IMG/VR virus record: IMGVR_UViG_3300034061_000872
Location: 1 to 28,225 of that record
Direction: 5' to 3' (one strand)
DNA: 28,225 bases
Source of the DNA: a virus
Shown: positions 1 to 28,225 of the stretch, piece by piece
Layout of the letters: each line of letters starts with the position of its first letter
Numbering within the stretch: the stretch's first letter is position 1
Program-made: the position numbers and the translations under genes
The notes under the pieces: generated by a model
What the model saw: only the letters and a program-made list of their open reading frames with translations
What the model was told of the DNA's origin: nothing
Databases searched by the model: none

Positions 1-1599
1 AGAACGATGGGGGTCATGGTGGAAGAAGACCGAGTGGTCTATCAGTGCTTCCACTGCGGAACCTCTGGAGCAATGAGGAAGAAAACATTCATGCAACAAG
101 TCCACATCACCAAGTCAACAGCACCTAAGCACATCGATCCACCCACTGAGCATATCCCCCAGATCGTCACAGACTTTCTGGTTAAACGGGCAATCAATCC
201 CGAGATAGCCAACCAGTTTCCCTTGGTCGGTTCCGAGAAGTACTTCGCAGGGACAGGTCGTTCACCCGCCATCGGGTTTGTGTATGGCGACCCCCGCCAA
301 CCTGAGGCCATCAAGTGGCGCAGCACCGGGGACAAGGAGTTCACTCAGCAAGGCTCTGCCAGATCACTGTTTGGTTTAAACCAACTACCGCAGGACATCA
401 CGGAACTGGTCATCTGCGAAGGCGAGATGGATGTCCTAGCCCTTGCGTCAGCCGGTATCCATGCTGTGTCTGTCCCGAATGGCGCACCCCAGAAGGTGAC
501 CGATGGCAAGGTAGACCCCAAGCAGGACGGTCGCTTCTCGTACATCTGGGACGCACGGGAACTGATTGACAAGGTCGAGCGGGTGGTGTTCTTCCCAGAC
601 CAAGACGAGCCGGGGATGGCGCTGGTCGAGGAACTGGCGAGGCGTATCGGTCGAGCCAAGTGTTGGACGGTCACCCTCCCTGAGAAGGATTCCAACGAGA
701 CCCTCCAGAAACATGGCCCTGAGGCTTTACGAGAAGCCCTATTGGCGGCTAGACCCCTCCCCCTTGAGGGCGTGTACCTCCCAGAGGACTTCAGCCCACA
801 GATCCTTAGCCTCTACGAGCAGGGGGTGGTCAAGGGTGCAAGCACCGGGATGGAATCACTTGATAAGTTGTACACAATACTACCGGGACAACTGTCGGTA
901 GTGACTGGGCTTCCGGGTTCTGGCAAGTCAGAACTCATCGACCAGATATGCGTGAACATCGCCATGCAGAAGGGGTGGCGATTTGCCATTGCGAGTTTTG
1001 AGAACCCACCCCACATGCACATCGCCAAGTTGGCAGAGAAGGTCATTGGTAAACCCTTCTTCGGGGATGACCGGATGACTTCCGACGAGCGCGACTACGC
1101 ACTCGCGTTCCTGAACCAACACTTCGTGTTCCTCCAGTCCCATGACGGTGCGCCCAGTACTGTACAGTCCATCATAGACCGCACCAAACAGGCGGTCATG
1201 AGAATGGGTGTGCGTGGGTTGGTCATCGATCCCTACAACTACCTCGACATGCAAGGTGACAGCGAACATCAAGCCATCAGCAAGATGCTCACCGACATCG
1301 TCCTGTTCTGTAAGTCGCATGAGATTCATGCATGGTTCGTGGCGCACCCTGCCAAGGCATTGCCAGACAGTGGCATCCCCAAGGGACAGCACATCAGCGG
1401 ATCGGCTGCGTGGTTTGCCAAGGCAGACATGGGTGTCACCGTCCATCGCAACAAGAACGATACCCAAGTCCATGTCTGGAAGAGCCGGTTCAAATGGGTC
1501 GGCGCGGTGGGTGACATCGAATTGAACTACGACCTGCCCACCGGCAGATACAGCGACAAGACTGGCGCACCCGATTTGTATGACTGGGGGAACCTGTGA
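1..1599 (+). CDS. Phage primase-helicase (T7 gp4-like), 5' end cut by window
   Basis: Replicative enzyme that primes and unwinds DNA at the phage fork. The reading frame is open to base 1, and the first ATG (7) lies inside a zinc-binding domain of which only the second Cys pair remains (CFHC, residues 14-17 counted from that ATG), so the true start is upstream. A TOPRIM primase core follows (CEGEMD about 137-142, PDQDEPG about 197-203). The RecA/DnaB-like helicase has Walker A GLPGSGKS at 301-308, Walker B GLVIDPYNYLD at 404-414, and a C-terminal HISGSAAWFAKAD segment typical of the family. The stop TGA overlaps the GTG start of the next gene. Domain order is seen directly; the role is known from the T7 gp4/Twinkle family. 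High confidence in function, no information on the missing N terminus. Confidence 0.93.
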   Translation, partial: RTMGVMVEEDRVVYQCFHCGTSGAMRKKTFMQQVHITKSTAPKHIDPPTEHIPQIVTDFLVKRAINPEIANQFPLVGSEKYFAGTGRSPAIGFVYGDPRQPEAIKWRSTGDKEFTQQGSARSLFGLNQLPQDITELVICEGEMDVLALASAGIHAVSVPNGAPQKVTDGKVDPKQDGRFSYIWDARELIDKVERVVFFPDQDEPGMALVEELARRIGRAKCWTVTLPEKDSNETLQKHGPEALREALLAARPLPLEGVYLPEDFSPQILSLYEQGVVKGASTGMESLDKLYTILPGQLSVVTGLPGSGKSELIDQICVNIAMQKGWRFAIASFENPPHMHIAKLAEKVIGKPFFGDDRMTSDERDYALAFLNQHFVFLQSHDGAPSTVQSIIDRTKQAVMRMGVRGLVIDPYNYLDMQGDSEHQAISKMLTDIVLFCKSHEIHAWFVAHPAKALPDSGIPKGQHISGSAAWFAKADMGVTVHRNKNDTQVHVWKSRFKWVGAVGDIELNYDLPTGRYSDKTGAPDLYDWGNL

Positions 1600-2081
1600 G
1601 ACCCATCATCAAACTCGACCCATGGGAGTACGAATGGGCATCACATGTCGGTGCGCGTCGGTTCATAGAGAACTGGTCGCGGGAGAATGCCAAGCACTAC
1701 GACAGCGCGAGGATGGAGGATGACCGTACCGCTCAGGTCGCCGCTTGTGTGGCGGAACTGGCGGTTGCCAAGTACGCCAATCGATACTGGTCTGGTCATG
1801 TCTGGTCGGTTAAACATCACGACACGCACAAAGGCATGGCGGATGTTGGAGATAACATCGAGGTGAAGAGGCTGCGTACCCGTGATAGCGCAGCGGTTCG
1901 ACGGCATCAGGTAGGGAAGGGGCTTGTGCTGTTTGTAGCCAAGCCGGTGATGCCAGAACTAAGGGAGGTAGAAATCTACGGGTGGATTCAGTACGACAGG
2001 GCGTGGGAGTTGGGAACCCCGACAGACTACGACCCTGACAACACCCGTGAGATCGGGCCTGAGAATCTTAAACTGCTGTGA
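1596..2081 (+). CDS. Putative PD-(D/E)XK-type nuclease
   Basis: 161-residue protein starting at GTG (1596) in a GTGA overlap with the primase-helicase stop, so the two are translationally coupled. A helix carrying Glu54 (CVAELAVAKY) is followed by ADVGDNIEVKRLR (about 82-94), giving the Asp83/Asp86 ... Glu89-x-Lys91 signature of PD-(D/E)XK nucleases, and then a hydrophobic strand (GLVLFVAKP). The order Glu helix, Asp, ExK, strand fits the fold. Next to a replicative helicase it may be a recombination or DNA-processing endonuclease, but the substrate cannot be told. The fold assignment is inference from a short motif. It ends four bases before a strong hairpin terminator. Confidence 0.6.
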   Translation: MRPIIKLDPWEYEWASHVGARRFIENWSRENAKHYDSARMEDDRTAQVAACVAELAVAKYANRYWSGHVWSVKHHDTHKGMADVGDNIEVKRLRTRDSAAVRRHQVGKGLVLFVAKPVMPELREVEIYGWIQYDRAWELGTPTDYDPDNTREIGPENLKLL

Positions 2082-2084
2082 GAG

Positions 2085-2115
2085 AACCCCGACCCCCATG
2101 ATGGGAGCCGGGGCT
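2085..2115 (+). terminator. Terminator hairpin between convergent genes
   Basis: Bases 2085-2097 pair with 2103-2115 to give a 13-bp stem (with G-T wobbles) around the 5-base loop ATGAT. It lies between the stop of the rightward nuclease gene (2081) and the stop of the leftward gene ending at 2123. The + side is followed by CTTCTTC, a weak T-rich tract; the - side lacks one, so it works best for rightward transcripts but may block both. Confidence 0.75.
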
Positions 2116-2122
2116 TCTTCAA

Positions 2123-2314
2123 TCAGCGATTGACCTGAATGGTCAGCGGACACAGAGCAGTCACGCTCACCGTCCGCACATGCTCGCTGCCAAGATAGTC
2201 GTAGTAGCACTGCTTGGTCATGCCGGTGTTCCGCTCGTACTTGAGGTACGCCGTACCCGCATAAGCAGACATGCTTGCCAGTGCCATCGCAATCAACATC
2301 ACAGACTTCTTCAT
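2123..2314 (-). CDS. Small exported protein with signal peptide
   Basis: 63 residues. Starts MKKSVMLIAMALASMSAYAG, a classic Sec signal peptide: two lysines, a hydrophobic core, and an AYA-G cleavage site after about residue 19. The mature part is about 44 residues with two cysteines (QCYYDY, ALCPLT) that could form one disulfide in the periplasm. A good ribosome binding site (AAGGAGAG, 2321-2328) precedes the ATG, inside the gap after the upstream gene. It is the last gene of the leftward cluster and stops just before the shared terminator. No family recognised; secretion is a firm inference, the function is unknown. Confidence 0.8.
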   Translation of the reverse strand: MKKSVMLIAMALASMSAYAGTAYLKYERNTGMTKQCYYDYLGSEHVRTVSVTALCPLTIQVNR

Positions 2315-2329
2315 GTCATCTCTCCTTGG

Positions 2330-2548
2330 TTAAACACACTTGGACAGGTAGGCATCAGCCCACTTGAACACTTCTTCTTCGGAACCCTTGAAGTAATTGA
2401 ACTCCTCGCTGTTGGTGAAGGCAACCCAACGATCTTTCCAGACGCGCCCCGGTGAGGGGAACACCCACAGCACAGGGTTCCCGTCGCAGTCAGTGAAAGT
2501 CACTACGGTTCCAGTGGAATTTTCCTCCGCTCTGGTGAAAGTCTGCAT
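2330..2548 (-). CDS. Hypothetical protein, 72 residues
   Basis: Starts at 2548 with a strong ribosome binding site (AAGGAGAA) lying inside the 3' end of the gene upstream, so the two overlap by 59 bases in different frames. The protein is acidic and aromatic-rich (VLWVFPSPGRVWKDRWVAF; C-terminal helix SEEEVFKWADAYLSKCV), suggesting a small globular fold. The stop TAA lies in a GTTTAA motif. No family recognised. Confidence 0.7.
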   Translation of the reverse strand: MQTFTRAEENSTGTVVTFTDCDGNPVLWVFPSPGRVWKDRWVAFTNSEEFNYFKGSEEEVFKWADAYLSKCV

Positions 2549-2876
2549 GGTTCTTCTCCTTTTCCAACTCTGCGAGGTTGAACATCATCACGGTGCAGAT
2601 TCTTTTTCCAATCTCACGCAACTGCTCACGCTCATCCTCATCGTCAGTCTCGTTCATGCGTTCAAGAATCGCTCCAGTGAACTGACTGATGAGACTGATG
2701 ACCATTTCATCCCTAACCTTCATCCGGGTTATGTTCTCAGGGATGATGACAAATCCAAGGTTGCCATCATCAATCTTGACTGCCTCGATGACGGTGTCGA
2801 GGTCGATGTCCTGCATACGGAACCACCGCTCGTCGTGCATCTCGCCAGTCGTCGGATCGATAAACATTCTGCTCAT
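2490..2876 (-). CDS. Hypothetical protein, 128 residues
   Basis: Start at 2876 is fixed by AGGAG followed by GTTTAAAC (2877-2884) directly against the ATG, the same initiation layout used by several late genes on the other strand. The N terminus (FIDPTTGEMHDERWFRMQDID) is followed by an amphipathic, charged helical region (MNETDDEDEREQLREIGKRI). The last about 20 residues overlap the next gene and may be a tail of little constraint. No family recognised. Confidence 0.7.
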   Translation of the reverse strand: MSRMFIDPTTGEMHDERWFRMQDIDLDTVIEAVKIDDGNLGFVIIPENITRMKVRDEMVISLISQFTGAILERMNETDDEDEREQLREIGKRICTVMMFNLAELEKEKNHADFHQSGGKFHWNRSDFH

Positions 2877-2889
2877 GTTTAAACTCCTT

Positions 2890-3072
2890 TCAGAAAGGGG
2901 GGTTGGTTACTTCGATGTCCTCCCATCCATGTGGTGGAGCAATCATCATCTGTTCGATGGACTCGACACGATCAACCAACAATCGTAGGTCGTGTTGGAT
3001 TTTCATCAACGCACGGAGAATCTCCATGTCGATGTCCTGTCCCTGTAGCAACTTGATATCAGCATCGTTCAT
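2890..3072 (-). CDS. Hypothetical small helical protein, 60 residues
   Basis: Predicted mostly alpha-helical (MEILRALMKIQHDLRLLVDRVESIEQMM has a heptad-like pattern of Leu/Ile/Met), so it may form a short coiled coil. ATGA overlap with the stop of the gene upstream (3069-3072) indicates coupled translation. No known family. Confidence 0.65.
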   Translation of the reverse strand: MNDADIKLLQGQDIDMEILRALMKIQHDLRLLVDRVESIEQMMIAPPHGWEDIEVTNPPF

Positions 3073-3314
3073 CGCTGTCCCTCCATTGCGGTCTTGATGA
3101 AGTCGATAGCACTGGCGGTATGTTTCTTCGCCAACTCCGCATCAATCCTAGTCGAGTGGTAGTCCGACCATGCCTTGATGACATCGTCAGTCAGTTGACT
3201 TACTCGTCGCTCATGCTGTCGCTTGAGCAACTCAAATTCTCTGGTCTCTTTTTCGAGTTCAGAACGGATCATTTTATACCTCTCTTTTGCATTCGCAACA
3301 TCTGATTCATTCAT
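3069..3314 (-). CDS. Hypothetical coiled-coil protein, 81 residues
   Basis: Highly charged helix throughout (NAKERYKMIRSELEKETREF, then LLKRQHERRVSQLTDDVI), consistent with a coiled coil. Ribosome binding site AGAGGAA lies just upstream of the ATG at 3314. Its stop overlaps the next ATG by ATGA, and the next protein is also helical, so the pair could be partners; that is a guess from position only. Confidence 0.65.
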   Translation of the reverse strand: MNESDVANAKERYKMIRSELEKETREFELLKRQHERRVSQLTDDVIKAWSDYHSTRIDAELAKKHTASAIDFIKTAMEGQR

Positions 3315-3326
3315 TGATTGTTCCTC

Positions 3327-3566
3327 TTAACGAATCACGGGCAGCGTGTCTGCGTTGCTGTTTGTTGTGAACAATGCACCGGCATCGTTGCCCTCATCGT
3401 CCCGGCTAGGCCACACGAGGTCGCCGTTGTCGAGTTCAAGGATGACAGAGCGGCTGCTCCATCCCAGTCGTTCTGCCTCGTCGTTGGTCAAGTATCGGGC
3501 GGCGACGATGGTTCGACCGACAAGGACAGACTGTGCCTTTTCAACCCAGTAATTTTTGGTACTCAT
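3327..3566 (-). CDS. Hypothetical protein, 79 residues
   Basis: The start is taken at 3566 (MSTKNYWVEKAQ...), not the upstream ATG at 3593, because AGAGGAGA sits at proper distance before 3566 and the upstream ATG would lie inside the small membrane-protein gene just before it. The sequence looks like a small beta-rich domain (GRTIVAARYLT, SVILELDNGDLVWPSRDDEG). No function recognised. Confidence 0.7.
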   Translation of the reverse strand: MSTKNYWVEKAQSVLVGRTIVAARYLTNDEAERLGWSSRSVILELDNGDLVWPSRDDEGNDAGALFTTNSNADTLPVIR

Positions 3567-3567
3567 T

Positions 3568-3672
3568 TCACATCTCCTCTTTGTGCATTGCAATTTTCAC
3601 AACGGCGATTGCCATCACGATGCCAGATAAAATCACGACTGACAGCGCGTACAGGTGTTCAAGTATGGTCAT
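3568..3672 (-). CDS. Small single-span membrane protein, 34 residues
   Basis: A short frame starting at 3672, overlapping the upstream stop by ATGA. The product MTILEHLYALSVVILSGIVM... has one hydrophobic stretch of about 20 residues (ALSVVILSGIVMAIAVVKIA) and a charged tail (HKEEM), the look of a one-pass inner-membrane peptide. The ribosome binding site of the next gene lies in its last codons, and the next ATG starts one base after its stop. Coding is supported by the coupling at both ends. Possible roles include a small effector of host membrane functions; no lysis partner is visible nearby. Confidence 0.6.
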   Translation of the reverse strand: MTILEHLYALSVVILSGIVMAIAVVKIAMHKEEM

Positions 3673-3881
3673 GCTGCCTCCAGAATCTGAATGACTCTGT
3701 TCCTGCATCGGGCAACTTCAATTTCAGACAGAGCCTTCGACAGGTCTTGTGCGATAGCCGTTGCGTCACTAGAACCCTGCTCGTCTGGCGCGGTGATGGC
3801 AAGCACGAGGGCGAGGGTCAGCGCGTCTTCGGTAGTCTGAGGTTCTGGCAATTTGAGTTTGGTGAAATCTATTTTTCTCAT
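3669..3881 (-). CDS. Hypothetical protein, 70 residues
   Basis: Ribosome binding site CAGGAGAG lies 6 bases upstream of the ATG at 3881. N-terminal basic stretch MRKIDFTKLKLPEP, then an alanine/leucine-rich helical region (TEDALTLALVLAITAPDE; AQDLSKALSEIEVARCRNRV). Not hydrophobic enough for a confident membrane span. No family recognised. Confidence 0.65.
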   Translation of the reverse strand: MRKIDFTKLKLPEPQTTEDALTLALVLAITAPDEQGSSDATAIAQDLSKALSEIEVARCRNRVIQILEAA

Positions 3882-3894
3882 GTCACTCTCCTGT

Positions 3895-4074
3895 TTAAAT
3901 GCTGATGGTTTTCTGATCGATGATGACGGTCATGCCCATACCCTTGATGTCTGCAAGGTTTTGGACATCGAATGTCTTCTGTCGCATCAGGTCTGCAAAC
4001 TTCTGCGCGAGGTCGTTGACCGGATAGAACTTGAAGTTCCCGTAGACAACGCGCTGCTCGACGATGATGTTCAT
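3895..4074 (-). CDS. Hypothetical protein, 59 residues
   Basis: Starts at 4074 with an ATGA overlap to the gene upstream; protein MNIIVEQRVVYGNFKFYPVN... through ...MTVIIDQKTISI. Alternating beta-strand pattern at both ends with a helix in the middle (DLAQKFADLMRQK). An overlapping longer frame in this stretch (to 4111) has arginine/histidine-rich non-protein-like composition and is rejected. The stop TAA lies within TTTAAAC. Confidence 0.7.
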   Translation of the reverse strand: MNIIVEQRVVYGNFKFYPVNDLAQKFADLMRQKTFDVQNLADIKGMGMTVIIDQKTISI

Positions 4075-4265
4075 TGTGCGTCTCCTTCGTTGAGTCGGGC
4101 GGGGTCAGCACTGACCCATTTCATCCAGTCGCTGACAACTTGCCGCGCTTCCTTGCGAGTCAGGTCAAACATACTTTCGACATGCGGTGCTGCGCCAAAC
4201 ATGTTGACTGCGCCAGATGCGCGAAGTTGGTTGAGGTAGTGGAACTCAGGGCGAACTTCGGTCAT
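4071..4265 (-). CDS. Conserved phage small protein, 64 residues
   Basis: Two in-frame ATGs (4271, 4265). The second is chosen because GGAG is only about 2 bases before the first but about 8 before the second. The protein contains NMFGAAPHVESMFDLTRKEARQVV-type sequence followed by SDWMKWV; the pattern NMFGA ... F.L...EA ... WM is one I associate with small conserved proteins in many phages, of unknown function, with a helix-turn-helix-like arrangement. A DNA-binding role is possible but not shown. Confidence 0.7.
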   Translation of the reverse strand: MTEVRPEFHYLNQLRASGAVNMFGAAPHVESMFDLTRKEARQVVSDWMKWVSADPARLNEGDAQ

Positions 4266-4290
4266 GGTCATGTCTCCTATTTGTGGAAGA

Positions 4291-4312
4291 GGCGGGGTGG
4301 CAGTCCCCCGCC
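4291..4312 (-). other. Intergenic hairpin in leftward operon
   Basis: GGCGGGG (4291-4297) pairs with CCCCGCC (4306-4312) around an 8-base loop, in the 54-base gap between two leftward genes. On the - strand it is followed by TCTTCC, so it could be a weak terminator or an mRNA-stabilising hairpin. Confidence 0.5.
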
Positions 4313-4319
4313 GGGGTGG

Positions 4320-4580
4320 TCAGATGGTTTTGCGGCGATGCTCTGCAATCTTGCGCTTGGCCCACTTAATAGCGGCCTGTTGCGCTTCGGCGTATGACCG
4401 GAAGTAACGGTAGCGGGTGGAGCCATCGCCGTTTGCACGAGTCACCAACATCGCACTGCCGTTGGGTTCCACCGAAATCTTGGCGGCGAACTGACGGCCC
4501 AAATAATCCTTCGGTAAAGCGTTGTTCTTGACAATTGCGACGAGGGTGCCGGTGTTCTTGTAGGTTTCGATAAATTCCAT
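4320..4580 (-). CDS. Hypothetical protein, 86 residues
   Basis: Good ribosome binding site (CAGGAGAC) before ATG 4580. The product has an N-terminal beta region (FIETYKNTGTLVAIVKN) and a basic helical C terminus (AEAQQAAIKWAKRKIAEHRR) with net positive charge, so nucleic-acid contact is conceivable. No family recognised. Confidence 0.7.
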   Translation of the reverse strand: MEFIETYKNTGTLVAIVKNNALPKDYLGRQFAAKISVEPNGSAMLVTRANGDGSTRYRYFRSYAEAQQAAIKWAKRKIAEHRRKTI

Positions 4581-4594
4581 GGTCGTGTCTCCTG

Positions 4595-4837
4595 TTAGAT
4601 GCTGTTCAAAACGATCTTCGCGATACGGGCGAGGCGCACTGCCTCATCGTCGCCACCCGCAGCAGACTCAGGGATGCCGTCGAGGTACTCGTAGCAGAAT
4701 TGCAGCGCGGCGTGGAGGTCTGGCGCGGCTGCTGCGATTCGCTCCTCACGGGCGACCTCACGCTCGTACTGCGTGTCGCTGATTGCCTTTTCCATGTTGA
4801 CGGGGATGCGATTGATGGCGATGTACTTGAAGGTCAT
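4595..4837 (-). CDS. Hypothetical phage protein, 80 residues
   Basis: First gene after the promoter at 4865-4893; ribosome binding site AGGAGC before ATG 4837. Contains an AAAPDLHAALQFCYEYL segment, a pattern (AAPDL..AL......L) common in small phage proteins of unknown function, then an acidic turn and a short C-terminal helix (AVRLARIAKIVLNSI). Confidence 0.7.
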   Translation of the reverse strand: MTFKYIAINRIPVNMEKAISDTQYEREVAREERIAAAAPDLHAALQFCYEYLDGIPESAAGGDDEAVRLARIAKIVLNSI

Positions 4838-4864
4838 GTCGTTGCTCCTGTGTCGATGTTGAGT

Positions 4865-4893
4865 AGTATAGTCGATAACAAGTAATCATGCAA
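4865..4893 (-). promoter_or_regulatory. Sigma-70-like promoter, leftward, internal to the cluster
   Basis: On the - strand: TTGCAT (4888-4893), a 17-base spacer, and TATACT (4865-4870). Both boxes are near consensus and the spacing is optimal. It lies in the largest gap inside the leftward cluster, about 30 bases before the 80-residue gene, and would drive the small genes down to 2123 apart from the upstream operon. Confidence 0.75.
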
Positions 4894-4900
4894 GCAAAAG

Positions 4901-4924
4901 GGGGGAGGGGCGGCTCATGCCGCC
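4901..4924 (-). terminator. Possible terminator overlapping the VWA-like gene's stop
   Basis: On the - strand GGCGGC (4919-4924) pairs with GCCGCC (4909-4914) around the loop ATGA, which contains the stop codon, followed by C-rich sequence and TTTT. The stem is only 6 bp but all G-C. Together with the promoter just downstream it would split the leftward cluster into two transcription units. Confidence 0.45.
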
Positions 4925-5703
4925 GCCGCCGCCCGTTGCCAAAGTTTCATCACCGTCTGGACTGCGCGTTCAGGGGTCGAATACTCGTCGCCGCTGATGT
5001 TCGGGATGGCGAGGTCGCAGTCCCTGCACTCGTCTGCGAAGTGGGTAGAGACCCCGTATGAATCCACCACGCTAGGGGTCATGAATTCCAAGACCCGAAA
5101 GAAGAACCGGCGCAGCATGATGGGCGTTGCAAAGCACAGCCCGACCCTATCCATGTCGATGGGTTCCTCAGGTCGTTTAACCGTGACAGACCAGACGAAC
5201 TTGTCATTGCTCCTGAAATCGTTGCCGTGCTTGATTGCAATCAACTCGACACGCCGACCGGACAGTTGAATCCGGTCGATGAGCGAGACGATAGCGACAC
5301 CACGGTTTACGATGTCCTGTGCGTCCACATGGCAGTTAGCCGACATGTTCACGGCGATGCGGACGATGGGCGACGGTGACGGCGGTGCGATGTCGGACAT
5401 GGCGAACATGTCCTCCGGAACACCGGCTGCATTCGCCGGGATGCAAGGGAACGCGCCGACCGGAGCCGTGTCCCACATGGGTTCCGGTTCCATCGTCACT
5501 TTGACCGCCGCAGACTCGATTGCAGCGCGTCCAGCGGGGTGACCCTTGACGGCGTACTCCAGTGCATCTTCCCATGTCTCGCAGCCCGACCAGTCAACCC
5601 GACCAACTGACTCCGACCCGCCATCAGCCCAGTTGATTTTGCGGGTGCGGAGGTCATGGACAAACTCGTCCCATGATTCTGCGGTGTAGCGGTAAACGGT
5701 CAT
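4915..5703 (-). CDS. VWA-like (DUF7192-like) partner of the AAA+ ATPase
   Basis: 262 residues from the ATG at 5703, which overlaps the ATPase stop by ATGA; an upstream extension is rejected because that ATG lies deep in the ATPase gene. Residues 1-60 (YRYTAESWDEFVHDL... ETWEDALEYAVKGHPAGR) form one conserved-looking block. Residues 113-157 (IVRIAVNMSAN ... IVSLIDRIQLSGRRVELIAIK) have the strand-motif-helix-strand plan of a von Willebrand A domain, with NMSAN where the DxSxS metal site would be, so metal binding is probably altered. It resembles what I know as DUF7192 proteins. MoxR-type ATPases usually pair with VWA proteins, which supports the reading. It would act as an adaptor that links the ATPase to its target; the target is unknown. 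Confidence 0.65.
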   Translation of the reverse strand: MTVYRYTAESWDEFVHDLRTRKINWADGGSESVGRVDWSGCETWEDALEYAVKGHPAGRAAIESAAVKVTMEPEPMWDTAPVGAFPCIPANAAGVPEDMFAMSDIAPPSPSPIVRIAVNMSANCHVDAQDIVNRGVAIVSLIDRIQLSGRRVELIAIKHGNDFRSNDKFVWSVTVKRPEEPIDMDRVGLCFATPIMLRRFFFRVLEFMTPSVVDSYGVSTHFADECRDCDLAIPNISGDEYSTPERAVQTVMKLWQRAAAAA

Positions 5704-6701
5704 GCTGCTTTCCTCTTGGGCATGTTGGATCGAACCTTGTCGATGTCGAGCGCGGACAGGTTGCGGGTCAGTACGAGTTCCTCGACACGGTTCCAGTCGA
5801 GACCGGCTGACAGCAACTTGCCACCCTTGATGGATGCACGGGGCGACACTACATGGCGCAACTTCAACTCGCGCACTGCCTTGCGGAACGCTTGGACATG
5901 GCGCGTCCACTGGTCATTGGGCGAGATGGCGAGTTCCAGACGCTCGTCATAGTCCATCGCGACAAACGAGAACCGGTCGAGGGTCGCGGCATCCAACTGC
6001 GACCGCCCGACATACTGGGCATCAGCACCGGCTCCGAAGGTATTCGCAGCGGCGATGATGACGAAGTCGGCGTGGCGTTTAACCGTGCCGCAGGGGAATG
6101 CGGCGAGGTCATTGGCAGCGATGGCGTTGAACGCGAGCAGTGCCTGAGCGGACGATGCGTCAATCTCGTCGAACAGGAACACGCCCCCGCCCACATAGGC
6201 ACGGTACAGGTCGGTCTCCATGTACTTGCCTTCGGCGTTGATGAACCCTTGCAACTGATACGCCATGCCGACAGCGCCGGTCGAGTAGAACGGCAGTTCC
6301 AGTGCGTCAGCAGCCTGAGCCGCGATGGTCGTTTTGCCTGACCCCGCAGGGCCGACGAGGTACACATTCTCGCGAACAGACAGGGCGGCGAGGACATCCG
6401 CGAACACTGCGTGACGGTGACCCGCAGGGAGGGTACGGATGGTCGCACCCTGCTTGATTTCAATCCGCACAGGGCGGTGCTGCTCGACCGCAGCGACTGC
6501 CGCAGCAATGGCATCACGGCGGATGCCTTCGATGGTCTCAGCGTCAAGGGACGCAGCAGCCACCGGGGCGGGGTCAACCCCGTTCCAAATGGCGACGAGG
6601 ACATCGTCGGATGCGTTGGGCGACTTGCCCTGCCGCACGGCATGCATCTTCAGGTACGAACGGTCAGAGTCGCTGAGGGGCAGCGAGAAGGTGCGATTCA
6701 T
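5700..6701 (-). CDS. MoxR/CobS-like AAA+ ATPase
   Basis: 333 residues. The ATG at 6701 (MNRTFSLPLSDSDRSYL) is preceded by GGAGG at good distance, so earlier in-frame ATGs are rejected. Walker A GPAGSGKT at 117-124, Walker B VFLFDEID at 174-181, sensor-1 Asn in AAANTFG (about 220), arginine finger LDRF (241-244) and a sensor-2-like SPRAS (286-290). The pattern fits the MoxR/CobS/NorQ group of hexameric ATPases, which use ATP to remodel protein complexes together with a VWA-domain partner; the next gene is a VWA-like candidate. The N-terminal about 100 residues are variable and helical. Two bases separate it from the peptidase stop. The family call is firm; the substrate is unknown. Confidence 0.85.
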   Translation of the reverse strand: MNRTFSLPLSDSDRSYLKMHAVRQGKSPNASDDVLVAIWNGVDPAPVAAASLDAETIEGIRRDAIAAAVAAVEQHRPVRIEIKQGATIRTLPAGHRHAVFADVLAALSVRENVYLVGPAGSGKTTIAAQAADALELPFYSTGAVGMAYQLQGFINAEGKYMETDLYRAYVGGGVFLFDEIDASSAQALLAFNAIAANDLAAFPCGTVKRHADFVIIAAANTFGAGADAQYVGRSQLDAATLDRFSFVAMDYDERLELAISPNDQWTRHVQAFRKAVRELKLRHVVSPRASIKGGKLLSAGLDWNRVEELVLTRNLSALDIDKVRSNMPKRKAA

Positions 6702-6703
6702 GT

Positions 6704-7315
6704 TCAAGCCTCCAGTTTCAAGGTTTCGTACTTTCCGCAGACAGGGCAAGCGGACAGGCCATGCAGCCGGTTCGCCTGAAGGGCGGACACACGCGCCGTC
6801 CACCCGCAGCCAGAGCATTGCAGTTTCAGCAATCGCGTCCCCTGCTTCTTGCGGCTATTCGGATCGATTTTCGCGTGAGGATACGCGCCCAGAATCTGCG
6901 CGATGTCGGCAAGTTCCGCAGACAACCACGCACCGGCAGTGGTCGAGGTCAGCGCACCGACGAGGTCGATGCCACGGGCGACCCGTGCGAACTCGCCACG
7001 GTGACCGCACTGGATACCCGCCCAGACATGCGCCAGTTCGTGCGCGAGAACGGCGAGGACATCCAACGGACGGTCGAGGATGGGGTTGATGAACACCTCG
7101 AAGGTGCCATCCGCAGAGATGGACGGGTCGAATGCCTGACCTAGTGCCACCTTGCCTGACCGGGAACCCCGGTACCCAATGGGGAACCCACATGCGACAC
7201 GGTATCGACGCTGCTCCCACTGCGCGGGTTCAATCCCTGCACGGGGGAACACTTGGTGCTGTAGGGCGACGGCAGCAGCCGCCAACCACGGTTCGCGTTC
7301 GGTGAAATTGGTCAT
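6704..7315 (-). CDS. SprT-like zinc metallopeptidase with zinc ribbon
   Basis: 203 residues from the ATG at 7315, with AAGGAGAA upstream and an ATGA overlap with the preceding gene. HELAH (92-96) is the catalytic zinc motif (HExxH), with His105 in CGHRGEF as probable third ligand. The C terminus has a zinc ribbon, CSGC (167-170) and CPVC (190-193). This arrangement is that of SprT/Spartan-like proteins; the eukaryotic member degrades DNA-protein crosslinks, but the role of phage versions is not established. It is directly followed by the ATPase and VWA-like genes, suggesting an ATP-driven proteolytic or remodelling unit. That link is inference. Confidence 0.8.
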   Translation of the reverse strand: MTNFTEREPWLAAAAVALQHQVFPRAGIEPAQWEQRRYRVACGFPIGYRGSRSGKVALGQAFDPSISADGTFEVFINPILDRPLDVLAVLAHELAHVWAGIQCGHRGEFARVARGIDLVGALTSTTAGAWLSAELADIAQILGAYPHAKIDPNSRKKQGTRLLKLQCSGCGWTARVSALQANRLHGLSACPVCGKYETLKLEA

Positions 7316-7659
7316 GATTGTTCTCCTTCGCAATCCCATGCGTGATAGGTGTCCACCCCGTCAGGGTTGGTCTCATCGTCGAAATCGTCGCCCGTGTACA
7401 GGTCGAAAGCGTCTTCCTCTCCCAGATGCTCAACGACCTGATACACGACCCGCTCACAGGCGTGTCGAGTCGGTCTGCGTGACCATCTCTGCTCGTTGCA
7501 GCCGACAACCCAGACCCATCCGCTGTGAACCTGTCTGGCGTAGCCGCTGTAGGTCTCTACGCGCTCGTGAATCTGCTGCTCGTAGTCGCGTTCCGTTTCC
7601 TCAGTCTCGTGACCCCAGTCACCGAAACGCTCATCGAATCGCACGATTTCATTTTTCAT
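7312..7659 (-). CDS. Hypothetical acidic protein, 115 residues
   Basis: ATG at 7659 is preceded by GGGAGGG; a TTG two codons earlier is less likely. Strongly acidic, with Glu/Asp-rich N terminus (FDERFGDWGHETEETERDYE) and an acidic end (YTGDDFDDETNPDG). An aromatic segment HSGWVWVVGCNEQRWSR lies in the middle. High negative charge recalls DNA-mimic proteins, but no family is recognised and this is only a thought. Stop overlaps the SprT-like start by ATGA. Confidence 0.7.
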   Translation of the reverse strand: MKNEIVRFDERFGDWGHETEETERDYEQQIHERVETYSGYARQVHSGWVWVVGCNEQRWSRRPTRHACERVVYQVVEHLGEEDAFDLYTGDDFDDETNPDGVDTYHAWDCEGEQS

Positions 7660-7661
7660 GT

Positions 7662-7832
7662 TCAACCCTCCCTCAAGAAATATTCACGACCGCTGTCATC
7701 TTCGTCCAACTCGTCTGGGTGCATCCCGTCCGTGTCGTAGTCCCAGATTTCGACATCGATATTGTCCGGTGCCTCGATGACTTCGGGGATACCACGCCTG
7801 ATGGTGACCACTACTCGCTTCTTCTCGCTCAT
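7662..7832 (-). CDS. Hypothetical small acidic protein, 56 residues
   Basis: The start at 7832 (MSEKKRVVVTIRRG...) has AGAGGAGA upstream and an ATGA overlap with the preceding gene; the longer frame from 7913 lies wholly inside that gene and is rejected. Basic strand at the N terminus, then a very acidic half (YDTDGMHPDELDEDDSGREY). Sits between two other acidic proteins in the same operon. Confidence 0.7.
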   Translation of the reverse strand: MSEKKRVVVTIRRGIPEVIEAPDNIDVEIWDYDTDGMHPDELDEDDSGREYFLREG

Positions 7833-8242
7833 GACTTGTTCTCCTCTTTGACCTGAACATCGCAGGTCACCGTCCAGTTGACGAACTCGTACTTGTCGTG
7901 GTCGAGACGCCATCGTAGGCGCAGTTGCTCCGCCAACAACTTGACGACCTTCTCCTCATCGACCTTGCCGCTCGTATCGACAGCGTCCGCCAACTCCACA
8001 CTCAACTTGTTCGGAGCGGGGTCGTCCTCGTCCACCATGTGCGCGTCGGGGTCTTCGTCCCATGTCGTCCAGTACGAATCGCCGTCGCCATCGGCATAAG
8101 CCTCCTCCCATTCCTTGGGTGAGTAGTGCTTGTGCAAGCAAGCATCGGAGCAGTAATACTCACAGCCGCTGTCGATGCAGTAGCCCTCGTTCATGCCCTT
8201 GCCGCACTCGTCGCAAGTACGGGCGTATTTCTTGTAAGCCAT
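7829..8242 (-). CDS. Zinc-finger-like protein, first gene of leftward operon
   Basis: 137 residues. The N terminus holds CDECGKGMNEGYC (10-22), CEYYC (27-31) and C35, i.e. CxxC plus further cysteines with His37/His39, a likely one- or two-zinc binding domain of the kind seen in small phage proteins. The middle is acidic (DEDPDAHMVDEDDPAP) and the C terminus is a helix plus strand (KVVKLLAEQLRLRWRL). As first gene behind the operator-like promoter it could be an early regulator, but no DNA-binding motif is certain. Confidence 0.75.
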   Translation of the reverse strand: MAYKKYARTCDECGKGMNEGYCIDSGCEYYCSDACLHKHYSPKEWEEAYADGDGDSYWTTWDEDPDAHMVDEDDPAPNKLSVELADAVDTSGKVDEEKVVKLLAEQLRLRWRLDHDKYEFVNWTVTCDVQVKEENKS

Positions 8243-8452
8243 GATTGCTCTCCATGTTGGTGACTCACCGCAGCACCCCGTGGGATGCTCTGGTCAGTCG
8301 AAGGCTTCCCGGTAGATTGGGCAGATACTGGTCTGCTTTAGGCCGGACTCCCCTTGTGGAGCCGCCGGGCTGCTTTCGCACTTCCGGCACCAGAACCTCT
8401 TGTCTCTCGACGCGCCGTCTGGGTGCGCTCCGGAGCGTTGCCGCTGCCGATG
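8243..8452 (-). other. Long structured 5' leader of the leftward operon
   Basis: About 210 bases separate the predicted transcription start from the first ATG. No convincing gene lies here on either strand. Read on the - strand it can fold into several GC-rich hairpins: GCAGA/TCTGC, a GGCTCC/GGAGTC hairpin, GCATCC/GGGTGC with loop CACG, and GGTG/CACC near the ribosome binding site. This is much longer and more structured than the other leaders in the window. Confidence 0.5.
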
Positions 8453-8458
8453 ATGCGT

Positions 8459-8487
8459 ACTCTACGGATTACATGACCACAAGTCAA
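8459..8487 (-). promoter_or_regulatory. Leftward sigma-70-like promoter
   Basis: On the - strand TTGACT (8482-8487), 17-base spacer, TAGAGT (8459-8464). Box sequences and spacing fit a sigma-70 promoter for the whole leftward operon. The -35 and spacer overlap one copy of a 15-base direct repeat, suggesting repression or activation. Confidence 0.7.
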
Positions 8488-8515
8488 CAACTTTCTTCGT
8501 TTACACGACCACAAA
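8469..8515 (-). promoter_or_regulatory. Operator-like direct repeat
   Basis: TTACAYGACCACAAR-type sequence occurs at 8469-8483 and 8501-8515 (13 of 15 bases equal). The copies are 32 bp apart centre to centre, three helical turns, one inside the promoter and one just upstream of the -35, as expected for a dimeric or cooperative regulator. Confidence 0.5.
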
Positions 8516-8671
8516 TACACTAAGTCATTGATATTCGGTCGAATTTAGTTTGCGTTTAATCAGCACCGCAGGTACTTTCAGACCCGAAAACAGGGTGACA
8601 AAGGCACAAGACCACTCATTGCGTAGTCAAAGAATTACCTAATCACTGCAAAACAAGGGAAATCAGATCGA
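8516..8671. other. Divergent intergenic region, upstream of terS
   Basis: No gene seen on either strand. The stretch is AT-richer than its flanks. A TTGATA at 8528-8533 lacks a convincing -10 box, so the promoter for terS is not identified with confidence. A weak ribosome binding site (AAGGGA) lies about 10 bases before the terS ATG. Confidence 0.4.
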
Positions 8672-9265
8672 ATGGCAGGCATACGAGACCAGTACGGGTT
8701 GACACCAAAACAGCGGAAATTCGCGGAGAATCTCGCAGACGGCATGACGCAGAGCGATGCGTACAAGTTCGCGTATGACGCGACAGACATGCAGGGCGAC
8801 ACCATCCGCAACAAGGCTTCAGGATTGGCGCAACGGGGCGATATCAGGGCGGCAGTGGATGCGCTAATGGGCGAGAGGATGCGGCAAATGGAGGTCAAGG
8901 GTGTCTCAGACCGCTCGAAAGTGGTGGGTCTGCTACGCCAGTTCGCTGAGGACGATGCGCGTCCTGACCATGTGCGGCTCCGTGCGGTGGAACTGTGGGG
9001 CAAGACCTGCGGTGCGTTCATCGAGGTCGTCGAGGACAGGCGTGACCGTCCTGCTGCGATGGTCGCGGTGGAACTTGAACGACGACTGGGTGCGCTGCTG
9101 TCTGCTGCTGCACCTCAGGTCACGGTCATCGACATGCTGCCGGAGCGTGTAAACGGTGCGGACGATGACGACGATGGTTCCGTGGACAGCGACGATGCAG
9201 GTTCCGGGGATGAGGAAGCGCGTGACGCGCACGGTCTAATCGCACACGCGCCCGTGGGGGGTTAA
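8672..9265 (+). CDS. terS: Terminase small subunit
   Basis: 197 residues. The N-terminal region LTPKQRKFAENLADGMTQSD followed by AYKFAYDA, then helices with repeated basic/acidic faces, matches the N-terminal DNA-binding region of phage small terminases, which recognise the packaging site and assemble as a ring. Position upstream of terL supports this. The C-terminal about 40 residues are acidic and low-complexity (ADDDDDGSVDSDDAGSGDEE). Unlike most phages the large subunit gene does not follow at once: a 536-base non-coding stretch with repeats and a promoter intervenes. The stop codon lies inside a 9-bp inverted repeat. Confidence 0.8.
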   Translation: MAGIRDQYGLTPKQRKFAENLADGMTQSDAYKFAYDATDMQGDTIRNKASGLAQRGDIRAAVDALMGERMRQMEVKGVSDRSKVVGLLRQFAEDDARPDHVRLRAVELWGKTCGAFIEVVEDRRDRPAAMVAVELERRLGALLSAAAPQVTVIDMLPERVNGADDDDDGSVDSDDAGSGDEEARDAHGLIAHAPVGG

Positions 9266-9310
9266 ACGCAGGCGCATGCGCGGTCTAATCGCGCACCCGC
9301 ACCCCCCGCG
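9232..9310. repeat. GC-rich direct and inverted repeats at terS 3' end
   Basis: CGGTCTAATCGC occurs twice (9232-9243 and 9281-9292), each flanked by CGCAC/GCGC runs. A 9-bp inverted repeat (9253-9261 with 9302-9310) spans the terS stop, and its loop contains the palindrome GCGCATGCGC (9272-9281). Candidate packaging (pac) recognition region or transcription-stopping structure; no T-tract follows. Confidence 0.55.
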
Positions 9311-9499
9311 TGACATGCGCGTACCCGCGTACCCTATATATACGATTTCACTCATCCGATCCCCTACTTTCGCTCCTATCTGTATCATTTACGCAACAAA
9401 TGTAGGGTGGGGGTAGGGGTTAATGTTCCGTAAGTTCATGTTTTGTATGGAATTTGTGGGGAAAATGCGTGTAGAAAGGGGGTATATGGGTGTCAGGTA
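9311..9499. other. Non-coding spacer with further inverted repeats
   Basis: No gene visible. CCCCTAC (9361-9367) pairs with GTAGGGG (9413-9419), with a competing GTAGGG at 9402-9407; a G-rich patch lies at 9404-9419. Composition shifts from GC-rich (left) to AT-rich (right), leading into the palindrome and promoter. Confidence 0.45.
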
Positions 9500-9519
9500 A
9501 AATTTTTTGCAAAAAATTT
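9500..9519. promoter_or_regulatory. Perfect 20-bp AT palindrome upstream of the late promoter
   Basis: AAATTTTTTGCAAAAAATTT is its own reverse complement. It is centred about 33 bp before the -35 box. Phased A/T tracts of this kind bend DNA and can act as an UP element for RNA polymerase; the exact symmetry also suits a dimeric regulator. Confidence 0.6.
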
Positions 9520-9541
9520 AGCATTTCTGGTGTATTTCTTA

Positions 9542-9570
9542 TTGACTTTCCCCAATTATTGTGATACAAT
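9542..9570 (+). promoter_or_regulatory. Strong sigma-70-like late promoter
   Basis: TTGACT (9542-9547), 17-base spacer, TACAAT (9565-9570), with TG one base before the -10 (extended -10). This is the best promoter match in the window and lies just ahead of the terL-portal-capsid operon. Predicted start about 9577. Confidence 0.8.
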
Positions 9571-9576
9571 CGGACT

Positions 9577-9801
9577 TGTTATAAAGGATTGCGAGTCGAG
9601 GGACTGACTAAAGGTGAACACGAGCAATCCATACATCGAAGTGATGCGTTAAAGGGGATATTGTAAGGGAATATTGTAGTGTCAATCTCTACACCCCCCT
9701 TTTGAGGGGGGGGTGTAGAGAAGAGGTGATAGGGGAGACGGCGCGAAGACAAAGTTGTGATGAAACGGGGGCTATTGTCCCTGCATTTTGAGGTACATTC
9801 G
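9577..9801 (+). promoter_or_regulatory. Structured leader RNA of the late operon
   Basis: About 225 untranslated bases. GGATTGC (9586-9592) pairs with GCAATCC (9624-9630), enclosing AGTC/GACT (9594-9597 with 9602-9605). A very stable 14-bp hairpin follows (9686-9699 with 9708-9721, loop of 8 bases). Between them a near repeat GGNATATTGTA occurs at 9655-9665 and 9668-9678. A 12-codon frame (GTG 9614 to TAA 9652) could encode a leader peptide. No T-tract follows the large hairpin, so it is not a standard terminator. Confidence 0.55.
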
Positions 9802-11310
9802 ATGCATATCACTCAGGAAAACCTTCCTAGAATCATGGGTTTAGTGAAAACCCTACCTGAGGATCAGCAGAGAGAGTTTTATGGGCTTCTTGAGGAGTAT
9901 GAGAAGGCCAAGACGAAGGAATTGTCTCAAGAGAGTTTCATTTCGTTCGTGCATAGGGTGTGGCCCGGTTTCATTTCGGGTCGGCATCACAAGATCATGG
10001 GTCAGAAGTTTGAGGAAATCGCTTCTGGCAAACTCAAGAGGCTGATCATTTGTATGCCACCCCGGCATACCAAGTCTGAGTTCGGGTCTTTTCTGTTTCC
10101 CGCGTGGTTCTTGGGCAAGTTCCCCCAGAAGAAGGTGATTCAGTCTTCTCATACTGCGGAACTGGCGGTAGGTTTCGGGCGTAAGGTCCGTAACTTGGTG
10201 GATTCGGAGGACTACCGGGCTGTATTCCCTGATACATCCCTTCGGGCGGACTCCAAGGCGGCAGGTAGGTGGAGTACCTCCAAGGGGGGTGACTATTTCG
10301 CCATTGGTATCGGGGGTGCTGTCACCGGTAAGGGTGCGGATCTTCTGATCATCGATGACCCCCATGATGAACAGGAGGGTCAGTCTTCGGATCCTGCCGT
10401 GTTTGACCATGCGTATGAGTGGTACACCTCCGGACCCCGCCAGCGTCTTCAGCCGGGTGGGGCGATTGTGGTGATCTGTACCCGTTGGTCGAAGCGGGAT
10501 CTGGTAGGGCAGGTTCTCAAGGCATCCGCCCAGAGAGGGGGGGATGAATGGGAGGTCATTGAGTTCCCGGCAATCCTTCCTTCTGGCAAACCCCTGTGGC
10601 CTGAGTTCTGGCCCTTAGAGGAACTGGAGGCTATCCGGGAAGAAATCCCTACCCATAAATGGCAGGCCCAGTACCAGCAGAATCCCACCTCCGAAGAGGG
10701 CGCACTGATTAAACGGGACTGGTGGAAGGTCTGGGAGCAAGACAGACCCCCGCAGTGTCAGTTTTTGATCCAGTCATGGGATACCGCGTTCCTGAAGAAG
10801 GAGCGATCAGACTACTCAGCCTGTACCACTTGGGGTGTTTTCTACCACCCAGATGGGGCAGGGGCGATGCAGTCGAACATCATTCTTATGGATGCCCATA
10901 AGGAGAAGATGGAGTTCCCAACCCTCAAGAAACGGGCATGGGAGTTGTACAACTACTGGAAGCCGGATGCCCTGATTGTGGAAGCCAAGGCGGCAGGCAC
11001 CCCCCTGATATTCGAACTGAGGGCCATGGGTATCCCCGTATCGGAATACACCCCGTCACGCGGTAATGATAAAGTTGCCCGTGTAAACGCCATTGCTGAT
11101 CTCTTCTCCAGTGGCAGGATATGGCGACCCAACACCCGTTTTGCGGAGGAAGTGGTTGAGGAATTTGCGTCTTTTCCTGCCGGAGAGCATGATGACTATG
11201 TGGACTCAGGGACGCAGGCTCTCCTACGCTACCGCAAGGGAGGGTTCATCTCCCTCCAGTCTGATTACAAGGATCAGCCGGTCTACAAACGAAAGACTTC
11301 CTACTACTGA
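9802..11310 (+). CDS. terL: Terminase large subunit
   Basis: 502 residues. The start MHITQENLPRIM at 9802 is preferred over an in-frame GTG/ATG at 9757/9760 because GAGG lies about 8 bases upstream and the extra residues look unlike the family. This is the packaging motor and headful nuclease: ATPase with Walker-A-like MPPRHTKS (85-92), Walker B LLIIDDPHDE (181-190), the family motif WQAQYQQNP (287-295), and an RNase-H-fold nuclease with acidic residues Asp327 (QSWDTAF), Glu394 (LIVEAKAAG) and Asp464/465 (EHDDYVDSG). It acts at the portal vertex with the small subunit. Very confident. Confidence 0.96.
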   Translation: MHITQENLPRIMGLVKTLPEDQQREFYGLLEEYEKAKTKELSQESFISFVHRVWPGFISGRHHKIMGQKFEEIASGKLKRLIICMPPRHTKSEFGSFLFPAWFLGKFPQKKVIQSSHTAELAVGFGRKVRNLVDSEDYRAVFPDTSLRADSKAAGRWSTSKGGDYFAIGIGGAVTGKGADLLIIDDPHDEQEGQSSDPAVFDHAYEWYTSGPRQRLQPGGAIVVICTRWSKRDLVGQVLKASAQRGGDEWEVIEFPAILPSGKPLWPEFWPLEELEAIREEIPTHKWQAQYQQNPTSEEGALIKRDWWKVWEQDRPPQCQFLIQSWDTAFLKKERSDYSACTTWGVFYHPDGAGAMQSNIILMDAHKEKMEFPTLKKRAWELYNYWKPDALIVEAKAAGTPLIFELRAMGIPVSEYTPSRGNDKVARVNAIADLFSSGRIWRPNTRFAEEVVEEFASFPAGEHDDYVDSGTQALLRYRKGGFISLQSDYKDQPVYKRKTSYY

Positions 11311-11321
11311 GGATTTAAACG

Positions 11322-11546
11322 ATGAAGAACAAAACTGCTAAGAGCGAGAAGATGGAGGCTCCGAAGAGCCGCAAGCAGCCGAAGGATGCCCTGAAGGGCA
11401 AGATGAGTGGCCTCGGCAAGCCGGTGATGGTCGGTGGTGCCATGCGTCCGAAGAAGATGTTCGGCGGCAAGATGACCATGGGTACCTCTGGTACCGCTCG
11501 TGGTATGGGTGCTGCCGTGAAGGGCGGCAAGTTCCGCGACCTGTAA
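11322..11546 (+). CDS. Small basic Gly/Lys/Met-rich protein between terL and portal
   Basis: 74 residues, strongly basic. The start follows GAGG and a TTTAAAC motif (11314-11320). Low-complexity sequence (PKDALKGKMSGLGKPVMVGG, MRPKKMFGGKMTMG) ends in GTARGMGAAVKGGKFRDL. Such small Lys/Gly/Met-rich proteins with an RG.GAA.KG.KF end occur among uncultured aquatic phages in my knowledge, with no assigned function. Placement between terL and portal suggests a virion or packaging role such as binding DNA in the head; inference only. It resembles in style the basic cluster at 20133-21803. Confidence 0.75.
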   Translation: MKNKTAKSEKMEAPKSRKQPKDALKGKMSGLGKPVMVGGAMRPKKMFGGKMTMGTSGTARGMGAAVKGGKFRDL

Positions 11547-11556
11547 GGAGAGAGAG

Positions 11557-14061
11557 ATGGCGGTTGATCGCGCTTTGATGCCCTTCCCCACGGGAGGGAT
11601 GTCCATGGAAGTGGCGGTCGGTTCGCCGTCTGAATCCATCGTTGTGGAGTTGCCGGACGGTGGGGTGGAGATCAGTCTTTCCCCGGAACCTGCTCCTGAG
11701 CCGGGTCACAACGAGAACCTTGCGGAGTTCATCCCCGATCAGGTGTTGAACAACATCGGGAACGATCTTGCGACCTTGTACGAAGCAGACAAGGATTCTC
11801 GCAAGGAATGGGAAACGACCTACATCAAGGGTCTTGATCTCCTAGGTCTGAAGATTGAGGACCGTACACAGCCATGGGAGGGAGCCTGTGGTGTGTTTCA
11901 CCCCATGCTCTCTGAGGCAATTGTCCGGTTCCAAGCCCAGACCATCCAAGAGATCTTCCCAGCCAAAGGACCGGTACAGACCAAGATCCTTGGTGAATCC
12001 ACCAAAGAGCGCATCGATCAGGCTCAAAGAGTTCAGGAGTACCTGAACTATCTTCTGACGGAAAAGATGAGCGAATATCGCTCAGAGACGGAGAAGATGC
12101 TCTTCTCGTTGGCGCTCTCCGGTGCAGCGTTCCGCAAGGTCTACTTCGATCCTTCACTCGGTAGACCCGCTTCGAACTTCGTTCCAGCAGAGGATTTCGT
12201 GGTTTCTTACGGAGCCAGCGATCTCATCAACTGTGAACGCGCTACCCATTTGATGAAGAAGACCTACAACGAGATCAGGAAGTTGCAGGTCTCCGGGTTC
12301 TATTCTGATATCTCGCTCCCTCCTCCGGTGCCTGACACGAGTCAGATCCAGAAGTCCTACGACAAACTGAACGGTGAGTCGAAGGGCATGGAACTTGATT
12401 CGCGCTACACCCTTCTGGAGATGGTGGTCGATTACGACCTGCCCGGATTCGAAGACACCGATGAAAACGGTGAACCCACCGGAATCGCGCTTCCCTATGT
12501 CATCACGGTAGACAAGTCTTCCCGTCAGATCCTTGCCATCCGCAGGAACTGGTACGAAGACGACCCGCTCAAGAAGCGCCGTCAGCACTTCGTTCAGTAC
12601 ACCTACATCCCCGGACTTGGCTTCTATGGGTTTGGGCTTGTCCATTTGGTTGGTGGACTCGCAAAGTCTTCGACATCCATCCTCCGTCAGTTGGTGGATG
12701 CCGGAACCCTGTCCAACCTTCCGGGTGGACTCAAGACCCGTGGTCTGAGAATCAAAGGAGACGATACGCCCATCATGCCGGGAGAGTTCCGGGATGTGGA
12801 TATTCCGTCCGGAACCCTGAGGGAGAACATCACCTTCCTCCCCTACAAGGAACCCTCGGGTACCCTGTATCAGTTGCTTGGAAACATCGTGGACGAAGGC
12901 CGCAGGTTCGCCTCTCAGGCGGACATGAAGGTCGCGGACATGAACGGCGAGGCTCCTGTCGGAACTACCTTGGCAATCATCGAAAGGTCGATGAAGGTCA
13001 TGTCTGCCGTTCAGGCGCGTTTACACGCCTCGATGAAGAAGGAACTGAAACTTCTTTCTCAGTTGGTCTATGACTACGGCCCCAGCGAGTACCCCTACGA
13101 CATCCCCGGTAAAAAACTAACCAAGGAAGATTTCGATGATCGCATCGATATCATCCCTGTTTCAGATCCCAACGCCGGAACTATGGCGCAGCGGATCATG
13201 AAGTATCAGGCCGCGCTCCAGTTGGCGGCTCAGGCACCCCAGTTGTATGACCTGCCCCTCTTGCATCGTCAGATGATCGAGGCTCTTGGGATAGCGGATT
13301 CGCAGGAAGTCCTCCCGGATAAGGCCAATATCCCCATCACAGACCCTGTGACGGAGAACATGAACGCCTTGCAGATGAAGCCCATCAAGGCTTTCATCTA
13401 TCAGGACCACGAGGCCCATATACAAGTACACATGTCATTCATGCAGGATCCCCGTCTACAGGGGATGCTCCAGCAAAACCCGCAGGCTGCTCAGGCTTTG
13501 CAGGCCAACATCTCAGCCCATGTGGCGGAACACTTGGGTTTTGCCTACCGTCAGCAGATCGAAAAGGAACTTGGGGTCAAACTGCCTCCTCCGGGGGAAC
13601 CTCTCCCAGAGGATATCGAGTACCGCATCTCGGGTCTTGTGGCCCCGGCAGCGGCTCAGGTATTGGGAAAAGCCCAGCAGGAAGCCCAGATGCAGCAGCA
13701 ACAGCAGCAGCAACAGGATCCTATCCTCCAGATGGAGATACAGAAACTCCAACTCCAAGCGCAGGAGATCCAGCAGAAGGCCCAGTCCGACATGGCGAAA
13801 ATCCAAGCGGATATGCAGAAGGCCCAGATGCGGATGGAGACCGAACAGAACCGTATCAAGACCCAAGAGCGTATCGAAGGTGCGCGTCTTGGCGTACAGA
13901 TCGCCGCAACCAATACCCAGAACGAACTCCAGAGCAAGGAAATTGCCTCAAAGGACAAGATCGAGGGTGCCAAGTTGGGGGTCGAAATCGCCAGAAACAT
14001 GCTTTCCGCCCAGCAGCGTGAGCAAGAAATGAGGGATTCAAATGCAAACCGCAAGCAATAA
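11557..14061 (+). CDS. Portal protein
   Basis: 834 residues, with GGAGAGAGAG just before the ATG. The portal dodecamer forms the DNA gate and head-tail connector. Typical segments are seen: a long N-terminal helix region (DQVLNNIGNDLATLYEADKD), the PWEGACGVFHPMLSEAIVRF block (about 107-126) equivalent to the PW.GA....P....A motif of P22-type portals, and AGTMAQRIMKYQAALQLAAQ in the stem/crown part. The last about 170 residues are a glutamine-rich coiled coil beginning with a run of Gln (about 710-717) followed by repeated KAQ/Q-rich heptads; this may form the inner barrel. The length fits the large P22-like portals (about 700-830). Confident from sequence and from position after terL. Confidence 0.9.
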   Translation: MAVDRALMPFPTGGMSMEVAVGSPSESIVVELPDGGVEISLSPEPAPEPGHNENLAEFIPDQVLNNIGNDLATLYEADKDSRKEWETTYIKGLDLLGLKIEDRTQPWEGACGVFHPMLSEAIVRFQAQTIQEIFPAKGPVQTKILGESTKERIDQAQRVQEYLNYLLTEKMSEYRSETEKMLFSLALSGAAFRKVYFDPSLGRPASNFVPAEDFVVSYGASDLINCERATHLMKKTYNEIRKLQVSGFYSDISLPPPVPDTSQIQKSYDKLNGESKGMELDSRYTLLEMVVDYDLPGFEDTDENGEPTGIALPYVITVDKSSRQILAIRRNWYEDDPLKKRRQHFVQYTYIPGLGFYGFGLVHLVGGLAKSSTSILRQLVDAGTLSNLPGGLKTRGLRIKGDDTPIMPGEFRDVDIPSGTLRENITFLPYKEPSGTLYQLLGNIVDEGRRFASQADMKVADMNGEAPVGTTLAIIERSMKVMSAVQARLHASMKKELKLLSQLVYDYGPSEYPYDIPGKKLTKEDFDDRIDIIPVSDPNAGTMAQRIMKYQAALQLAAQAPQLYDLPLLHRQMIEALGIADSQEVLPDKANIPITDPVTENMNALQMKPIKAFIYQDHEAHIQVHMSFMQDPRLQGMLQQNPQAAQALQANISAHVAEHLGFAYRQQIEKELGVKLPPPGEPLPEDIEYRISGLVAPAAAQVLGKAQQEAQMQQQQQQQQDPILQMEIQKLQLQAQEIQQKAQSDMAKIQADMQKAQMRMETEQNRIKTQERIEGARLGVQIAATNTQNELQSKEIASKDKIEGAKLGVEIARNMLSAQQREQEMRDSNANRKQ

Positions 14062-14239
14062 CCTCGCGGAATTCCTGAGAAAATCCCTCAGGCAGCAGAT
14101 GAATGAACTCGCTGATCACATCGCCGGGGGAGGCTGTGCCGACTTCCCGGAATACAAGAGATGCTGCGGGGTAATCGAGGGTCTCGCCCGTGCAGAGCGA
14201 GAACTACTTGACCTCACGAATCAAATTGACGATGATTAA
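14042..14239 (+). CDS. Small conserved protein overlapping the portal end
   Basis: 65 residues; the ATG lies 20 bases before the portal stop, with GAGGGA upstream in portal codons. Helical and Cys-containing (FLRKSLRQQMNELADHIAGG, GCADFPEYKRCCGVIEGL, ARAERELLDLTNQIDDD). Small helical proteins at this position are common in related phages as I know them, but have no assigned function. Possibly a portal-associated or assembly factor. Confidence 0.75.
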   Translation: MQTASNNLAEFLRKSLRQQMNELADHIAGGGCADFPEYKRCCGVIEGLARAERELLDLTNQIDDD

Positions 14240-14314
14240 ACAAGTTATCAACTTCGCTGTGTAAACAGTGCAACCACCCCACATGGGGCGCAAACGCCGG
14301 AAGGTGCTTTAAAC
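14240..14314 (+). other. Leader of the GroES-like gene with short hairpins
   Basis: Contains AAGTT-ATC-AACTT (14242-14254) and two overlapping short hairpins (CCCC-ACAT-GGGG, 14277-14288; GGCG-CAAA-CGCC, 14287-14298) before GGAAGG and the TTTAAAC motif at the start codon. No clear promoter or terminator. Confidence 0.4.
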
Positions 14315-14674
14315 ATGTCCAAGAAAGACGACGAAAAGGTCGCAAGTCAGTTACCCAAGCCTAGTGGGTACAAAATCCTCATCGCCCTGCCCAACCCGGA
14401 AGAGAAGACAGAAGGTGGAATCCTCAAGGCTTCTCAGACACTTGAGTCTGAAGAGATTGGGAGCATCGTTGGTTTCGTCATCTCGATGGGACCGGATGCT
14501 TACAAGTCCACTGATCGTTTCCCTTCTGGCCCCTACTGTAAGGAAGGGGACTGGATCATGATGCGTTCCTATTCGGGAACCCGCTTCAAGGTCCATGGGA
14601 AAGAGTTCCGACTGATCAACGACGATAGCGTTGAAGCCATCGTTGAAGATCCGCGTGGAGTGGTCAAGGTATGA
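14315..14674 (+). CDS. GroES-like co-chaperonin
   Basis: 119 residues. The central part has the Cpn10 plan: PSGYKILIALPNPEEKTEGG (15-34) like the GroES strand KPL.DRV.V....E..T.GGI, then a mobile-loop-like segment (ILKASQTLES), GSIVGFVISMGPDAY (49-63, the G.V.AVG.G strand), KEGDWIMMRSYSGTRFKVHG (76-95) and FRLINDDSVEAIVE. It would cap the host GroEL to help fold the capsid protein, as phage GroES-like proteins (T4 gp31 type) do. Position between portal and scaffold fits head assembly. The stop overlaps the scaffold start by ATGA. Confidence 0.75.
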   Translation: MSKKDDEKVASQLPKPSGYKILIALPNPEEKTEGGILKASQTLESEEIGSIVGFVISMGPDAYKSTDRFPSGPYCKEGDWIMMRSYSGTRFKVHGKEFRLINDDSVEAIVEDPRGVVKV

Positions 14675-15663
14675 GCGCAGAAACATCGCAGATGTCCCGA
14701 GAGGACAAGTTCTTCGGGGTGGAAACTCCGTTGCAGATGCCCGTCAAGGAAGAGGTCAAATCTTCCCCGGAACCTGAAATCGAACTCGACATCGTTGACG
14801 ACATCCCCAAGCAGCCGGTTAAACAGGCTGAGAAGGAAGACGACGAAGAGTTGTCGGATTACAGCGACAAGGTCCGCAAGCGGATCAACAAACTCAAGTA
14901 CGAGCAGCACGAAGCGCACCGTCAGCGGGAAGCCGCAGAGCGGATGCGTGAAGAGGCTGTCAAGTTCGCGCAGCAGTTGGCTGCTAAGAACCAGCAGTAC
15001 GAGTCGCTGATCCAGCGCGGCGAAGGTGCCTTGGTCTCACAGATCAAGGCCCGTGCATCGTTGGCTCTTGATCAGGCCAAGTCCCTGTACAAGGAAGCCT
15101 ACGAAGCCGGTGATTCCCAGAGAATCATCGACGCTCAAGAGAAACTTCTTAACGCGCAGACGGAAGTCCGTGAGGCAGAGAAGCATGAGCGCGTCCTTCA
15201 GAACCGTCGCCCCCAGCAGACACAGCAGCCGGTTCAGCAGCCCGTTCAGCAGCAGGCTTATCAGCCTCCGCAGCCGAGCAGCAAGGCTATAGAGTGGACC
15301 AAGGGCAACCCATGGTTCGGTCCCAATGGGAACCGTGCCATGACCGCTCTGGCCTATGGAGTACATGAGACGCTCGTTCGGGAACAAGGCGTACAGCCCG
15401 ACACCGACGAGTACTATCAGAAGATCGATGCCGCCATGCGGCAGCGATTCCCAGACTACTTTGAGAAGGATGAAGATGTCCAAGTGACATCTGCACCGGC
15501 TCAACGCACCCCCTCCACCGTGGTAGCCCCGTCGAATCGGAACAATGGCTCAAGACCACGCAAAATACAGTTGACTGCTACACAAGTCGCCCTCGCAAAG
15601 CGAATTGGCCTTACCCCAGAGCAGTATGCCAAACAGGTCATCAAGGAGACTTCAAATGGCTGA
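14671..15663 (+). CDS. Capsid scaffolding protein
   Basis: 330 residues, ATGA-coupled to the GroES-like gene. Acidic N terminus (EPEIELDIVDDIPKQPVKQA), long charged coiled-coil region (KRINKLKYEQHEAHRQREAA to about residue 190), a Gln/Pro-rich linker (TQQPVQQPVQQQAYQPPQPS), and a C-terminal region ending with a basic helix (RKIQLTATQVALAKRIGLTP). Such composition and place, between portal and capsid genes, are typical of scaffold proteins that shape the procapsid and then leave. No protease domain is seen. Function is inferred from composition and order. Confidence 0.75.
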   Translation: MSAETSQMSREDKFFGVETPLQMPVKEEVKSSPEPEIELDIVDDIPKQPVKQAEKEDDEELSDYSDKVRKRINKLKYEQHEAHRQREAAERMREEAVKFAQQLAAKNQQYESLIQRGEGALVSQIKARASLALDQAKSLYKEAYEAGDSQRIIDAQEKLLNAQTEVREAEKHERVLQNRRPQQTQQPVQQPVQQQAYQPPQPSSKAIEWTKGNPWFGPNGNRAMTALAYGVHETLVREQGVQPDTDEYYQKIDAAMRQRFPDYFEKDEDVQVTSAPAQRTPSTVVAPSNRNNGSRPRKIQLTATQVALAKRIGLTPEQYAKQVIKETSNG

Positions 15664-16102
15664 AGAGCGCAAAATCCGTATCGACCGTGCAACCGAAGCC
15701 CGTCCTAACGACACTTGGTTGCCGCAATCCGCACTACCGGTCCCGGAACAGAAAGATGGTTGGGTGTTCCGCTGGATTCGCACCTCTTCTCTGGGGCGTT
15801 CGGATAACACGAATGTCTCGCGCCAGATGCGTGAAGGCTGGGAGCCTGTGAAGGCAGAGGATCATCCTGAGTTGAAGATCATGTCTGACCTCAACTCCCA
15901 GTTCAAAGGCAATGTTGAAGTGGGTGGCTTGCTCCTTTGCAAGGCTCCCCTTGAGAAGATGCTGCAACGCCAGAAGTACTTCCAAGAAGTTTCTGACCGA
16001 CAGATCGATGGTGTGGACCGCAGTTATCTGCGGGAGAATGATCCGCGTATGCCGCTCCTTAATCCGGAGCGTTCGACGCGCACCAGTTTCGGACGAGGTT
16101 AA
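15656..16102 (+). CDS. Conserved head-module protein, 148 residues
   Basis: Starts at 15656 (MAEERKIRIDRATEARP) with AAGGAG upstream, overlapping the scaffold stop by 8 bases; an earlier in-frame ATG lies inside the scaffold gene. Contains WVFRWIRTSSLGRSDNTN, MREGWEPVKAEDHPE and GLLLCKAPLEKMLQRQKYFQ followed by YLRENDPRMPLLNPERSTRT. I recognise this as a conserved uncharacterised protein of the head-gene block in many aquatic phages. A minor head or assembly role is inferred from position. Confidence 0.75.
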   Translation: MAEERKIRIDRATEARPNDTWLPQSALPVPEQKDGWVFRWIRTSSLGRSDNTNVSRQMREGWEPVKAEDHPELKIMSDLNSQFKGNVEVGGLLLCKAPLEKMLQRQKYFQEVSDRQIDGVDRSYLRENDPRMPLLNPERSTRTSFGRG

Positions 16103-16136
16103 ATCCTTATCTTTCCACTTTTCGAGGTAATTTCAA

Positions 16137-16982
16137 ATGGCTTCAGGAACTGATGTTACTAGCCCTTATGGGTTCCTGCCGATCAACCTCATCGGCGGTC
16201 AGGTATTTGCGGGTTCCACCCGTATGTACCCGATTCAGTACGGCTATGACACGAACATCTTCTACGGAGATTTCGTCAAAGTCGTGCGAGGTTCGGCTAC
16301 TCGCGTTTCGATTGGTGCTGCCACCAATTCCAACGCGGTGACCGGCGTTTTCGTTGGTTGCTCCTACACCGATCCGGTGACCAAGGACAAGCGTTTCTCG
16401 CAGTACTACCCGGCTTCGACGCTGGCTGGTGATGCGTTGGCGTATGTCGTTGACGATCCGGACACTGTGTTCAAGGCTGCGGTCTGCTCTGCGACTACGG
16501 TCATGGCATCGGGCGCGTATGCGCTGGTCGGAACCAACCTTTCGGCTGTTGACAACACGGGTAATGTGAACACGGGCAATTCGAAGAACGCGATCCTCGC
16601 GCCTTCGGCTACGCCTGCGACCAGCATCCTCCCGCTGCGCTGCGTTGGCGTGGTCCCTGAGACTTCGCTTTCGTACACGGCGACGGGTTCGTCCTCCAGC
16701 ACGACCCTTACCCTCACGGGTTCGGGCGCTCCGGCGGCTCTCCCGGTCGGCACGAGCGTGGCCTACTACGCATCGAACGGTCAGTTGATTGAGACTGGTT
16801 CGTTCCTCAGCGTGGCGGCTGCGGTCGGTGATACCTCGCTTACCCTGAACGCCGCTATCGCGGTGCCGGGTTCGGTGACGGCTATCCCCTCTGCTTCGAC
16901 TGTTGTCTTCACGATCTACCGTGAGTTGTTGGTCAAACTCAATGTTCTGACCCACGGCTACTACAGTAGCGTCACTGCCTAA
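16137..16982 (+). CDS. Putative head structural/decoration protein
   Basis: 281 residues, beginning TSPYGFLPINLIGGQVFAGS then TRMYPIQYGYDTNIFYGDFV, a conserved opening of proteins encoded next to the capsid gene in related phages. After about residue 170 comes a Ser/Thr/Ala/Gly-rich beta region (SYTATGSSSSTTLTLTGSG ... VGDTSLTLNAAIAVPG) that looks like an inserted beta-sandwich domain exposed on the capsid surface. Located directly before the major capsid gene, 14 bases apart. Structural role likely; exact position in the virion unknown. Confidence 0.7.
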   Translation: MASGTDVTSPYGFLPINLIGGQVFAGSTRMYPIQYGYDTNIFYGDFVKVVRGSATRVSIGAATNSNAVTGVFVGCSYTDPVTKDKRFSQYYPASTLAGDALAYVVDDPDTVFKAAVCSATTVMASGAYALVGTNLSAVDNTGNVNTGNSKNAILAPSATPATSILPLRCVGVVPETSLSYTATGSSSSTTLTLTGSGAPAALPVGTSVAYYASNGQLIETGSFLSVAAAVGDTSLTLNAAIAVPGSVTAIPSASTVVFTIYRELLVKLNVLTHGYYSSVTA

Positions 16983-16996
16983 AGGAGTTCTGAGAA

Positions 16997-17905
16997 ATGG
17001 CTATTTCACGCGCACAGATGCTGAAGGAACTCCTGCCGGGGCTTAACGCCCTGTTCGGCTTGGAGTACCAGAAGTACGAAGATGAGCATACCCTCATCTA
17101 TGAGACCGAAAACTCCGAGAAGGCTTTCGAAGAGGAAGTCAAGTTGTCGGGCTTCGGCACGGCCCCTGTCAAGCAGGAAGGTCAGGCCATTGCCTACGAC
17201 AACGCGCAGGAGGCTTGGACGGCTCGTTATAACCACGAGACGATCGCCATGGGGTTCTCGATCACTGAGGAGGCCATGGAGGACAATCTCTATGACCAAC
17301 TCTCTGCTCGTTACACCAAGGCTCTCGCCCGTGGTATGGCGAACACCAAGCAGGTCAAGGCTGCGGCTCTGCTCAACAACGGTTTCACCACCTTCCAGTC
17401 GGGAGACGGTGTGACGCTGTTCAGCACGGCTCACCCCTTGGTCAGCGGTGGCACCAATGCCAACCGTCCGACCGTGGGTGCGGACCTCAACGAGACTTCC
17501 TTGGAAGACGCAATCATCTCGATTGCGAACTATGTGGACGAGCGCGGTCTCTTGATCGCCGCCCGTCCTCGTCGTCTCGTTGTGCCGTCGAACTTGATGT
17601 TCGTTGCCGAGCGCCTGATGGAGACCACTCTCCGCACGGCGACCGCCGACAACGACATCAACGCGATCCGCAACATGGGCGCTATCCCGGAGGGCTACGC
17701 TGTCAATCACTACCTGACTGACACAAACGCCTTCTTCATCATCACGGATGTCCCGAACGGTATGAAGCACTTCGTGCGTACCCCGCTCTCGACCTCCATG
17801 GATGGTGACTTTGATACCGGGAATGTCCGGTACAAGGCCCGTGAGCGTTACTCGTTTGGTGTCAGCGATCCGCTTGGCATCTACGGTTCGCCGGGTTCGA
17901 CCTGA
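16997..17905 (+). CDS. Major capsid protein
   Basis: 302 residues; AAGGAG upstream. N terminus MAISRAQMLKELLPGLNALF, then an E-loop-like charged segment (AFEEEVKLSGFGTAPVKQEG), a long helix (MGFSITEEAMEDNLYDQLSA followed by RYTKALARGMANTKQVKAAA: spine helix), and an A-domain with RPRRLVVPSNLMFVAERLM and NDINAIRNMGAIPEGYAVNH. This follows the Mu-gpT/HK97-fold pattern. Very likely the most abundant virion protein; consistent with that, a strong terminator lies directly behind it. Position after scaffold supports the call. Confidence 0.87.
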   Translation: MAISRAQMLKELLPGLNALFGLEYQKYEDEHTLIYETENSEKAFEEEVKLSGFGTAPVKQEGQAIAYDNAQEAWTARYNHETIAMGFSITEEAMEDNLYDQLSARYTKALARGMANTKQVKAAALLNNGFTTFQSGDGVTLFSTAHPLVSGGTNANRPTVGADLNETSLEDAIISIANYVDERGLLIAARPRRLVVPSNLMFVAERLMETTLRTATADNDINAIRNMGAIPEGYAVNHYLTDTNAFFIITDVPNGMKHFVRTPLSTSMDGDFDTGNVRYKARERYSFGVSDPLGIYGSPGST

Positions 17906-17918
17906 TAGGGTCGGAATG

Positions 17919-17949
17919 GAAGGGGGGGCGAAAGCCCCCCTTTCTTTTT
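17919..17949 (+). terminator. Rho-independent terminator after the capsid gene
   Basis: An 11-bp stem (17919-17929 with 17934-17944), mostly G-C, closed by a GAAA tetraloop and followed by TTTTT. Textbook intrinsic terminator 14 bases after the capsid stop; partial read-through would set lower levels for the genes beyond. Confidence 0.92.
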
Positions 17950-17989
17950 GTGCATGTGTAGTGTTTAATCGCACTACCGGGATAATTTA

Positions 17990-18043
17990 GCCTGCCAGAC
18001 AGACCCGGCTGACGGTATGCAGACTGGCAGGCAACTCGCATAC
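17990..18043 (+). promoter_or_regulatory. Possible pseudoknot in the leader of the 88-residue gene
   Basis: GCCTGCCAG (17990-17998) pairs with CTGGCAGGC (18024-18032), and GTATGC (18015-18020), inside its loop, pairs with GCATAC (18038-18043) outside it. The crossing arms can form an H-type pseudoknot or two exclusive hairpins, ending right at the ribosome binding site GAGG (18044-18047 area). No matching promoter was found between the terminator and this element. Confidence 0.5.
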
Positions 18044-18054
18044 GAGGTTTAAAC

Positions 18055-18321
18055 ATGGCTAAGACTACTTTCTCTGGTCCGGTTGAGTCGGACAATGGTT
18101 TCATCGGCGCAGTGGTTGGCAATGTCTCTGCCACCGTTTTGACCGCTGCTTCCGGCACGATCACGAACCTTCTCTGCACCTCCCTGACGGTTGGCAGCAC
18201 CAAGATTGGTGTGGTGGTCAACGCGGCTTCGGGCGCAGTGTCGGCCCAGCAGGGTTACATTCAGGTTCTGGTCGGAGCGACCACCGCGTATATCGCCCTG
18301 TACAAGAGCGTCACCGTTTAA
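18055..18321 (+). CDS. Small structural protein, head-fibre-like
   Basis: 88 residues; GAGG then GTTTAAAC directly against the ATG. MAKTTFSGPVESDNGF followed by VSATVLTAASGTITNLLCTS and LTVGSTKIGVVVNAASGAVS. The S/T-A-x-I-T-N-L pattern resembles the beta-stalk of the tail fibre in this window (around residues 145-220), suggesting a small trimeric virion fibre or decoration. Located just after the capsid gene. Function inferred from composition and position. Confidence 0.65.
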   Translation: MAKTTFSGPVESDNGFIGAVVGNVSATVLTAASGTITNLLCTSLTVGSTKIGVVVNAASGAVSAQQGYIQVLVGATTAYIALYKSVTV

Positions 18322-18382
18322 CCAATCGGGGCATAACCCCGCCGCACCCAATTGGATGCGGGTTTAACACGGAGGATTCTCT
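18322..18382 (+). other. Intergenic hairpins before the 196-residue gene
   Basis: CGGGG-CATAA-CCCCG (18327-18341) and CCGCA/TGCGG (18342-18361) lie in a row in the gap, followed by a good ribosome binding site (GGAGGA). Likely mRNA-stabilising or weak stop structures; no T-tract. Confidence 0.45.
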
Positions 18383-18973
18383 ATGGCACAGTACGATATC
18401 TGGGCGGTTAACCCGACCAGCGACGATGACTATTTCCGCTCCTCTGCGACCATTGCTGCGTCTGGAAACATCGCCCTTCTGGCGAATGATGTAGGTCAGT
18501 ACGGAACTGGCTACAAGGTTTCCATCACCTCCAATGGCGCGGATGCCAACAAGACCTTCACCGTCACCGGTGTCAAGGTTGGTGCTACGGGTTACGACGG
18601 CATCGTGACGGAGACCGTTACAGGCCCGAGCGCGACCGTGGTCTATTCGACCAACTACTACACCCGTGTCAACAGCATCAGCATCAGCGCGGCTTCGACC
18701 GGTGGCATCAAGATCGGTTACGGCGGTGACCTTGCGTTCCCCCGCACCCGTATCAAGCAGGTGATCTATGTGGCTTCGTCGGTCGAGGGTAGCATTACCT
18801 TCACCGCCAAGCCCAACAACACCACGCTGCTGAAGTTGTTCACCCCAGCCGACAGCACTGCAAACGATGCCATGGTTCCTCCTGAGGGTCTTTTGACCAC
18901 GAAGAGCGGAAACAATGACTTCGCGGTGTTGACGCTGGATCAAGTGTCTAAGGTCACAGTTCTCTGCGGGTGA
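18383..18973 (+). CDS. Putative virion structural protein, 196 residues
   Basis: Beta-rich Gly/Ser/Thr protein (IWAVNPTSDDDYFRSSATIA, GTGYKVSITSNGADANKTFT, VTGVKVGATGYDGIVTETVT, ending PPEGLLTTKSGNNDFAVLTL). The pattern is that of a phage head or tail beta-sandwich protein. GGAGGA ribosome binding site; 3 bases before the next ATG. Exact role unknown. Confidence 0.7.
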   Translation: MAQYDIWAVNPTSDDDYFRSSATIAASGNIALLANDVGQYGTGYKVSITSNGADANKTFTVTGVKVGATGYDGIVTETVTGPSATVVYSTNYYTRVNSISISAASTGGIKIGYGGDLAFPRTRIKQVIYVASSVEGSITFTAKPNNTTLLKLFTPADSTANDAMVPPEGLLTTKSGNNDFAVLTLDQVSKVTVLCG

Positions 18974-18976
18974 GTC

Positions 18977-19261
18977 ATGGCTACAGGAGACTCACGACTG
19001 AAACAGGCCGGTGTCTCTGGGTTCAACAAGCCTAAGAGAACCCCAAGTCATCCGACCAAGTCGCATGTCGTGGTCGCCAAGTCTGGCGATCAGATCAAGA
19101 CCATCCGCTTTGGTCAGCAAGGCGTATCAGGCTCTCCTAGGAAATCAGGAGAGTCTGAGTCTTATCGCAAGCGCCGTGAGTCGTTCAAGTCTCGTCATGC
19201 ATCCAACATCGCCAAGGGCAAGATGTCTGCGGCGTATTGGGCTGATAAGGTGAAGTGGTAA
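18977..19261 (+). CDS. Small basic conserved protein, 94 residues
   Basis: Highly basic. The centre and end (KTIRFGQQGVSGSPRKSGES, SYRKRRESFKSRHASNIAKG, KMSAAYWADKVKW) match a conserved uncharacterised pattern of aquatic phages: RFG.QG..G then YRKRR..FK.RH..N then AAYWA..VKW. Nucleic-acid binding is plausible from charge. First gene of a run in which every stop touches or nearly touches the next start (here TAATG), so the run is probably translated as a unit. Confidence 0.75.
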   Translation: MATGDSRLKQAGVSGFNKPKRTPSHPTKSHVVVAKSGDQIKTIRFGQQGVSGSPRKSGESESYRKRRESFKSRHASNIAKGKMSAAYWADKVKW

Positions 19262-19446
19262 TGGCTAAGGCAAAGAGCAAAGTCAACGCGGCTGGGAACT
19301 ACACCAAGCCTGAGATGCGTAAGCGACTGTTCAACCAGATCAAGGGTTCCGCAGTCCAAGGCACAGCATCAGGTCAGTGGTCCGCTCGTAAGGCACAGTT
19401 GCTTGCCAAGAAGTACAAGGAAGCCGGAGGCGGCTACAAGAACTGA
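19261..19446 (+). CDS. Small basic protein, N-terminal-half-like of DUF5872
   Basis: 61 residues from ATG 19261, in a TAATG overlap with the upstream stop (a GTG six bases earlier is less likely). Core: YTKPEMRKRLFNQIKG ... GQWSARKAQLLAKKYKEAGG GY. The GQWSARKAQLL...Y...GGGY pattern is one I know from the DUF5872 domain, found in giant-virus and phage proteins. Here only the first half is present; a second half appears to be encoded two genes downstream (19886). Function unknown. Confidence 0.7.
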   Translation: MAKAKSKVNAAGNYTKPEMRKRLFNQIKGSAVQGTASGQWSARKAQLLAKKYKEAGGGYKN

Positions 19447-19889
19447 TGGCTATGCGGGTCAAAAAGGATGCGATTGGACAGGCCATCAAACAGTCCTACA
19501 AGAATGGCAAGGGAAAGTCTTGCCCTGTGGCGACGATGGATGTCCATGTCAACCTGAAGAATCGCAACCACGCCATCAAGGAATACGGCTACGGCCCACT
19601 GAATCCTGATGAGCCTTCAGATAAGTTCTGGAAGGCCAAGGCGAAGATGTGGGCGGTGGATGTCGATGAGGCTCAGAAGTCCCGTTGTGGGAACTGCGCG
19701 GCATTCATCCAGACCAAGCAGATGCTGGATTGCATCTCCAAGGGAATGGAAGCCGGTGACAAGCCTCATAAGGATTACTCGATGGATGTCATCGAGGCAA
19801 GCAATTTGGGGTACTGCGAACTCTTCCATTTCAAGTGTGCCGGTGCGCGTACTTGCGATGCTTGGATCGTAGGTGGGCCGATCAGATGA
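19446..19889 (+). CDS. Cysteine-cluster protein, HiPIP-like C terminus
   Basis: 147 residues, TGATG overlap with the gene before. The N-terminal half is basic with a conserved-looking block HAIKEYGYGPLNPDEPS and FWKAKAKMW. The C-terminal half has CGNC (81-84), Cys96, GYC (124), Cys131 and TCDAW (137). The order CxxC ... GYC ... 12 residues ... CDAW recalls the four cysteines of high-potential iron-sulfur proteins. It may hold a 4Fe-4S cluster or a zinc ion; which one cannot be told from sequence. There is no signal peptide, so it would be cytoplasmic or packaged in the virion. Confidence 0.7.
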   Translation: MAMRVKKDAIGQAIKQSYKNGKGKSCPVATMDVHVNLKNRNHAIKEYGYGPLNPDEPSDKFWKAKAKMWAVDVDEAQKSRCGNCAAFIQTKQMLDCISKGMEAGDKPHKDYSMDVIEASNLGYCELFHFKCAGARTCDAWIVGGPIR

Positions 19890-20131
19890 AAGCGACACAG
19901 CGTTCATTGAAGGCTTGGACTGAGCAGAAATGGAGGACGAAGAGTGGAAAACCGAGTAGTGAAACTGGTGAAAGATATCTACCAGAGGCTGCGATCAAGG
20001 CTCTCTCGCCTTCGGAATATGCCCGTACCACCGCCGCCAAGCGTAAGGGTAAAGCCCAAGGCAAGCAGTTCGTCTCGCAACCGAAAGCCGTTGCAGAAAA
20101 AGTAAGACCGTTCCGGCAGCGAGGTAAATGA
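19886..20131 (+). CDS. Small basic protein, C-terminal-half-like of DUF5872
   Basis: 81 residues from ATG 19886 (ATGA overlap); the longer frame from 19835 lies inside the previous gene. Core: SLKAWTEQKWRTKSGKPS ... GERYLPEAAIKALSPSEY ... KRKGKAQGKQFVSQP. The order WT...W.T..GK, RYLP..A...LS..E, GKQFV..P is that of the second half of DUF5872 proteins as I know them, complementing the 61-residue gene. Strongly basic. Confidence 0.7.
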   Translation: MKATQRSLKAWTEQKWRTKSGKPSSETGERYLPEAAIKALSPSEYARTTAAKRKGKAQGKQFVSQPKAVAEKVRPFRQRGK

Positions 20132-20132
20132 G

Positions 20133-20378
20133 ATGGCAATGTCACGCGCCAATATGAGCCAGCAGGTTTCCAAACCGGGCGGTCTTGGCAAGGTCAAGAA
20201 GGTGATGCGGGAGTTCAAAGAGGGAACACTGCATTCTGGCAAGAAGGGTCCGGTTGTCCGGAACCCGAAACAGGCTGTGGCTATCGCCCTTTCTGAGGCT
20301 GGCATGAGCAAGCCTGAGAGAAAGGCAATGGGCGGAAGCATTGATGGCTGCGCTATGCGCGGGAGGACACGAGCGTGA
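20133..20378 (+). CDS. DUF6496-like basic protein with DGCAMRGRTRA tail
   Basis: 81 residues. The centre (KVKKVMREFKEGTLHSGKKG followed by PVVRNPKQAVAIALSEAG) matches the DUF6496 pattern VM.EFK.G.L.SG ... KQAIAIALSEA known from phage, plasmid and bacterial proteins of unknown function. The C terminus GGSIDGCAMRGRTRA ends in a motif shared with the next three genes. The codons of RGRTRA contain GGGAGGA, the ribosome binding site of the next gene, whose GTG overlaps the stop. Basic. Confidence 0.75.
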   Translation: MAMSRANMSQQVSKPGGLGKVKKVMREFKEGTLHSGKKGPVVRNPKQAVAIALSEAGMSKPERKAMGGSIDGCAMRGRTRA

Positions 20379-20665
20379 AAAAGATGCGCTATCAGGAAGG
20401 CGGGGATGTAAAGTCCGAGTCGCCTTTCTCAAAGGGTTCCGAGATATCTGGCATTACCAAAAGCGTTAATGAGGGCGAGAAACTTCCCGGAGAAGGCTTG
20501 TTCTTCGCCAGAATGGATGAATCGGATGTCGATGTTCTTCCCGGACTTGTTAGAAGGTCGCGCAAGAAGGTCGTTGATGAAACCGGTGAACCGATGAAAA
20601 GTGGCGGCATGACCAAAAAGGATGGTCGTGACGGTTGTGCTATTCGCGGGAGGACACGAGCATGA
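20375..20665 (+). CDS. Small protein with YxEGG start and DGCAIRGRTRA tail
   Basis: 96 residues if GTG 20375 is used (GTGA overlap); ATG 20384 is the alternative. N terminus MRYQEGGDVKSES, C terminus KKDGRDGCAIRGRTRA. The middle (GLFFARMDESDVDVLPGLVRRSRKK) contains a segment also seen in the next gene (NDVGILPAVARRMRRKE): D-V-x-x-L-P-x-x-x-R-R. So this and the next protein are related. No known family. The last codons again hold the next gene's ribosome binding site. Confidence 0.7.
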   Translation: MKKMRYQEGGDVKSESPFSKGSEISGITKSVNEGEKLPGEGLFFARMDESDVDVLPGLVRRSRKKVVDETGEPMKSGGMTKKDGRDGCAIRGRTRA

Positions 20666-21120
20666 AAGGTCGAATCAAGCGTTACGAAGATGGCGGCGAG
20701 GTTAAGGTTGAACGCTCCAGTGGAATCGAAGAGATTCTTGGAAGCCTTTCGCCACTTTACGGTATGGCAACAGGCAAGGGCATGTTTGGCAATGATGTTG
20801 GCATTCTTCCAGCCGTTGCTCGTCGTATGCGCCGTAAGGAAATGGAAAGCAGTGATAGCCCAGTCAAGGTATCCATTGAGGTTGAAGAGGATATGGATAT
20901 GGAAAAGCCTATGGGCATGAATCGCGGTGGTCGAATGGGTTACAGCGAGGGCGGTAGCCTCAAGATGGTCGATAAGAATGGTTCCAAGGTTCCGTTCTTT
21001 GCCGCTGATGGCAAGGGCAAGATGCTGGGTGGCGGCATGACCTACGGAAAGGGTGGCATGACCCGTGATAGCCGTGATGGATGCGCTATCAAAGGCAAGA
21101 CCAAGGGTCGCGTTGTATGA
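20662..21120 (+). CDS. Paralogous small protein with YEDGG start and DGCAIKGKTKGR tail
   Basis: 152 residues from ATG 20662 (ATGA overlap); an earlier ATG at 20635 lies in the previous gene and is rejected. N terminus MKGRIKRYEDGGEVKVERS, a second GG motif at MGYSEGGSLKMVDKNG, Gly/Met-rich end (GKMLGGGMTYGKGGMT) and tail RDGCAIKGKTKGRVV. The shared middle segment DVGILPAVARRMRRKE marks it as a relative of the gene before. Function unknown. Confidence 0.7.
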   Translation: MKGRIKRYEDGGEVKVERSSGIEEILGSLSPLYGMATGKGMFGNDVGILPAVARRMRRKEMESSDSPVKVSIEVEEDMDMEKPMGMNRGGRMGYSEGGSLKMVDKNGSKVPFFAADGKGKMLGGGMTYGKGGMTRDSRDGCAIKGKTKGRVV

Positions 21121-21803
21121 AATACGCGTCTAAATATAAGTCTGGTCGTCGTATGCAACGATTTTCTGATGGTGGTCGTCTTGGGTACGAGGAAGACCCA
21201 CAACCCGGAATGCAGACCGACAGACAAGACTTTCAACCCGGCTTGAAGGTTGATACAAAAGACAAGCCAAAGGATCAAAGCAGATCGAAATCCAAGGTTG
21301 TGTCTAAGGAAAAGGATAAGGTCAACCTGATGGATGATCTCGCACCGCGAGAAAACCTTCCATCCCCGGATGACAATGTGACGGAAGGCGGTCCTACGCA
21401 GCGAAACAGTCCTCGTCGCCCTCTCGATAGAAAGCGTAGTTCGCTTCCTAGCGACCGTGCTACAGGATTTCGTGATCAGGTAAAAGAATCTGATGCGATG
21501 TCTCCTGAAGATCGTGAAGCATTGAAGAATTTTGCGCTTGGTTTGGCTGTTCCTCCTGCGGCTCGTGCTTTGGGAATGGTTGGGCGCGGCCTTCAAGTTG
21601 CCAAACGCCGATACGATATTGGCAGACGAGTCGATGCCATGACAGAAAACCAGCAGAAAACCGCCATGATGAGAGCCGCACGGGAGGCTCGTGAAGTTGA
21701 CGGTATGCGCTCTGGTGGACGGGTCTCAGGAAGTTCCATGGGCGGATCTGTCCGTGGCGGCGGCTGTGAGATTCGCGGCAAGACCAAGGGTCGGATGGTC
21801 TAA
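21117..21803 (+). CDS. Largest member of the GG/GCEIRGKTKGR small-protein set
   Basis: 228 residues from ATG 21117 (ATGA overlap). N terminus MKYASKYKSGRRMQRFSDGG, a long polar charged stretch (KDKPKDQSRSKSKVVSKEKD), a hydrophobic Ala/Leu segment (NFALGLAVPPAARALGMVG, about 142-160) that could associate with a membrane or form a helix in a virion complex, then a basic tail GGSVRGGGCEIRGKTKGRMV. The closing motif links it to the previous three proteins. The stop TAA overlaps the adaptor ATG (TAATG). Function unknown. Confidence 0.7.
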   Translation: MKYASKYKSGRRMQRFSDGGRLGYEEDPQPGMQTDRQDFQPGLKVDTKDKPKDQSRSKSKVVSKEKDKVNLMDDLAPRENLPSPDDNVTEGGPTQRNSPRRPLDRKRSSLPSDRATGFRDQVKESDAMSPEDREALKNFALGLAVPPAARALGMVGRGLQVAKRRYDIGRRVDAMTENQQKTAMMRAAREAREVDGMRSGGRVSGSSMGGSVRGGGCEIRGKTKGRMV

Positions 21804-22507
21804 TGCCTACCAGCGGTACCGCAGTTTTCAACCCTGAGTTTCGGGAACTCGTAGAAGAGGCTTTCGAACGGGCGGGTTTGGAGTTGCGTACCGGTTACGA
21901 CCTTCAGACTGCCCGTCGCTCCATGAACTTCATGGCGCTTGAATGGGCAAACCGGGGCATCAACCTCTGGACGGTGGAACAAGGTTCGCAGGTACTGACA
22001 CCCGGAACCTTCACCTACACCATGCCTGCCGACACCATTGATCTCATCGAGCATCAATTGCGTACAGATGCAGGCAGCACCTCTGGTCAGACGGACTACA
22101 CCCTTTCCCGTATCTCAGTATCGGACTATGCCCAGTTGAGCAACAAACTCACTCAGGGCATGCCGCTACAGATCTATGTGGACCGTCAGAGAGCCGCGCC
22201 AGTGGTGTATCTGTGGCCTGTTCCAGATAACACCCAGACCTACACCCTCGTGTACTGGAAGATGCGCCGTATCCAAGATGTTGGAACTGGTGGTGCCAAT
22301 ACCATCGACATCCCTGCAAGGTTCCTCCCCTGCCTTGTGGCTGGACTTGCCTACTATGTCGCCATGAAGAGACCTGATGCGGCTGACAGGCTGTCGTTCC
22401 TCAAGCAGGAATATGAGGTTCAGTGGGACTTGGCGGCAGGCGAAGACCGGGAAAAGGCTTCTGTACGGTTTGTCCCAATGAACGGGTACATTGGTAGGAA
22501 TGTTTAA
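21803..22507 (+). CDS. Putative head-to-tail adaptor protein
   Basis: 234 residues. FNPEFRELVEEAFERAGLEL then GYDLQTARRSMNFMALEWAN and RGINLWTVEQGSQVLTPGTF; later LSRISVSDYAQLSNKLTQGM and YLWPVPDNTQTYTLVYWKMR. This set is characteristic of a conserved connector protein of podovirus- and siphovirus-like aquatic phages (comparable to P22 gp4/gp10-type adaptors), with an N-terminal helical part and a beta-rich part. It would sit below the portal. Specific adaptor type is inferred; TTTAAATG joins its stop to the next gene. Confidence 0.75.
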   Translation: MPTSGTAVFNPEFRELVEEAFERAGLELRTGYDLQTARRSMNFMALEWANRGINLWTVEQGSQVLTPGTFTYTMPADTIDLIEHQLRTDAGSTSGQTDYTLSRISVSDYAQLSNKLTQGMPLQIYVDRQRAAPVVYLWPVPDNTQTYTLVYWKMRRIQDVGTGGANTIDIPARFLPCLVAGLAYYVAMKRPDAADRLSFLKQEYEVQWDLAAGEDREKASVRFVPMNGYIGRNV

Positions 22508-22885
22508 ATGGGCAAGCCGTTCTCATCAGGCAAGAACGCATTCGGGTTCTGCGACCGTTGCGGACAGCGGTATGAACTGCATGACTTGAATCAGCAGTAT
22601 GAGAACCTGTTGCCGATTGGCATCCGGGTCTGCTTCGAATGCATGGATGTTGATCATCCCCAGTTGCAGTTGGGTCGTGTCCCCATGGATGACCCTCAGG
22701 CGCTGCGTAATGCCCGTCCTGACAACACCTTCTTTGCCCCCGGCAACCAAGGCGCGAACGGTAGCCGGATGATCCAGTGGGGTTTCAACCCTATTGGAGG
22801 GGCGCAGGCATATGACACAAGTCTCACACCCAATGATCTTATCTCGACCGGGTTCGTCGGAACCGTCACGGTGGCTGTGACATGA
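22508..22885 (+). CDS. Zinc-ribbon-like tail/connector protein, 125 residues
   Basis: N-terminal zinc site FCDRCGQRYEL (14-24) and VCFECMDVDHPQLQLG (about 41-56), two CxxC pairs. The second half (APGNQGANGSRMIQWGFNPI GG) is Gly/Asn-rich and looks structural. Located between two adaptor-like genes and ATGA-coupled to the next, so a structural minor protein of the connector or tail is likely. No named family. Confidence 0.7.
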   Translation: MGKPFSSGKNAFGFCDRCGQRYELHDLNQQYENLLPIGIRVCFECMDVDHPQLQLGRVPMDDPQALRNARPDNTFFAPGNQGANGSRMIQWGFNPIGGAQAYDTSLTPNDLISTGFVGTVTVAVT

Positions 22886-23520
22886 ACTACACGCAACTCG
22901 TAAATCTGGTTAAACAGTACACGCAGAACGAGGAAACTTCGTTCGTTGCGAACATCCCTGTCTTTGTGCAGTTGGCGGAAGAGCGTATCTACAACGCGGT
23001 CTTCATCCCTGCCATCCGTAAGAATCAGATCGGCACCCTTACCCCCAACAACAAGTACCTAACTGTTCCCGCAGATTGGTTGGCGAACTTCTCGTTGGCA
23101 GTCATCACCCCTACCACGAACGCTCAGTCGTTCCTGATCGACAAGGATGTGAACTTCATCCGTGAGTGCTACCCGGACCCGGATGACACTGGGGTTCCCA
23201 AGTACTACGGCATCTTCGACAAGAACACGCTGATCCTTGGTCCCACCCCGGACAGCAACTATCAGGTCGAACTGCATTACTACTACTATCCGGAATCCAT
23301 CGTCACCGCTACCACCTCGTGGCTGGGTGACAACTTCGAAACCGTCCTTCTGTACGGAACCCTGAGAGAGGCTTACCTCTACATGAAGGGTGAACAGGAC
23401 ATCATCACCTACTACGAACAGAAGTATCAGGAATCGTTGGGTCTCCTGAAACTCCTTGGCGAAGGTAAGGATCGTCGTGATGCCTTCCGGTCTGGCCTCA
23501 ATAGGATTCCGGTCACATGA
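22882..23520 (+). CDS. Putative second head-tail connector protein, 212 residues
   Basis: MNYTQLVNLVKQYTQNEE, then IPVFVQLAEERIYNAVFIPA, LTVPADWLANFSLAVITPTT, YYGIFDKNTLILGPTPDSNY and a C-terminal helix WLGDNFETVLLYGTLREAYL ... YYEQKYQESLGLLKLLGEGK. The plan (helical ends, beta middle, last helix with Y.EQ.Y) is that of phage adaptor proteins of the gp4/gp7-like type. ATGA coupling at both ends. Structural assignment by pattern and order only. Confidence 0.7.
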   Translation: MNYTQLVNLVKQYTQNEETSFVANIPVFVQLAEERIYNAVFIPAIRKNQIGTLTPNNKYLTVPADWLANFSLAVITPTTNAQSFLIDKDVNFIRECYPDPDDTGVPKYYGIFDKNTLILGPTPDSNYQVELHYYYYPESIVTATTSWLGDNFETVLLYGTLREAYLYMKGEQDIITYYEQKYQESLGLLKLLGEGKDRRDAFRSGLNRIPVT

Positions 23521-23930
23521 TCTTTCAGACACAGACCGTCAGTTTCCGCGAGGAGTTGCTCAAGGGTATCCACGACCTACAGACGGACACCATCAAGTTC
23601 GCGCTCTATACCAGCATTGCGACTCTGAACGAGGACACAACGGTATACAGCACCACCAACGAGGTGGTCGGATCGGGTTACAGCGCAGGAGGCGTGGTGC
23701 TGACGGGAGTCACCATCAACAACTCCAACGGTGTCGTGTATGTCAATTTCAACAACGCTGCGTGGAACCCGGCGAGTTTCACCTCTGCTGGTGGATTGAT
23801 CTACAACTTCAGCAAAGCGAACCGTTCCATCGCTGTAATCAGTTTCGGAAACGACAAAACAGCAACCAATACATTCACTGTGCAGATGCCCACCAACACC
23901 TACACCTCGGCACTACTGCGTTTCAATTAG
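23517..23930 (+). CDS. Putative tail structural protein, 137 residues
   Basis: SFREELLKGIHDLQTDTIKF then ALYTSIATLNEDTTVYSTTN, and a beta-rich Gly/Asn end (GYSAGGVVLTGVTINNSNG). It resembles conserved minor virion proteins in aquatic phages that are encoded near the tail genes. The exact location in the particle is unknown. Confidence 0.7.
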   Translation: MIFQTQTVSFREELLKGIHDLQTDTIKFALYTSIATLNEDTTVYSTTNEVVGSGYSAGGVVLTGVTINNSNGVVYVNFNNAAWNPASFTSAGGLIYNFSKANRSIAVISFGNDKTATNTFTVQMPTNTYTSALLRFN

Positions 23931-23939
23931 GAGAATCAC

Positions 23940-24521
23940 ATGTTCATCAACAAGGCCAAGTCCTTTGACAATGTCGGTGCCGATGTCGCAAAGGGCGGCG
24001 GTGCAAACGCTCGTCTCAAGGGAGGCGGCATCTTCACGGTCCGTTGCCGTGACAAGGAAGGCAACCTGAAGTGGGAGCAGAAGTCCCACAACCTCGTGGT
24101 CAATGTCGGTCTTGCCGACATGAACACCAAGTACTTCAAGGGTTCCGGGTACACCGCTGCGTGGTATCTCGGTATCTACGGACCTGCCTCTTCGAACAAC
24201 CCGTCTTCGACCGACACCATGGCAAGCCATGCCGGTTGGACGGAGGTGACGGCTTACAGCAACGCGACCCGTCCTGCTGCGACCTTCGGCGCTGCCACCA
24301 CGGCAGATCCTTCGGTCATCGCGAACTCTGCCTCTCCGGGACAGTTTCTGATCAACGCCTCTGCCAATGTCGGTGGCGCGTTCCTGACAAGCGGAGACCT
24401 CCCCGGCGGTTCGTCTGGAACCTTGTTCTCTGCCTCTGACTTCGCAGCCCCCGGAGATCGCACAGTCCAAAACGGCGATGTCCTGTCTGTCACCTACACC
24501 TTCAGCCTTGACGCTGCATAA
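23940..24521 (+). CDS. Putative virion protein, 193 residues
   Basis: AGGAG upstream of the ATG. Sequence GGGIFTVRCRDKEGNLKWEQ, then HNLVVNVGLADMNTKYFKGS, AAWYLGIYGPAS, ending in Ser/Gly-rich beta sequence (LFSASDFAAPGDRTVQNGDV). I recognise the block around E..KSHNLVVN.GL..M...YF as a conserved tail-associated protein of unknown function. Its place ahead of the repeat protein and fibre supports a tail or baseplate role. Confidence 0.7.
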   Translation: MFINKAKSFDNVGADVAKGGGANARLKGGGIFTVRCRDKEGNLKWEQKSHNLVVNVGLADMNTKYFKGSGYTAAWYLGIYGPASSNNPSSTDTMASHAGWTEVTAYSNATRPAATFGAATTADPSVIANSASPGQFLINASANVGGAFLTSGDLPGGSSGTLFSASDFAAPGDRTVQNGDVLSVTYTFSLDAA

Positions 24522-24532
24522 GGAGTTTAAAC

Positions 24533-24709
24533 ATGGCTAAGTTTGCAAAGGGCGAGAAGGTCAAGTTGGTAGTGGTTGTTCCCGAAGGCCCGGTAGAGAA
24601 GTTCATGATGACCGAAGACGGTGTGATCATGTGCCTTGTCTCTTGGGTCGATGCGAACGGTCAGAACCAGTCCCGTTGGTTTCCGGAAGACGAACTCGTC
24701 AAGGCGTAG
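24533..24709 (+). CDS. Small SH3-like beta protein, 58 residues
   Basis: Starts MAKFAKGEKVKLVVVVPEGP after AGGAG and GTTTAAAC abutting the ATG. Middle EKFMMTEDGVIMCLVSWVDA, end QNQSRWFPEDELVKA. The short strands with a final W.PE.EL motif recall small SH3-like domains of phage and DUF-type proteins (...V.V.W....G......F.E.EL). Function unknown; possibly binds a partner in the tail. Confidence 0.75.
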   Translation: MAKFAKGEKVKLVVVVPEGPVEKFMMTEDGVIMCLVSWVDANGQNQSRWFPEDELVKA

Positions 24710-24712
24710 TCT

Positions 24713-25501
24713 GTGGCTGAGGGCGGCTGGGGATCAGGCACTTGGGGTCAAGCAGGTTGGGGGATGTCGGTCTATGACCGTTCCTCTGAAGACACCGCTG
24801 TCGCCAACGATGCCAATACCGGTGCCGGAACGCAGTTCAATGCACCGGTCACGGAATCCTCTGTCGCCTCAGACACCGTCTCGTCTATCTACAGTCTAGG
24901 CTCCAGCGTCTCTGAGACGGCTACAGGAGCGGACTCTGTACTGGCTAATGCCGACTTCAAGACCATGGTCAGCGAGGCTGCAATAGCCTCTGACGCGGTC
25001 CTATCCACCCCTGATTACAAGACCATGGTGGATGAGTCGGCGGTGGCCTCTGATGCGGTTCTGGCAGGTCAGAACTTCAACTCACAGGCATCTGAGACGG
25101 CGACCGGGCAAGACGAGTCTTACTCAGTGTTCTCATTCCCGGTGGTCATAAACGAGTCTGTGACGGCTTCTGATGACCCCTCGTCCTTGGTCGCCCTTGG
25201 CAGCAGCGTCTCTGAGACAGCCTCTGCGTCTGACATAGATGCGGGATTGGTTGACTTCAAGGCCATGATCAACGAGATCCTGAGCGCGGTTGATATCGCC
25301 TCAGGCGGGGTGACCTTCGAAGCGGATGTGTCTGAGTCCATAACCATCTCGGATATCACCTCAGGGGCGTATCTCTGGAATCCAGTTGATGACGACCAGA
25401 CCGCAAACTGGCAGAATTTAAACGACGACCAGACACCGGGATGGTCCGATGTCGATGACTCGCAAACAACGACTTGGGCTAACATCCCCACGGTGAATTA
25501 G
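24713..25501 (+). CDS. Tandem-repeat virion-like protein (9 x 20 and 3 x 11 residues)
   Basis: 262 residues. GTG start (24713) with only a weak ribosome binding site (AAGGCG). N terminus has Trp/Gly repeats (GGWGSGTWGQAGWG). Residues 46-225 are nine consecutive units of exactly 20 residues, typically VSExxxASDxVlxxxxFxxm. Residues 226-258 are three units of exactly 11, DDxQTxxWxxV-like. Such regular units suggest a beta-solenoid or fibrous stalk next to the tail fibre gene. No catalytic motif. A role in fibre attachment or adhesion is inferred from position and repeat form. Confidence 0.75.
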   Translation: MAEGGWGSGTWGQAGWGMSVYDRSSEDTAVANDANTGAGTQFNAPVTESSVASDTVSSIYSLGSSVSETATGADSVLANADFKTMVSEAAIASDAVLSTPDYKTMVDESAVASDAVLAGQNFNSQASETATGQDESYSVFSFPVVINESVTASDDPSSLVALGSSVSETASASDIDAGLVDFKAMINEILSAVDIASGGVTFEADVSESITISDITSGAYLWNPVDDDQTANWQNLNDDQTPGWSDVDDSQTTTWANIPTVN

Positions 25502-25511
25502 GAGTTTAAAC

Positions 25512-28043
25512 ATGGCTAGTACATTCAGCACCAACCTTGCTATCGAACTCATCGGTACTGGCGACCAAGCCGGTACTTGGGGTACGACCACCAATTCCAA
25601 CCTCGGTACTCTTATCGAGCAGGCCATCTCTGGCTATGTGACTCAGGCGGTTGCAACTGGCACTGACACGACGATCACCATCCCAAATGGTTCGACCGGC
25701 GTTGCCCGGAACATGTACATCGAGTTGACCGGTACGGGTGGTGCAAGCACGAACCTGATTGTGCCTGCCAACAAGAAACTCTACTTCATCTTCAACAACT
25801 CGACCGGCGCTGTAACGGTGAAGGTGTCGGGTCAGACGGGTGTATCGGTACCGACTGGCAAGAAGATGGTCCTTGTCTCAAATGGCACGGATATCGTCAA
25901 CGGTTTGAACTACATCGCTGACTTCGGAACCAACAGTTTCTCTGTCACGAACCTGACCGCTTCCAGTGCCACGATCACCAATCTGATTGCGACCTCTGGA
26001 TCCATCACGAACCTTGTCTCGTCGGATGCTTCAGCCACTGTGCTTCGCGCAGGTTCCGCCACCCTGACGCACCTGTCAGCGACCTCTGCCAGTATCACCA
26101 ATCTTGCGCTGACCAGTCTCACGATCAGCAGCCTTAGCATTACCAATGTCTCTGTTGCTTCGGCTACCGTTAGCAGCAACCTGACCCTCTCCGGCGGCAC
26201 CGCCAACGGCGTGTTGTACTTGAACGGCAGCAAGGTGGCGACGAGTGGAAGTGCGCTGACCTTTGATGGAACGCAAACACTTAGTCTTTTTGCAACTGGC
26301 AATGCTGTTACAAATTTAGAAGGCTCAACAACCAATAATGCCATTCTTCGTTTTAGAAACGGGACGACTGGCAACCTTGCTGGTTTTTATGGCAACAACT
26401 CGAAAGAGTTGATTTTTGAGGCAAACGGCGCGACAGAACAAATGCGCCTCACCTCGACGGGCCTCGGCATCGGGACGACTTCGCCTGCAAGCAAGGTTGA
26501 GGCTGTAGGTGCCTCGGCAGGCTCAACGGTATTTACCGCTACTGCTAACACAAGCGCAAATACAACCGATTTGTATGTTTTCCGTCGTAGTGATGCTGCG
26601 GTATCTGGGGCTATTCGCTACAACCAGTCAGACGCTGCAAGGCCGATGGTGATTGGCACGACTACTGCGCATCCGTTTGACTTTATGACAAATGGAAGTT
26701 CTGTTGCGCGTCTTGACACCTCCGGCAACCTCGGTCTGGGCGTGACGCCAAGTGCGTGGGGGAGTGGGCAAAAAGCCCTTCAGACTCCTGCTGGCGCAAT
26801 CTGGAACTTCAATAACGCAAACATGACGATTACGCAAAATGCGTTTTCGGATGGCACAGAGAAGTACATCAATAACGGTTTTGCGTCAAAGTACAATCAG
26901 AACAGCGGACAGCATATTTGGTCTACCGCAGCCTCCGGCACCGCAGGCAACGCCATCTCGTTCACGCAGGCGATGACGCTGAATGCGAGTGGCAACCTCG
27001 GCATCGGGACGAGTTCGCCTACTGGTAAATTGCATATTAGCGGCAATTTCATTCGTGTTGAGCAAAGTGGCGCGAATGACCTTTACATGGGGCGTGCTTC
27101 TGACTTGATTTCAGGTAGCCCAACTGGGGCAGCAATTAGATACGACGGTACTGCCTTGCGAATTGGTGCGTCTTCAACCGAAGTTGCAACTTTTTCTGGC
27201 GGCAACCTCGGCATCGGGACGGCGAGTCCGTCCGAAAAACTTGATGTTGTAGGCGGTGGGCTTGGTGTTGGCAATGGCACCATTAAAACGGTTGTTAGTT
27301 ACACGACTGAAGGCATTGTAGGCACTACTTCTAATCATGCGCTTCTTCTTTACGCCAACAACGCCGAACGCGCCCGCATCACGAGCGGGGGTGATTTGCT
27401 GGTGGGAGTAACTACCGGCAGTTATCACATTTTGAGAAAGGCTGTAACTAACGATGGCGGCAATACCACCGTTGAGTTTCAAAGCACAGGCGGTTCAACT
27501 AGTCAAATCTGGTATGGAGTAAGCGGATTTAACGCAAACGCAGCAAATGCCGCAACAAAAGTTGGCCGCGATGCAACAACATTAAGGTCAATCAACGCAG
27601 GCGGCACGGTCAACGCATCGGGTGCAGACTACGCTGAATACATGACCAAGGCTGGCGAGTTTGCGCTTGCCAAGGGCGATGTATGCGGGATTGACGCTGA
27701 CGGAAAATTAACGAATGTGTTTGCTAATGCAATTTCGTTTGTTGTTAAGTCAACCGACCCGTCTTATGTTGGCGGCGATTCGTGGGGGGCAAATTTTAAG
27801 GATGACCCCGAAGGTCTTGAGGCTGCGCGTCAAAAGGTAGACCGCATTGCCTTTGCCGGACAGGTTCCGGTCAATGTGCTGGGTGCAACGCCGGGGCAGT
27901 ACATTGTCCCTATTAACGACAACGGCGCAATCAAGGGCGTGGCGGTTAGCAACCCAACATTTGAGCAGTACCAATCTGCTGTTGGCAAGGTCATCGCCGT
28001 GCAGGATGATGGTCGCGCATTGATTATCGTGAAGGTTGCCTAA
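25512..28043 (+). CDS. Tail fibre protein with intramolecular-chaperone-like C terminus
   Basis: 843 residues; AGGAG then GTTTAAAC before the ATG. The first about 135 residues (FSTNLAIELIGTGDQAGTWG, TTTNSNLGTLIEQAISGYVT) form a conserved N-terminal virion-binding region. Residues about 140-220 are repeated TASSATITNLIATSGSITNL-type beta-stalk. From about residue 253 come fibre segments with three GLGIGTTSP/GNLGIGTSSP-like motifs. Near residue 703 ADYAEYM and GDVCGIDADGKLT resemble the start of the G2-peptidase or other intramolecular chaperone domains that self-cleave after trimer folding. It would bind the host surface. From about 26277 on, the coding is AT-richer than upstream, suggesting an exchanged receptor-binding module. 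Confidence 0.85.
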   Translation: MASTFSTNLAIELIGTGDQAGTWGTTTNSNLGTLIEQAISGYVTQAVATGTDTTITIPNGSTGVARNMYIELTGTGGASTNLIVPANKKLYFIFNNSTGAVTVKVSGQTGVSVPTGKKMVLVSNGTDIVNGLNYIADFGTNSFSVTNLTASSATITNLIATSGSITNLVSSDASATVLRAGSATLTHLSATSASITNLALTSLTISSLSITNVSVASATVSSNLTLSGGTANGVLYLNGSKVATSGSALTFDGTQTLSLFATGNAVTNLEGSTTNNAILRFRNGTTGNLAGFYGNNSKELIFEANGATEQMRLTSTGLGIGTTSPASKVEAVGASAGSTVFTATANTSANTTDLYVFRRSDAAVSGAIRYNQSDAARPMVIGTTTAHPFDFMTNGSSVARLDTSGNLGLGVTPSAWGSGQKALQTPAGAIWNFNNANMTITQNAFSDGTEKYINNGFASKYNQNSGQHIWSTAASGTAGNAISFTQAMTLNASGNLGIGTSSPTGKLHISGNFIRVEQSGANDLYMGRASDLISGSPTGAAIRYDGTALRIGASSTEVATFSGGNLGIGTASPSEKLDVVGGGLGVGNGTIKTVVSYTTEGIVGTTSNHALLLYANNAERARITSGGDLLVGVTTGSYHILRKAVTNDGGNTTVEFQSTGGSTSQIWYGVSGFNANAANAATKVGRDATTLRSINAGGTVNASGADYAEYMTKAGEFALAKGDVCGIDADGKLTNVFANAISFVVKSTDPSYVGGDSWGANFKDDPEGLEAARQKVDRIAFAGQVPVNVLGATPGQYIVPINDNGAIKGVAVSNPTFEQYQSAVGKVIAVQDDGRALIIVKVA

Positions 28044-28044
28044 T

Positions 28045-28104
28045 ATGTCCGACATCACCCTAACCCTCACCCTCGAAGAAACCGTCGCATTGGAGAGCAA
28101 ATAA
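28045..28104 (+). CDS. Possible 19-residue remnant peptide
   Basis: ATG one base after the fibre stop; MSDITLTLTLEETVALESK then TAA, and the next ATG follows immediately. MSDITLTLTLEE resembles the opening of small phage proteins of about 60-70 residues that I associate with the fibre region, so this may be a truncated remnant. It could also be non-coding. Confidence 0.35.
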   Translation: MSDITLTLTLEETVALESK

Positions 28105-28225
28105 ATGACCACTATCACTTGGAACATCTCGCAACTCGACTGCCTCCCGCAGGAGGACGGCGATACCGATGTCGTTTTCATCGTTCATTGGTCTTGCAAC
28201 GGCGTGGACGGAGACTACAACGGAA
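28105..28225 (+). CDS. Conserved fibre-adjacent small protein, cut by window end
   Basis: ATG at 28105; the frame runs open to the last base. Visible start MTTITWNISQLDCLPQEDGD followed by TDVVFIVHWSCNGVDGDYNG. This opening matches a small conserved family found downstream of phage tail fibre genes (I associate it with DUF7936), of about 100 residues and unknown function. Beta-rich. Length and end cannot be seen. Confidence 0.7.
   Translation, partial: MTTITWNISQLDCLPQEDGDTDVVFIVHWSCNGVDGDYNG

Follow-up and report, generated by a model that had tools for sequence, protein, structure and literature searches.

A phage operon that brings together a MoxR-type ATPase, a DUF7192 protein of VWA fold and an SprT-like zinc protease: a candidate remodelling and proteolysis module

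The AAA+ ATPases of the NorQ-NorD, CbbQ-CbbO and CobS-CobT systems have the gene for a VWA partner next door. The VWA domain of NorD bears a pore-inserting finger, one strand joins this finger to the MIDAS residues, and NorD MIDAS mutants still bind NorQ but fail to act on the target (PMC13036017, PMC9976466). In jumbo phages, MoxR is accompanied by a VWA protein fused to an N-terminal metallopeptidase, and a role in virion assembly has been proposed for this pair (PMC7824862). A precedent of another kind is the protease SPRTN, for which p97 or FANCJ unfolds the crosslinked protein (PMC12279946), and SprT-like proteins of mycobacteriophages have been noted as SPRTN-like (PMC12363180). CobS-like ATPases of phages have been described as cobalamin genes (PMC11705849, PMC11288001). 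The family DUF7192, to which one of the proteins reported here belongs, was named in no paper found by our literature search.

The stretch of DNA analysed, called the window in the following, is a virus record of 28,225 bases from a water-borne phage. On its minus strand, genes for an SprT-like protein (7315-6704), an ATPase (6701-5700) and a DUF7192 protein (5703-4915) follow one another. The first two are separated by a 2-base gap (6702-6703), the last two share an ATGA overlap (5700-5703), and Shine-Dalgarno-like sequences precede all three starts. The initial annotation had described three adjacent coupled genes with the motifs HELAH, GPAGSGKT, VFLFDEID, LDRF and NMSAN and a zinc ribbon; its coordinates, lengths and junctions were verified and every motif was found. 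Comparison with relatives yielded dN/dS values of 0.08-0.21 in all three genes, indicating purifying selection, and these values, along with the invariant residues of the ATPase and the SprT-like protein, argue that the motifs are more than chance. In the window and in its relatives, the trio is located outside the structural genes on the strand opposite to the terminase-portal block; synteny of terminase and portal is common to the window's group and its marine relatives. Upstream of the trio and on its strand, a Cys-rich protein of 137 aa is encoded (7829-8242), which matches PHROG 30009 (6e-15).

The ATPase (333 aa; 5700-6701, minus strand) matches Pfam AAA_5/AAA and PHROG 249, which carries the label 'porphyrin biosynthesis'. 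Walker A, GPAGSGKT, comprises residues 117-124 (6330-6353), and Walker B, FLFDEID, was assigned from the alignment to residues 175-181 (6159-6179). Among 40 diverse homologues, G117, G120, G122, K123, D178, E179, N220, R243, and R288 are invariant. A profile built from these homologues matched CobS (2.6e-20), CbbQ (1e-14), NorQ (1e-12), and also midasin, and the matches to CobS, NorQ and CbbQ span most of the AAA+ motor. Walker A, Walker B, sensor 1, arginine finger and sensor 2 are all present, and with the profile matches they place the protein in the MoxR/CobS/NorQ/CbbQ clade, as had been supposed from its motifs. The score for the CobS equivalog TIGR01650 was 16.1 bits, compared to a curated cut-off of 558.55, and the 'cobS' and 'porphyrin' labels published for such phage ATPases are not supported by our data. 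A profile search of genome contigs with the ATPase alignment gave zero confirmed relatives.

The third gene specifies a protein of 262 aa (4915-5703, minus strand) that belongs to DUF7192 (PF23822, E=5e-27; 95.4 bits, gathering cut-off 27). An AlphaFold model calculated with 50 homologues (pLDDT 91.5, pTM 0.83) displayed a VWA fold, in agreement with the earlier proposal. When this model was compared to the PDB with Foldseek, the four best matches came from NorQD complexes, each a VWA chain of NorD (E 9.7e-5 to 2e-3, probability 0.97-0.99), and the next unrelated match followed at E 0.03. VIA-align also placed NorD first (Z 7.4), ahead of Rea1-MIDAS (Z 6.8), the remainder being largely VWA domains. 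Z-scores of 7-8, as obtained here and for the SprT-like protein below, lie in a range in which a shared fold alone is possible. NorD, Rea1-MIDAS, Ku, TFIIH p34, and integrin VWA/I domains dominate the match list, and among viral models the best matches beyond DUF7192 are phage CobT/VWA proteins. The DUF7192 sequence profile detected nothing among PDB sequences at E up to 1, and a sub-clade profile reached CobT no better than E 0.8, in the right register but without significance. ATPase profile and DUF7192 fold independently indicate one and the same class, a MoxR motor with its VWA partner.

At the position of the MIDAS motif DxSxS, the DUF7192 protein has NMSAN (residues 119-123; 5335-5349). 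The protein had been called a degenerate VWA protein for this reason, and both the broken MIDAS and the VWA fold stand; the degeneracy, however, is a property of the whole family and not of this protein, since DxSxS was found in none of 50 DUF7192 sequences (26 have N and 17 have D at the first MIDAS position). The most conserved segment of the family, residues 77-102 with invariant G83 and G94 (5398-5475), is modelled as a short strand-helix-strand immediately before the first VWA strand. By position, this is where NorD has its finger, and the segment may be its equivalent. If so, DUF7192 proteins would have retained the coupling to the motor with a changed grip on the target. Compared to the partners in NorQ-NorD, CbbQ-CbbO and CobS-CobT, the DUF7192 protein has the fold nearest to the NorD VWA domain and a conserved segment at the finger position, but lacks an intact MIDAS and is only about 260 aa long. 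The phage operon further differs from these systems in that a zinc protease is added and the ATPase is no CobS equivalog.

For the first gene (6704-7315, minus strand), a zinc metallopeptidase of 203 aa is predicted. It contains HELAH at residues 92-96 (7028-7042), GHxxxF at residues 104-109 with H105 as putative third zinc ligand (6989-7006), and a C-terminal zinc ribbon of the type CxxC...CxxC (C167, C170, C190, C193; 6737-6817), the last recognised from sequence and alignment. Residues H92, E93, H96, G104, H105, and F109 are invariant in 18 homologues; the zinc ribbon is incomplete in two relatives (L068 and L069). The assignment to the SprT-type zincins holds by these motifs, by PHROG 6361 and by fold, and not by Pfam, since the SprT-like profile PF10263 gave 15.2 bits with a gathering cut-off of 25.6. 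The homologue in a Geminisphaera element described below scored 23.9. Human SPRTN (6mdw) was the top PDB match of the model (pLDDT 84.7; Foldseek E 5e-4, Z 7.7), which is supportive rather than decisive because Z is below 8. Weak zinc-ribbon matches, and nothing else, were obtained with the SprT profile among PDB sequences. The phage protein shares with SPRTN/Spartan the SprT zincin fold, HExxH and a C-terminal zinc-binding domain, but contains little beyond the SprT domain. SprT-like proteases of the same family (27-44% identity) occur on their own in phages of Arthrobacter, Microbacterium, Bordetella, and others. In the regions read, no ATPase-DUF7192 pair was present within 5 kb, and these lone relatives sit among replication genes, next to SSB in two cases and to DNA polymerase in several.

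The distribution of the three genes was determined in 135 distinct loci from viral contigs, cultured phages and genomes, with DUF7192 counted at up to 900 nt behind the ATPase and SprT within 2.6 kb. Of 80 distinct loci with enough room, 79 have DUF7192 directly downstream of the ATPase. SprT adjoins the pair in 40/74 loci, and, seen from the SprT side, the pair is present in 40 and absent in 28 of 68 distinct loci; among representative lineages, 24 of the 40 that were informative have the pair without SprT. As the loci were collected by similarity to the window genes, none of these fractions is a population frequency. Trios recur in both gene orders, and at least three genome types unrelated to each other carry them; the SprT label takes five changes on the ATPase tree, at least two of which are forced by well-supported branches. 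Rare co-occurrence of the three genes, which by the initial annotation would have spoken against the unit, was not observed. Since the pair lacks SprT in many phages, the protease seems to be an accessory of a pair that is itself more widespread, and not an obligate third subunit.

Individual relatives illustrate this distribution. The trio of L079 is accompanied by a helicase, an exonuclease and a different terminase. An integrated element of Geminisphaera colitermitum TAV2, which also encodes an integrase and a protein for replication initiation, shows the tight order ATPase-DUF7192-SprT (L196:4001-6588), and the same order is found in L074. The SprT protein of L033 is 74% identical to that of the window, while its ATPase (41%) and its DUF7192 protein (22%) belong to a distant clade. 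From this combination it appears that in L033:3445-6049 / L099 (IMGVR 3300036770_002623) a distant pair has replaced the original one as a unit behind a window-like SprT gene. Kayvirus and mycobacteriophages have the same adjacent pair (DUF7192/PHROG 1909 with PHROG 249) and no SprT alongside; matches to PF23822 come from 235 records of Staphylococcus phages and 77 of Mycobacterium phages. Mycobacterium phage Silverleaf contains two DUF7192 genes, one of which adjoins the ATPase (L118:3313-4197 and 7378-8050). In Tunturiibacter phage Tunturi_4, where a 2.4-kb stretch without annotated genes lies just upstream of the pair (L213:1206-3579), SprT was not found in roughly 5 kb to each side of the pair. 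SprT was also not found in HTVC027P, phage DSL-LC04 and CRP-810, an empty answer that is weak evidence; in HTVC027P, relatives of the ATPase were searched for as well, with the same outcome. The terminases of the window (9757-11310) and of Pelagibacter phage HTVC027P share 55% identity. Other HExxH proteins near pairs without SprT were apparently chance matches, and an alternative protease was not found.

We consider it most plausible, with a probability of roughly 0.45, that the operon specifies one ATP-driven remodelling and proteolysis module whose likeliest substrate is a DNA-bound protein. The gap and overlap of the genes and their repeated co-occurrence support the coupled unit proposed in the initial annotation. 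In such a module, the AAA+ protein would form a MoxR-type ring motor and the DUF7192 protein would act as its dedicated partner, transmitting force in the manner of NorD after loss of the grip that a metal-dependent MIDAS provides. The SprT-like zincin, in physical complex with both, would cleave the protein loosened by the motor. The substrate might be a protein tightly or covalently bound to DNA that is encountered in phage replication, as for SPRTN and its unfoldase. A DNA-bound protein is the first guess because of the SPRTN fold, the lone SprT genes among replication genes and the published precedent of unfoldase and SPRTN acting together. It counts against the module that the NorQD and CobST motors function in metal insertion and not in proteolysis. 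A more specific version, in which the trio would be a phage analogue of SPRTN-p97, the MoxR motor and a VWA adaptor without MIDAS replacing p97 to unfold proteins stuck on DNA and feed them to SprT, must be regarded as rather doubtful.

The trio could also comprise two separate functions sharing an operon, in which an SprT protease would work independently of a MoxR-VWA chaperone. Neither SprT nor the pair needs the other everywhere, as each stands alone in many genomes. On the other hand, their adjacency recurs in unrelated lineages in both orders, and SprT was kept beside a swapped pair in L033, which makes separate functions unlikely. Mere chance neighbourhood was set aside in view of the variable gene order between lineages and the same swap.

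Still less probable is a role in virion assembly or maturation, with the chaperone building a part of the virion and the zincin trimming a structural protein. It would be directly analogous to the proposal for the jumbo-phage pair (PMC7824862), and that paper also cites a MoxR-VWA chaperone that serves the tail of Acidianus two-tailed virus. MoxR motor, VWA and metallopeptidase are the three ingredients in common, a likeness in composition. The trio is different from the published kind by gene separation and by families, since peptidase and VWA are not one polypeptide in the window, the VWA protein is of the DUF7192 type and the peptidase belongs to the SprT family. Agrobacterium phage Atu_ph07 was tried as a source of the jumbo-phage pair and rejected, its ATPase matches being weak and the one scanned ClpB-like. 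Against a virion role, the trio lies away from the structural genes on the other strand, lone SprT relatives neighbour replication genes, and the Kayvirus pair is found among small hypothetical genes. Host takeover or counter-defence, in which the module would degrade or disarm a particular host or defence protein, is about equally improbable. Host targets are favoured for phage SprT zincins (PMC7824862), SprT presence is patchy and pairs were exchanged in place (L033), whereas low dN/dS and conservation from freshwater to marine phages fit a core function equally well.

That the pair represents auxiliary genes for cobalamin or other metal insertion (cobS/cobT-like) with SprT as a chance neighbour, as CobS-like ATPases of other phages have been interpreted (PMC11288001, PMC11705849) and as PHROG 249 and the CobS profile match might suggest, is very improbable given the equivalog score, the absence of an intact MIDAS from 50 DUF7192 proteins, the repeated association with SprT in unrelated genomes, and the much longer annotated CobS and CobT of CRP-810 (617 and 650 aa). 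In CRP-810 (L183:1827-5645), one name, CobT, covers two different proteins, the lower-ligand-activating enzyme in the paper (PMC11288001) and the cobaltochelatase subunit CobT in the record.

These analyses give the unnamed family DUF7192 a place beside a MoxR motor, as its partner of VWA fold, and call into question the 'porphyrin biosynthesis/cobS' labels of DUF7192-linked ATPases in phage genomes. The operon also offers a small two-plus-one system for asking whether an AAA+ motor feeds an SprT protease. If the analogy to SPRTN-p97 were true, phages would own a machine for clearing DNA-protein crosslinks, and the orphan DUF7192 would have a role.

Follow-up and report, generated by a model that had tools for sequence, protein, structure and literature searches.

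Phase-locked repeat proteins encoded beside the tail-fibre gene of short-tailed phages: a possible modular spacer and fibre mount

The window, a viral record of 28,225 bases, comes from a short-tailed phage and encodes, just before its tail-fibre gene, a protein built almost entirely of short repeats. An N-terminal cap with three evenly spaced tryptophans is followed by ten units of about 20 residues and by a C-terminal ladder of tryptophans spaced by 11. Relatives of this protein mostly keep the cap, the two arrays and the phase between them, occupy the same place beside the fibre gene, evolve under purifying selection and change length by whole modules. The best explanation we can offer, and one to which we give nearly an even chance, is that of a structural tail protein serving as a modular spacer and as the mount of the adjoining receptor-binding fibre. 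The protein and its parts are as follows.

24713-25501, + strand: repeat-protein open reading frame, 262 codons, GTG start
24713-24781, + strand: N-terminal cap formed by residues 1-23 (VAEGGWGSGTWGQAGWGMSVYDR), made of three pentads whose Trp are residues 6, 11 and 16
24785-24847, + strand: unit 0, 21 residues (25-45)
24848-25387, + strand: nine 20-residue units (residues 46-225), a period reached by 0 of 20,000 shuffles
25376-25486, + strand: 11-residue Trp ladder W222-W233-W244-W255, defined by Trp positions, phase and 193 distinct 11-mers

A sequence-only reading of the window had cut the protein into nine 20-residue and three 11-residue units, and its coordinates are correct, 24848 being the start of residue 46 and 25486 the end of residue 258. 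Self-identity of residues 46-225 is 0.325, 0.329 and 0.317 at shifts of 20, 40 and 60, the next best value being 0.143. Over all shifts between 5 and 44, none of 20,000 composition shuffles came as high (best shuffle 0.212), which upholds the 20-residue period. Position 3 is Glu and position 9 is Asp in all nine units, where the earlier reading had said most. One further unit had been overlooked. In this unit 0, Asp27 and Asp33 occupy positions 3 and 9, with Glu26 immediately before; counting it, the window protein has ten units of about 20 residues.

The window protein matched no family in Pfam, PHROG or NCBIfam, the profiles of trimeric tail-fibre families included. A sequence search of the PDB found no solved relative, which counts against the spacer and mount reading, and a profile of 38 family members reached no PDB match better than E 0.46. 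With tblastn, the window protein had a single match among 50,697 phage records, to DSL-LC04 through its 11-mers; two further family members matched no phage record. Relatives were taken from IMG/VR, as the best 80 of 93 matches in a first scan, the best 80 of 345 in a profile scan, and the best 80 of 250 and of 213 in scans with two other members. The four scans gave 300 loci, some being the same contig with another flank; 294 passed the repeat detector and yielded 146 distinct complete proteins. Scans of bacterial and archaeal genomes with one pattern (4 matches) and with six patterns (26 matches), which detect only relatives carrying one of those exact peptides, gave no confirmed relative. 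The family phrog_12240 (function not given) is matched by 3 of the 38 members (best E 5e-11) but not by the window protein. Pfam matches of single members (Spt5 CTD in 6 of 38, PYNP_C in 3, PQQ_2 in 1, and others) and an NCBIfam match of the relative L149 (E 0.0065, far below the cut-off) were set aside as low-complexity. No title listed by literature searches was recognised as describing this repeat protein.

The consensus unit of the family, from 438 distinct units picked by Glu3 and Asp9, is VSETATGSDAVSALATFGAS. Glu3 is found in 1,033 and Asp9 in 984 of 1,084 distinct units, as counted by a detector that rewards both residues. Hydrophobic residues occupy the odd positions of the consensus and Ser, Thr, Ala and Gly mostly the even ones, as in beta strands; information content along the unit alternates only weakly. 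The earlier statement that the register is undisturbed by insertions is true of the nine named units. It fails for unit 0, with its 21 residues, and for the family: the first spacing is 21 in close relatives of the window protein and 20 in many others, and a 21-residue spacing is present in 50 of the 146 distinct relatives, so single-residue insertions are tolerated. Repeat length is thus near-constant, as in beta-solenoids (20 residues in nine units here; 20, some 21, in relatives), and we infer that one 20-residue unit would form one coil.

The three 11-residue units (residues 226-258) are exactly as had been read, and the relatives bear out the unit type: Ile or Val at +3, Asp or Asn at +5 and Gln at +7 are common to 193 distinct 11-mers running from Trp to Trp. 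The shuffle test on the 11-mers alone is weaker (180 of 20,000). W222 is both the first ladder Trp and position 17 of the last 20-residue unit, a position filled by Phe in most units; the two arrays are therefore locked in phase. In 144 of the 146 relatives the first ladder Trp follows the last unit at a spacing of 16; in the remaining two the unit detector halted at an inner triad. The ladder has one step in 4 relatives, two in 37, three in 78 and five in 27, never four. An organisation of the ladder in exact triads was rejected as a rule, the steps being 1, 2, 3 or 5.

All seven Trp residues of the window protein sit in two ladders, 6/11/16 and 222/233/244/255. The first of these lies in the cap (GGWGSGTWGQAGWGMSVYDR), also overlooked before. 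Twelve cap residues (G4, G5, S8, G9, W11, G12, A14, G15, W16, G17, M18 and S19) are invariant in 38 of 38 sequences, a set partly retrieved with the cap peptide itself. Cap conservation is partly by choice, because the cap peptide was a search pattern in every viral scan; a period-5 aromatic triad is nonetheless present in 35 of the 38 distinct proteins in which the peptide WGQAGWG, used in the search, is missing. Such a triad occurs anywhere in the open frame in 143 of the 146 relatives and within the first 60 residues in 141, most commonly as WG-WG-WG (94) or WS-WG-WG (26). The exceptions are L299 and L305, with F/Y/Y in the same frame, and L301, with a glycine-rich domain at its start. The triad reads F/Y/L/I in some relatives, a point against the spacer and mount reading. 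Extra triads are found inside the putative rod in L221, L223, L224, L231, L233, L254 and L263, and before the cap in L167. In L148 (4513-5409) a WG triad follows the Trp ladder and is itself followed by one more ladder-like piece. L263 (3010-4209) has two different triads, FGFSAYAQTPYAS coming first; 12 units separate this from a WG triad, after which further units and the Trp ladder follow; its repeat gene is adjoined by a fibre-like gene.

The neighbours of the repeat gene are as follows.

21803-22507, + strand: second SU10-type adaptor protein, Pfam E 3.8e-15, present in 103 of 118 loci (others possibly hidden by short flanks)
22882-23520, + strand: SU10-type tail adaptor protein, matched by Pfam SU10_adaptor at E 3.4e-24, with homologues upstream in all 118 eligible loci
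23517-23930, + strand: 137-aa protein, phrog_644 (function not given), upstream in 118 of 118 eligible loci
23940-24521, + strand: 193-aa protein, phrog_8123 (function not given), upstream in 118 of 118 eligible loci
24533-24709, + strand: 58-aa protein, immediately before the repeat gene, present in 58 of 118 eligible loci
25512-28043, + strand: tail-fibre gene, 843 aa, 10 bases downstream of the repeat frame, two tail-fibre PHROGs

Proximity to the fibre gene, remarked on for the window alone, is general. Among the 123 distinct loci of the first two IMG/VR scans, on which all neighbourhood counts are based, 103 of 104 eligible loci have a match to the N-terminal 130 aa of the fibre, on the same strand in 102 of them. 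The median gap between the two genes is 9 nt, a few not being adjacent. The rest of the fibre is matched in 46 of the 104. The exception, L154, has directly downstream a 263-aa frame (6001-6777), where the fibre gene starts elsewhere; we take this frame to resemble a GIY-YIG nuclease or homing endonuclease. The presence of two SU10-type adaptor proteins within one tail module is an observation in its own right, as is a run of four consecutive overlapping small genes at 20133-21803 whose products have a near-identical C-terminal peptide (DGCAMRGRTRA, DGCAIRGRTRA, DGCAIKGKTKGRVV and GGCEIRGKTKGRMV). The peptide appears to be a shared C-terminal tag; a protein of the Planktothrix phage Pag-Yong1 ends in DGCAKRGRTKGRFI.

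Unit number varies between relatives, as the sequence-only reading had predicted. Among the 146 distinct proteins it ranges from 4 to 19 with a mode of 10: 4 units (1 protein), 5 (1), 6 (13), 10 (91), 11 (12), 12 (8), 13 (2), 14 (10), 15 (6), 17 (1) and 19 (1), with none at 7, 8 or 9. In this tally L167 is counted as 6 units, and proteins with an inner triad, of the L263 and L221 type, are hard to count. The changes are quantised. Taken among 100 distinct proteins at a length difference of 5 or more, all 42 close pairs of unequal length, which are not independent of one another, differ by exactly 80 (12) or 22 (30) residues. Six separate comparisons show the 80-residue indel (L037/L066, L193/L194, L036/L063, L016/L026, L255/L247 and L222/L206), in five of them within about 60 residues of the cap. 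L228 and L208 differ by five units, and single ladder-step differences also occur. A wider set of 229 pairs with at least 60% identity and unequal counts contains 58 that differ by four units, 142 by none (ladder only), 21 by one, 5 by five, 1 by three, 1 by six and 2 by nine, some of these last five kinds of difference stemming from a cap counted as a unit.

With a single FastTree tree, built from two flanking genes (135 of the 146 loci, branch support not considered), parsimony gives 33 unit-number changes, 15 of size four, seven of one, five of five, three of two, one each of six, seven and nine, and none of three. It also gives 30 ladder changes, 14 of them between 3 and 5. Recombination between the repeat gene and its flanks would inflate this count (L066 and L067 are counted apart). 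Given these limits of the tree, we regard the four-unit step as preferred rather than obligatory; behind it may stand a structural period or the manner in which units recombine. In the interior of 33 ten-unit representatives, identity between units is 0.399 at distance 1, 0.357 at 2, 0.364 at 3, 0.383 at 4 and 0.392 at 5; over all units it drops to 0.312 at distance 8. Similarity is thus raised at distances 4 and 5 alike, a strict four-unit super-period of the sequence is unsupported, and the four-unit step therefore stands as an observation on indels. Tuning of length to the fibre was also considered and rejected, unit number and next-frame length having a Spearman correlation of 0.006 (P 0.96; 88 complete frames of the 146), a result that counts against the spacer and mount reading. 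Ladder steps do correlate with next-frame length (0.435, P 2e-5, kinship ignored), and since relatedness is uncorrected we make no claim on this.

For the window gene compared with each of six relatives, the ratio dN/dS ranges from 0.17 to 0.25, and eight other pairs gave 0.15-0.24; two further comparisons were saturated. Together with the whole-unit length changes and the odd/even residue pattern, these values (0.15-0.25) back the strong structural constraint that had been suspected from the undisturbed register. The proteins are very acidic, with a median net charge of -30.5 among 100 distinct proteins (-36 for the window protein) and a median of 3 Lys/Arg against 34 Asp/Glu. Cys is absent from 92 of the 100. 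Cap and phase are kept and unit number is variable, a conservation gradient that favours the spacer and mount reading, as do the place of the gene between adaptors and fibre, the quantised indels and the purifying selection.

The earlier suggestion of a regular beta-solenoid was followed up by AlphaFold2 prediction of the monomer. In both models obtained, each 20-residue unit has two strands of 5-9 residues with short turns between them, but confidence is low, for the window protein (38 sequences; mean pLDDT 37.7, pTM 0.26) and for L154 (55 sequences; mean pLDDT 54.7, pTM 0.46). On these models a regular beta-solenoid fold is plausible, their low confidence weighing against the spacer and mount reading and the two strands per unit for it; the same picture could come from an obligate trimer. 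Foldseek matched no solved structure at E <= 0.001 and, in BFVD, matched five predicted proteins of uncultured phages. Re-examination of the weak Foldseek matches gave VIA rows at Z 12-15 with many right-handed beta-helix proteins, tailspikes included, and with a Ca2+-dependent beta-helical antifreeze protein (3p4g, Z 14.8). Because they are a second look at Foldseek rows, the VIA rows are not used as family evidence. L149, the most regular relative, matched designed helical repeat proteins in the PDB at E 1.1e-7 over the whole chain, with single stretches at E 4 or worse. We take these matches as low-complexity, yet count them as contrary evidence, since they keep an alpha reading in play. 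Known beta-helix and beta-solenoid proteins such as the P22 tailspike and the Ca2+-dependent antifreeze protein have about 20 residues per repeat in stacked strand-turn-strand form. Curlin CsgA is a further protein of this kind. The window protein resembles them in these respects on a low-confidence model; it differs in the two strands per unit of that model and shares no sequence match with them.

Similar genes can be recognised in named complete genomes. HTVC023P gp68, HTVC027P gp68, URG13121 of 023Pt_psg01 and WJZ48131 of DSL-LC04 are hypothetical proteins encoded, as in the window, just before a fibre gene whose N-terminal domain is the same, in phages whose portal is related to that of the window phage. 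By eye, a triad of hydrophobic or aromatic residues with period 5 lies close to the N-terminus in all four (HTVC027P has three such triads and DSL-LC04 four, again by eye), and like the window protein they have short beta-type repeats. These comparable genes speak for the spacer and mount reading. HTVC023P, 023Pt_psg01 and DSL-LC04 also share the C-terminal Trp spaced by 11, whereas the two C-terminal Trp of HTVC027P are not 11 apart. The central repeats differ from those of the window protein, being of the VTG.Q and G.VTV types, and the likeness is one seen by eye, tblastn with three family members finding only the 11-mers of DSL-LC04. In CRP-901, CRP-902 and Pag-Yong1 the fibre N-terminal domain is present but no such gene immediately precedes it, which tells against the spacer and mount reading. 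The first two have a WG triad at the end of another repeat protein, located between two adaptor-like genes; in Pag-Yong1 an adaptor-like gene is directly upstream of the fibre. We note that the tail region of HTVC023P also encodes three adjoining glycine-rich proteins of 443-491 aa (gp59-gp61; L085, 3242-7463), which by eye share part of their N-terminal half.

A precedent for a tryptophan dock exists in phage SU10. One loop of its nozzle protein gp17 carries Trp 839, 847 and 857 in a pseudo-threefold arrangement that holds the trimeric short fibre (PMC9509320). We confirmed the three positions in the genome. A second solved phage protein, 9nwi, has weak similarity to the SU10 loop region (E 0.0036) and also three Trp in the matched stretch. 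Three evenly spaced aromatics in one chain are what the 143 triad-bearing relatives have, and the fibre N-terminal domain lies downstream in 103 of 104 eligible loci. The SU10 dock differs in being a loop on a beta-propeller, with no 20-residue repeats, and in having Trp spacings of 8 and 10, not 5 and 5, the last a point against the spacer and mount reading; the likeness is of mechanism only. By analogy, the period-5 triad beside the fibre gene suggests a dock that may work like that of SU10. It is this precedent, with the triad near the fibre gene, that leads us to prefer a beta spacer mounted on the tail and bearing a docking motif at either end. Each 20-residue unit would give two short beta strands, and we propose that stacking of the units then yields a beta rod that is acidic and stiff. 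Its two docking ends in the virion would be the Trp-Gly triad at the N-terminus and the Trp ladder at the C-terminus, one facing the tail hub and the other the trimeric fibre. Gain or loss of units in frame and in register, most often four 20-residue or two 11-residue units at once, would change the reach of the rod and leave both ends unbroken.

Several other accounts have to be weighed. The repeats might trimerise into a thin outreaching fibre, the protein being an independent receptor-binding or accessory fibre and not its neighbour's mount. Acidic beta-type repeats of variable number do resemble fibre shafts, and an obligate trimer could account for the low confidence of the monomer model. 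Within the locus, however, it is the rest of the next gene that varies in a host-range-like way (46 of 104 loci, against 103 of 104 for its N-terminal domain), and the beta-helix proteins and tailspikes among the VIA rows, which would fit a fibre, come from weak Foldseek matches, none of which had reached the threshold; we consider this account unlikely. To much the same degree we doubt that the stacked Glu3 and Asp9 carboxylates bind Ca2+ in each coil, so that the rod stiffens only outside the cell. The model behind it is of low confidence and the consensus unit lacks an RTX-type nonapeptide, although the high negative charge, the position of Glu3 and Asp9 on the same alternating face as Val1, Val11 and Phe17, and the antifreeze protein among the VIA rows would agree with it. 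Such cation loading is compatible with the spacer and mount reading and not exclusive of it.

That the protein is non-structural, an acidic and largely disordered or helical chaperone for folding or assembly of the fibre that is absent from virions, strikes us as improbable. Exact phase, alternating residues, purifying selection and whole-unit indels are unexpected for a disordered linker, even if the acidic composition rich in Ser, Thr and Ala, the low pLDDT, the helical-repeat matches of L149 and the pairing of the repeat gene with the fibre gene could be accommodated. A bolder form of the spacer and mount reading is a "socket rod" with a built-in ruler. Each period-5 triad would socket one trimeric fibre, so that proteins with at least two triads would hold several fibres at set distances, and length would shift by structural periods (four 20-residue or two 11-residue units), four units being the true repeat of a beta fold of unknown type. 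We regard it as rather doubtful.

The family itself is new, as are its phase lock, its quantised changes of length and the triad that is a candidate for fibre docking. In these phages, portal-related to the SAR11 phages HTVC023P and HTVC027P, tails are largely unannotated, and the repeat family provides a marker gene between adaptor and fibre. It separates a conserved, putative mounting end from a variable spacer and is an example of length change in viruses by whole modules. If the triad is indeed a fibre socket, the sequence alone would predict how many fibres are held per tail protein.
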